This document shows positions 1-64,000 of a stretch of DNA of 64,000 nucleotides, piece after piece. The notes below the pieces were generated by a model. That model had not been told where the DNA came from. It saw nothing but the letters and a program-made list of their open reading frames with translations, and ran no database searches. The DNA is taken from positions 23,939,001 to 24,003,000 of the forward strand of contig JAZBQD010000027.1 of NCBI GenBank assembly GCA_036583965.1. The letters run 5' to 3'. The stretch is from Prunella strophiata. Lineage: Eukaryota; Chordata; Aves; Passeriformes; Prunellidae. The translations under genes were made by a program, and so were the position numbers. The stretch's first letter is position 1. Every line of letters begins with the position of its first letter.

Positions 1-270
1 GGAGTCGAGACTGCTGGCTTCACAGAAATTTCTTCATGGAAGTGGTCATTAGACATTGTAAGGGGCTGCCCAGGGAGGTGGTGGAGTCATCATCCCTGGA
101 GGTGTCCAGAGAAGGACTGGACGTGTCACTCAGTGCTCTGGGCTGGTTGACAAGGTGGGGATCTGCCACAGGCTGGACTCAGTGGTGTTGGAGGGCTTTT
201 CCAGCCTTAATGAGTCTGTGATTCTGTGGGTCACCTGTGATTCTGAGATTCTGTCTGTGATCATGATTCT
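1..270 (+). mobile_element. CR1 LINE 3'-end fragment
   Basis: It contains the CR1-like string GGCTGCCCAGGGAGGTGGTG, then CATCCCTGGAGGTGTCCA, and ends in diverged repeats of ATTCTGTG (about 215-270), the short terminal repeat typical of CR1. It is truncated at the window edge. Confidence 0.7.
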
Positions 271-439
271 GTGACTTGGGTCTGAAATGTGGGGACCATC
301 CAACACAAAACTCCCCAGAGCCTAGAAGCACTGCAGTCAGATGCATTTGGAACGAATTGGTTGCATGTTGGAGAGAGAAAAAAATCATCTCCTGCTGCCC
401 AGATAGCAATATTTCTTCAGTACTGACTTCTTATTTGAA

Positions 440-590
440 AGTTAAGCAGGGCAATGCCTCAGATTGGACAGAGCTTGAACAACCTGGTTTAGTTGAAGAA
501 GTCCTTGCCTATTGCTGGGGAGTTGGACTAGATGACCTTTAAAGGTCCCTTCCAAGGCTAACCATTTCATGATTTTATGTGGTGCATGGT
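440..590 (+). mobile_element. CR1 LINE 3'-end fragment
   Basis: It ends with GGACTAGATGACCTTTAAAG, then GTCCCTTCCAAGGCTAACC and ATTTCATGATTTTATG, the usual 3' tail of avian CR1. It lies about 140 bp upstream of the first LAMC2 exon in the window. Confidence 0.7.
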
Positions 591-729
591 GTGGGCATGG
601 TGAGCATCTGAAGAGATCTTGTGGAGGTTGCTGGGCCACGGGTGCTTGTGTTGCTGTGGCTGGAGTGGTGGAGGATGTCCCACCAGGAATGTGAGTAAAC
701 TGCCCTAAGCCCTCTCCTTGCTCCTCCAG

Positions 730-910
730 GTGAATGCTACTCAGGAGATGAAAACGTGGGCAATGGTGCCAGCTGTCCCCTCGGGCTCCTACCGGGACCC
801 CCGGCAGCCGCACGGCTGCAGGCCCTGCCCCTGCGGGCCCGGCCAGGGCTGCTCCCTGGGGCCGCGTGGTGAGGAGGTCATCTGTGACCACTGCCCTCCT
901 GGAGCTGCTG
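730..910 (+). CDS. LAMC2: LAMC2 exon, EGF-like repeat (contains +1 base)
   Basis: The exon opens in phase as (G)ECYSGDEN and closes as [14 protein letters not shown]. These two halves are in different frames: the join lies at the C4 run 777-780 after SCP. Without one C the reading is [16 protein letters not shown], which fits an EGF-like repeat. As written, translation reaches a TGA at 870-872. The length of 181 bp is one more than the flanking phases (2 and 1) require. Confidence 0.88.
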
Positions 911-3900
911 GTAACTCCCTTCTTGCTTCTGCTCTGCCTTTTCATGCAGGCTGGCTTGGGGCTGGGCAGATCCACACTGTCCTCTCAGCACAGCTTGCCT
1001 GTGACTGCCACACCTGGCAGTGGTGGGGTGTTTGAGCCCCAAGGGTTGGGTAAACACACCAAGATCTCTGGGAAAAGTTCTCATCTAAATGTATGGAGAA
1101 AGGATAGGAGAGGGAGGGGAACAAAAAATAAGGAAAAAGCTAAATAAGAAATGATTTGTAGAAGGTCAGTTGTGGCACCCAGTTTTCGAGAGCCTGTGTG
1201 GGGCATTGTGTGTTGGCCGTGGTGGTGATGACAGCAGAGCAGCTGTCGTGCCCCCTGATGGGGCCAAACACCCCACTTCTGTGGGGCACAAGAGTGAGTC
1301 AGCCCCTGCCTCCCGGGCACAACCATTAAGTGCTGCTCACCTCTCCTTTCCCAGGTGCCAGCTGTGAGTACTGTGCTGATGGCTATTTTGGAGATCCAGC
1401 AGCTTCCCAGCCCTGCCAGCCGTGCCAGTGCAATGGAAACGTGGAGCCCAATGCCGTGGGCAACTGCGACCGCCGCACCGGCGAGTGCCTCAAGTGCATC
1501 CACAACACTGCTGGCTTCTACTGTGACCGCTGCAAGAACGGCTTCTTTGGGAACCCCCTGGCCCCTGACCCTGCTCACAAGTGCAGAGGTGAGACCCAGG
1601 TGCTGTCTGAGCTGGGGATGAGTAAGAAAACCCATGACTGACTGTGGAGTGGTTTGATGGGAGGGAGGATGCTGGGAAGTGGGAATGGTGAGCAGGAACA
1701 GGGCTGAATGGTGGGAGGAAAGCAGGGAGAGATGTGCTGTGGCTTGAGGTGAAGCCAGGCCCCCCTGAACCTGTGTCACTCTGACCTGCAGCCTGTAACT
1801 GCGACTCGGTTGGTGCTGAGCCCCTGAAGTGCAGGAGTGACGGGAGCTGCATCTGCAAACCTGGCTTTGAGGGCCCCCGCTGTGAGGAGAGGGAGTGCCC
1901 AGCTTGCTATGGCCAGGTGAAAGAGCAGGTGAGCATCTGTGCCAGCCCCAGGGCCACTGAGCAGCAAGGAGGGCAGTGATTTGCTCACCCTCAGGGTCTC
2001 CTTCTGTTCTCCTCAAGCATCTACTCCTGCAGGTGCAGGTGAAATGTGATAATCAAACCTTGGCTTTGTACCTGATTCAACTGATCCTTTGTGTCCTATC
2101 CTAAAATGAGCCTTCATTTTGGTCTCTGTCCTCGGGCCTGACTGTGGCCCTGGTTCCACCCTGGTCTTTCCCTGGTGGGTTCAGTGTGCTGCTGGCTGAT
2201 GGCCTGCTCTGTGGTTGCAGCTGGAGCTGTACCTGCAGCAGCTGGCAGAGCTGGAGCTGCTCTTGTCAGAGGTGCGAGCTGGCGGTGGGGCCGAGAGCCG
2301 GGAGCTGGAGGGGAGGATGCTGGTGGCTGAGGAGATGCTGCAAACCATCCTTAGGGAAACCCTGAGCCTTCAAGGTACCACCTGCCCTCTGCCCTGGGGT
2401 GAGGCCATCTGGGCTGTACCAGGGAGGGTTTTGCTGCCTGGGCCTTTTTGCACAGCAACGAGTTTTTCCTCTGCCTTTCTCTTTCCTCCTCACCAGCCTC
2501 CGACAGGTCTCTGGAAGGCCGTGTGGCCAGGGTGAAGGGACAAGGGTCCAGCTCCCAGAGTCGCCTGGATGAGATCAAGGCAACAGTGGAGAGACTGAGG
2601 TCTCTGGGGAGCCAGTATGAGAGGCAGGTGCAGGAGACCCGTCAGCTGCTGGAGAGAGCCAGGCTGGAGCTGGAGCGCAGCGGCGCCGCTCTGCTCCGGG
2701 TGGTAAGAGTGACACACCCCTGTGACACACTCCCAGTTCAGCTCAGGGCTGGGAAAAAATCAACAGAGAAAGCAAGGATTTAAAGAATTACAGGTGTTGT
2801 TTTGTGAATGTAGGTGTTCTGGTGGTCCTTGCTTTGGGGTTCAGAACATGGAGAGGAGCTCGCAGGGGTCTCTTGGGGGCAGTGGAGGTTTAACATGCTG
2901 TAGTTGCCTCTTTCACTGCCAAATTGGATGGAGAGCAGGGAAGAGCACTCACACCTCTCTTCCTTCCTCCCTCCTCAGACCATTCCTGTTTCAAGCTTTC
3001 CCGGGGGTTCGAATCAGTTCTTGCTGATGGCCCAGGAGGCTCTGAGACTGGCCAACAGGTGAGTTGCTCCCACTGTTAGCCAAGAGAGAGGGGAGGAGGA
3101 CTGAGATCCTGCTAGGTGCCCAGAAGGTTCTTTTTGGAGGGTTCTGGTTGACATCTGCCAGCCCTGGAGCAGGGGAAGATGCAGCTGCTGGGCTGTCTTT
3201 GCTGCCCTATAGACTTGTCCTCAGCTGTCTTTGGGGATGTAATTGGATGTGATTTAGAAGCATCTTTGGGATCAGAGTTTTGCCCTCGGATGTCCAGTTG
3301 GAACAGAGAGCTTCTGCCCTCCCCAGTGCTCCTCTGTCCTTGGGAGATGCAGGAGGAACAAGCGAAATACAGGTTCCCTTCGCGGAGGGGCTGTGTTTCC
3401 CAAGGGGGTGTGATCCAGCTTCAGTGAATGCAGCACTAAAGGCAGCTGGTGGAGCAAAGCTGGGCAGGAGCCCTTTGTGACGAGCCCCTGTGTGCTCTGC
3501 AGGCACACGCAGGCAGCCAGTGCCATCGCGCAGGCCGCGCAGGCCGCGCGGGACGACGCGGGGCAGGCGCTGGAGCTGCTGCGCGCCGCCGGAGCGGCCG
3601 CCGAGGGCTCCCTGCCAGGCCTGCCCGAGAGGTGAGCACTGCCTCGGTCTGAGGGTCTGTGTGCTCCTGGGAGGGAGCAGGGCATGGCCAGGAATCCGGA
3701 CCCCCTTCCCTGCCTCCCTGTCTGAGCTGCAGGGATGGGCAGCTGGAGGCAGGGCGGGTCTGAGGGGTGCAGAGGGAGGGTCAGCAGCTCTGTGGAGGGT
3801 TTGGTTCCCACCTCACAGCCCTCAGTGCTTCTGGGGTCCTGCCTGCAGCTGGGCAAAGCATCACCACGTGTGTGAACAGGCTTCTGGGGATGATTTCCAC

Positions 3901-6900
3901 ATGTGGTTGAAAATCTGGGCTGGGTTTAGCCCAAGGGTGAATTTAAGCCCACGGTGGCTCCTTTGGTCAGACTTGGCCTCTTCAGAGCCCACCAGGGTGG
4001 TGCTGGGACTTTGGACAACATGGGTGGGATGTAAGCAGCAGCCTTGAGGGAAGCTAAGAAGTTGAACAGGAGAAAACATACAGTGGTAGGGCAGGGATTA
4101 GCAGAGCCACCATGGAATCCTGTGAGGGTTCAGCTGTGTGAAACAACCTCTGACTTTGGAGCAGGAGTAAGGAGCCAGCAGATGCCCTGCTCATTGGAGG
4201 GACTGGGATGCAGGGAATGTTTGCAATTGAATTTTTACGTGTTGTAAATCTGCATGGGGCCTTGGAGAGTGTGAACGAGTCAATGCAGATGGCAGTATTA
4301 ATGCTGGGTTGGGAGGCTGGCAGCTTGGCTGGTACCAGGCTCCCTGACCTCACATCTGCACAGGTACAAGGAGATCAAGTCACTGGCTGGAGGCCTGAAG
4401 GCTGATGCTGATGGAATGGCCTCCAAGGCAGACACAGCTTATCAGGGCAGCCTGGTGCTCCTCAGCTCCCTGTCCCGCCTGACAGAGATGGATGTCAGCT
4501 CCTTTCAGGTGAGGGCTTCGTGCCTGTCAGACCAGGAGATCCCCTTTCAATCTTCCTGATGCCCTCCCTGCTTATCCTACCACCAGCTCGGCCCTTACCA
4601 GGGCTCCATCCCTGTTGGAAAGCCACTAGATGGGCATCCTCCTACCCTTTTCCCCCTCTTGCCTCTGGTTCCTGGTGGGCCCTGGGGAGATGCTGGGGAC
4701 CCCACTGTGTCTCTGTTTCAGGAGGAAGCCTCGAGGCTGAAGCAGGACTCCAGTGCCCTGCTGGGCCTGGTGGACATGTCCCTGTCCCAGTACCGGGGGC
4801 TGCAGAGCCGCGTGGGGCGCTGGGAGGAGGAAGCCAAGCTGCTGCTGCAAGGGCAAGAGGGCGAGAGAGCGGTAAGGGGTTGGCTGGGAGGGGTCATCCC
4901 TCAGGAGCTGCAGCCTGGGGGGTGCCTGTGGCCCCACCACTGTCCCTGCCTGGCTGTCAAAGGCAGCTCTGCCTGCCTGGTGCAGGATTGGACCCTTCTT
5001 GGGGCTGGTCTTCAGACCTCAGTGTGTGCAGGGAGCTGCTGTGCAGGGTCTCACCTGCATGTCTCCTCCGTGTGAGGCAGGACGAGGACCTGCTCCTGCA
5101 AAGATTAGAGCTAAGATGACTCGGGATATAGCAGGAGCTGGTTGAGGAGCACGGGCACAAGCTTCTGATGGCAGATTCAGCCTGTGGTGTCTTGATTAAG
5201 GGGCAAGAGCAAGCATTTGGGAACAGACTGATGGGTCTGTTCCAGCTCAGCTCCTCCCAGACTGCTCCGGGAGCGTGATGCTCCCATACCATGTGCTTCA
5301 CCTTCCCTTTGTGTGCCTTGATACATTGCAGAAGCTGACCCAGCTGCTGTCCCGAGCCACCCTTGCCAGGAGCACAGCCCTGCAAGCCGTGAGCGCTGGC
5401 AATGCCACCTTCTACGAGGTGGAACAGATCCTCAAGAGCCTCAAGGGTAGCATCCCAGAAACCCTTCCTTTTCCTTTCCATGTGGGATCTCACAAAGGTA
5501 GTATGGCTTCATTTCCACATGTGTTTCTTCCAGAGTTCAACCTGCAAGCAGATGACAAGAGGAGGGAAGCCAAAGATGCCATGAGGAGGCTGCCCTATTA
5601 TCAGCAGCATGGTCACCACGGCCAGGGAGAAGACAGACCGAGCCAAAGGCATCGTGGGCAGTGCTGCTGCTGAGTCAAAGGCAGGCAGCAGCGTGGCAGA
5701 GGAGGTGAAGGAAATCACCACGGGGATCCAAGAGGTGAGGACAGACTCTGGTGCTATTGCTGTCAGAAAAGGATTTGGAAGGGGAAAAACATGGAAGGAG
5801 AGGAGATGGTTAGCAACCTCTTGGTGGACCTGATGGGTTGATTTTTGAGCTGAAGTTTCTCTACAGTGGGTCCTGCAGATACCAGTTTGGCTTTAGATGA
5901 TCTCTGTAGGCACATTTCTTCCATGAGGATCTCTGTGGCATCTCACTGTAGCCACCTTTCAGTGACCAAGGATTTTTTTTACTCCTGCAGCCAGAGTCAC
6001 TGGCAGGCTTGTGAGGTTCCAAAACTGGTGCTCGTGGGCTCACCTCCCAGATGTGTGTTGTAATTCCCCAGGGATTTGCTGATGTGTGAGGGAGGGATTG
6101 AGCCATGAGCATAGAAACATCTCTCTGGAGCAATTGGTGGGAGAACATGAGGACAGCTTGTGATCTTTTGCATCCCTTGTAGAAGGAACCAGTTTCTAGC
6201 AGTTCCCTATTCTAGTGCACCCAGAATGACTTTGGTGGTGTTCTGCCCTCTGAAAGTGCCTTTCCCTGTACACAACACCCAGGAGATTGCCAGGCTGAAG
6301 GAGGAAGCCAACAGGACGGCTGACGGCGTCCTCGCCCTGGAGAAGGCGGTGGCCAGCCTGCAGCTCGAGGCCAAGGAAGTGGATGGTGCATTTGAGAGGA
6401 AACTCTCGGAGGCTGAGGCAGATGCTGCTCTGATAGAGAAGGTGGGTCCCCATCTCCCTTGCCTTGTCTCCTTCCCTGTTGGCTTGTGGGTTTGATTTCA
6501 CCTTATGGCTCCTGCCTTTCCTCCTTCAGACAGCTCAGGAAGCTCAGAGGGTCCACGACAAGGCTGGCCAGGCAGGGGCAGCTGTGCAGCAGATGCTGAG
6601 TGCCCTGGAAGAGCTGCTGCGTCTCATGAGTAGGTTTTGTGATGCCACTGTGGGGTGTGGATGGAGATAGGTCCCCACTGGGGTCTGGGCAGGGCTTCTG
6701 GGAGTTTAGTGGGAAGCTGAATGCGTGATGCCTGTGGACAGGCTGGCAGGGTGGAGATGAAGTATCTAGAAAGATCTAGCCCTCAGCCTCCATGCATGCT
6801 TTCCTATTCCTTGTTCTCCTTCTGTGCAAAGACCAGCCTGGCTACTGTGGATGAGGAGGGCCTGAGGCAGCTTGAGGTGAACTTCAGCAGAGCCAAAAGC

Positions 6901-7083
6901 AGGAGCAAGCAGCTGAAGGCGGAGATTTCAGAGCTGGAGCAGGCGGCGGCGCTGCAGAAGGCCCGGGTGCGCACGCTGGAGAGCAGCATCGATGACATCC
7001 TGGCTGACATTAGGAACCTGGAGGACATCCAGAAGAGCCTTCCTCCAGGCTGCTACAACACAAAAGCCATTGAATTGCCGTGA
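730..7083 (+). CDS. LAMC2: Laminin subunit gamma-2, 3' part of gene (14 exons), frame disrupted
   Basis: Laminin gamma-2 is the short secreted chain that assembles with alpha-3 and beta-3 into laminin-332, the basement-membrane anchor of epithelia. Exons by GT-AG junction and phase: 730-910, 1355-1588, 1792-1928, 2221-2374, 2497-2702, 2979-3058, 3503-3631, 4364-4508, 4722-4871, 5332-5446, 5534-5734, 6283-6441, 6530-6629, 6832-7083. The first three encode cysteine-rich laminin EGF-like repeats; the rest encode a long heptad-type coiled coil ending in PPGCYN, whose cysteine pairs with beta-3 in the known protein. The end [13 protein letters not shown] and the segment [15 protein letters not shown] are gamma-2-like. 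Earlier exons lie left of the window. Exons 730-910, 5534-5734 and 6832-7083 each contain one base too many, so the gene as written is not continuously translatable. Introns between exons hold nothing else recognised. Confidence 0.93.
1355..1588 (+). CDS. LAMC2: LAMC2 exon, laminin EGF-like repeat
   Basis: It encodes [15 protein letters not shown], the [14 protein letters not shown] segment, then [16 protein letters not shown]. The C-x-C and G-Y/F-F-G-D/N-P pattern is that of a laminin EGF-like repeat. The acceptor is a CAG after a pyrimidine tract and the donor is AG|GTGAGA. The 234 bp fit phases 2 in and 1 out exactly. Confidence 0.95.
1792..1928 (+). CDS. LAMC2: LAMC2 exon, last EGF-like repeat and start of coiled coil
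   Basis: It reads (A)[17 protein letters not shown], then [14 protein letters not shown], then [11 protein letters not shown]. This is the end of the EGF-like domain and the paired cysteines that lead into the coiled coil. The donor is CAG|GTGAGC and the 137 bp keep phase. Confidence 0.94.
2221..2374 (+). CDS. LAMC2: LAMC2 exon, coiled coil
   Basis: It begins [18 protein letters not shown] and contains [20 protein letters not shown]. The leucine and glutamate spacing is heptad-like. It ends in phase 1 before a GTACCA donor, and the 154 bp are consistent. Confidence 0.93.
2497..2702 (+). CDS. LAMC2: LAMC2 exon, coiled coil
   Basis: It encodes (A)[15 protein letters not shown], then [20 protein letters not shown], then [17 protein letters not shown]. 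SRLDxxKxTVERxRxLGSQY is a strong gamma-2 match. The acceptor is CACCAG and the donor is GTAAGA. Confidence 0.94.
2979..3058 (+). CDS. LAMC2: LAMC2 exon, coiled coil
   Basis: A short exon reading [20 protein letters not shown], then ALRLAN and a split arginine. The LAQEA-R-LA pattern is gamma-2-like. The acceptor CTCCTCAG and donor AG|GTGAGT are both consensus. Confidence 0.88.
3503..3631 (+). CDS. LAMC2: LAMC2 exon, alanine-rich coiled coil
   Basis: It encodes [20 protein letters not shown] and then [19 protein letters not shown]. It is GC-rich and alanine-rich compared with the neighbouring exons. The phases 1 in and 2 out and the 129 bp agree, and the donor is AG|GTGAGC. Confidence 0.86.
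4364..4508 (+). CDS. LAMC2: LAMC2 exon, coiled coil
   Basis: It reads [20 protein letters not shown], then [17 protein letters not shown], ending DVSSFQ. The S-L-x-L-L-x-S-x-S-R-L stretch matches the gamma-2 coiled coil. The donor is CAG|GTGAGG. Confidence 0.9.
4722..4871 (+). CDS. LAMC2: LAMC2 exon, coiled coil
   Basis: It encodes [19 protein letters not shown], then [18 protein letters not shown], 50 complete codons. EEA-R-KQ and W-EEA-LLLQ correspond to gamma-2. The acceptor is TGTTTCAG and the donor is GTAAGG. Confidence 0.93.
5332..5446 (+). CDS. LAMC2: LAMC2 exon, coiled coil
   Basis: It reads [20 protein letters not shown], then [18 protein letters not shown]. The [11 protein letters not shown] motif is diagnostic for gamma-2. 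It ends in phase 1 at G|GTAGC. Confidence 0.95.
5534..5734 (+). CDS. LAMC2: LAMC2 exon, coiled coil (contains +1 base)
   Basis: It opens (E)[20 protein letters not shown] in one frame and continues from 5600 as [17 protein letters not shown] in another. The excess base is one T of the pair at 5598-5599. As written, the upstream frame ends at a TGA at 5671-5673. The 201 bp are one more than phases 2 in and 0 out allow. Confidence 0.88.
6283..6441 (+). CDS. LAMC2: LAMC2 exon, coiled coil
   Basis: It encodes [20 protein letters not shown], then [20 protein letters not shown], 53 codons, intact. EAN-TADG-LA-EK matches gamma-2. The donor is AAG|GTGGGT. Confidence 0.94.
6530..6629 (+). CDS. LAMC2: LAMC2 exon, coiled coil
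   Basis: It reads [20 protein letters not shown], then [13 protein letters not shown] plus one base of a split codon before GTAGGT. The A-x-T/V-Q-x-x-L-x-x-L-x-x-L-L-x-L-M end corresponds to gamma-2. Confidence 0.92.
6832..7083 (+). CDS. LAMC2: LAMC2 last coding exon (contains +1 base)
   Basis: It encodes [20 protein letters not shown], then [20 protein letters not shown] and [15 protein letters not shown], with TGA at 7081-7083. The upstream exon leaves one base, so the acceptor at 6830-6831 puts the first codons one base out of register with VDEEGL. The excess is best placed in the GG pair at 6840-6841. No other AG in the vicinity restores the frame. Confidence 0.9.
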   Translation, partial: TSLATVDEEGLRQLEVNFSRAKSRSKQLKAEISELEQAAALQKARVRTLESSIDDILADIRNLEDIQKSLPPGCYNTKAIELP

Positions 7084-8641
7084 GCCAGCTCTGGAAAGGC
7101 TGCAGCCCCTGCCAGGCTGAAGGCAGGAGGGCCTCCCCAAATCTGGCAGAACTGGCTGTGCTTGGTTGTGTTAAACTGATCCTTACCCTCAAGATCAGTG
7201 TGGCAGGTGAAGTTCACAATGTTCCACTGGCCCTGGAAAGTCCCTATATTTTCAAAGTGCTCCGTCCCTTGCTCCTGGGAGGAAGGAGACTCCTGGTTTG
7301 TGAAGGTGCTACTGTCTGAAGAACAGCCCATTCCTACAATCTCTCTCTGAGGTGCAGGGTTAGGTGTCAGCCTTGTGAGTTTGCACCATTTGGACCCTGA
7401 AGCTCATAACCAACAGGTTCTCCATCACCTGTGGATACCATGTCCTGGTCCAGCACTCACAGAAGGACTAGGGTCTCTGTCCATGCTTTTGACACTGCCA
7501 GCACCAGCTCCTCCTCCTGTTCTCCATGGGGTTTTCCTCACCTTCTGCAGCAACAGGGGACAAGAAGCATGAGAGGCTGCTGGGGGAGATGAGTTCTGAG
7601 TTGTGGCACTGGTGATGCTTCATGTGGTATCTCCTCCCAGGCCAGCAGTCCCCCCTTTCTGGGAGTGGTGCTGACATGCTGTGGCTCTTGTACCTGAGAA
7701 CCCTGTCCCATTCTGCTGCAGTGCCTGTAACCTGATTTCATTAGTTTAAAAATACTGAAGATGTCTTGACTGTGTCTCCACCTCTGGTTTGGTGCTGCCT
7801 GTCCTCCCTCCCTCACGGTGCTGTATGTTTCTCAGAGGCCACCATCACCACTAAGGTAGCTCTCCACAGGGGTTTCCCACTGTTCATCTTAACAGAGCTT
7901 GGATGAGCCAAAGACCACAGTGCTCCCTTCACCCTTCCCTGCAGCTCTCACGTGGGTCCAGCTGCATTCTGGGGCACTGCACACTGCTCACACCTTCTTT
8001 CAGATGCCATGCAAGGAAAAAAGTACCACCAGAAGCTGGAAGCTGAAGCTCTGCTGAAGCCCCTGCCCTGGGTGCTGGTGAAAGAGCAGGTCCCAGATGG
8101 AGAAGGACACTGGGGACTCACTCACCAAGTCTCTGATAAAGTGATGTCTGATAAAGCAGCATCCATGCTTTTGCTTCATGATATACTGAGTATTATGTCT
8201 GCTTTACACTTTTATTTAAGTGAGATGTATTTAGCCCCTGGCATGTGTCCCTTCTCCTGTTGTACAGCATAGGGACAGCTATTAGGGAACCTGTTTTTCC
8301 ATGAGTTGGCTTTTTTGAAAGGTAAGTGTGGGTACACAGTAGTAATTGGGAGTGGGGCTGGGCTGAGCCTCATCCCCAGTGGGTGCAGCTGTGAGCAGCA
8401 GTGACAGCAATGAGCCATGGAGTGCCCAGGGGCACTGAGCAACCACCACAGGAGCAGAGGGCACACAGGGGCACTGCATGGACAGGACGGGGATAAAAGG
8501 CTGGGTAAAGGACAAGAAGGGCAGAGCTTGCAGCCTTCTGGAGTGGTGTTACTGTGTATGGGTTGAGGCTTTCTGAAGTTGTGTGGTGATACTCTAGTGT
8601 ACTGTGGCTGTCTCAACTGCGACAGGTAGGAGGTCAATAAA
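7084..8641 (+). other. LAMC2 3' flank and probable 3' UTR
   Basis: This follows the LAMC2 stop. No coding exon was recognised. The first AATAAA I find on this strand is at 8636-8641, just beyond the dispersed repeat at 8331-8626, so the LAMC2 message may end inside or after repeat-derived sequence. The transcript end is inferred, not seen. Confidence 0.4.
8331..8626 (+). repeat. Dispersed repeat, copy 1 (LTR-like)
   Basis: About 300 bp that recurs at 24550-24851 in the same orientation. Both copies share the blocks around GAGCCATGGAGTGCCCAGG and GGGCACTGCATGGACAGGA, a TATA-like GGATAAAAGG, and the tail near CTTGCAGCCTTCTG. Copy 1 is followed within 10 bp by AATAAA. TATA-like and polyadenylation elements suggest an old solo LTR, but I did not find clear TG...CA ends or target-site duplications. 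Confidence 0.6.
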
Positions 8642-8966
8642 TGATGAATACTCTTGGCTACATCTTGCCTACCACTTTATTTTTTTCAGGCTTCCTCATT
8701 TGGGGGGATTCAGCTGTGGGTTATCCCAGCAGTGCAGGCATTTTCTGTCTTGTTCTTATTCAGTTTTGGGGCTGTTTTAAAATCACACCAGTAACATCTC
8801 TGTTTTGTTTTGTTTATTACATAATTTAAACATTTTGCTGATAAAGTATTTTTTGTCAATGACCTTTTTTCCATATAGCAACAGAAAAAAGAAAAAAAAG
8901 GCTCCAAAACTTTTGACAAAGGTGAAATTGGTGGCATGACAACTTCAACCCCTTTCCCTCCCCCCC

Positions 8967-11577
8967 TTTATTTATTTTCTTTCCCCAAAGACATTTGAAG
9001 TTTATTTCACTTTCAGCAAATTGACTGTTAAAAAGTGGCGGTTCAAAGACCAAAACCCACGAGCTTCTTCCCACACCTCTCCTGCACCCTGGAAACCACA
9101 ATCCTCACCTCCCCAGTGGTCACATGGATCATCACAGATGATTATTTTCTTCCCATGCCCACCCAAAGACATTTTTCCAAACCAGTCCCAGAGCTGAAGG
9201 CCCCATTACAAACCCCCAGTCCCTCCCCCCATCCTGTGAGTTTTACTGAGCAGGTACACGAAGGTAAGAGCAGTAGGACAGAACAAACTCCTCATCCTCA
9301 CCAGAGCTAAGCTTCACCATCCCAACCACGTGGATCAGGAGGCCATGGCATTCCCAGGTCCCCTTCTGTGTACCAGAGGGAGGGAGATCAGAGATGACTT
9401 TTGGACATGACTCTTTCTTTCTTTCCCCCTCTCCATTGCTGAATTTTCTGTGTCTTTCCTTGGGGAAAACCCTCTCTCTTTGCTCCCACCTCAGAGGTGT
9501 CACTCTCCAGCAGGTTCAGTCCCTCTGTGTGTTTTGGAGGCTGGTTGCCACCACTGCTGTTTCTCTGGCTTGGAACTAAGAAACACAGGGGACATCTGGA
9601 AAGGAGGGGAGGCTGCTGTCTGGGGTAACCTGTGTGTTGGGGTGGAGAGGGCAGGGAGGCTGACAAACAGAACATGTGAGAGCAGTCCAGCGAGTGGCTG
9701 ACACACACTGGGTGTCTCAGGGCACTCAGAGGTGTCAGTCACTGTTAGGGGGGCTCAGTGGGGTGGTGGTGGTGGTGACCTGGCTGAAGGCCTCCCTGGA
9801 GCAGCCCCCCACACACTCACCACCTTCTCTGCTTTGGCATCTCCATATCTCCTCATCCTATGGGATATGTACTCAACCACCTGGAGATACCAGAGCTGGC
9901 ATTGAGGGACTCAGGTGCCAAATTTAGAACAGTTCCCAAATGAATCTCTCCATGCAGAGGGAAATCCCAGACAAGGAAACACCTCTTCTGGCCTTTGGGT
10001 GAGTCACATCACTTCTGTCTTTCTGGGAAGGGCTGTGCCTTCCTGAGAAGTTGTTAACTACTGCTCCTAATATCCTGTCTGCTGCAAGGAGCCTGTGGCT
10101 GTGGGTTTCCTTGTTTGTCCAAAGTGGCTTGCTGTTCCAGGGATGCCAGCAGCACCCAGCAGGTCACCAAATTTAGCACAAAGTCCCACCTGAGAGCTAC
10201 TTGTGACCCTTTATGGACTTTCAAGGGACAAAATGAAAGAAATTTCACATCTTTCCTTGAAAAACCCTGGAGGACTCCCAGCCTACAGGCAGAAGGACTG
10301 TACCCAAAGTGATACAAGGTTACAGGGAGCGAAGGGATAGGAGAAGGTGAGGGCTAAACCTTCCTCATGGCTGTGACCTTCCCCAGGAGCTGTTCAGGGT
10401 GCTTGTGCCCTAGGGATGATCAGCAGGACAAGGCCCTGCTCCAACAACCCTCCTCTCCACAAGAGCTCAGTAGCTGCTCCACAGTTACCTGTCCTGCTTT
10501 TGCTGTGGGCATCTCCACCAGGATCCCTCCCCAGCATCAGGGGCTACCACAGGCAGGAGCAGGAGCCTGGCTTGCCCCAAGGAATGTGCAAAGTAGCCAT
10601 GGCTGGTCTGGGAGGGGGAGGTTATCATGCATTTAATGAACTCTTCAAGGAGAGGAAGGGAGTAGGAGTGGCTGGAGAAGATGGATGGAGCAGAAAAGGA
10701 GAGCTGGAGGGTAGAGGGTGGGGATGGACATGGCCAGGTTTGGGGAAAATTCTCACCAGAGGCTTTGGCTCACCACCTGCTTCTTCCTACCCAATTTCAT
10801 GCCCCATAAAAGGCAGGTCCCTTTCTAGGTGCTGTGGGATGCCCCCTCTGACACTGGGTAAGAGTAGAACATCAGCCCAACTTCACTTGCCTAGGGTGTG
10901 GCTTCAGTTCCTGCAGCTAAGGGAAGGTGAGACATGACATTCCCTCTGTAATGCTTCAGCAGCAGTGCTGACCAAGGCCTCTGCTGCCTTTTAGAAATGC
11001 TCTCTCCATGACTTTTCAGGGGCAGGAGGAGGGTTTTGTTAGCTGGGGTGTCTCATGGCTGGCCTGAGGATGTTCCCCTGCCATGGGGCACTGAGCTGGC
11101 TGTGTTACAACTGTCCATTGCCAAGCAGGGTTTGGTTGGTCACTGGGCTGAGAGGCCCAAAGAGCTCACACTAAAGTTACTTAATTAAAAAAAAAAAATC
11201 CACCCAGATTTATTGAGCTTAGGTTGTGTAAGATGATGCAGAATAGGCAGCCCCTGCTCTGAGCATGCTGGGAAGATGGACTGAGGGGACCATTTCCCAG
11301 GGACATGCTGGGAGCACATGGAGCACGTCGCTCCCTGACCAGCCCCTCCTCTCTCCCCATGCACGCAGGGCAGGGCAGTACCCCAGAAAAAGAGACCAAA
11401 CCATTCCCTGGACACGGCTGCACAACAGTGTTGGTGCTGGGGGTGAGAGGCAGACACGGGCAGGAGGCCATGGGATGGGGAGAGAGATGGAGACACGGAC
11501 TGAGAGAGAGAAAAGAGTGATGCAGAGCTGCAGGCAGGCGGGGCACGAGGGCTGCCCCGCTGCGGGGTCTCGGGCAC
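8967..11577 (-). other. NMNAT2 3' UTR candidate region
   Basis: No gene is seen on either strand in this stretch. On the NMNAT2 strand there is an AATAAA at 11214-11209, which would give a short 3' UTR of about 390 bp. A doubled AATAAATAAA lies at 8976-8967, which would give about 2.6 kb, with another AATAAA at 9006-9001. NMNAT2 mRNAs in mammals have long 3' UTRs, so the distal site is plausible. Which is used cannot be decided from sequence. Confidence 0.4.
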
Positions 11578-11680
11578 TTAGCCAGAGGCATTGATGTACA
11601 GCTGGCTCTTGAGGATGTAGTCAATGACAGGCTGGCAGAGGTAATCCACAACATGTCCATCCCCGTGCTGCAGGGCCAGT
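11578..11680 (-). CDS. NMNAT2: NMNAT2 coding exon 11 and stop
   Basis: It encodes (R)[19 protein letters not shown], then [14 protein letters not shown] and TAA at 11580-11578. The only notable change from human in this exon is Cys for Ser in DYLSQP. Confidence 0.97.
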
Positions 11681-14600
11681 CTGGGGATGTGGGGAGAGAG
11701 AAAAGTGTCAGAGTTCACTTGGGTGGGTCAGGTGCCCCTGCAAATGGAGAGTCTGGCTGGGGATACCCTGCTCTATCTATAATGGGAGTAGCCCTGCTTC
11801 ACCCACCTGCTTTTGGTGGAGCTGACAACTGACATGGGGTGGTTTGAGTCGTCCTTCACCACCAGGATGTTGTTCTGCAGGGCAAAGAGGAAAACAGGAG
11901 TGAAGGGATAGCTTGAAAGCAGATATCTGCCACTCCAACCTCCCCACCCTGCTGTGTGGTGACCCACTGCTCATCCCATCCATCAGCTGAGAGCACCTGA
12001 CCCTGAGATGCTTTGTGTCCCATGACAAAGTGTCCCCCTGGGTGAAGAGAGACTGCCAGTCCTCTGGCAGCCTTCCCAGGCCACACGTGCAGTCACTGAC
12101 TCACTTTGTACTTGCGCAGGATGGAGGAGTGGTTCATGATCCGCTCGGGGTCTGCTCCGTCCCGCGGCACCACCACGATCCCAAACTCCCCGACAATCAC
12201 CTCCATCTGGGGGACAACACAGAGTGGGGAGAGCTTTAGAGCTGCCCCATGCCAACCTGCCACTGTCTGCCAGCCCCACCCTGCCCTGTGAATGCTGGAG
12301 GGAGAAGATGACTGACTTTGAGGCTGTGTCAACAGCCTTTGGCAGAAACATGGAATTGTGCAGGCAAGTGGTCAGCAGTAGATCAAATAAAAGGCACAGG
12401 GTTAAATCCTAGTCAGTGAATGTTGAGGCTTTGAGGAGACCTTGTGGCAGAAGGAGGTGACAGCAGAAGAGGTTGCCCAAGGTGAATGTGAGGATTCATG
12501 AGCAGGATGGATGTATTGGTCCTGGCAGAGGTCTGGGAAGATTATTCTTCCAAGCTTGTTTGGCCAAATCTGTTGCTGCATGAGGACTACTCATAGTGCT
12601 CACACCTCTCTCAGATGAGACAAATCAGGCCCCAAAAGAGCTTTGGGTCAGCAAATTCGGGCAGCAGGAGTCTGTGAGGAGGTGCTGCTGCAGAATGCAT
12701 CTTCTGCCTGTGCTTTGATGTAATTTCTGCATCCTTTGTGCTGGGCTCAGGGCTTGGCTCGTTTCAGTTTTTCCAGCCCTTCAAAGGAGATGCCTGCTGC
12801 CTAAATGCTTTTAAAAGTTAAGGATTGAAGATGTGGTAACTGATTTTTGAAGGCTGAGAAGTTCAAGGAGGGAGGTTTGTGTTGACTGACTGATTTCAGG
12901 GAGGAGCCAGGGGAGCCCTCATAGCCAGCATGGCTCTAACTGCCAGGAGCAGCAGGTGGGTCAGCAGCCTGGCCCCTCTCCAGGGCTGGTGTTCTCCCAT
13001 GAAATTACAGCTTTTTCCAGCAAGGACCAACAGTGAAAGATGTTGATTTGGTTCTAAATATGTTTCATTCCCAACATCTGGCCCACTCCTGTAAATATCT
13101 TATTTCCTACCTGCATACCTCACTCTGCTGGGATTGGCATCTACTTGATACTGGCTCCTTCTAAGGGACAAGGAGTGGGAGCACAGCCTTTTGGGATGGG
13201 CTTACCCTCCACCCCAGGTGACATCTGTGCATCAATAGGGCACAGGGCTTGGGACCATGGAAGCCCTGTGGAAATGTGTAGGGGAGAGGACAGTCAGGGT
13301 TGGGATGGAGGAGGCAGTGGAGATGGTGGGCACAGCTCCTGTCATCCCAAGGGACCTAGTGGCTCCCAGGAGCACTGGCTGTGGGAAGCAGAGGAGGAGG
13401 AGCATGGAGGGGTGCCCAGCAGTGGTGACTCACATCTGCCTCATTCCAGAGGCCAGGGATGCAGAAGGACTCCAGCAGGTCACTGCCACAGAGCAGCAAG
13501 ATGCGAAGCTCTGGAAAAGAGAGGAGAGAAGCCCAGAGGTGGGAGCACAGGGGGCTGAGAAGGAAACAACCCCCCTCCCCCCAATTTTGAGGGTTGGCTT
13601 TGCAGCTCAGCAAGAAAGTTGTGCTGTGGGAAGGAGTTTTCTGCTCTGACAGGCCCATAAAGATCAATTGATTTGCACAACTGCCAGACAAAAGCCATAA
13701 ACCCCCCCAGAGGGGTGAGAACACATGGCTACATGGGAAAATGCCTCCCTGTTTGGCATTCCCAGGTGCCCAAAGCCTTCAGGCTAGTGCTAGGATGGCT
13801 GTAGTCCAAGGCTGTGTGTGAAAAGGGTCTCAAAACCACCAGCAAACTCCCCATGCACAGCTCTGGGTGATGTCTGGTGGGGCTAAAACCCCTAAAAGCC
13901 TTTAGAGCAAGGGGCACCATGGCTGGTCAGGCAGCCAAAATCTCTCCTGCTGCTGTGTGAGGCTCTGCAGGGCTGCAGGCAATGCTGGCATGGGGTGACA
14001 CCACCATGGGAGGCCAAGTTTGATGGCACTTGAGGGGACTCTCAGGACAGGGTGCCATGGCAGGTCTGTGCCAGTGCTGGGAAGCTGTGTCCCCACTTGC
14101 ACTCCCTTATTTCAGGCTGTTGTCTATCTGGGACTAGGGCTCAGCCCAGTCAGAGCTGTTTCTGTTGCATTCTGAGCCCCAGTAGCTGGCACCAAGGTGA
14201 GGTGATCCTGTGTCTGCTGCCAGAGCTGCCATGCAGGTGCTCCCAAGCCATGCAGCTCTCACCCAGAGGAGGGGAGCAGTGTGGAGAGGGGTTGTGCACT
14301 TACCAATCTCCTCATATCTCATCACTGTCCCCAGGTTGGCATTTTCATCTGAGAAAGGGCAACAAAAGAGAGAGAGGTGCTGGTGCCCAACTTCAAAGAG
14401 GGGTTGGGAGGCAGGGTGGGGAGTGGAGCATCTCTGGAGGTGATGCTGGACCTTTCCTCTACATACCCACAAAGGTGAAGCGCTCCATGGGCGGGCGGAC
14501 GCAGCAAATCCGGCTCAGGCTTTCTCCCACCTTCCCCAGGATCTTTGCTAAAGGGGAAGAAGGAACATTAATGGGAGAGAGGCTGTGCCATTAACCCCTC

Positions 14601-17600
14601 CACGTGCTTCAGCCACCCTGGTTCTGCAAAATGCTCATGTGCCTGGGTGTGCAACTACTCTTCTCGACACCTCCTCTCATGGTCTTAACTCCCAAGAGTG
14701 CTCCACTGTGCCTTGAAGGGACCAGCTAGGCTAAAATCATGAATAAAATCATAAGATGTCAATTTTAATGGGATTTAAGTAATGTTCCCTCTTCTCAGCT
14801 AACACCTTTATGGTGCACATCCCTCTGTCTTGTAGGGAATCCACTACATCATCTCTCCTGCCAGTTCATCCCATGGTATCCAGGCTAGCCTTTCCTTTTG
14901 CTGGTCTCACTGCCTAGACATCATCCAGCTGAAGTCCAAGGAGATTTCACAGCCATTTTAAGCTGCTCTTGGCTTCTGCCTTTGCTGTGCTGGATGCTGA
15001 CTCCTGCATCACACCCCTGCCTCACCCTGGACTTGGTGCACCAAGACTGATGAGACACCTGTTGAAAAATAAGGTGATGGAGCACTGCTCTAATATTTGG
15101 CAGCCCTGGCTGGGAGGTGGGGGATAAGTAGCCATCCCTCTCTTCCCTACACTGCTGCCATCTATCAAATGCATGGCACCCCCAACATTTGGGAATGATT
15201 GGCATCTGACTCCATGATTCAGAATGCTGAACAATTGCTATATTATATTGTATTGTATATTATATTATATAGTATATAATATATTATACATTATATTAGA
15301 TATATATAATATATATTCTATTATATTTATACTATACTATACTATAGAGATACTACTACTATACTATGCTATAGAGATACTAAAGAATACTACTACATAC
15401 TAAAGAAAACCCCATTACTGTCTCCAGACAGCCAGGACACAGTTTTGACCTAATTGGCCAAATCACTCAAACAACAATCACCAGTATCCAATTAAGAAAT
15501 CACTTCAGGTAAACAATATCCATAACACATTCCACATGTGCAAAAACAGCAGGAGCAGCGAATAGAGATAAGAATTGTTTTCTCTTCTTCTCTGCTTTCT
15601 CACAGACCTTCAGCTTCCCAGGAGAAATCCTGGGAGTGAAAATGATGTTTGAGGAGCGTGTGATTTCCACAGGCAGCTACCTGCAGTGGGCTTGCTGGAG
15701 ACGTTGTTGTTGTTCTGGTAGATGCTCTGCGGGGACTCGTTCTGGGGCTGCCCGATCACAGGGGTGATGGAGGGTGTGTTGACATTGGACAGGATGCAGC
15801 CAGTCACTCTCTGCAATCAGGGAAGGATGGAGTTGGAACAGTGTCTTCACCCCAGCATCCTTGCAAAACCTTTCTGACCCTGTGACAAGCCTCTGCACCC
15901 CTGGTTCGAGGTCAGTTTTGTGACAGGTACATCCCAGCTCACTTTAGGGTCCCCAGTTCTATCTGACCTCATCAAATGGGCCTGGGGCTGTCAGGACCCT
16001 GTGGATAATGATTCCTGTGTAAGGTGCTATCAACTTTCTTGTGTGGGCTAGCAAGGAGCATACATGTTCCCTTCTCTTCCACCCATCCCTGCAGGAAAAG
16101 GAAGGTATCACCAGCAATCCCTGGCTTCAGCACCACAGTCCCTGGATGCACTGGACATCCTGCTGGGCTGGCTAATGCTACTCCTGTGCCTCCTGTCAGG
16201 GCTGTCTGTGAGCTTGTAGGGTGCTCTTTCATCCATTTCCTGCCTTTGGTTCTCTTTTTGTATGTGAGTGTACCAGCAGCTCTGCTACCCCTGTCCCCAT
16301 GGTCACCCAAGGGCAGTCACCTTCCTCCTTGGCTTTCAGGACTGCCTGGAACTTTTCCTCCTGGGGACTTCCCAGATGCAGAATTTTCCTGTCAAATCTC
16401 TCTGTCAGGTTCATACAGTAGCTCTGGCTCAGCTGGTGAGCAGGGAGGCCCATCCTCCCCTCAGGGAGGAGGAAGCAGGGTGTCACTAATGATGTGGTTT
16501 ATGCCCAGCCCTGCTTTGAGTCTGCCTTAAGCCCTGCTGCCCTCCTGGAGTTGCTGGGTCCAGGATGGCTGCTGGCTTCAGCTGGAGGGCTCCATTTCCT
16601 TCTGCCATCAGGGCCCAGACCTTCAAAGCAGCTGTGACAAGGTCTCACCCCTTCCAGGTCAGGGTCTCACTGTGTTCCTGCAAGTCTTCTCGCTGTCAGT
16701 CTCTGATGTGTTTTGATTGTTGATGGCCATGAGCTGGTGGAAGAGCACCCCACCCCTGCCCTGTCCCCATGTCCTCACCCTGGTGCACCCATGGCACAGG
16801 GGCTGCCTCACCTTCATCAGGTCACGGTGGTGCTCCAGCACGCTGCAGGTGGTCTGCCAGGTGTCCTGGTAGCACTCCCAGGGGTCCACCCTGCCAGAAG
16901 CACAACAGGGCAACAGTGTCACTCATGGCCACTGCCTGAGCTCCTGCCCATGCCACCTCCTCCCCACTGGGCTGGCCAGCAGAGCCATGAGCAGCCATCA
17001 ATCATTGATGCCTCAGCCCTGGCATGGACCACGTCCTTTTCCCAGCCCTGCTGCACAGTGATCCCTGACTGCTCTGAATGTGTGCCTGGTCATCTTTCCA
17101 TGCTTGGTACCCAACTAACCAGCCTTTTTTTGGCTTGGAGGTGACTATGTGTGTCATAAACCTCTTTCTGAGGGCAGCCCAAGATGCTTCTGATGTCACT
17201 TCAACCACCAGATGCCACATGGCAGTGCTGGGAAGGTGAAAGTCCACAGGCTGGTGCTACATGTGTGGACAGGTGAGGTGCCACAGCACAAGGAGTGAGC
17301 TGAGTGACTTTGGGTACCACCCAGACACCACAGGCTCAGTGAGGGGCTTGAATGACTCCCCAAATCCTGAGGGCTCCCTTGGAGGGTGGTGTAACCCTCA
17401 TCTGTTCTCTGCTGGACTGGGAGGGGAAAGTCTCTGATTTTTAGTCAAGCTTGGGCTGGGAGAAAATTCATCCTGGAGCTCTACCAGCTGGTGGCATCCC
17501 CACTTTGCATGCAGGACTTTGCCCCCACAGTGCAGGGAAGGGGCAGGAGCTGCTGGTGCCATGGCAGGTGCCAGCTGTGCCACCCACCTGATCCAGTCAG

Positions 17601-20600
17601 AGGACTGCACGGCCAGCTGGCACATGGTCAAGCGGTGCCGGCTGGAGACGAGCCCCTGCACAAGAAGGGGAAGGAAGAACAGTCATGAAGCCTTGTGCTC
17701 TGGCCAGCCTGGGCTTGCAAATCCTTCTAGGGCACAACATCAGGCTCACTCGTGTGAGAGAGGCCAGAAGGATTCCTTCCTGCCCACAGGAGTTTATTTA
17801 AGCTCCTGTTTGCTGGAGGGGAGGAGTCTCTGTTGGGCTCAACCCTGGCTACGTGCTTGGGTGGTGAGATTTGCTCAGCACCACCACTCCCAGACCTGTG
17901 CTCCAACAGGGCCAACCTGAGGGGGTGGCTTCTTGATGAAATTCCTCCAGCTTTCAGGAGACAAGTGAGGTCAGTACTCCTAATTTGACAAGTGCTTCTA
18001 AAGGTCACTCATTTGCATAATTTTGATATCCCCCGCAAAAAAAAAAAAAACCAAACAAAACAAACCAACCAAAACCAATTTGCTTTGAAACAATTAAAAC
18101 TAAAAAACCCTCACCAACCCCCACTTAAGGCATCACCACCACTACTGTTTTGGAAGGGAATGTTTCTCTTTGCTGTCTAGTACTTTTGCTCATTTTAGGG
18201 TCTCACTGCAGTTTTTATCTAAACAGCGAAAGGTTTCATCCTCTCCCTTCTTTCCGAGATTTTCCCAAGGTCAGGAGCTGCCCAGGCAGAAGAGGGCCAT
18301 GAAGGCAGCAGAGGTCAGGCAGTGCTGCCCAGTGCTGAGCCCTGATTTCAGAGGTGCCATCCCAGAGAGGAGGCAGACAGGAGCTGGGGACATCACACCG
18401 TTTTCCCGTAGGAGTCGTGCACGGGCGAGACGATGCCGCCGATGACGATGAAGCGTCCGGTCTTGTGCAGGTAATCCCGGGCTCGCTCTGGAGGGGGGGA
18501 CAGAAAAAGGGTGGAGGGGGGTTTAGCAGGAGCCACTGAGCCCTGCTACACCATGGCAGCCACCAGCCATGGCCCAGGCAGTCCCCCCACAGCTGCACAG
18601 CTGTTACGCCCCTCCCTGGCCTGTGTCAGCACCATGTGCCACCCGTGTCCCAACTGTGCTCAGAGATGTTCAGTTTCAGGCTGGGATTTCCTAAAGGTGG
18701 CATTTGAGGATAAAAGTGCTGGTGACAAATTGCCAAACTCACCTGGTCCTCCTACATATCTACCCCAGTTATTGAGACAAGGGAAAAGAAGATAAAGAAG
18801 GTAAGAGCAAAAAGGCAGATAAGATTGATGAGCCATTAGAAAGTTAATTTTGTCTTTGAGATCGATGAAATATTTTGGATTTGCAAATAAAAGGAGCATT
18901 TCTGAATGGAGATGGTGATTTCAGGATCCATCAGCCATCCCAAGATGTCACTGTGCATCACATCCTTCCGACACTGAACTCAGTGTCTGGCACTGACCTG
19001 GGGGATGGTGAGAGGGGAAACACCTTCCTGAAGGTGTTCCAGGCTGCCACATCCCTGGAAGTGTCCATGGCCAGGTTGGATGGGGCTTGAAGCAACCTGG
19101 GATTAGTGGAACATGTCCCTGCCTATGGCAGGGGGTGGAATAGGATGAGCTTTAAGGTCCCTTTCAACCCAAACCATTCCAGGATTCAAAGTCACTTGGG
19201 CAAAATTTTTTTCCTCCAAATTTTGAAATTTCTGCTAGGGAATATTATTCAGTTACTGTCAGTTAAAAGTAAATTAAGGAAATATAATTGCCATGGACCT
19301 TTTTTCCCCCTCGAGGGCATTGGGCAGGCTCAGGCCTCTGTGACAGCCTGTGGGAAATTTGCCAGCCTTAATATAGCCTCTTCCTCAGACTCACCTGAAA
19401 TCCTCACTCTGGCTGCCTTCCCAGCTCTTGTGCCTTGGACACACCAGCCTCCAGAGAGGGAAAAGTGGGCTTAAACCATTTGATTGGTGCAGGGAGTAAA
19501 ATTTGATTGCCTGAATTGGATGCACCAAAATTATCCTCCCTGCCCTCAAAATCCCATGAGAGCACATGCAGCAAAACACAGTATGCTTGGGTTTGGTTTT
19601 TTTGCACAGGTAGGGAAAAGCAAAGATTGATGGATCAGCATTTACCTTTTTATCATAATGCAAATTAAAATGCAAATTAAAAGAGAAAGGAAATTCCCTA
19701 ACAAAAAAAGATACCATTGAGTTTTAAATGAACACATTGTTTCATTATTTCCTGATTTGCCCTGACTTGATTTTCCTTGCCAAAGGAAGATTAAAAACAC
19801 TGATCTGTCCCTTTTCATGTATGACCCCTTAGAAAGTTCCTCTTTCAGAGGAGCTGAACTGTTTGCATGTAAACTCTGCTTCAAGCTCTCAGGGGTGGCT
19901 GATGGTATTAACTTGCCTTGAGTTCTTGGTGGCAAAAGCCAAAGGTTTTTCCTGGCTTGCCAATCTCTCAAGGTCTGTATTTAAACAGCCTGGCAACGTC
20001 TCCACATCTTCAGGCAATGTGACCCATGCTGCTGGCATGTCACCTCAGCTCCAGCTTCCAGCCCACACCAAATACCCACCACCACCTTCTGCCTTAACAA
20101 AACATTTCTTCTGCAGAAAACAGGCACTGGCAAGGGATGCCCAGAGAAGTTTTGGATAGCTCATCCTTGGAAGTGTCTAAGGCCAGGTAGGCTGGGGCTT
20201 GGAGCATCCTGTTCCAGTGAAAGGTGTCACTGCCCATGACATGGACCTGAGGGGTTGCTGATGGCCTTGCAGCACTCAGGGAGGGCTCTGCTGCTGCTCC
20301 CTATTGCCATCAAAACCGCTCTTTTGGGTTTTAACCTGCCCAATCTTTAGAGAAACCTGTAAAAATGAGGCTGCTTTCTAAGCTGGGATCTGCATTTCCA
20401 AGAGCTTGTTGCCTGCCTCAGAAGCACCACATATAATTTAAATATGCATGGAAACAGGAACACTTTTATTGACAGTTAGATCCCTGCAAGGGAAGTATTT
20501 GGGCAAATGTGGGTTAAGAAGCAGCAGTATGGTGTAGGGAATGGGAAGAGCTGCCTTCTGGCTCTGTCTCACCCACAAGTTGCAGAGCAACCTTTCACAT

Positions 20601-23600
20601 CCCAAACTGGTCTGTTCTCACTTGGTTTTGGGGCAGAGCACATTGTTTGCTTGCAGGGTTGTGTCTGTCAGGAAGCTCTGCAGTCTCACTTGTTTGTACA
20701 ACCTCAGCTAAGCCAGTCCTTCACAGATATCCACTTCAAAACAAAAGCCTTTGAAAAGATTGCATTTTCTCAAATAACACATCAAATCCTGTTTGGAGAG
20801 GAGCTGTGTCACTGGTAGGGCTGGCATGGTGACAGGAGCAGATGCCCTTACTGCTGGGATGGTGGCAGAGGATTTGGGGCAGGGTGGCACAAGAAAGACA
20901 CTGAGATGCTGTAGCATGTCCAGAGAATGGAACAGAGCTGGGGAAGGCTCTGGAGCAGCAGGAGTGGCTGAGGGAGCATGGTGAGGGCTCAACCTGGAGA
21001 AAAGAAGGCTCAAGAGGGACCTTCTGGCTCTGCACAATTCCCTGGCAGTGGAGCCAGGTGGGAGTCAGGCTCTGCTCCCAGGGAACTAGGGACAGGACAA
21101 GAGGAAATGGGTTTGGATGGGATATTGGGAAAAATTTCTTCATGTAAATTGTTGTCAAGCCCTGGCAGAGCTGCCCAGGGCAGTGGTGAAGTCCCCACCC
21201 CTGGAGGGATTTAAAAGCCATGTGCAGGTGGCACTTGGGGACATGGGTTAGTGGTGGCCTTGGCAGTGCTAAGAGCTCTACTCAATCTAAAGGGTGTTTT
21301 CCAACCCAGATGATCCATGATTTTGTCATTCTAAAATTGCAGTGTTAGTTTGCAGCATCTACATGTGTCCTCACTGCAACCATGCTGCTGTGCTTCAAGC
21401 TTATTTTTATTTTTTCACAGTTTGAATCTCCTTAGACTGACACACCCTTCAGTGGCCAAATGGAGAGGACAATAGGCCATCAGAGCTAAGCCTGTCCTGA
21501 CTGTGTTAATTCATCAGGTCTTGAGTCCTGCCCCTCTGCACAAGGCCACACAAAACTGCTTTAGAACTTGTAAGAGACCTCAGGGATGCTGGTGGCTCAT
21601 GGCCCACGCTGGGCTGAGGGTGCAGTGCCTCCTGCCATGCTGTGTGCCCCTGGCACAAGCTGGAGGTCATTCCTCTGGGTTTCTGGGAACAGGAGGCTGG
21701 ATTTTGTGGGTCATTGCTTCAAATGCTGTGGCTGCTTTGATCTTGCAGTGCTTGCTCTAAGCCCTCAAATCCACGTTCTCAGAAAAAAATCTTTTTCTTT
21801 CACAAAGTTTGTTATGCCTTTCTTGCAGAATATGCTGCTTGTGGGGATCAGGTTTGTGGTCTCCTTGTAGACATGGCTAGTGCCAAAGACACTGCAGTAG
21901 CCAATCCTCTTCTCAGCCATATTCCTTATGGTCATCTGTCTGCAGCTCCCAACCTTCCTTCCCTGCTTGTGCAAAGATTTTTGCCTGGGGAAAAGTAGAT
22001 TTTGGCCTGAAAAGTCTTAAGTCTTTGGCATCTTAGTTCCACTTCTCTGACAATTATTTGGGTGTCTGGCCCATTTGTTGTCCTTGAGCTCAGCCCTCTG
22101 TCACAGCTTCCCATCCCTTTCCCAGCCTGTTGAATACCTGTGATGTGCAGAGATTACACCAGACCACAGAAAACCCCCTCCAGTATTTTCATTTTCTATG
22201 AGCACTTTGTATCCTGCCACACCAGTGCAAGGATGTCAGCTTGCAAATGCAGAGCTCATTCCTTTTCTGGAGTAAATAGTCCAGGCAGCCTCGATGGCTT
22301 TTAAACATTGTTGACATAAATAAACTCAGGGTGATGGCTCTGCCAAGACATGCATTAGCCCCCTGGCAGCCTACTTGTGGGATGGGAAGCTTTCAGCCAT
22401 GGCTCTGTGCCTGGCAGCTGCTGGATGACCAGCAGGAAAGGAACAGGGGTGGACACTTGAACCCATCCCAGGCACTGGTGACACTTTCCAGCTTCCCCAG
22501 CCCAGCTTTGCTTGCCTGCCCTGCAAATGCACTGCTGGGGTACCTGTTGTCAATTCCCTGACTTTTGGGACTTAGGCTGGGCCCTCCTGGAGCATCTTGT
22601 GTCAGAAAAGAGAGATGCACTGGATTTTTTCAGTCTTCAGGTTCTTGTTTATTGTTATCTTACCTACAGTTTTGCATGCTGTCCACAGCAGGCTCAGTGC
22701 ACTGGAGAAGCACCCCAAAATGGCTCACAATCTCTTGTTACAAGGTCTTTTAAAGCTAAACTATCCAATTAAGAGCTGACACCTAGATTATTTCCCCTTT
22801 TAACCCTGATAACTGAGCCCCAAAAGCCTGCAGTGTGGATTTTTCCACCCAATTGCAAGATGCCACCCCAACCCATGAAGAAGAAGGAAGAAGCATGAAG
22901 AAGAAACCCAGGATGACACCCTGTGTCCTCCATCTTGCTTCTACTCACAACATACTAAAAATTCCCAAAACCTAAATTTCCCACCTAAGTGATACACCTG
23001 CACTACTCTCTACCATCTACTTCACACTTTAGTGGATTCTAGTCTATCTTGAAGTTTAGGAAACTTTCTCCATGAATGAGGGTCGAAGTCAGTGTTCCCC
23101 TGGGGGTCAGGGCACCCCAGGGCAGACAGGGAAATATTCCAGTGCCCTGGGTTTCCACAATGCACTTCAGGTATTTTCATCTCTGCTGCTTTCCTGAGAG
23201 ATGATGATAGGGAAAGGCCAGTCAGAGGATATGCTCCAGGGCTACAAAACTGAAAAGTGATGGTTTTGTCCAGTTTGAATGAAAAAAATAGCATCCCACT
23301 TCCTCAATGGGAAATCAGTCCTTATTTAAGAGATGTTACTTTTTGGAGGTTCTCACTGAGTGTGTTTAATCACGTTTGGGCTCCTCTGGCAGTGCTCCAT
23401 CACCTAAACTGACATTACTGAAATCAAATATTCCTCGTGTTCAATTTTTCAAGGTGTAATTTCAAATTTTATTTGCTTTGCCTTTGCACCAGGTTCCTCT
23501 GCACCCCTAAGATTTCCTTTTTTCTATTTTTTTTTTTTCCTTACAGAGTAAAGCCACAGGCCAGCTCTGGTTTATGCCCTTCCCCCCACAGGGGATTGAA

Positions 23601-26600
23601 GCTTGCTCACACTGTGCCAGCTCTCTGAAAACACACACAAGGTAGCAGGGAGGCAAACAAGCTCTGCACAGCCTTCATTGCATGGCCCTGAGAGCTGGGA
23701 CAGAGAAGTTGCACAGCCACAGGTGGTGGGGAAGGCAAAACCATTTCCCAGGTGTCTCATTTTTATTTTCAGCAATTTGGCCTCTGACATCCCTGGACAG
23801 GAGGTGGGACATGGCTACTAAAATCCCTTCTTCTGCAGGAGAGAGTGACCCAGATATGCCAGCACACTTTGTTTTATTCTCCAGCTAGCAGCACTTGCAG
23901 GACCTAAATGGGGCTTCCAGAGCTCAGTGTGGGCAAGGAGCCAGCAGTTACTCTCAGTCTAATTGAATGATGTGTATGTATATAGATATATATATAGACA
24001 TTTAAAAAAAGAGCACGCTCTGAATGCCAGATCAGGGATGTATTCATCAGAGGTGTCCCCTTCCCAGAGCCCAGCTCTCCTGCCTACCCCAGAGCCTTGT
24101 TCTGGGTCCCAACCAGTGTCTTCACCCACTGTCAGATCTTGGTCAGAGCTGGGGAAACTATTGGCATCTCCCTTCCCTGGGCTCCCAGAAGAGACATTTC
24201 CACCAGAGCAAGCCCTGGCTGCTCTTCAAGAGAGGTCCCTCCTTTGGGAAGGAGCAGGAGGCTGACTCTGCACCGTGGGGCTGGTCCTTCCCAGGGCAAG
24301 CCTGAGGAGATCCCAGTGTCCCACTGACCCAAATAACCTGCCCTACCTCGTGCTCAGTGCCTCTTAGACAATTTCAGTCACATTCTCAGGAGGCTTCTAG
24401 ATGGTAGAAAAATCCCATTAAGCCCCCTAATGATTTTTTAAAAGATTTTAATCTCTGAGCTAATTGCTCTGTTACACTTCCCCCACGCCATTAGTCCATA
24501 GCTGTACCCAGACACTGAGGAAATAACAAATATGGGAAGGGCTTTGTTGGCACACAGAGTGTGGTGATTGGGAGTGGGGCTGGAGCCTCATCCCCAGTGG
24601 GTGCAGCTGTGAGCAGCAGTGACAGCAATGAGCCATGGAGTGCCCAGGGGCACTGAGCAACCACCACAGGAGCAGAGGGCACACAGGGGCACTGCATGGA
24701 CAGGAGGGGGATAAAAGGCTGGGACTGAAGGACAAGAAGGGGCAGAGCTTGCAGCCTTCTGAAGTGGTGTGGTGTTACTGTGTATGGGTTGAAGCTTTCT
24801 GTAATTGTGTGCTGATACTCTGTGTGCTGTGGCCTATCTCAATGTGACAGGGCTTCAGGTGTTGCTGCACATTAGTTTTATCAGCTTTTCATAAGCACAA
24901 AAAAAGCACTGGCCACCAAATGCCTCAAGATTTGTGGTGGAAGCAGAGGCTGTGAAAGGCCCTGAGAGCTGATGCTGCAGGACCTGACCCTGCCAGCCCA
25001 CCCAGGTCCCCACCAGTGTCCAACTCAGAGCCACACAAGGGATGACTAATGAGACTCATGGTATCACCATCTGTTGATCACTCCTGGCTTCAAGCAGAAA
25101 GGTGAAGCTAGGTGTTTAAAACTAACTAACTAACTAACTAAAAATAATAAAAGTAGAAGAGTGAGTCACAGTATGCTGACCTAGAAATTGCAGAGCATTT
25201 CCTGGAGCCCCAGCTAGATGGGGCCTGGGCAGGGAACCTGGCTGGTCCCAGAGAATCTGGGTTTCCTCTATGAAGCTGTAGAGGGACAACCTCTTTGATG
25301 TAATTGAAATTGAAGACATCCTATTTTCCCCTCTTTTATTAGAAGTGAAGTATTGCAAGGGTCAGTGTGTCTGAGAAGTTAGACAGGAGACCAGGAAGAA
25401 GAGCTCTCAGGTCCTAGAGCTTGAAAAGGAGCACCTGAGGAAAAGCACGGCAAAACATCCCAGGCCAAGGTGCTTTTCCCTGCTGTAGCTGCTACTCCTG
25501 CTGCTATGGAGTGGGAGGGAGCAGGCAATGCCCATCAGATGAACAACATAAGGAGAAGTACAAGGATCTGCTTCTTGACTTCACCAGCTCCTCCAGGCAG
25601 GGACTGGATCTACTTTTCTGTGATCAGCACAGTGCTGCCACTCTCTCCACTTCTACAGAGAAGCAATTTAACTTATTGCTTGGAGATCTCTGCTCTGGTA
25701 TCACAGGGAGAGCAGGAATGTTCTCAACACCATGATGGGTCTCACCTGAGGTGTGGGCAGCTGAGTGGGTGGACTTGTTAAATACCTCCATGAGGTGTTC
25801 AACACCTGGGTATCTCAGAGGTCTTGGGGCTAAAGAGGTAAGAGAAAGCATCTAATGAGGTAAAAGCAACTCTTACCAAATAGTTGGATGGGGCTTGGAG
25901 CAACCTGGTCTGGGGAATGGTGTCCCTGCCCATGGTAGGGTGTTGTAACAAGATGATCTCTCTTCCAAACCCTTCAGTGATTCTAAAAATGGATGAAGAA
26001 GAAGCCTTCACCTAAAGAAGGTTTTTTGAACTGTCTTCTGCAGGACAGCACAAAAACAACTTGCTTAGAAGCCCTTGGAGAAGGATTAAGCATCTAGGTA
26101 AGATGATTTTTTGTATGTGTGGTATTGAAGTGGAAAGATCATGTACCTTTCCCTGTCTGGTGCATTAGCTGTCACCCCACCCACTATTCTGCTATGGTTT
26201 TATATGTCAGTTTAGTCAAAATGTGGATAGAACATCCAAAATAGGACAGACACCTTAATGTACATCCCTGGAGAGGTCCTAGTCCCTCTCTCACTCAGGG
26301 AAATTGGTGTCACACAGTGCCTTAAAAAAAAACAAAATGAAGGGGAAATAAAACTCCAACAGATTTTCACACTTGTTTTCCAGTGCCCTAATTTCCCTGT
26401 GGAAGCACTCTGTTTGTTTTCATTTCCAAGCTGTTGTAGCACATCAAAGGCTTTGCTTTTTACGTCCTGGCATGTGTGGTGCTGCTCCTTTGGGCTGACA
26501 CGTGGCAAGATCACAATCCTACCAGGAGCAGAGGATTTACAGTTCTCAATTCTCCATGTAGCAGGGATGAGGAGCCTTGGTCCAGCAGCTCTTGACTGGT

Positions 26601-29600
26601 CTTGGGCTGGCTCCACATGGAGCTGACCCCTGTGTGTCTGATCCATGGCTTGCCTTTGCTAGCTAAATATCTGAAGATGCTGACCTTGTATGGGATCCAT
26701 GTTGGCTGAACCAGGACTGTGCAGGCAGAAAACATCCCAGCTCCAGAGAGGCAGAAAGGCTGGGGGGATGCTGGTCAGGGAGTGGGGTGACAGCCATGGC
26801 AGGATTTCAGGCTCAAGGGGACACCAGAGGGATGTCACATTCCTGTTACTGCAGCTGTGTATCAGTGAAACTCTGTCTCTTTGCAGACCCATTCCCAAGA
26901 CCCCCATTTCCCCCCAAACAGAAACATCAGCCATGTCTTTGCACAAAGCAAAGGTGCCAGAAGCACAGTTATGTTTAAGCATCCCCAACCCAGCTGGTCC
27001 TGGGAAAAGTGGATTTTCTGCTTTCCCTTGCCAATGAACCACAGAGAAACATCATCTCCTCAGGGAAGGCTTAAGCTCAATTAGGGGCTGTTGGATTTTC
27101 AGTGAAAATAGAAACCTTTGTGTAGCAGGGGCTGTGCAAGTTCTTCCTTGCCTGGCTCGGAGATGGGATCTCCACCCATCCCATGGGGACCTCCTCTGCC
27201 TGTGCCTCCTATTCCAGCCCTCAAACAGACTTATCTCAGTTAATCTTCTCCTGGGGCAAGCCCTACAGTGGCTTTTGAAAATGCATATTTCTGAAGAATT
27301 CAGGTTTTTCTGTTCCCAAATGTTGATTTAGCAAATTTCTGCTGTTATGGCCAAGATACATCCAGTGGCTCAGGCTTACTGAAGAAAACTAGTTGATGCT
27401 GAAGAGGGGGAGGAAAAAAGTGTTTCTGAGCCAGGTTGCCTTTTCCAGCAACAATAATGTTTCAGTGGAATGAGAACTTGTGCCTTGGCCCTGGTTTATT
27501 TTCAGGGTTGTGATGGGCACTATTGACTTTCTCCACACAGGGCATCCAAAAATCTATCCCTGCTTGGCTGGGCACTGGTGGCATCATGGAAGTGCTTGGA
27601 CTGAGGGGTTATAAATACCAGAGAGGGCATGCTCATGTCAAAATCCAGAGGTGCCCTGGCTTTGTCTCTATTTTATGCTGACTGTTCAGTCTTCAGAGGC
27701 TGTTGGGTCTTCTCCAGAGCTGCTTGGGCTGCCTGGTCCCAGGTGGAGGTTGAGGTTAGGGTCAGGATTAAGGTTGGAGGTACTCGTGCTACACTTCAAC
27801 TACAGGTGGACTTCCTTGGCTCAGAGGACCTCTTGCAGCCCCCCAGCCTTGCTGCCAGAAGGGATTTTTGGAAACCAAAGTGTGCAGAGGTGAGGATGCC
27901 CATTTTAGGGCCAGCTGCCACTCAGATGCAGGAGCATCAGCACAGTCATGACCCACTCCTACCCCTGGCCCCATCACTGGGGTGCCTGCCCCACAGCAGC
28001 CTGGCAGCAGAAGGATGTGGCTCCCCCACTGCACCACTCAAGCAGTTAAATGAGCTGCCCAAGGTTACATGAGAGATGTGGGCTGCTGGTGTTTATCATG
28101 CAATTGATACCCTTGGCATTGCACAGGCTGATGTTAAAAAGCATCAGAGAAGACAGTGCAGGAGGTGAGAGCATCACAGTGAGTGCAAATGGTTTTTAAA
28201 TAGAAGCAGAGCCCCTGTTTCCTTCTTGAATGAGGTTGTAGGACTGGATTTCTCACTGCCAGGTTTGTTTATAGTCGGTGGAAGTAAAAGAAGGTATGTG
28301 GCACATTTTGGGAGGTGGCATTATCATAGAGTCAATGTGATGTCTCAGAGACTGTAATAAATACTGTTAAATATTTAAGAGCTTATAAATGTTTTAAAAG
28401 AATCCCTGAATAGTTATTGATGGAGTTTAGTCTCATGCTCAGGAAAACTCCTTACTCTGGGTCATGAAGAGGAGATGCAGGAAGCTGATGACAAAGGCTG
28501 TGAAAAACGAGCCTGTGTGGAGTGCAGTCAGGGGAATTTGACATCAACTGATATAAAACGGTCCCCAGAAGAGCCATGGGTGCTGCAGTCCTGCCGGGGC
28601 TGCTTTCTCCTCCCAGCACAGCACGCAGGTATCCTCAGTTTCAGTGTGTTTGGGGCAGTGCTGGGTGTGGAGGTGTGCTGGTGACCCGGCCACCGCGGCA
28701 CCAGGGCTGGGCTGGCGGCTGTGGCTGTCCCGCTGAGCCAGGGGCACCTGGCACCAGGCACAACTCACCTTCCCGGACCCTCGTACCGAGCTTGGGATGT
28801 TCGCTGTGATTCCAGCGGCTCGGATGTCAGTGGAGGCTCCTCCGCAGCGTTACAGAGGGAAGAGCAGGGATGCCGCAGCTCCCCGGGTCTGACACATCAC
28901 CCCGGCTGCTTTAAGAGAGACCTGGCCTGGTTCTGCCCCGAGTCATTCCCACTGAGCTCCAAAGCCGGGCAGAGCTGAGCCAGCCTCTCCGTGTCCTCCC
29001 GGAGCCCCAGGACACCTCCCGCTCCAGCCATCGATCCCTCCGGCTCATTACGGATTCCGACTTCAGCGCGGGATGAAATGGAACCGCGAGGCAGCCTCAC
29101 AGGGCCCGCACTTCTTTCTCATGTTGCAGACAGCAGAGCAAAGTCTCTCCCAAGCTCCTGACAAGCTTTTGTGAGATGGAGGGGGAAGGAATTTTGCTTC
29201 TGGACATTTGCCGATGTATTCTTATTTAGCAAGGGGAAAGGGTGAAGCTGTCATGCTGCTCAGGCATTTCTCCCAGCTCTGTCCCGGGCAGCGACGCTCT
29301 CATTAAACTGCTCGGCAGCTCAGTCATCTCAATCAAATCAGAAAAAGTGATTCTTGAAATTCAGGATATTAAAACAATACATCATTAACAAAAGCCTCAG
29401 CTCCTGCCTCTTCATCCCTCTTTACTTAGAGACTCCATCCTTTCATCTCAAATCCCTTGCCATGGGATGCAGCAGCCCTCAGTGCTGCTCCTCTACAAGG
29501 ACTGCAGTGGAGAATCAAAGAGCAGCCAGCTGAGATTTTTAATTGCTCAAGTTTTCTTAAGAACCAAGCAAGAGGGTTTTATGTTTGATGGCAGAGTTCT

Positions 29601-32600
29601 CTTTCATTGTTTTCCACCAGAAGTGTTTTTTACCCAGCTGTTGGTTGGGATATTAACTCTCTTCAATAACAGAGGTACATAAGACCTAAGGAAAATTTAA
29701 TTAGACAAAAAGGAAAGAGTAGTGGGGATTTGCTGACTTTCAGGATTCAGGCTATTTACTGGCAGTGTTTTTCTGTGCAAGTCCAGATCCTGGGCACTGT
29801 TTGAAATGAGGTAGGTGGGGAAACTCTGTGGTCAAACAAGTTTAAAATATCTGTGGTACCAAAACTCCCTATCAGAGGGCCACATCTGAATGACATCTCA
29901 CAAATCTCTTCATTCCAAAGAAGCTGACCTGGAGCAACCCATCACCCCATAAATCCACATGCAAGAGATTAGATAGTCTGGATACAGGCAGATGACACAG
30001 ATTTGATTAGAATCCTCTATTTGCCATCAAGTGCTTCATAGTACCCAAAAACTAGCTGTAAAAAAGCCAAGTACCTGTGACTGAGTCAGACAATGTCCCA
30101 TTTTTTGGGGGGGTTACCCAACCTGCTGCCTCTGAGCTCTGGACCCCAAACTCCACCTTGCTGGACCTTGTGGGCACCATGCATCCAGAAGGGAGGAAGG
30201 AAGGAAGGCTGAAATCTTCCTGTGCAAGAGCAGGGAGGCCTCAGTGAAGCTCTGCTGCTTGCAGGCTGATACGCAGAGGTGGAAAGGGGAATTGAGGGGT
30301 CATCCCATCCCTGGAGATGAAGCTGTTCTTAGAGCTGGGCAGAAGCAAAACTGTGGTTGATGAGCAAGACTTTGTGAATGAAGCCAGAAGTTTGCACATG
30401 AAAAGAATGGATGGTGAAGAATTTCAGAACCTTAAAAGGCAAGGGGAAAAAATGTCTAAAGTGCTAAAATAGGGGGTGTGGGCAATTTCAGAGGGGCCTT
30501 TTCTCCTACAATTGAAGAAAAATGAATTAAAGAAAATAGAGGGAAAAAAATCAGTATCAAAGCACAGCACATTGATCGACCAGGATACCATTTCACTCCA
30601 CCAAAACCCTCATTTCAGTTTGAAGAAATCATCAGAACAATCCTCCAATTCTCACACATCCACAGGATAGTACAAGCCCTTCCCACTGCAGGACCTACAA
30701 AGAAACTACTCTCAGCACCTTCCTTCCAAATCTAGCTATTTTTAGGTTGTCTCCAACTCTGAAACACCATGACAGAGGACATGGAGCCCCTGATCTTGTC
30801 TGGTGATGCCTTTAATCCCAGATGCCTCAAATCCCAGTATTTTACCCAAGACCATCTTCAAAACGAACTATATTTTTTGGATAGAAAAATTTGCTTTCTA
30901 CCTTGCTCTACAGAGCTGCCTTTTGGTTTTCAAGCTCTGGGCACAGTTGTATTAGGGCTCCCTGAGCTGGGTCCACATGGGGAAGTGATTTAATTGTCAA
31001 AGCAAGCACGAGCTCGTTGTCTGGCGGAGTGCCAGCATGGGCTGTGGCAATTTAGGAGAGCTGCATGGATTAGGTTTTGCTTTTGATGTTGGTGCCTTGG
31101 CTTTTGTCCTTTGGGTGGCATTGCTTGCATGGGAAGGGAGGAGGAGGCAAACTGTGAGGAGGCCAAGATGGAGAAGATGCACTTTAGACAGCAGATCCCA
31201 CTGCTGGGTGTCTGTGCCACTCAGTGAGCCCCAGGGCTTCGTGCTGAGACCCAAAGCCAGTGTGGGGATGTCTCAGGGCAGGAGGGATAAGCAGCAGCCC
31301 ATGCTCTGTGCTCCTCTGAGTAGCAGCAAGAAATGCAAGTGACCAGCTTGGGGTTGGTGTGTGCTGGCTGAGGTGAGCAGGTGGCTCCCTGCATCCAACA
31401 GTGCTGCGGGGTTTATGTGGCTTTAATGCAGGACTTTGTTTTGAATCTTATTTTTCTTCAATTATTTAGACTTTTTGATTGGGCTCTGCTTTTTCTTCCC
31501 CGTACCTCGTTAGGCTATAAATGGAGTTTAATTTTGGGTTAAAGGCCACCAATGTTTGTGTCAAGCTTTGGAAATAACCTTTGTTGTTTAACTCTGTCCT
31601 TCCACCACCACCATACCAATATCCCAAACTTTTTCTCATAGCCACATAAAGCCAGAAAATACAACTGAAATTTGTGACTCAGAGCACCTCTCAAAGCACA
31701 GCTGATGCCACAAATAACTCAGAGTGTTTTCAGGACTATGTGGGTGTTTGTCTCAACCCCTTGGTAGGGGTGGCTGTACATGACTGTGTCTCACCTACTT
31801 TTTTGTTATATGTTATATATCTTAGGCAAAGTATTAATTTATATGTATGATATTCATTTGGTATACACAGATAGGATTCAGCCTCATTTGGGAGCCCCAG
31901 TGACCCAGAATTTTAACTGGCAGATGAAGCAGGGAGCTCTGTTGCAGTAAGTTCAGCTCCTCACAAGGTTCAGCAGTGGGATGCAGTTGCAGATTTGGGG
32001 TTGTAGAAAGAATCCCAGCTTTCTGGAATCCCAATGATAATGATGAGTCCTAAATTCAAATGACTGATGGAAAGAATAACTCAGTGGGAATCTTTCCCCC
32101 ACAAGATGAGACTTCCACATAATTAACTAATCCCCTATTCAGGCAAAAATCCTATGGGAAAAGGTTGGGTTTTGGTCTGAATAAAACATGGTAAAATCCA
32201 CACTGAGAAAAATGATGGTTGACATACAATGGTGTGTTTACAGTGACATTCTTGAGCAAATATTGTGCTTCCTTTTGGCTTAATTAGTGCCATATGTTAA
32301 AGAGATAAATTGTCTTTCTCTATGCTAAGCAAAAAAAAAAATCCTCCTGTTAGGTTCTCAAAGCCCAAATATTTGTCTGAATGATGAAGACAATATTTTT
32401 GCCCAAATTCAGCTGTTTGAAATGCATCATTTACAGGATAGAGCACTGTTTTGGTTGGACTCTATAGTGCAGAGCTAGAAGAGTAACACAGATTTTGGTT
32501 GAAATTCCTATGGCTTCACAGGATTACACTTTTAGATTTTGGCAGAAGTGTTCCTCAAACAAAAATGATGAGGGATTTAGAAGCTAAATTCTGTGTCCTT

Positions 32601-34976
32601 TCCTCATAGAAGTCTCCTTTGTCCCTATCAGGTGTCTCAAGTATTGTATTCCAGGAGCTCTACAGGATGCATGCATAGAAAATTTCCACATCAAGCCACC
32701 CTATTTAAGCCAAAACCTGCCTTCCTGAAGGATGTCTGAGTATTCATTTACAGCCTTCATGTGACAGAGAATCCACCAGGTACCCAGGTACTATCTCATA
32801 TTGCTTGATTACCTTCACTCAAACCCACACAACAGATTTGTAGATTGAAGTGGTTGTGTGATCCACTCTTGGCATCTCACCTGTACTTATTGTGCTGAGC
32901 AAAGTTGCTCGCTTTCATCACATATCTCATATCCCTCCCCTAAGCAGATCAAGATACCCCTTAACATATTTAAGGATGGATCTAGACTGAGCCTCCCTAG
33001 TCTCCTACCATAAAGCCTGGTTTCCAAAACTAATGTGATTCTTCTCACTGTTCCTCAGAGAAGGGTTTTGCTAATGCTGTACATGAAAATAATACAACCT
33101 TTCTTCTTCTGCTTGATATTCCCCTGCTCATATCTACAAGGGTCACATTTGCTGCTTTATTTACAGCACCACACAGAGTTTGCATTCAGTGGGCTGTGCA
33201 CAATCCCCCCTCAGTCCTTGACACCACTGCTGTTTGGCAGAAGACATTTGCCTTTTGTTTATATTTGAAGTGTGTTCTTCCCCACTGGACATATGACTTT
33301 GCCTTTGACTTTGCTGTTGAACAAGCTCTTTTTATCAAACAACCAGAGTTAGGCAGCACAACTGACTCATTACCAGCAGGAATTGCTATTCTGCCCACTT
33401 TGGGGTCATGGACACTTTTTACCATCAGGGATTATATATTTTCTTTCACATCTTTGATAAAGGCACTGAAGAGTACTGAGCAAAAAGAAAATCTTATTGC
33501 AAGTCTATAAGAGCATGCACTGCATGCTAATATCTCACTGATCCTTATTTTCTAAAACACATTTTGTTACTTATTGTTAGTCCACTGAATAAGGGCCACA
33601 TGGATATCTTTAGTGTTGCTTAATCAAAATAAGACTAAATGTGAATTACAGAAATATTTTTCATCAGTGGTTGCTTCCAATTACAAGTCCTTGTAATTTA
33701 ATTTAATAATTGATTTTATTTTAAAGTAGTTCCTCTTGATCCTTGTTGGCAATTTCTTTTTGCTTAGGGGTAGGATTTTTTTCTTTTTTAAATTTCAAGC
33801 ATATTGGTGTACAGGCCTACATTTTGCTGGCACTTAAGAAATGGAATAACACTGTGATCCTTTGCATCTAGAAAACCATCATTTTCTAACCTGATGTGCA
33901 ACTCATTATGTTCTACAAAAACAAGCTGCAGAAATACCCCAAGCTGATTTCAACTATTTCTATATAGTTTATATATTTAGAAACTTATATACAGCTTATA
34001 TACAGCTACCAGGGATGTTTCCCCACTGGTAGCACACGACCTTCAGTATCTGCTTCCCAGCCTTAAATTTCCTATCAGACATAAAGGATGAATCCTGTCT
34101 CTGCCCCCCAAGGTGGTCTGCAGTGGACACTTCACCCTCCCAGGGCTCCTCCCCAGCCCAGAGAGCCACTGTTTGCATTGGGATTTCCAGGCATTTTGAG
34201 CTTTACCCAAACAGCATCTATGGCATGTCAGCCTGCCTTTGATGGAGACTGCCCTTCCTGTCTCCCTCCTTCCCTCCCTCCTGTCTTGGCAGGCTGTAGC
34301 AGTGATTCCAGCATCCCCATCATCTGTATCATCACAGGGACGCTCGGTAATATCCATCACCTCACACAAACGTTTCCCGTTCCTTCCACCTGGTATCAAA
34401 CCTGGTTGAGTACTCCAATATCTCCGTTAAGTGCCTGTATTTTTGTTGACTTTTGTACCTGGCTGTGGCTGCTTGTTTCTATCTCCTCCCTGGTCAGAGG
34501 AAATGGAAGTGCTGCAGCGGCTGCAGTCTCGCAGACCCGAGGACGAACAGCAGCGGACAAACAGCGCCAGCACCGACCCCGGGGGCTGCGGGGGCGGCAG
34601 CGTGGGAATGTGAGTGCAGAGAGGGGAGCCCTGCCACCCGAGGGGGACAGCCCCAAAGGGCTGGGGACAGCTGCCAGGGATGGGAACGGGTTCGGGAGGC
34701 CCCGGCGGTCCCCACCCGCGGCGCCTTCAGCACCGCCCGCGGCGGACAGCGCCCGGCGGCGCCGCGGGCCGGGAGCGGAGCTGCGGCCCCGAGCCCCGCA
34801 GCGCCCCGGCCCCGCCGCGGGGTGCGGCCCCGGGAGCTCAGCCAGCCTCCCCCCGCCTGCCGCGGCCCGCCCCGCCGCCGCGGACACTCACCGAACATCT
34901 GGATGTGCCCCTTGGTGATGGGGTTGAAGCTGCCGCAGGCCAGCAGGATAACGTGGGTCTTGGTGGTCTCGGTCAT
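11578..34976 (-). CDS. NMNAT2: Nicotinamide/nicotinate mononucleotide adenylyltransferase 2, complete (11 exons)
   Basis: NMNAT2 joins NMN and ATP to make NAD on Golgi-derived vesicles and in axons, and its loss triggers SARM1-driven axon degeneration (family knowledge). Coding exons in transcript order: 34976-34892, 18487-18399, 17655-17588, 16890-16812, 15810-15681, 14547-14467, 14348-14304, 13510-13434, 12206-12105, 11874-11807, 11680-11578. They total 927 bp, 308 residues, with every phase matching; the human protein is 307. Visible landmarks are the nucleotidyl-transferase [10 protein letters not shown] at residues 15-24 with the catalytic His24, the palmitoylation pair Cys165-Cys166 in RICCVRPP, and the SSTKSR motif at 270-275. 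One extra Asn in an NNNN run explains the length difference. The start has A at -3. It converges with LAMC2 and diverges from SMG7. Confidence 0.97.
11807..11874 (-). CDS. NMNAT2: NMNAT2 coding exon 10
   Basis: It encodes [20 protein letters not shown], then KS and a split Arg. The SSTKSR substrate-binding motif spans the junction with exon 11. Confidence 0.97.
12105..12206 (-). CDS. NMNAT2: NMNAT2 coding exon 9
   Basis: Thirty-four whole codons: [20 protein letters not shown], then [14 protein letters not shown]. Phase 0 on both sides. Confidence 0.97.
12207..13433 (-). other. NMNAT2 intron 8, nothing else recognised
   Basis: Intron between coding exons 8 and 9. I see no exon, strong repeat or RNA gene in it. 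Confidence 0.5.
13434..13510 (-). CDS. NMNAT2: NMNAT2 coding exon 8
   Basis: It encodes (E)[18 protein letters not shown], then [19 protein letters not shown] is the conserved core strand and helix of the nucleotidyltransferase fold. The donor is GAT|GTGAGT. Confidence 0.97.
14304..14348 (-). CDS. NMNAT2: NMNAT2 coding exon 7
   Basis: A 45-bp exon encoding (D)[14 protein letters not shown]. The phase is 1 on both sides. The acceptor is TTTCTCAG and the donor is G|GTAAGT. Confidence 0.95.
14467..14547 (-). CDS. NMNAT2: NMNAT2 coding exon 6 (palmitoylation site)
   Basis: It encodes (A)[19 protein letters not shown], then MERFTFV. The cysteine pair corresponds to the palmitoylated human Cys164/Cys165 that hold the enzyme on vesicles. 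The donor is G|GTATGT. Confidence 0.96.
15230..15400. repeat. AT-rich microsatellite in NMNAT2 intron 5
   Basis: Imperfect TATAT/ATTATA runs from about 15238 change into a TACTA/ACTAT repeat with two copies of ACTATAGAGATACTA-like sequence (about 15338-15380). It directly adjoins the ERVL-like fragment to its right. Confidence 0.8.
15400..15640. mobile_element. ERVL-like LTR fragment
   Basis: The block containing CCAGACAGCCAGGACACAG, then CCTAATTGGCCAAATCACTC and AAGAATTGTTTTCTC, resembles songbird endogenous-retrovirus LTRs as I remember them. It has no open reading frame and is non-coding. It ends about 40 bp from the donor of NMNAT2 exon 5. Family assignment is from memory and needs a repeat-library search. 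Confidence 0.5.
15681..15810 (-). CDS. NMNAT2: NMNAT2 coding exon 5
   Basis: It encodes [20 protein letters not shown], then [20 protein letters not shown] and PTA. This is the isoform-specific central insert of NMNAT2; the NNNN run holds the extra residue. An ERVL-like fragment begins about 40 bp beyond its donor. Confidence 0.95.
16812..16890 (-). CDS. NMNAT2: NMNAT2 coding exon 4
   Basis: It encodes (R)[18 protein letters not shown], then EHHRDLMK. The [11 protein letters not shown] segment is essentially invariant in NMNAT2. The donor is AAG|GTGAGG. Confidence 0.97.
17588..17655 (-). CDS. NMNAT2: NMNAT2 coding exon 3
   Basis: It encodes [20 protein letters not shown], then WI and a split Arg. 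The acceptor is TTGTGCAG and the donor is AG|GTGGGT. Confidence 0.96.
18035..18115 (+). repeat. A-rich tract (A14 then AAACC-type)
   Basis: A run of 14 A followed by diverged AAACCAA units. It lies in NMNAT2 intron 2, about 280 bp beyond the donor of exon 2. Confidence 0.6.
18399..18487 (-). CDS. NMNAT2: NMNAT2 coding exon 2
   Basis: It encodes (E)[17 protein letters not shown], then [12 protein letters not shown]. The donor is ACG|GTGTGA, somewhat off consensus, and gives Thr where human has Gln before GLVSSRHR. The 89 bp fit phase. Confidence 0.95.
18990..19200 (+). mobile_element. CR1 LINE 3'-end fragment
   Basis: It shows TTCCAGGCTGCCACATCCCT, then GGTTGGATGGGGCTTGAAGC, the CCCTGCCTATGGCAGGGGG block and a tail AAACCATTCCAGGATTC. 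All are standard CR1 3'-end features. Confidence 0.8.
20125..20250 (+). mobile_element. CR1 LINE fragment, short
   Basis: It has the CR1-like order GGGATGCCCAGAGAAGTTTT, TTGGAAGTGTCTAAGGCCAG, GGCTGGGGCTTGGAGCA. It is truncated before the terminal repeats. Confidence 0.65.
20890..21340 (+). mobile_element. CR1 LINE 3'-end fragment
   Basis: A longer copy: the TGTCCAGAGAATGGAACAGA region, GGCTCAACCTGGAGAAAAGA, GGAGGGATTTAAAAGCCATG, ending AACCCAGATGATCCATGATT. It has no intact reverse-transcriptase frame. Confidence 0.8.
22620..23000. mobile_element. LTR-like fragment
   Basis: The blocks GGCTCAGTGCACTGGAG, CCAATTAAGAGCTGACACC and TCCATCTTGCTTCTACTCAC resemble avian endogenous retrovirus LTR ends. 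There is no coding capacity. The assignment is by memory of the family and is tentative. Confidence 0.4.
24550..24851 (+). repeat. Dispersed repeat, copy 2 (LTR-like)
   Basis: Second copy of the 8331-8626 element, inside NMNAT2 intron 1. It differs from copy 1 by scattered substitutions and short indels, for example a few bases missing from GGCTGGGCTGAGCC and an added GTGTG near the end. The divergence shows independent old insertions rather than a recent duplication. Confidence 0.6.
25119..25142 (+). repeat. (AACT)n microsatellite
   Basis: About five and a half AACT units in NMNAT2 intron 1. Confidence 0.85.
25885..26000 (+). mobile_element. CR1 LINE 3'-end fragment, short
   Basis: GGATGGGGCTTGGAGCAACC, then CCCTGCCCATGGTAGGGTG and CAAGATGATCTCTCTTCCAA, ending at the AGTGATTCT tail. 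Confidence 0.75.
28675..29110. promoter_or_regulatory. CpG-rich patch in NMNAT2 intron 1
   Basis: About 430 bp clearly richer in CG dinucleotides than the surrounding AT-rich intron, including CCACCGCGGCACC and TCAGCGCGGGATGAAATGG. On the NMNAT2 strand it holds a perfect donor AAG|GTGAGT with the exon side ending at 28769. No in-frame ATG precedes the donor in the phase needed to join exon 2. A TATAAAA (28552-28558) lies on the plus strand just outside. An alternative promoter is possible but unproven. Confidence 0.35.
34726..34753 (+). promoter_or_regulatory. Split RE1/NRSE-like REST site in NMNAT2 intron 1
   Basis: The left half TTCAGCACC (34726-34734) and the right half GGACAGCGCC (34744-34753) are each perfect matches to the REST half-sites, in the correct order and orientation, separated by 9 bp rather than the usual 2. 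Expanded RE1 sites with this kind of spacing are described for REST. It lies about 140 bp inside intron 1 and would fit neuron-restricted NMNAT2. Binding is not shown. Confidence 0.55.
34892..34976 (-). CDS. NMNAT2: NMNAT2 coding exon 1
   Basis: It encodes [20 protein letters not shown], then TKGHIQMF plus one base. It carries the ATP-binding [10 protein letters not shown] motif. The donor is G|GTGAGT. It lies in a CpG-rich segment, and the start codon context is GCACCATGA. Confidence 0.97.
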
Positions 34977-35190
34977 GGTGCGGCCCTGCCCGGCCCCGCC
35001 GCGGTCTGAGGCTCGGTGCGGCTGCGGGAGGAGGAGGAGGGCGGAGGGATGGAGCGGGGCCGGGCGGCAGCGGGGGCGGCGCCGCGGCTGCGGGAGCCGG
35101 GCCGGGGCCGCCCCTCGGCAGCGCGGCCCGGGGCGCGCCCCCGCGGGGTCCTACACACGCGAGTGTGCGTGTACGATCATGGGCACAGCC

Positions 35191-38100
35191 CACGGCACAC
35201 AAACATCCCAGCCGCACGGACAGGGCACACATCCATCCCCGAGGCACGGACAGGACATACATCCCTCCCTGAGGCACGGACAGGGCACACATCCCTCCCC
35301 GCGGCACGGACAGGGCACACATCCATCCCCGCGGCACGGACAGGGCACACATCCCTCCCCGCGGCACGGACAGGGCACACATCCCTCCCCGCGGCACGGA
35401 CAGGACACACATCCCTCCCCGCGGCACGGACAGGGCACACATCCCTCCCCGCGGCACGGACAGGGCACACATCCCTCCCCGCGGCACGGACAGGGCACAC
35501 ATCCCTCCCCGCGGCACGGACAGGGCACACATCCCTCCCCGCGGCACGGACAGGGCACACATCCCTCCCCGCGGCACGGACAGGGCACACATCCCTCCCC
35601 GCGGCACGGACAGGGCACACATCCCTCCCCGCGGCACGGACAGGGCACACATCCCTCCCCGCGGCACGGACAGGGCACACATCCCTCCCCGCGGCACGGA
35701 CAGGGCACACATCCCTCCCCGCGGCACGGACAGGGCACACATCCCTCCCCGCGGCACGGACAGGGCACACATCCCTCCCCGCGGCACGGACAGGGCACAC
35801 ATCCCTCCCCGCGGCACGGACAGGGCACACATCCCTCCCCGCGGCACGGACAGGGCACACATCCCTCCCCGCGGCACGGACAGGGCACACATCCCTCCCC
35901 GCGGCACGGACAGGGCACACATCCCTCCCCGCGGCACGGACAGGGCACACATCCCTCCCCGCGGCACGGACAGGGCACACATCCCTCCCCGCGGCACGGA
36001 CAGGGCACACATCCCTCCCCGCGGCACGGACAGGGCACACATCCCTCCCCGCGGCACGGACAGGGCACACATCCCTCCCCGCGGCACGGACAGGGCACAC
36101 ATCCCTCCCCGCGGCACGGACAGGGCACACATCCCTCCCCGCGGCACGGACAGGGCACACATCCCTCCCCGCGGCACGGACAGGGCACACATCCCTCCCC
36201 GCGGCACGGACAGGGCACACATCCCTCCCCGCGGCACGGACAGGGCACACATCCCTCCCCGCGGCACGGACAGGGCACACATCCCTCCCCGCGGCACGGA
36301 CAGGGCACACATCCCTCCCCGCGGCACGGACAGGGCACACATCCCTCCCCGCGGCACGGACAGGGCACACATCCCTCCCCGCGGCACGGACAGGGCACAC
36401 ATCCCTCCCCGCGGCACGGACAGGGCACACATCCCTCCCCGCGGCACGGACAGGGCACACATCCCTCCCCGCGGCACGGACAGGGCACACATCCCTCCCC
36501 GCGGCACGGACAGGGCACACATCCCTCCCCGCGGCACGGACAGGGCACACATCCCTCCCCGCGGCACGGACAGGGCACACATCCCTCCCCGCGGCACGGA
36601 CAGGGCACACATCCCTCCCCGCGGCACGGACAGGGCACACATCCCTCCCCGCGGCACGGACAGGGCACACATCCCTCCCCGCGGCACGGACAGGGCACAC
36701 ATCCCTCCCCGCGGCACGGACAGGGCACACATCCCTCCCCGCGGCACGGACAGGGCACACATCCCTCCCCGCGGCACGGACAGGGCACACATCCCTCCCC
36801 GCGGCACGGACAGGGCACACATCCCTCCCCGCGGCACGGACAGGGCACACATCCCTCCCCGCGGCACGGACAGGGCACACATCCCTCCCCGCGGCACGGA
36901 CAGGGCACACATCCCTCCCCGCGGCACGGACAGGGCACACATCCCTCCCCGCGGCACGGACAGGGCACACATCCCTCCCCGCGGCACGGACAGGGCACAC
37001 ATCCCTCCCCGCGGCACGGACAGGGCACACATCCCTCCCCGCGGCACGGACAGGGCACACATCCCTCCCCGCGGCACGGACAGGGCACACATCCCTCCCC
37101 GCGGCACGGACAGGGCACACATCCCTCCCCGCGGCACGGACAGGGCACACATCCCTCCCCGCGGCACGGACAGGGCACACATCCCTCCCCGCGGCACGGA
37201 CAGGGCACACATCCCTCCCCGCGGCACGGACAGGGCACACATCCCTCCCCGCGGCACGGACAGGGCACACATCCCTCCCCGCGGCACGGACAGGGCACAC
37301 ATCCCTCCCCGCGGCACGGACAGGGCACACATCCCTCCCCGCGGCACGGACAGGGCACACATCCCTCCCCGCGGCACGGACAGGGCACACATCCCTCCCC
37401 GCGGCACGGACAGGGCACACATCCCTCCCCGCGGCACGGACAGGGCACACATCCCTCCCCGCGGCACGGACAGGGCACACATCCCTCCCCGCGGCACGGA
37501 CAGGGCACACATCCCTCCCCGCGGCACGGACAGGGCACACATCCCTCCCCGCGGCACGGACAGGGCACACATCCCTCCCCGCGGCACGGACAGGGCACAC
37601 ATCCCTCCCCGCGGCACGGACAGGGCACACATCCCTCCCCGCGGCACGGACAGGGCACACATCCCTCCCCGCGGCACGGACAGGGCACACATCCCTCCCC
37701 GCGGCACGGACAGGGCACACATCCCTCCCCGCGGCACGGACAGGGCACACATCCCTCCCCGCGGCACGGACAGGGCACACATCCCTCCCCGCGGCACGGA
37801 CAGGGCACACATCCCTCCCCGCGGCACGGACAGGGCACACATCCCTCCCCGCGGCACGGACAGGGCACACATCCCTCCCCGCGGCACGGACAGGGCACAC
37901 ATCCCTCCCCGCGGCACGGACAGGGCACACATCCCTCCCCGCGGCACGGACAGGGCACACATCCCTCCCCGCGGCACGGACAGGGCACACATCCCTCCCC
38001 GCGGCACGGACAGGGCACACATCCCTCCCCGCGGCACGGACAGGGCACACATCCCTCCCCGCGGCACGGACAGGGCACACATCCCTCCCCGCGGCACGGA

Positions 38101-38566
38101 CAGGGCACACATCCCTCCCCGCGGCACGGACAGGGCACACATCCCTCCCCGCGGCACGGACAGGGCACACATCCCTCCCCGCGGCACGGACAGGGCACAC
38201 ATCCCTCCCCGCGGCACGGACAGGGCACACATCCCTCCCCGCGGCACGGACAGGGCACACATCCCTCCCCGCGGCACGGACAGGGCACACATCCCTCCCC
38301 GCGGCACGGACAGGGCACACATCCCTCCCCGCGGCACGGACAGGGCACACATCCCTCCCCGCGGCACGGACAGGGCACACATCCCTCCCCGCGGCACGGA
38401 CAGGGCACACATCCCTCCCCGCGGCACGGACAGGGCACACATCCCTCCCCGCGGCACGGACAGGGCACACATCCCTCCCCGCGGCACGGACAGGGCACAC
38501 ATCCCTCCCCGCGGCACGGACAGGGCACACATCCCTCCCCGCGGCACGGACAGGGCACACATCCCT
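35191..38566. repeat. 30-bp minisatellite, 111 full units, next to NMNAT2 promoter
   Basis: The unit is CAGGGCACACATCCCTCCCC plus GCGGCACGGA (30 bp, 73% GC, three CpG, one CCGCGG site). Full units run from 35221 to 38550, with a degenerate unit at 35191-35220 and a 16-bp partial unit at 38551-38566. Variants occur only in the first seven units (35221-35430), on the NMNAT2 side; the remaining units look identical. The unit length is a multiple of three and lacks stops in five frames, so long spurious reading frames cross it. It begins about 215 bp upstream of the NMNAT2 ATG. Confidence 0.98.
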
Positions 38567-38902
38567 AAGGGCAACCTCTCTGCTTACAGCCACTAAGAAG
38601 AGCTGCATGCAGCTGCCTTCAGCCCCTTCCCAAAGGCTGTCCTGGCCTTATCTCTGACTCCTACACACAGATTTTCCTCTCAGCAGGGACTTATTTCCCA
38701 CCAACAGGTCTCCCTTACTACCTTCATCTGTCTTCCTCCTCTGTCCTTAAGGGGACACTCCCCAGACATTAATTTCTGTCTTCTCATGGCAGAGACTTTT
38801 AACCCCTACCCTCAGCACTGTGCTATGTTTCTCCTTGTCCTGCTAAGATTAATTATTCACAGTCTCTTGCTTGAAAACTTTTTCCCTCCCAGCTCAGCCA
38901 GG

Positions 38903-38946
38903 TGCTCCTTCATACCACTCATCAGCCTGAGTGGTATGAAGGAGCA
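38903..38946. repeat. Perfect inverted repeat, 19-bp arms, 6-nt loop
   Basis: The left arm 38903-38921 (TGCTCCTTCATACCACTCA) is the exact reverse complement of 38928-38946. The loop is TCAGCC. It is too short for an ordinary microRNA precursor. It may be a product of template switching; no terminator function is expected in this genome. Confidence 0.9.
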
Positions 38947-40944
38947 AGACCACTAGGGAATGAACCCAAGATGATGCTGAATCTGTTTTTCCAGGGAACC
39001 CTTCAATCCTTGTTGTGGAGGCCCTGGCTGCACTCACTCTCAGGAGCACACACTGATGGCAAGGGAGTGGTCTGTCTCACTGCAGAGGGGTGTGGTAACA
39101 CCTCTGGGATTGTATTTCTATCTATTTCTGTCTCACCTCTGGGGTTGTATTTCTATCCTGATTTTTAATTCAGACCAAACTAGTGTTGATGAAGAGAAAT
39201 GCTGAGACAGGCGGTGTGCTCTGCTCCTTGTTCCCTGCTCTATCTTGCTGGCTCTGTATGGACATATGATGATTCAGTGGGATTAGATTTTGGGGTTGTG
39301 TTGGGCTTTTTCCTCTGCTGCTCCTCCAAGCTTGCCCTGAAAAGGAGAGACTCATGACTTTAGGAAAAAGAAGTGTCTCTGCAGTTTACCATTGGCACTG
39401 TGCACAGCATAACTCTGCCTTTAAAACAGGGCAGTCTTTCCCAGTCTTGCCAACAGGGAAATGGGTGCTTCTCTCCTGCACATTCCCACTAAGGATGGTG
39501 TCCTACCCCCTTCCCTTGGAGGTGGTACAACTGCCCTGGTATGAAATATGGGGACGTGCCCTTTACAAGAGGATTCTTCACTGACTTCTTTTATTCAGAA
39601 GAGGCTGAAGTTGAGGTGAGACAGCTGAATTTTATTAATCCTGACCCCATTCCCTGCTAACTTTGCATTTTGCAGGGGAGCATGTTTTCCGTTTGTAGCT
39701 TATACAACCTGCAGCTGCAGGAGCATTAAGTGCTGCTGTTGCAGAAGGCACAAGTGGACAAAACTGCCTGTGCCCAAGTTCTCCCACTGCCTGGTGATGC
39801 CAAACACATCCCACTGGTCCTGACAGCTCCTGCCATGCAGCTGACTCTCTCTGCCTGCTTTGTTTCACACCGGGGTTTGACCTTAAACACCAGTGAAAGA
39901 TCAAGATCACCTGTGCAGATGTAGGTTACTCACTGCCTGGCCATGGTGGGGACAAGGTCTGGCCAGCACTGCCAGGCCGTGGTGGGGATGAGGTCTGGGC
40001 AGCCCTGTCTGTAGCTCTTCCCTGGCTTTCCTGCTGGATGGTGAGTGATGTGGTAAATCAGCTGTCACTTAGCAACGCTGCCGGCTGGGGAGCGGCGGCA
40101 GGTTTTGGTGCAGGAGCGACGCCTGCAAGGCTGTGCTGTGCTTATTTCACCTTTTTTCCCCTCAGTGTTTTCCAACCCAGCACGTATGTTTTTTTCCCTG
40201 AACATGTGGGTGCAGGTTTCCCATGGCTGGAGACAGCAGCCCCAGCTGCAGAGCCAGATGTTCCCTGCCAGCCCTCCCTGGGATTGTTGTGCAGTGCTGG
40301 AGCACCCCGAGTCCCCCAGCGGATTTGAGCTCCAGCCCAGCCCATGGTGACAAGCAGCCATCTGCCACCTGCAGAGCTGGTACAGCAGGACACAGAGAGG
40401 CCAGGAGGATGATCAGCTGGGGTTTATTCCCTGAGGAAGAAAACAGCATGGAGAAACACAGGGACCTGCCTACACAGGCAGCTCATATCAGCACTGCAAA
40501 ATTGTTGCCTATGGGACTTGAGAGCTGTGGCTCACACCAAGGATATTTCTGCACATGGATTTGTCCAACTCTTCACCATCTGCACAGCCAGGCCTCAAGA
40601 GCAGGGGGCTGTGCAGCAGAAGGCAGGAAGATCATGGCTGTCTTCACTGGGGTGAGGGATGGGGACCCCTCAGTTCTCCCAGCACTGCCTCTCACCTTGT
40701 CCCTCCTCTTGGGAGCAGGAAGAGAAACCTTCCAGCTTAAGGCTTTTAAACTGACAGTCTGCAAACTCTTCAAAGGAACTCAAATCTGTCAGAGAAAAGG
40801 ACAAGTAGAGGGGCTTAAACCATTTGTGAACCCATCCTGGCACATTTTGGAGCCTTTTCTGACAAGGGCTAGAAGCAGATTCAGTTCTGCTGCCCACATG
40901 CCAGCCTTATGACTCTAAGAAGTTTTTGTAATGCAACAATGCAC

Positions 40945-41020
40945 TTTAAAAGAAAAAGAAAAAAAAAAACAAAAAAAAAACCAAAAACAAACAAACAAAT
41001 AATCCAAAAAACCCCACAAA
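40945..41020 (+). repeat. A-rich simple sequence
   Basis: AAAAAG and poly-A runs grading into AAAC and CAAA units. It sits about 175 bp upstream of the first 180-bp repeat arm. Confidence 0.7.
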
Positions 41021-41193
41021 ACAACGTGGCCTTTCCTTGAGAATTAACAAGCAAAAAATCTTGACTAAGGGCTCACCTGGTGACCCAGTTGGAACAAAAC
41101 CCCTGCTTCCCACAAAAGCAGCTTTTAATTTACACCCATTTTTGAGATATAATCTGAATGTATGTAGCAAAACTCAGGCTTGCAAACCCAGCC

Positions 41194-41373
41194 CATGAGA
41201 GGGAAGGGATTTGCAAATATAAGAAAGCCAGACTGAGCTGGCAGATTGGGCCAGGCCAAGCTGACCCAGTTGCTCATGGAACAACAGCATAGGACAATAA
41301 ATGGAAGCACTTGGGAGTAGCTGCTGTGGTGGGAGCCTAGTTGAGAGGGAGGGAGCTGCCAAACCCATGGTGA
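41194..41373 (+). repeat. 180-bp direct repeat, left arm
   Basis: From CATGAGAGGGAAGGGATTTG to CCAAACCCATGGTGA. By eye it is identical over all 180 bp to 41876-42055. The context on its left differs from that of the right arm. Confidence 0.9.
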
Positions 41374-41419
41374 ACAAAAAAAAAAAACAAAAAAAAAAAA
41401 AAAAAAAAAAAAAACAAAA

Positions 41420-41450
<31 letters not shown>

Positions 41451-41478
41451 AAAAAAAAAAAAAAAACAAAAAAAAAAA

Positions 41479-41509
<31 letters not shown>

Positions 41510-41552
41510 AAAAAAAAAAAAACAAAAAAAAAAAAAAACAAAAAAAAAAAAA

Positions 41553-41600
<48 letters not shown>

Positions 41601-41756
41601 AAAAAAAAAAAAAAAAACAAAAAAAAAAAAAAAAACAAAAAAAAAAAAAAACAAAAAAAAAAAAAAACAAAAAAAAAAAAAAAAAAACAAAAAAAAAAAA
41701 AAACAAAAAAAAAAAAAAAAAAAAACAAAAAAAAAAAAAAAAAAACAAAAAAAAAA

Positions 41757-41787
<31 letters not shown>

Positions 41788-41812
41788 AAAAAAAAAAAAA
41801 AAAAACAAAAAA

Positions 41813-41843
<31 letters not shown>

Positions 41844-41875
41844 AAAAAAAAAAAAAAAAACAAAAAAAAAAAAAA
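41374..41875 (+). repeat. A/C simple-sequence tract, about 500 bp
   Basis: Almost pure A on the plus strand, broken by roughly thirty single C residues at irregular spacings of about 12 to 25 bases. It lies exactly between the two identical 180-bp arms. The poly-lysine and poly-phenylalanine frames across it are not genes. Confidence 0.95.
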
Positions 41876-42055
41876 CATGAGAGGGAAGGGATTTGCAAAT
41901 ATAAGAAAGCCAGACTGAGCTGGCAGATTGGGCCAGGCCAAGCTGACCCAGTTGCTCATGGAACAACAGCATAGGACAATAAATGGAAGCACTTGGGAGT
42001 AGCTGCTGTGGTGGGAGCCTAGTTGAGAGGGAGGGAGCTGCCAAACCCATGGTGA
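41876..42055 (+). repeat. 180-bp direct repeat, right arm
   Basis: Identical copy of 41194-41373, offset 682 bp. It continues to the right into unique sequence beginning CCAGCTCTGAGGCCAC. Confidence 0.9.
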
Positions 42056-44654
42056 CCAGCTCTGAGGCCACATGGGGTGGGACAGCCTGGCCCAAAGGGA
42101 GAAATCTTCCATTTTGGATGACCCATTGTAGGAGCAGACATTCAAACAAGGAAGGAGTAAGCAAGGCTGAAAAGCAGCCAGTGAAAGACATGACTTCTAA
42201 CTGGGGTTTGAAAATTTATGAGCAGCCTGGGGAGCTCTTCTCAGGGCTTGGTTATCGTGCACTGGAAGAAGATGCCAAAAGGTGCCATGAGATAAAGCTG
42301 GAGTTCTATCAAGGTTGAGGACTTAACATCCTAGTTGTGGCCTCTGTGATTGACCCCAAGTGCTGTGCAGAGTTTCTGGGACACTGGGCTGACATTTGAG
42401 GCAATCTCCTGGGGAAGGTCAGCCTGGGAACCCATTTCTCTCTTGCCCACACTCAGCAACACCAGCTGAACACTGGCCACAGATGCAATTAGCCTTGGCA
42501 GCCCTTTTAATGTTTCTGAGGTTACAGCCTGGATCAATCTGTGCAGGTGGGATTGCAGCTGGGTTCCTGGGATGGGCAGTGAGGCTGAGGCACTCAGCAT
42601 GGATCCCTGGGAATGGCTGCTTGCTCTGTCCCTTCCAAAACTGAGCTAGCTTTATTTAGTGTGAAAGGGTACTTCTGCCCAGAATGCACAGCATTTATTC
42701 TCAAAAAATTAAAAGGAAATCCATTACTTGATGAATTATAAGAATTGGAAGGAATTTCTCTAAGAAATGAGGCCTATTTTATAATTTTTTCTTTCTTCCA
42801 GGTGATATTTGCAAGGGAATAATGAAGGCTTAACAAACCTCTACACAGCTGAAATTCCTGAAGGTTTTACATACAGGTTATATTTGGGGAAAATAGGTAA
42901 TTATTAGGGTAAGATGAGGCTTTTGTCACTAACAATTCAAAAATCTAGGTAAGATGATCTGGGATGACAACAAATACACTTTACTCATGATAACATAATT
43001 ACTGATCAGGAAGAATAGAGGACAAAATTAGGATTGTTTAGGTATCTTCGTGCTTTGTTTCTTCCTTCAAATGCTGTTGAGTGCTAATTTCCCACATCAC
43101 AACATTTAGATTGAAACCAATCAGATTGAAACATGCAGATTGAATCACCAAACCTGCAGAGAATTTGATGTTTCATCATTCAGCTGCTGAGCTGTTCTCT
43201 CATCTTTGCTTGATCCCAGGTTTTCAAGCCGAGCAGCAGGAGAATGTGATGTCTCAAAGACAAAGAAGCTGAAGTTTGGCACAAAGGTCCAGTGCCACCT
43301 CTGTGTGTGAAAACAGGGGCAGAATATCCACACACAAAGGAGAGACTTTGGACTCAGTGAGCCTCACAGGACAATTAAAGATGTTGGTGTTAATGAAGAG
43401 AGAGGGAAGCAGGCTCCACAAGGTCCACCTCTCCATTGTTGCCTTAAATGACCTTGAAGCAATCTCTTCTGCTCCCCTGGCTATCTGAAAAGTGGGGATG
43501 GTCCTTGCTTGCCTCTTAGAGCAGGTTTTGAGGGTAAACACATCCAAGGTCTGTGAAATGCTGAGCTGGCACAGTCACAGAGGCAGCTGAAGGATGTAAA
43601 ATGGATTCACATTTGGGATTACAAGACTTTCCCTCTGGAGAGCAGAGCAGCTTCACTCCTGGGCACTTTGGCTCATTGTGGCTGAGGGCTGGGATTGTTC
43701 AATGGTTTCACAGTGTCTCCGCCCTCCTTCTACCCTGGGGACCAAATCCTTTCCCATTATCTGACATTAATAAAATGATAGGCTACAGTTATTGACCCAT
43801 AAATAACAAAGAAGATAATACAAGTTGACCTCTATGAGAAATCTGTTTCTTTTGTCACAAATCTCTTGGAACAAAAGTAACGGGAGATTGATTTGGGGGT
43901 TCCCCTTAAATAGAAGGAAATTTTACCCTTGCTGGGTGCAATAAAAGGCTTGAATTAGAATTTCATAAGAAATAGAGCAGAGCAATCAGCAGCAATGTCA
44001 AGCCCTCAAAAATGTTATGTGGGATAATCTGATGGCAAATCTGGACTTGTGAAAGAGCCATCTGAGAGTCAAGAAGAGATGGTGTGGGAGACAAACTCAC
44101 GTACACACTGTCCTAATGGACAGATCTATTTCCACAGTGCAGAAACTCAGAGGGAAGCAAAAGATCCCACAATTCAGAGAAAAAGCCCTGAAAAACAAGG
44201 AAAAGTCTGCAAAGATTGTGACATCCTTTGCTTCTTTGTCTGGAAGATATTAAAGAGGAGTGAGAAAAGGTGAAGGGAGACTTTGGAACTGGGCAGGTTG
44301 TCCTGATGGACCACAGGTTTCTCCATGCAGCTGCCCTCAGGTGTAGCTCTGCTTGGCAACTTATACTGGCATGAAGGAGGTTAAATAACACTGGCAAATG
44401 ACACACAAGAGATTCTCTTGAAAATATCCAGGGCTGCCTGTTCCCTGCTGCCAGTTCTGCCCCATGGGAACCTCTCTGGTCTTTTGGAGTGGCTCTGAAA
44501 GGGGTTTGGACCCAGACAAGACTAAACCAGACAGCTGCTGAATTGATGCTGCTGCTCTTTCTTTGTGCCTGACCCAGCACGAGTGTGATGCCTCCAGGGA
44601 GCACTTTGTGGTCTCCTGGATGAGAACTGAGCTCATCAAGAAAGGATACAGGAA

Positions 44655-45010
44655 TTGGGGTTGTTCACCTGGAGAAGAGAAGGTTTTGGGGTGACCTAAC
44701 TGTGACCTCCAAGTAGCTGAAGGGAACTGACTGAAAAGATGGAGAGGGACTTTGGGCAGGGCCCTGGAGCAACAGGGCAAGGGGGAATGCCTCTGTTCGT
44801 TCTGACAGAGGACAGGGTTAGATGGGATATCAGGGAGAAATTCTTCCCTGTGAGGGTGGTGTGACACTGCCACAGGTTGCTCAGAGAGGTTGTGGCTGCC
44901 CCATCCCTGAAGTGTTCCAGGCTATGCTGGATGGGGCTTGGAGCAAACTGGGATAGTGGCAGGAGTCCCTGCCCATGGCAGGGGGGTTGGAATGAGGTAA
45001 GCTCTGGCTG
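44655..45010 (+). mobile_element. CR1 LINE 3'-end fragment
   Basis: It runs from GGTTGTTCACCTGGAGAAGA through GATGGGATATCAGGGAGAAA and GGATGGGGCTTGGAGCAAAC to GGCAGGGGGGTTGGAATGAG. It lacks the terminal short repeats. Confidence 0.82.
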
Positions 45011-45904
45011 TTTGAAGCCATTCCCCTTGTCCTGTCACTCCAGACCCTTGTCCAGAGCCCCTCCCCATCCTTCTTGTACCTTCAGGTGCTGCAAGGCCAC
45101 AGTCAGGTGCAAGGCGCCCTGGTGGGGCATGCTGGATGAGGAGCAGCAGGATAAGGCTCCCAGTCACAGCATGAAGGGTCTGGGGACAGTCCTGGACAAT
45201 GTGCCCTGAGAGATGCAGCTCCTGAGAGCAGCACTTGTGCACTGATCCAGGACATGAAACCTCAGAGCCCAGACTCAGCCTGGTTGAGCACAGGACAGGC
45301 TCCAGGCAGGCAGGAGCAGCCCCAGTTTGCCCAGTGCTGAACCAGTTTGCTCCTGCTCTGCAGCTGGGAGGTGGAGGGATGGAGCTGAGCCCTGGTCCCT
45401 GCCTGAGGGGCTGCACAGCATTCCTTGGGAGGTTTCCCACGGCTCACTGCCCAGCCCTGGTCACTGAAAGCAGGAAAACCATCCTGCAGCCTTGCAAGGC
45501 TCCTCTTTGAACACGTGGGGGCCTGAAAAGAATTTCCTTAAACACGTTCCTTTTTTCAACCTGGAAAAACGTGGGGGATTTATTTTCAAAACATGATCTT
45601 TCATTTTGTCCTCAGGTCACTTACAGACTCAAATGACACAGCTTTTATTAGCCAGCCACCTTGTGCTCATCTGATCCCAAATTTTGCTCTGCCTCATTTC
45701 TTCAGGCTGGCTCATTTGCTCGAATGGACACTGAACTCAGGGGGATTTTTCCTGCCATAAAAAACCAAATTGGAGCACAAAGCAAGTCACCAAGTCAGCA
45801 CAGGAGGTGGAACCACGTGGTATAAATGGTGGGAATACTGTAAATATTGAGCTGTGCTAGAATGTTGCACCCAGGTGCCAGGTTACTGCCTGATGTGCCC
45901 ATGT

Positions 45905-46580
45905 CCTGGCTCCATGCTGAGGTGGCCCTGCCTGGAGCACCATGTCCAGCTCCAGAGTCCCCAGCACAGGAAGGACATGGAGCTGTTGGAGCGAGTCCAG
46001 GCAAGGCTACCAAGATGATCAGAGGGATGGAGCAGCTTTGTTATGAGGAAAGGCTGGGAGAATTGGGGTTGTTCAGCCTGGAGAAAATAAAACTTCAGTG
46101 TGACCTAATTGTCCCAGGACAGGAGAGACCTGGAGCTCCTGGAGCAGGTCCAGAGGAGGCTGAGGAGATGAGGAAGGGCGTGGAGCAGCTCTCGAGGGAC
46201 CTGTGGCTGTTCAGCCTCAAGAGCAGACCCAGCTGAGAGGAGCCCTCACCCCCCTCTGTCCCTGGCTGCAGGGAGGGCTCAGAGCAAGGACCAGGCTCTG
46301 CTCCCTAAGGCCCAGCAATGGGACAAGAGACCATGGGCAGAAATGGATGCCCAAGAGTTCCACCTGAACATGACCAAGAACTTCTTTCCTGTGCAGTGAC
46401 CTAGCACTGAAACAGAGACCAGAGAGGCTGTGGAGTCTCCCTCACTGGGGATATTCCAGACCTGTCAGGACACAATCCTGTGCCACTGGCTCTGGGATGA
46501 CCCTGCTTGAGCAGGGAGGTGGGACCCTGATGACCCACTGTGGTCCCTTCCAACCTGCCGCGTTGTGTTTCTGTAATTCT
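45905..46580 (+). mobile_element. CR1 LINE 3'-end fragment adjoining SMG7 promoter
   Basis: About 670 bp with CCATGTCCAGCTCCAGAGTC, GGTTGTTCAGCCTGGAGAAA and the terminal GGTCCCTTCCAACCTGCCGC followed by CTGTAATTCTGT. It contains an internal duplication of the CCTGGAGCTCCTGGAGCAGG-type segment, so it may be two nested copies. Its 3' end meets the SMG7 CpG island. Confidence 0.8.
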
Positions 46581-46632
46581 GTCACTGGGCTCCCGCCACC
46601 GCCACGGGCCTCCGAGGGCCGGAGGGGAGGTG

Positions 46633-46677
46633 TGACAAAGCCGGAGGTGTGACAAAGCCGTTGAAGTGACAAAGCCG
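46633..46677 (+). promoter_or_regulatory. Three direct copies of TGACAAAGCCG
   Basis: Exact 11-mers at 46633-46643, 46650-46660 and 46667-46677, spaced 17 bp start to start. They lie at the upstream edge of the SMG7 CpG island. The factor is unknown to me. Confidence 0.8.
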
Positions 46678-46727
46678 GAGATGTGGCGGCGCGGCTCGGG
46701 CGGATGCAGGCCCCGGGATGCGCCGCG

Positions 46728-46772
46728 GTTGCCATGGCGACGCCCCACCGCCCCCTCGGTTGCCATGGCAGC
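46728..46772 (+). promoter_or_regulatory. Two X-box (RFX-type) sites in SMG7 promoter
   Basis: GTTGCCATGGCGAC at 46728-46741 and GTTGCCATGGCAGC at 46759-46772. Each is one mismatch from the palindromic RFX site GTTGCCATGGCAAC, and their starts are 31 bp apart. RFX-factor binding is inferred from the motif. Confidence 0.6.
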
Positions 46773-47050
46773 GGGCGGGGGAAGGGTTTGCCGGTGGCGC
46801 CGCCGGAAGTGCCGGCGGGGGCGGGGTCCGGCCCGGAAGCGCGGCCGGCGCGGCGGGAGGGCCGCAGCGGCTCGGCGGGGCGGCGGAGCGGCGGGCGGGC
46901 GCCGCCGGGGCCGGAGCGGCGAGGCCGGGGCTGCCCGGGCCGCCGAGGGGCCGGAGCGGCGGGGCCGGCGGGGCGCGGGCGGTCCTGCCCGACCGGAGCG
47001 CGGAGCGGGGACACCCCGCCCCTTCCTCCCCGCGGGCCCTGCACGGGAAG

Positions 47051-47113
47051 ATGGCGGCGGCGGGAGGCGGCGGCGGCGGTGGCGCGGGGGCGGCGGGCCG
47101 GCCCGGGCTGTGA
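47051..47113 (+). CDS. Upstream ORF in presumed SMG7 5' leader
   Basis: The ATG lies inside the AAGATGGCGGC motif and reads MAAAG, a glycine run, then AGAAGRPGL and TGA, 20 codons. It ends 34 bp before the SMG7 ATG. It matters only if transcription starts upstream of 47051, which is plausible but unseen. Confidence 0.4.
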   Translation: MAAAGGGGGGGAGAAGRPGL

Positions 47114-47147
47114 GAGCCGCGGCGGGACGGGCGGCGAGCGGCGGAGG

Positions 47148-47176
47148 ATGAGCCTGCTGTGCGCGCAGTATCTCCG
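47148..47176 (+). CDS. SMG7: SMG7 first coding exon (gene continues beyond window)
   Basis: SMG7 is a 14-3-3-like, TPR-containing adaptor that binds phosphorylated UPF1 and, with SMG5, recruits decay enzymes in nonsense-mediated mRNA decay (family knowledge). Only nine codons and a split arginine are here: MSLLCAQYL(R), against human MSLQSAQYLR, followed by a donor CG|GTGAGT. The short match would be weak alone. Support comes from the CpG island, the start context with A at -3, the exact junction position, and the known NMNAT2-SMG7 head-to-head order. Exon 2 was not found before 64000. Confidence 0.85.
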
Positions 47177-50100
47177 GTGAGTGCCTGCGGAGCGCGGCGG
47201 GCGGGCGAGGCCGCGGCCGGGCGGCCCGGGAGCGGCGGGGAGCGGGCGGGCTCGGAGCCCTCGGGCCTCGCCGCGGCGGCCGGGGGCGCTGGGCCGGGAG
47301 CGGGCCGTGCCCCGGCCGCTGTGCCGGAGCCAGCCGCCGCGCTCCCCCGCCCCGCCGGGCTCGGCTGCCGCATGGCCCAGCGCTCCCCAGCAAGGTCACG
47401 CCGGTGCCTGGAGCCGCGGGCAGGGTGGGAGAGCCCGCGGCTTCCCCGGCGGAATTCTCCACCGCTTCCCAAGGAGCCGGCAGGGGCAACCCAAGGCTGC
47501 GGGGCCACCGCGAAGTTTGACCCCGGCTGTAGAGCGGGAGCAGTGCTCCAGCCCCGGAGGTGCTCTGGCAGAACCGGAGGAGCAGCAGCCGTGTCTGTGC
47601 CCTCGCCATCAGCTGGAAGTCCTCAGTCACGGCTGGCACAGCCGGTCGGTGCTGGGGACGCTCAGCTGAGGGCTTGGGAGAGCAGTGAGGCTGCCAGGGC
47701 TGTGCTTTGACACAGAACCGTTCCTGAGCCCCTCGAGTCGAGAGCACGGGATTCCTCACGTTGATACGAGCAGAACTTTGATAGGCTTTGGGGTGAACTT
47801 ATCGTTTGACTGAACTTATACCCAAATGCTCCTTCTCTAGTGGTTTTGGGAAGCTGCGTGGTGAGCTACAGATGGCTTTTCAGTAGCTGTAAAGTACTTA
47901 ATGTCCAGGTTTGATCGTGTTGTGTCACTCCTGATGCTTCCAGAACATCTCGTGGAAAAGGAGTAGGTATGCCAGAAGGGCATGCACATTCCTTCTGAGG
48001 AGTTCAGGGCTTGGGAAGGATTTAGAAGGAGTGAATTCAATTTTGAAATTTTACATTTCAAAAGCACTTTCTATACAAAGTTCTGAAACACTTCAGCAGT
48101 CCCTCCTTGCTGGTTCTCAAAATTCCTTAATTCTTCCTCATCTTGTCTTTTACCTCTGCTTCCTTCTGTTATCCCAGATCCTACCTCAAGCTGATTGCTT
48201 CAAAAAAGAAAAAAAAATAATCTTTTTTATCTAATAGTGAGTTTGTGACCTTTTGCTCTTTCAGGTGAGTACACCTGTGCTGCCATGAAACTTCTTCATT
48301 CTATCTTTCCTCTTACATTATGACAAAGCTTGTAAATACTTTATTACTAGCAATCTTCTACCAGTACAAGACTTGCTTTTTTATTGTAGGACATGTCTTA
48401 ATAATATTGTAACATGTGGCTCCCTGTTCCTTCTTGTGACTGCACGTGTCCTTTGGCTGCTTTGGGTTCTGGGAGGTTGTACCATGTCACACATGTCCCT
48501 GCCCCTGTCACCTTCCTGCACCACCAGCCTCTTCCTTAGCATTTTGCTGTGCCAAGCTGGAAATCCTTCCTGCAAGCTGTGGGCAGGAATCACCAGTTTC
48601 TCCTCTCTTTGTTCCTCCCACACTTCAGCTCGTCCTGGGTTGTTCCTGCTTTTTCCTGACTGCTTTGTTTATACTGTGCCAGAGCAACAGGACTGAAGCG
48701 TGTGCACATAACTAATGTGTTAGTTACAGTCAGTGTCTCTGTCACCTAAGAACCTTATCTCTTCCTAAAACTACAGGACAGTCCCCCTTCTAAACTTTTC
48801 AAGCATTCTGTAGTCCATCATCTTCCTTCTGCCTCCAAAGACCATTTGGGTTTGTTCTCTGTGGAGAAGGTATGCTTGGGGAAGGTTTCCTTGAAAAGCT
48901 GTGAAATGCTTTTTGCACCCACAGAAGGCACATTTAAATGGTTTCATTTGCATAGGGCAGAAATGCAGCTGCAGATTACTGCAGCCCAAGCTCATAAAGG
49001 GAACTGGGAATTAGGCCTCAGACTCTCAGAGCCAGTTCTGGTAGTCCTCTGTCTTAAGGAGGAGGGCATCCTCCTTTTCACTGTGGCAGGACAGGCTCAA
49101 TGCAACTGTAATGAAGAAGGAATACACCAGAGTGTAACAATGTGAGAGGCAGCTTAACAAAACCTTGAGCCAAATGAAGACATGAGGCAAGCAGTCTCTG
49201 CTGTCTTCATTGTCTTAACACCAAGGAGGGACAGAAAAGTTTCTGCAAGAAATCATTTTTGTGTGTATTTGGATTTTAGACAGAAATGAGACAGATTTCT
49301 AAGGTGAACATGTAATGATTGAATATCTAGTGAAATAATGACTCTGCAAGAATCAAGCTGTTGAAGAGATGAGTGGGGAAGAAGGGACTTTCAGCTGGAC
49401 TACCTTAACTCTTCCACTTCTGGGATTCTCACTTTCCTGAGTGTGTGTGAATCAGCTATTTTAAAATGCTATCCTTGAAGGACTGTGCCCCTTCAATCAA
49501 CCTGTGAGACCTGAGGAACACATGAGCCCCCTACAGAAGTCTTCCAGGAAGAGCAAATAAGGTCAGGCTTCATGTACTGAGTCTTGGAAAAGTTGCAGGA
49601 GAGTCTGTTTTTAAGTCATCTTCCTATGATGCAATAGGTTTTGGGGATTTTTGCTTTCCCAGTTTTATCCTTTTCAAAGTCACCTGTCAAGAGTATTGGA
49701 GTGTATTCTCTCCCATCTAGTTTCCTACTTCTCTGGAATCATTGTTTGAGTCACTTCTCAAAGATTTGCATTGCATCTGGTAAGGTGAGCAGACCTTTTG
49801 GAGGGTTCTTTTAGGAGACAAGAACCTAAAAGATATTTTAGGAAACAGGGGCACTGTTCAAGTCTCCCTTTTCAGGTGAATCTGTTCATCACATCTGGCT
49901 GAAAATTTGTATCCATTCTATTTGTGCTGCCTGGGGAAGCTACAAATGCTCCTCATAAATCAAATTAATTTCATGGGGCATTTGTCTTAAAGTAGACATT
50001 TCATGTATCCTGCTAGATATAAAAGAAGTCACTTATAAGCAAAATATCACTGATAGGATTTCTGACACAATAGCACAGAAACTTCTGAGCACATCCATTT

Positions 50101-50859
50101 TATCAGTGTTGAGCTTTAGTCTATGTTTGTTCACTTTAGAGAAATGATCTTCAATGCCCATTTTATGTGTTAATGTTCAAAAAGGAGTTAACTGGGATTC
50201 AGAAGTTTATCAGTTTGACATATGATTGTCTCAACTGCATTTCAAGAAGATGTGAGCTCAGTTTCCAGTTAAATGTGGCGTTGCTCTGGTAAATTGTGGC
50301 TTTGAGCACAAGCACAAATGTAGAATAAAAAGTGCTTGAATTACAGGGCTTGAACACTGCTTAGAAATTCCAATGCTGATGAACCAGTAGTAGCTGGTAG
50401 TTTCCTGTAGCCTTATGATGAGGCTATAACCAAATTCATTAAAGGTTTGCCTGCTTTAATAATTCAAATTGTGGGTCTCTTTTTGAAGACTCATCAGTAG
50501 CTCCATTAACTTCTGCATCTGCTGTGTCTCTTCATGGTTGCTCCTTTGCTGTCTGCCAGCCTGTGACACACCTCTCTGCAGTGTTTCTTCTCTCTTGAAG
50601 GAGGAGGCTAGAGCAGAGGTAATTGCAGTCTGTGTGTGAGCATGTTCTGGTACTGATTCCTGGTCAGGATGATGTAGAGGTGATGCTTGTCTGTGCTGGA
50701 AAGGCACCAACCAGAATACTGTTTGAATGAGTCTCAGCAAGACTAAGTCAGTTATTTAATTATCTTGGGAGTATATGAAGGAAAAAGTTAGCAAATGTAA
50801 CCTCTTAATAGAGAACCCTGTGTCCCTGCAGTGGACTTTTTGGAGTTGGCAGGATCACA

Positions 50860-51290
50860 AGGCTGGAGGAGAGGCCTCAGGAGGCTCCTGTCCAGCCTCC
50901 TGCTCGCAGCAGGGACAGCTCTGGGCTCAGACCAAGTGCCCAGGGCTTGAAAACCTCCAGGGATGGAGACATTTCAGCCTTTTGGGGCAGCTTGAATATC
51001 CTTGTGGTGGAAAAGATTTTCTGTGCATCCAGTCTGAACCTCTCCTGGTTTTAACTTATACCCATTGTCTCCTGTGCTCCCACACAACCAGCCTGGATCT
51101 ATCTTCTCCATCCCCTCCCTGGAGGCATGTGGCAGCTCTGGGTGCCCTGGAGCCTTCCCAGCCTCAGACTGACCTAGCCTGGCTCCCACAGCCTCTCCTC
51201 CAGTCCCAAATGCAAGTGCTCCAGCCCTGACTGCTCTGGAGGCCTTGCTCCAGTTGTTCCACAGCTTTCTTGATTTGTTTTGGTATCTGA
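50860..51290 (-). mobile_element. CR1 LINE fragment, antisense
   Basis: It reads as the complement of CR1: CCTCCAGGGATGGAGACATT, then CCATTGTCTCCTGTGCTCCC, ending TTGTTCCACAGCTTTCTTGA. No intact frame. Confidence 0.78.
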
Positions 51291-54200
51291 GCATGACCAA
51301 GTCAATCTTGGAAAATATTCCCTCCAGCTTTTTGTTTTCTAAAATGATTAATGCTGCTTTCATACAGTGATTACTCTTGAATTTTAGGCAGGGGAGATGT
51401 AGTGGGGCCTGCTTTGGTCTTCCAGGAGACACCTCATAGCATGATGTTTGCTTTGGGGGAGCATACAGTCTCCCTTCTAGTTTTGTCTTTTTTTTTTTTT
51501 TTTCTCTATACAAGATGTCTCCACCATTTGATAACTAGAATTTCTGCCAATATTTAATATGAGCAACACTTCTTATTGTTCTTTGAGGGTGAGAGTAATG
51601 ATTTAAAAAGGCAAAGATTGATGATGGCTGCTATTTACTTAGGATCAACAAGCTTTTTGTGGTGACCTATGAAATAAAAAGAATTACAATCAAAAAAAGT
51701 GTCAAGCAATTCCCCACTGAGCTTTCTGCTGAAGGAAATAGATCTTGCTGACAGCCCCAGGACACACACCATACTCCTCAGGTGTCTGGGCAGCAATTAC
51801 TTGTTCCCTTTTTCCTGTCATGGGCATTCAAATTATTGAGCATCCTCCAGGCACCCAGGGACAGCTTGTGCTAAAGTCACTGTCAGACCTGTGGTAATTT
51901 TTTGTTTTTCAAACCTGTATTCCTAAGGAAAGAAGGCTTGTTCATGTGTGCTGAAGTTGGTTGCTTCCATTATAACTTTGTGAAAGTTAGCTGGTTAGGT
52001 GATGATGTTTGGGTGATCCAAATGAGTGTGCCTGGTGAGAGAGAAGCAGGCAGGGCCCAGCACTTTCAGAACTTCCCCTCAGCTGTGGTGTGTTTGTTTC
52101 TGTGCTGGGGTTTGAGCATGCTCCTCTGCAGGGAGGTAGCAGCAGGGATGGGAGTGCCTGTGCAGGTTAGCAGGTGCTGGGCATCTTTTCCTGCTGGAGG
52201 GACTGGCAGGAAGGTGGACATGTGCCAGAGAGAAGAGGGCTGCAGTAACCAGAGAATGTGACTTGCTTAGCACTTGGCAAAGCTTGGCCATACAGACCAA
52301 GGGTGGGTTTTAAACTTGAACAGCTCTTGATGGAAGTTTCTCACTCACCCTTTACCCTGATGTGATGGCATAAGTTTATGGCCAAGTCTAAAGTAAGCTG
52401 AGCTGGGGAACCACACTAGGTTAAAACTGCTTTAGTTTTGTTTTTTACTCATGAGGTCTGGTCCAAGTTGGTTTCCTGATCCCATTCATCATGTTACTAC
52501 AGATGTGCTGACAAAAAGGGTGAAGCTGTGTGCAACAGGATTGAAGCACTCATGGTTAAGACTGGGGTGGGACTGCTGCTTGGAGTGATGGTGCTCCTTA
52601 TCAATGAAGTGCTCACTGACCCACAACCCCAGTAGCTAGTGTCCTGTTTCCTAGAATATGCCTGTAGCTATATATAGAATATCATCCTTATAGATTGTGC
52701 CTGATAGCACTGTCAACAAACCATACCCCTCTTTCCAGTCTGGACTGAGTCTCCCCTTGCTGCAGAACACAGTGTATGCTCTTACTGCACTTTCTTTATG
52801 TTCTGCTGTGAGGTTACTTGCACCACAGTGTTCCAGTGACCTAGAAGTGCAGGTTAGTGTAAGTAAAGTTACAGCTGTATTCATTCATTTATTTATTTAT
52901 TTTTGATGGCAGGGATGATTCCTGTAGCAATTAGTTCTTGTTCTAACCTGCATATTCCTAGGTAGTTTGATCTTTATTGGAAAAGGGAAAGTTCTGTTGT
53001 GGCAGTAAAAGCAGGTGATGCTTGTCTGAAGTGTTAATGAGGGAGTGCACCAAAGCATTTTGAGAAGGCTGCCCCCATCCCTGAGTATCAGAGTTGAAGG
53101 ATTTTTCTTCCCTCAGTTTCTTCATTTCAGTGCATGGTAAGAAGGTGCATTTTCTTGATGAATTAGCTGTTTTATTTAAGTATTCAGTGTGAAGTATACT
53201 GTGATATTCTGGCTACTTTTAAAATCTGTTTCTTCTGTCCTAAGAAGTTGTAACAAGTAACCGTAGCTTGGTCCAGGGAGATGATTTTGGCCTCTAAATA
53301 AGCTGATCTGGGCACTGAATTGTATCACAAACTTTTAAGTTAAGCAACTTAAAGCTCTGTTTAAATCAGTCTATCTGGTAACTGAAGCTTCCTTGCTTTT
53401 TTTAGTTTGCCACATTGGCTGTTGTTGGAATTTCCTATTGGAGAGAGAAAGGTTGGATTGATGGGAAGAGACAGTGACTTGATGGATAAATGCCTTGGCA
53501 TGTTCCCTGCCCTGCTCAGCCAGCAAAAATGAGTATAGAAGAGGAGTAATTGCAGTTCAAGTGCATGGTGGCTGGGGAGGGAAAAGAGGATAATTTGCTG
53601 TAGGATCTGATTTTGTTGGGTGAGGAGTAGAGGTTTAAGGGTTTTTCATCTTCACAACAGTAGCAGAGATTCACTCATAGCAGCAGGCTGGTAGAAGAGC
53701 AGTTAAAGAATGAAGCTATAATTTGTAAGGAATATATGTGGGAGGACACTAGTTGTTGCTTTCATTACTTTGAACTTGAGGATTGTCCTCATCTTACTGG
53801 AAAAACTGCACAGCTGCTGTCAGGCAGGAGGGGAATAAACCCACAGATTTTTTCCTTAAAATCATTAGCAGAGATGCATACTTTGATTCTGTACTTTTTA
53901 ATGTATTATGAGGGAGGATGTAGATTTCAGTGGTGTTTGGGAAAACACAGGTTTTCCTGTGCTCAGGGAGGGATATGGTATTTTATTTCTCCATCTTACT
54001 GCTGTGGACAGAACAGAGGAATAACAGATTGTTGGTTGTGAAGTGATGTGAGGACTCAGGGCCATCATTTCTCATAGTTTCTCATGATTCCAGGGTGGAG
54101 GACTGGTGGCTTTGTTTGTGTGTGCCTGCTGAGCACTTGAGTTGTTGCACTGGGCAGAGTATTGCTGGAAGCATTACAGCTGTACTGGAGTCATCACCAG

Positions 54201-57200
54201 CTGCCACTTGTGCAGCCCTGCTCTAAGTCCTGCCTTTGGGCCACATTTCTAGACTTGTCTGCCCACTGCTGCTCTTCCCATTTGAATTTAAGACAAATTT
54301 TTCATTGTAAACTTGGGGACTTCCCAGATGACCAGATGAGGGGGAAATGGCTTAAACAGTGTTCTGAAGCTGGGTATTTCAATTCCTCTGAGTTAAATCA
54401 GCAGGTACTTGTTCAGATCAATGTAATCCTGTGAGTTGGGGTGGAATAAACTTTTTGGAGTGACATTAGGTGTGCTTTCTCTTCTTTCTGTATTCCAGTT
54501 GGACTTCTCTTGGATTATTCACACTGGTTTCTACATTCAAGGGATTATCATAAGGAACCAGAAGGCTGAGGAGTCTCTGAATCTCTTGGGATTGTTACAG
54601 AGCTGTGGGTGACAGACTGAATTTCACTGATGGGACTCAAATCAGAGATACCCTTGAGGTACTTAAGAGTCCTGCTAGAATTAATATTCTCTTCCATCTT
54701 CAGGGAAAAGAAAGATAATATTTCTGAAAGTACTTACAATGTCCTGAATACATCAGCAGTCTATTTCTGGTTTTTTTGTTTCATTGTTTTTGGTGCTGAA
54801 AGTGTCCTTAGTGCTCAGCCTCATTGAACAGCTTTCTGCTTTGTCTAATGGTGGTATGGGTAAAGCTGATTTTTATTTTATTTCTCCCCCTCCTCTCCTC
54901 TGAAGCATTTTCTGTTTTGAGTCTGCAGGCCCTGCTTGTTGTACAGCTGTATTATCTGAGAGCTACTCTCTAGATGTTAGGAAATGAGAAATTCATTCTG
55001 AGTGTGATTCTGTCAAAATAGTGTGGGGAACATTTCTTCAGCTACTTAAAGGAAACTACTTTTTTCTTTGGAAAACAGAAAAACAGACCTTTTGGGCATT
55101 AAGCATCTTTATTTCAGACTTTGGTGTTTCATGATGCCTTGCTTTAAATGAGGCCTTGAGAGTTGTTCCTATTTGGTCAGGCTATGGTACAAGGGCAGTT
55201 TGTTTGGAGCCCTGCCTGTTTTGGGCCCCCTGGACCCCCCCCTGTAGTCTGTGCTGTTATTTACCACATCTTAACTTCCCTACATGTGAATAAATGAATT
55301 TTTGATAAATCTGTTGGGAAGACCATTTGTTTTATGGTAGTCCTATAAATTGTGCTCCTGTCTGTTGCAGTGAAATTCACCTGGTGTTTGATTTGCCATG
55401 TCCTGTGTTGGTCTTGCCATGATGTGAAGAAAGCATATGGATATTGCTATGTGTCAAACAGCTACAACTGTGTGATGATCTTTTTGTAACCCAAACAACC
55501 TTTGACAGCTTTGGTTCCTTCTGCAGACAATACTGGTTTTGGCAGAGCCTTTGGGCATTCCTGCTCTTAATTCAAGGTACACTTGAGCTGTTATGAGGGA
55601 TCTTTAGGGCAGATTTTCCAGACTAGCCTAATAATAACTGAAAATGGAAATGCTAATCCTCTATACCTATGGAGAAGGAAGAATGGGACAAGACTTCTGG
55701 CTGTTGAAGTTGTCTGTCTTGAAGTAGTGTAAGTGCTTGTTGATGACAATGCCATGACCAAACTTGTGAGCAGAGACTTGATCCAGCCAGATATTCCCAG
55801 GAAAAAGCAAATCTGTTGCTAAGAATAGTGTTCAGAGGATTTAAGCTGCATTTATAAGTATTAAAGAAAGACCCAGACCCACCAAAAGTGTATAAAAACT
55901 GAAGCAGCTCTTAGAGCTCAAACATGCTGCTTCAGTTACTAGAAAAAGAAAGGAAATATTATTTCAATTAAAAAAAAAAAAAAAGTGAGATTTCTATGTT
56001 GGTCAATGATTGTAAATTAAATTATTAAAGTATGCAGAGTAAACTTGCAGTAAAAAACTAGAAGGATTTCCATTTGTCTTAATACCATTGATAGGTGTAA
56101 TGTTGAACATATATGTGAAATCTTTAACTAGAAAAGAAGTGATAAAATCCTTAATATGCATTGTTGACATGCATCTGAATTATTACAGCAGGCCTGAATT
56201 TATGAGCATGTTACACAGATTATGCCAGGGCATGAATGTCTGGCAGGTATTCCACCCAGCTTGAGCATACCATGACTATTTAATTTAGAGATTTATTTTG
56301 TTTTGAGGTAAATGGTAGGAGATGTGGGGCTTGGGGCAAAGACATCTGTAGGGGATTGTGGCTTGCACTGACTTCAGCTGGAGTACTTGTTTTCTGGTTT
56401 TGATATCAAGGACTAAAATGATCTTTAATGGTTGAAAGTACCCATAAAAATACTTCCAGTGTGTTTCTAATGAAGATGTCAAGTACTTGCTGATGCTGCT
56501 TGTGCAACTACAGACTATTTTGGTCCTTTCCATCATAGGTGGCCAGTCAGAAGTCAGCACTAAAAAAAGTGCTGTGTCTGCCTGTAACATTATGTTTCCT
56601 GCTAAGAATTTGGGGATACTCATTCAAAATCAGTTAAAATTTTGTGCTCTTTGATTAAAGATTGTTACAAAAATGTATCTTCTGTCCTGCATAACTCATT
56701 GTGTTAATTCCTGAAATAATTCTTTGAGAACTGCTATGCTGGAGCATAAGGTGATGTGGGTCAAGAGTGTTTTGTCTCCAGGAAGGACAGATCCAAGAAG
56801 ATCCATGAAGATCTTTGGGCCTTTAAGGACTCAAATGCAGGAAATTTTTTGTGTATAATGGAAAATGCTCTTGAACATTTGGATTTCAGGTTTTGGTATT
56901 AAAGCAGCATGATTCACCTTGTTTTCCCACTTTATTGTCAAATGCTGAAGCACAGTGCCAAAATTATTCTATTTTCAAACTTGTTTTGGACATGCTGGTA
57001 TACTGCACAAAACAAATGACTATGAAATCCAGTCTACAGTTGATTGCAAAGTGGAATGCAGGGGCTGCATTGGCTTGTGCAGCCTGAGTAACACATAAAT
57101 GTTGAGTTAATAACTGGTAACTGTGTAGTCACATGTTGAATCTTTTGATGGCATTGTCTCTTCTTGCTTAATATGCCTCAAAGATTCAGGGAATGTCTTC

Positions 57201-59859
57201 TCTAAGTGAGGACAGTCACTACTCAAATAATTGCAAAATCAGCAGTGGGTTGAGCAAGGCTGGTGATTTTTGCTGTGGGATTTGGTGGTAGGAAGGAGCT
57301 GGAGTGGGTGAACCCAAGGCACACAGCAATTCCTGAAGGCAAGAGCTTGGCAGAGTGTCCCTGGTGCTGCTTTGGGCTATGGAGGTGACCTGGTAGGACT
57401 CTAAAAACAAGCAACTAAATGTTTGTCAGAAATAACACCAGGGTGATGGAATGGACTATATAACCTTTTGAGGACCGTTCTAGGCTTATGATTTGGTTTT
57501 CAGGTGGGATGTGTTAATCCATTGGTATGGAGCCTTTTCCTCAGCCTTTGCAGAAGATAATGAGGTCTGGTGTGACTGCTGAAAGCAAGACTGCAGTCTG
57601 GAAACCTGCATTCACTTTATTCTTTTCTACAGTTTATGTTTAGTAAAGGTCTGCTAAACCCCCACGTTTTTCCATATATGATTCATAAAGCAGATACTGA
57701 TTTGTAGTCAGCTGAACATCATGTGAACTTTTCTGACACAGAACCAGAAGGGACTCTGTCTTTAGGTCTTGAGATTTAAATTTGATTTTTTTTTTTTTAA
57801 TAAAAATATTTAGACCTCACAAGTAGATTTAACCTTGGGAGTTATAAATTTCCTCAGATGCTGCTAACCAATGCATTAGTTTTCAAAACAGGAAAGGAGG
57901 TTACTGGTTAACTGGGAGTACCTGGGAGTGCTCAGTGGGGCAATGGTGGCAGCAGATCTGTTGGGAGGCAGTTTGGGCCTGCTGGAGCAGAGCTACACAG
58001 GTCAGCTGGACTTGGGCCAGGGAGCTGCATCTCTTCAGCCAGGCTGGATTTCCTTCAGACCTGTTGGTGTTTGATGGGCCTCAAAAGCTTCAAGCTGCAC
58101 CTTTCCTGGAGAGGACAGTTCTTGGAGTAGTGTATCCATCTGCTTCCCTCCTTCTGTGCTAATAACACTTGCTAGATCTGAGGTGGTTGGGTTGGTCATA
58201 GGTTTCCCCTCCAGCTGAATACAGAACAGAGTAACTTCCCACACTCCAGGAGTACCATGTGTTTGGTGATGGACTTGGGTATTGTGGCCAGCAGCCCTTC
58301 TGGATGAGCCACACCTGAACTGAGGAGAGCCAGCAGCAGAGGGCTGTGGGTGAGTCATGTGTTGCTAAGCCAGAAATTATTTGAATACTCTCTAGCTGGA
58401 AAGTAAGTTTATCTCAGAACAGCACTTCCTATGTGTTTCTGATAGGGAATGGGGAGCAGCTAATGAGACTCCTGTAAATGATTGGCAGGGATGTGCTGAG
58501 TACCCATTTATTTATCATAAATGGAGGATGTAATTCTCCCTGACTGGTGTTCAGCCTGCTGTCATTACTGTGCTTTCAGAGTATGGTTTGCATGTAATTT
58601 CAAGATGGAAAATTGAAAATAATTTCTAAGATGCAGCTTGCAATTAGGATCATATCCAGATGTAATCAGGGTGTGTTTTTGTCAAGGCTTGTGTGTACCA
58701 TATGGTGTCCTTTCAAACCTCTTAATGATGAAAAGCTGTATAAAAGTTTGGGGTGTGTCATGTTTGTGCATAGATGTGTGTTTCGTGTGATGTTGACATG
58801 ATTGGGAGTTTATAAAATGAATGGGATTGGCAAAAACCAGTTTACAGTTACTGAATGACCACAATATTTAAATATCAATAATTTTGCTTTAAGGCTTATG
58901 TTTTGGAAGGCTTTGACTATGTTGAAAATGCTGAACTCCACTGTACCTGTCAGTAGGTAACCTGCTACAAACACAGCATGAGGGATTAGTGGTGCTTTAT
59001 TTCTGCCACCTCTGATGGTACCATGTAATGGATTTGCTCTTTATCCATCTGCTGCTTAGCAATGAAGACAGTATCCCTAATTCCCAGTAACTAACTCCTC
59101 TTAAATGATCATTTCCTCTGTGTTGGAGTCATTTCAGCCTTACTGAGCATAAAGGTCAGCATTTGCCTCTATGCAAGGGGTAATTGGAGGCATGGATGGA
59201 GAGGAAGGGGTTCTGTAGGGAGCTCCAAAAAATGAGCAAGAGATCTGAGTTTTATATTCCAGGCTGTTAGTGGAGGTTGGAGGCAGCAGGAAACTTGTAG
59301 AGGTGAAAGTCAGAGTTTAGATGCTGCAGTTGTTGCCCTCTTGATGTTAAGTGGAGTGGCCTTTGGAAATGTGTGTCACTGCTGTCCAGCTCTGCAGGCA
59401 GGTGAGAGGGCACATTTTGTCTGGATGGCAAGTGTGGCACTGAACTGACTGTAATTTCCTTCCTTTGAACTGGATTCTCTACACTTGTCTGGGAGATCCT
59501 GTGCAGTGTCCAGGGAGGGCTGGTGTCTGTTGCCTGACCTGATCAGGCTTCTGAAGGGCTGACTTGAAGAGCAGAACTTTCTGAAACTGATTTGATGATA
59601 TCCATCTGAAGCTGATGTCAGTGCTCAGATAGCTGTGCTTTCTGTAATTCTGGGAATGCTTTTCATTGCAAAAGCTGTTAAAAGAAGTAACATTCACTTG
59701 TTCTAACATCTGTTGTCTGCAGTTTCCAGCCCCTTAACACAAGTGGTTTTACCAAGTCAGGAACTGTAGTATAGCAAATTACTGCTGGTGTTACTATACA
59801 TTTATCACCACTGAGATCTGGATAGTGTATGCTCCCATCAGGGTTTGAAAGAGAAAAAA

Positions 59860-60250
59860 AGGGTGTGAGAAACGACACCTCACTTGTTAAAATTTTAAAA
59901 GGTTTATTGAACATAACAAGGGACTGAATAAGGAAAAAGGGACAGTGCTGGGTGCTTAGCTGCAGCCAGAGGCACACCATCCACACCCACAGCAATCCTT
60001 ATTTATGCTATTGACAAGGCAATCCCCTGGTAAGCCAGCCCTCCCCACACCCGTGCAGGTGTCACTCTTCCCACCCAGCTCCTCCTTCGTCCCTTCTCTC
60101 AGAGTCTGTGCAGTCCTTCTTGCTTTGACTTTCCCAATGGTCAGAGATCAACTTTCAACATCACAACACTTACATAAAAATACCACCAGATCTTAACAGA
60201 ACGTCTTTTAACCTTATAACATTCTTTTAACAGTTGTGAGAGCCAATATC
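59860..60250. mobile_element. Possible endogenous retrovirus LTR fragment
   Basis: It starts with TGTGAGAAACGACACCTCAC and contains AAAGGTTTATTGAACATAAC (a reverse polyadenylation signal) and a C-rich middle. It resembles an LTR in minus orientation. It has no coding capacity; the family is uncertain. Confidence 0.4.
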
Positions 60251-63200
60251 ACACTATACATTTATTACAAGGGCATAGTTCAGGGGGGTTTTGTTGTTAT
60301 TCAGAAAATAATTCTGTTGTGTCTCCTTGGTCAGTCTCAAAACCTTGTGGGAGTTATCATGGTAAGTTCGGTTGTAAACCTCTCACATCCCTCTTAGGGC
60401 TGTAGTCTATGAACTGGTAACCCTTCTCTGTGCTTCCCCAAAGTTCTTATTGAGGGTAGTGAGGGAGCAGAGCTTTGTTTTGGTGTCTGTCATCCTTTAA
60501 GGGAGAGGGCTGTCAATGGCTGAGAGGATTGGAGGGCAGTCTTGAAGTTTTTGTGCACTTATTCCTTTAAGATTGCCTTAGTTTTGAAAAATCTGCTTGT
60601 CCAAGGGATGGTGTAAAGATTGGAGGAGACCTACAGATGGATTATGTATTTGATCTGAAATGTTTTGCCTTTCACTTGTTCTCAGGTCAGCTGCAAAGCT
60701 GACAAATTGTCAGCCAGTGCAGTAAATGTTCTACTGTATGGTTGTGCCAGGGTATTCCATAGAAGTATTACTTTTTTACTGTTTGCTATTAGAAATTTTC
60801 TTTTGAAGGTATTCCTTGACATATGAAAATATATCAATGTCTTGAATCACCACACATACTAAGTATCCATTTATTATTTCCTGAGCATGCCTTTTTTCTA
60901 GCTAATACATTCTTATTACTGTTACTAAACCAGAATTTTTCTATACTGAAAATAGTGTCAGGGTTACCTGTAGAGCTACACTGTCAGGTCCTGGAAGGTG
61001 AGCAAGGTAAAGGTGACTGGAGTTTTTGTGCTTTTCTTTGTTGGGCAGCATCCATTTGGAGGTTATTTTTATCCCTGCTGTCTTTAATAAAATTCCACAT
61101 AACTAGTAGGTCAAGATGACAGGTTAAAGAACAGCATAGTCAGTATTTTTAAAAAATTACTATGGAAACACAGCTGAGCTTTCCTGAGCTAGTCCTAACA
61201 TTATATTTATTGCCAGCTGTTCTTGCTTGAATTGGAAAATACAGGTTGTTGGGTATATAGTTTTCAGGTTACTCTCCTGGCTTAAATTTTGGAGTTCTAT
61301 GGAACAGATCGAGGCATATTGCTCATCCTGAGTGGCTGGACCCCATTTCTGAGGCATCTAGCCCAGGTTCTGACTCCAGGTTGTGTAAGGAGGGGGAGAG
61401 TGGAGAGTCTGATGCAGGCAGTGGAATGCCAGAAAGCCTGAGCAGTGTAGGAGGTTTGTATTTCCCTCTCTGTAGATTAAATCAGAGATTAAGAACACAT
61501 CAACTTCCCTTAGGAATGCTTCTACCTTTGGGGCACATCATTTTAAAATCTTGGGACAAAGAAACTGACTTCCATGAAACTGGAGGAAGAAAATGAGTTT
61601 GAATGAAACTGACTGCAAGGGTACTTCTACCCTGATCCATGGAGGAAGAATGTCAGCTCTGATCAAACTTGGAAAGAGTTGCTTTTGATGCTTGTGTTTT
61701 GAGGATGATTATTATGACTTGCTTCTAAGAGAGGAGAAGGAGGGAAGATGGGATTAAGAAAAACCGTGCTCTGTGTCCCCATTTCTCAACATCCTCCTGG
61801 GCCACAGTGAGAACACAAAAGGAATAGAGCAGGATTCCCTCTGGAGGGGGCTTGTATTCAGGTGGTGATTGCTTTGCTTTAATATCTGCTTGCAGAAGTG
61901 TAGGTTTTTGGTTTGTTTTTTTTTTTTTTTTTTTACTGGTGATGAAATACTTGTTTCTGTGGCTTTGATCTACAGCTGTAATCTGATTAAACTGCAGGTC
62001 AAGGAAATTAGCTGTGCCCTGGCTTCATCTGCCTGTAAGAGGAATAATAAGATTTAAACTACTTAGCACATAAAACTGACAATAAGATGGTTCTGGTAAA
62101 GGTGTTTTTCATTGGTGTGTGTTAGCAGTGTCCTTCCAAGGCACATGGAACATTTAATTCCATGATCCACTGGCTGAAGATCTCTCACTTCCTCAGTAAG
62201 AGCTGACATCACCAAACCTGCCAGCTGCCAAAGCAAGCAATTCCAGAACTTTGTGCAAACTATGGTCATTTAAATTAGGTGACAACACTTGAAAGTTTGG
62301 AACACTAAGAACTCACTCAATAGAGGTAAAGCTGCTAAAGTTGTTTAACAGTACATATCTGATGTATGAGTAGGTAGAGTCTTTACACAAATTAATAAGT
62401 AAAATCTTCATTGGATGCTATATACCCCTGCAAAATCCTGATTCCATCCATTTGCCCTTTCAGGAAAAGGTTTGTGAGGCTGTTAACAGGAGCTGTTGTC
62501 TAAAGCCTGTTGTATTCAGGTGATGTTGAATTAATGGGTGGAGGAAAAATAAAAGATAAAGTTTACCCACAAGTTTGCTGCTACTGTACTTCAGGCATAG
62601 CCATCTAGGTTTATGCACAATCCTAAGATTGCTGTAAAAATATTTCCTTTTGACAGGTCATAGTTAGAGATACAGTTACTGTCTACAAAACAGTTTAGGG
62701 AAGTCAGAGTTATGTTTGAGAACTCAACCTTTAGCAAAGTGTACCAGCTGTAAAGGATTAGTAGCCAGAGAGTCCCTAAAAACTGTAAAGAAAGCTTTCA
62801 GTTTTAGCAAGTATTAGTGGTAACTCTTAGGAATTGAAGGAAAAATACTTATTTTCAAAAAAACTGTCAACCATTTGTATCAGCAAGTTTTCCTCACATC
62901 TGAAGTGCTAAACTCCAGATGTGAATGATGTCTTGGATACAAGGCTTGGGGGCTTTTGAACAATCAATCTCCCCTAAATATGCTGTGGAATGTTCAGTGT
63001 CCATACTGTTAGTGTTTCCTACTGCTTCCACCTGCCCTGAATCAACGTGGGTATGCTTAAATACAGACAAATAAAGAAAAAAAACCCACTGAGTATTAAA
63101 ACCATTATAAATTTTTGCTGAAGATAACTGTTATTTTGAGGAAAATCTAAAATGGCAGGTTGTTGCTTTGAAGTTCCTTCTCATGTGACCCTTGCCAAAT

Positions 63201-64000
63201 ATTGAAACAATGAAATTAAAAGATTAATTTATATGTTTGACTTTTTCTATGCTAGTATAGAAAATTTACCTTTTCTACCCAAAATGAAACATTTCCCACA
63301 CTTATTCAATATATTCTCTGTATTTTTCTATTCCCTTTCAGAAGAATTAAAGCTTTCTGGCAGTGCCCTTGATGAGCCTTGGGGTCAATCACCTCCTGCT
63401 AAGGCACATTAGGCTGCAGGTGCTTTTCACTGTGGTACAGTTTTTGTACACACCTCCAAGAAAGAGAACTGTAGGAGTATGAATTTCTGCTTGGAGTGAA
63501 ACTCCTGACCACTTAATGTTTTTTAGTTTTTAGTAATGAGATTGGATTCTGATGGCTTTTATAAGCCCAGCTGCCTGGATTCATTGCCCATTTTAGTAAT
63601 GTAAATTCCTTATCGGGGGGGGATTGTGTTACTGAGATTTGATGAGGGAACTGCTACAGCTGCTGATGCTTAGGGCTGTCAGGGGAAAACCAGGTGGAGT
63701 TCCCCTTCAGGAAGGGTGAAAGCAGCGTTGTGTTGCTGTTGGCTTTGTGAGGTCTGGGGTTTTCCACTTTTTTTGTAGAACTTGGCATGCCACAGCAGAT
63801 CATGCCTGGCGGATCCTCACTGTGAAAATGAGAGAGGTGTGGTGTAAGTGAGGCTTGACTTCCAGAAATAGAGGATGTTAGCTGGGTAACACAAAACTGC
63901 TGCTTTTAAACTGGGCTTAATTTCATTGGCTTGCCTGTGCTTGATAATGAAGCTTGTTAGCAGACCCCTGCTTCTGTAGAATGGATAAGGCCCTATTAGA

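Follow-up and report, generated by a model that had tools for sequence, protein, structure and literature searches.

An apparently young, one-sided 30-bp minisatellite beside the NMNAT2 promoter region of Prunella strophiata

Introduction

How did an array of more than a hundred near-identical units come to lie beside the promoter region of NMNAT2, and does it matter to that gene? Minisatellites consist of units of roughly 7-100 bp, arranged head to tail in many copies. Since NMNAT2 is dosage-sensitive for axon survival, a promoter-adjacent array of this kind, which possibly changes fast in length, would constitute a natural length series for the action of promoter repeats. Among the open-licence papers listed, none described a repeat at the NMNAT2 promoter, as judged by titles or abstract openings.

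Here we analyse the array within a window of 64,000 nucleotides (C193:23939001-24003000; contig C193 measures 31.3 Mb, in an assembly of 1.05 Gb and 838 contigs). With a probability of about 0.6, we read it as a young minisatellite that is private to this locus, was extended on its distal side and would act on NMNAT2, if at all, at the level of the DNA.

A one-sided array with an exact distal block

TRF analysis returned a tandem array with a period of 30, 112.4 copies, 99% matches, 0% indels and a score of 6655, a unit length and copy number that place it among the minisatellites. The array and its two parts are as follows:

35194..38566, no strand assigned: 30-bp minisatellite of 112.4 copies, unit GGCACACATCCCTCCCCGCGGCACGGACAG on the plus strand (TRF, unit counts and match scans)
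35194..35433, no strand assigned: the eight older-looking units proximal to NMNAT2, which contain all 13 substitutions
35406..38566, no strand assigned: block of exact 30-bp periodicity, 3,161 bp long, reaching the distal edge

The consensus accounts for 107 of the 112 full units. Counted from the NMNAT2 end, the units that differ are 1, 2, 3, 5 and 8 (with 5, 2, 4, 1 and 1 differences, respectively), and the chance that five odd units would all fall within the first eight of 112 under random placement is 4e-7. The near-perfect 30-bp array described in an earlier note on this DNA is borne out by the assembly, with about 112 units by TRF and unit count in place of 111; the confinement of the variants to the NMNAT2 side also stands, although they occupy the eight nearest units and not seven. 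Interspersed unit variants, a trait of the MS32 type, are absent, as all variants are confined to units 1-8. At the opposite edge, the last partial unit gives way abruptly to AT-richer, non-repeat DNA.

The GC content of the array is 0.73. Counted from 35224, it contains 330 CpG and 108 copies of CCCTCCCC (which corresponds to GGGGAGGG on the NMNAT2 strand), in agreement with the more than 300 CpG and more than 100 motif copies reported earlier. Five of the 13 substitutions in units 1-8 fall at CpG positions and one is a CpG transition, so that the old units give no sign of germline CpG decay, in a small sample (n=13) in which the directions of change take the consensus as ancestral; the earlier suggestion that copy number could tune methylation is weakened to that extent. 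The array is also open in all six frames, as a consequence of a 30-bp unit free of stops; because such a unit suffices, the open frames were not taken as genes and a coding function was rejected.

The array lies between NMNAT2 and SMG7

The surroundings of the array are defined by the first coding exons of two genes and by a CpG-rich region:

34893..34976, minus strand: NMNAT2 coding exon 1 (tblastn with human NMNAT2, identity of 100% across 28 aa)
34501..35193, no strand assigned: CpG-rich region around the NMNAT2 start, adjoining the array (300-bp bins)
47148..47177, plus strand: SMG7 coding exon 1 (ATG at 47148, MSLLCAQYLR then GT)

That the neighbouring gene is NMNAT2, as had been proposed, was confirmed by tblastn, in which 28 of 28 exon-1 residues match. 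Further exons follow down to 11581 with the same human protein, and in the PDB the exon-1 frame matches NMNAT entries, NMNAT1 and NMNAT3 among them. On the other side, four more SMG7 segments were located in the downstream flanking locus. Since NMNAT2 starts at 34976 on the minus strand and SMG7 at 47148 on the plus strand, the array occupies head-to-head intergenic DNA. Its position bears out the earlier placement in the NMNAT2 promoter region, with the correction that 217 bp, and not about 215, separate it from the first base of the NMNAT2 ATG (34976).

In the 300-bp bins from 34501 and 34801, GC is 0.75 and 0.78 and CpG o/e 0.81 and 0.84, respectively. Outside the array, such CpG-rich DNA adjoins it on the NMNAT2 side only: it begins at about 34501, continues through the array and ends at the far edge, and from 38701 to 46500 no 300-bp bin exceeds a CpG o/e of 0.34, most being at 0.1 or below. 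Further along, about 340 bp past the array, we observed a perfect inverted repeat (38904-38945), in which arms of 18 bases enclose a loop of 6. At 41194-42058, two copies of a 183-bp sequence, differing by 1 mismatch, flank a 500-bp tract in which A runs are broken by 26 single C; no further copy of the 183-bp sequence turned up in a DNA search of the whole genome.

A private unit and a second one-sided array

Scanning the whole genome for the unit with up to 3 mismatches gave 110 matches in forward orientation and 0 in reverse, and the approximately 100 places listed all lie in the NMNAT2 array; the window by itself likewise gave 110, against 0 in 100 shuffles. The unit is private to the locus, and a genome-wide satellite, which had been raised beforehand as an observation that would count against the locus-specific reading, was rejected. 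The DNA search returned one other weak match, 71% identical, at C193:2628577; since that locus (L009) contains a degenerate 9-bp array and AT-rich repeats, the match was taken as low-complexity.

For comparison, we used 16 arbitrary 10-kb stretches (L012-L027), excluding three loci chosen for cause. Tandem arrays of at least 1 kb occurred in 2 of the 16 (L013 and L016), and a third (L022) held a short perfect tandem array. None of the 16 contained an exact tandem block longer than 299 bp, and measured against them the exactness of the NMNAT2-side array is unusual. L013 (C2:1000001-1010000, on a 4.3-Mb contig) consists mostly of tandem arrays over its 10 kb; one of these, with 87 copies of 25 bp at 97% identity, has interspersed variants and is not polar.

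The one-sided, exact architecture is not unique to the NMNAT2-side array. Leftward extension of L016, beyond the 16 stretches themselves, met a second such array with 76 copies of a 34-bp unit (L030:3860-6000 and L029:1-464, C193 ~4,993,860-4,996,464), in which the periodicity is exact for 2,328 bp up to the right edge and degenerate units are found only at the left. It adjoins the coding frame of a gene resembling proline--tRNA ligase (L029:388-1398), and its unit is without CpG. This second near-perfect, one-sided array on C193 weakens the special status of the first, and the presence of both on one contig suggests a growth process that such arrays share in this genome. A 2.9-kb, GC-rich and CpG-rich imperfect array based on 17 bp lies nearby (C193 ~4,998,308-5,001,226, L029/L016), so that two different kilobase-scale arrays occur there within ~7.4 kb.

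The perfection of the NMNAT2-side array might have been made by consensus building, the true array being shorter or its units more varied. Its identity over 104 units is indeed extreme, as is shown by the lack of comparable blocks in the 16 stretches; however, the window is without N and the array without indels, the 25-bp array keeps its mixed units, and the A/C tract near the NMNAT2-side array keeps irregular run lengths. As the mixed units and irregular runs indicate that the assembly is not smoothing repeats in general, we regard an assembly artefact as very unlikely.

The same comparison bears on a rival interpretation, in which the array is a neutral passenger of common tandem expansion and has no measurable effect on NMNAT2 since the 217-bp proximal promoter is intact. 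The frequency of kilobase arrays in the sample speaks in its favour, as do the similar one-sided array with a CpG-free unit beside another gene and the 11% of macrochromosome introns that are reported to be length-variable in chicken (PMC12954441). Set against this are the 330 CpG and 3.4 kb of GC-rich DNA placed directly against the promoter region, and a human promoter repeat at such a position that does alter output (PMC9655992, discussed below). We give a neutral passenger slightly less than an even chance.

Age and direction of growth

To date the arrays we assumed that a zebra finch rate (PMC12047795), 2.0e-9 per bp per year, is applicable, and read one assembled sequence. Zero change in 3,161 bp places the 95% upper bound on the age of the NMNAT2-side array at 0.47 Myr, a figure that refers either to a single burst or to the most recent homogenisation; the corresponding bound for the 34-bp array is about 0.64 Myr. 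The recent, polar expansion proposed in the earlier note is upheld by this lack of differences and by the one-sided structure. Within the old units, some variants are common to non-adjacent copies: units 1, 2 and 5 share one at position 12, and units 3 and 8 share one at position 2. This points to a short older array whose units had already been shuffled when one of them was amplified.

The reading we prefer, a young and distally extended minisatellite, would begin with a short, already diverged array, some eight units of 30 bp, next to the CpG-rich promoter region of NMNAT2. Roughly 104 identical copies would then have been added on the side facing away from NMNAT2, probably as one unit was copied by a recombination- or replication-driven process, within about the last half million years. 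Array length may vary between individuals, and copy number might tune NMNAT2, as the earlier note had proposed.

Recombination is reported to be enriched at CpG islands in the zebra finch (PMC12047795), and gene conversion has been proposed for GC-rich human minisatellites (PMC2599865). Growth at the island-facing end predicts new units at that end, but they sit distally, and the CpG-rich promoter region is faced by the diverged end. Growth at a promoter-side hotspot would have left the reverse polarity, and a simple model of this kind does not account for the array. Bird arrays of this type might instead grow one way, away from CpG-rich promoter regions: recombination would take place at CpG islands, with the diverged seed anchored on the island side and identical units added on the far side. 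If true, directional growth would need only a few hundred thousand years to create large length alleles close to promoters. The degenerate end does point towards a CpG-rich stretch in both near-perfect arrays (n=2), although at the 34-bp array this stretch is partly old repeat and CpG-rich coding DNA is found on the other side too. We consider directional growth away from promoters quite unlikely. That the third kilobase-scale array, of 25 bp, is not polar counts against the reading we prefer. A search for the PRDM9 marker (SSXRD) gave no match here and likewise none in its 14 control genomes, and so carries no information.

Comparison with known repeats

The closest description of the NMNAT2-side array is avian sequence stuttering, a massive and recent expansion of short sequences of local origin that are tens to hundreds of bases long and, in chicken, length-variable among individuals (PMC12954441). 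In line with a local origin, the unit studied here is private to its locus. Stuttering, however, is described mainly from introns on dot chromosomes (190 exon-stuttering introns out of 236, with 46 elsewhere) and as imperfect, less organised repeats (PMC12954441). The NMNAT2-side array is located on a 31.3-Mb contig, in the intergenic DNA that separates NMNAT2 from SMG7, and is exact over 3,161 bp.

A GC-rich unit of tens of bp is likewise found in MS32 and CEB1, for which gene conversion (SDSA) has been proposed. According to the same source, the alleles of those loci are highly interspersed and some of their active ends meet a hotspot (PMC2599865); in contrast, the distal part of the NMNAT2-side array is uniform and its old units face the CpG-rich promoter.

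Upstream ATGs argue against an effect through the mRNA

An effect on NMNAT2 could in principle be exerted at the level of the RNA, with the array included in the transcript and translation repressed by its upstream ATGs or by strong hairpins. Every full unit supplies one or more upstream ATGs, and of the 117 upstream ATGs in all, 112 share a single frame:

34888..38566, minus strand: frame common to the 112 upstream ATGs of the array, out of frame with NMNAT2, with its stop at 34888, beyond the NMNAT2 ATG

Both the overlap of this frame with the NMNAT2 start codon and the folding of NMNAT2-sense RNA (-69.7 kcal/mol for four units, z -4.49) are compatible with such repression, but it would require a start about 3.6 kb upstream of the ATG and an array that is not spliced out, and we judge it highly improbable. 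As the frame overruns the NMNAT2 ATG, the array is unlikely to form part of an efficient 5'UTR; given the 112 upstream ATGs and the strong RNA fold, the start of an efficient mRNA most probably lies within the 217 bp, or else the array is spliced out. Any effect of the array on NMNAT2 is thus probably exerted at the DNA level.

Possible effects on the promoter

The length of human VNTRs has been associated with the expression of nearby genes (PMC8024321, PMC8096271). A closer parallel is provided by the human CSTB promoter dodecamer (EPM1), a GC-rich repeat about 175 bp upstream. When it expands, the promoter region becomes longer and promoter activity falls to roughly half, perhaps via altered spacing. 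Activity remained at 61% and 81% in the constructs with more repeats and at 36% and 28% in those with fewer, so that this effect does not rise with length (PMC9655992). The NMNAT2-side array is similarly a GC-rich repeat (0.73) close upstream, at 217 bp as measured to the ATG. The two differ in that the CSTB unit is 12 bp long, with 2-3 copies normal and 30-80 pathogenic (PMC9655992), and in that the CSTB effect is a measured one and that of the NMNAT2-side array a predicted one. By analogy, 3.4 kb of GC-rich, CpG-rich DNA against the core promoter would alter its output, and we tentatively propose that the array may mildly lower or shift NMNAT2 promoter output at the DNA level and not via the mRNA, a proposal to which we give clearly less than even odds.

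A different action at the DNA level would follow if the approximately 108 copies of GGGGAGGG on the NMNAT2 strand formed a homotypic motif cluster, serving as an enhancer or held closed by a MORC3/DAXX-type system. In this reading GGGGAGGG would attract SP/KLF- or MAZ-like factors. The 108 copies are putative factor sites in large number, but as a single motif copied along with the unit they are not independent regulatory evidence. Human MORC3-restricted tandem-repeat enhancers offer a precedent for a minisatellite with one motif in many copies (20-192 bp units with up to 61 motifs, SP/KLF-like ones included); in the same report, no general gene-regulatory activity was seen beyond two loci (PMC13373173). 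We hold a regulatory motif cluster to be unlikely.

Folding of the array as DNA was also assessed. Predicted hairpins are suggestive only, with z -2.89 for the NMNAT2-sense strand and z -1.17 for the other. Canonical G-quadruplexes (G3+, loops 1-7) are absent from both strands of the array, and a pattern with loops up to 25 matches on the NMNAT2 strand, where weak long-loop forms may be possible.
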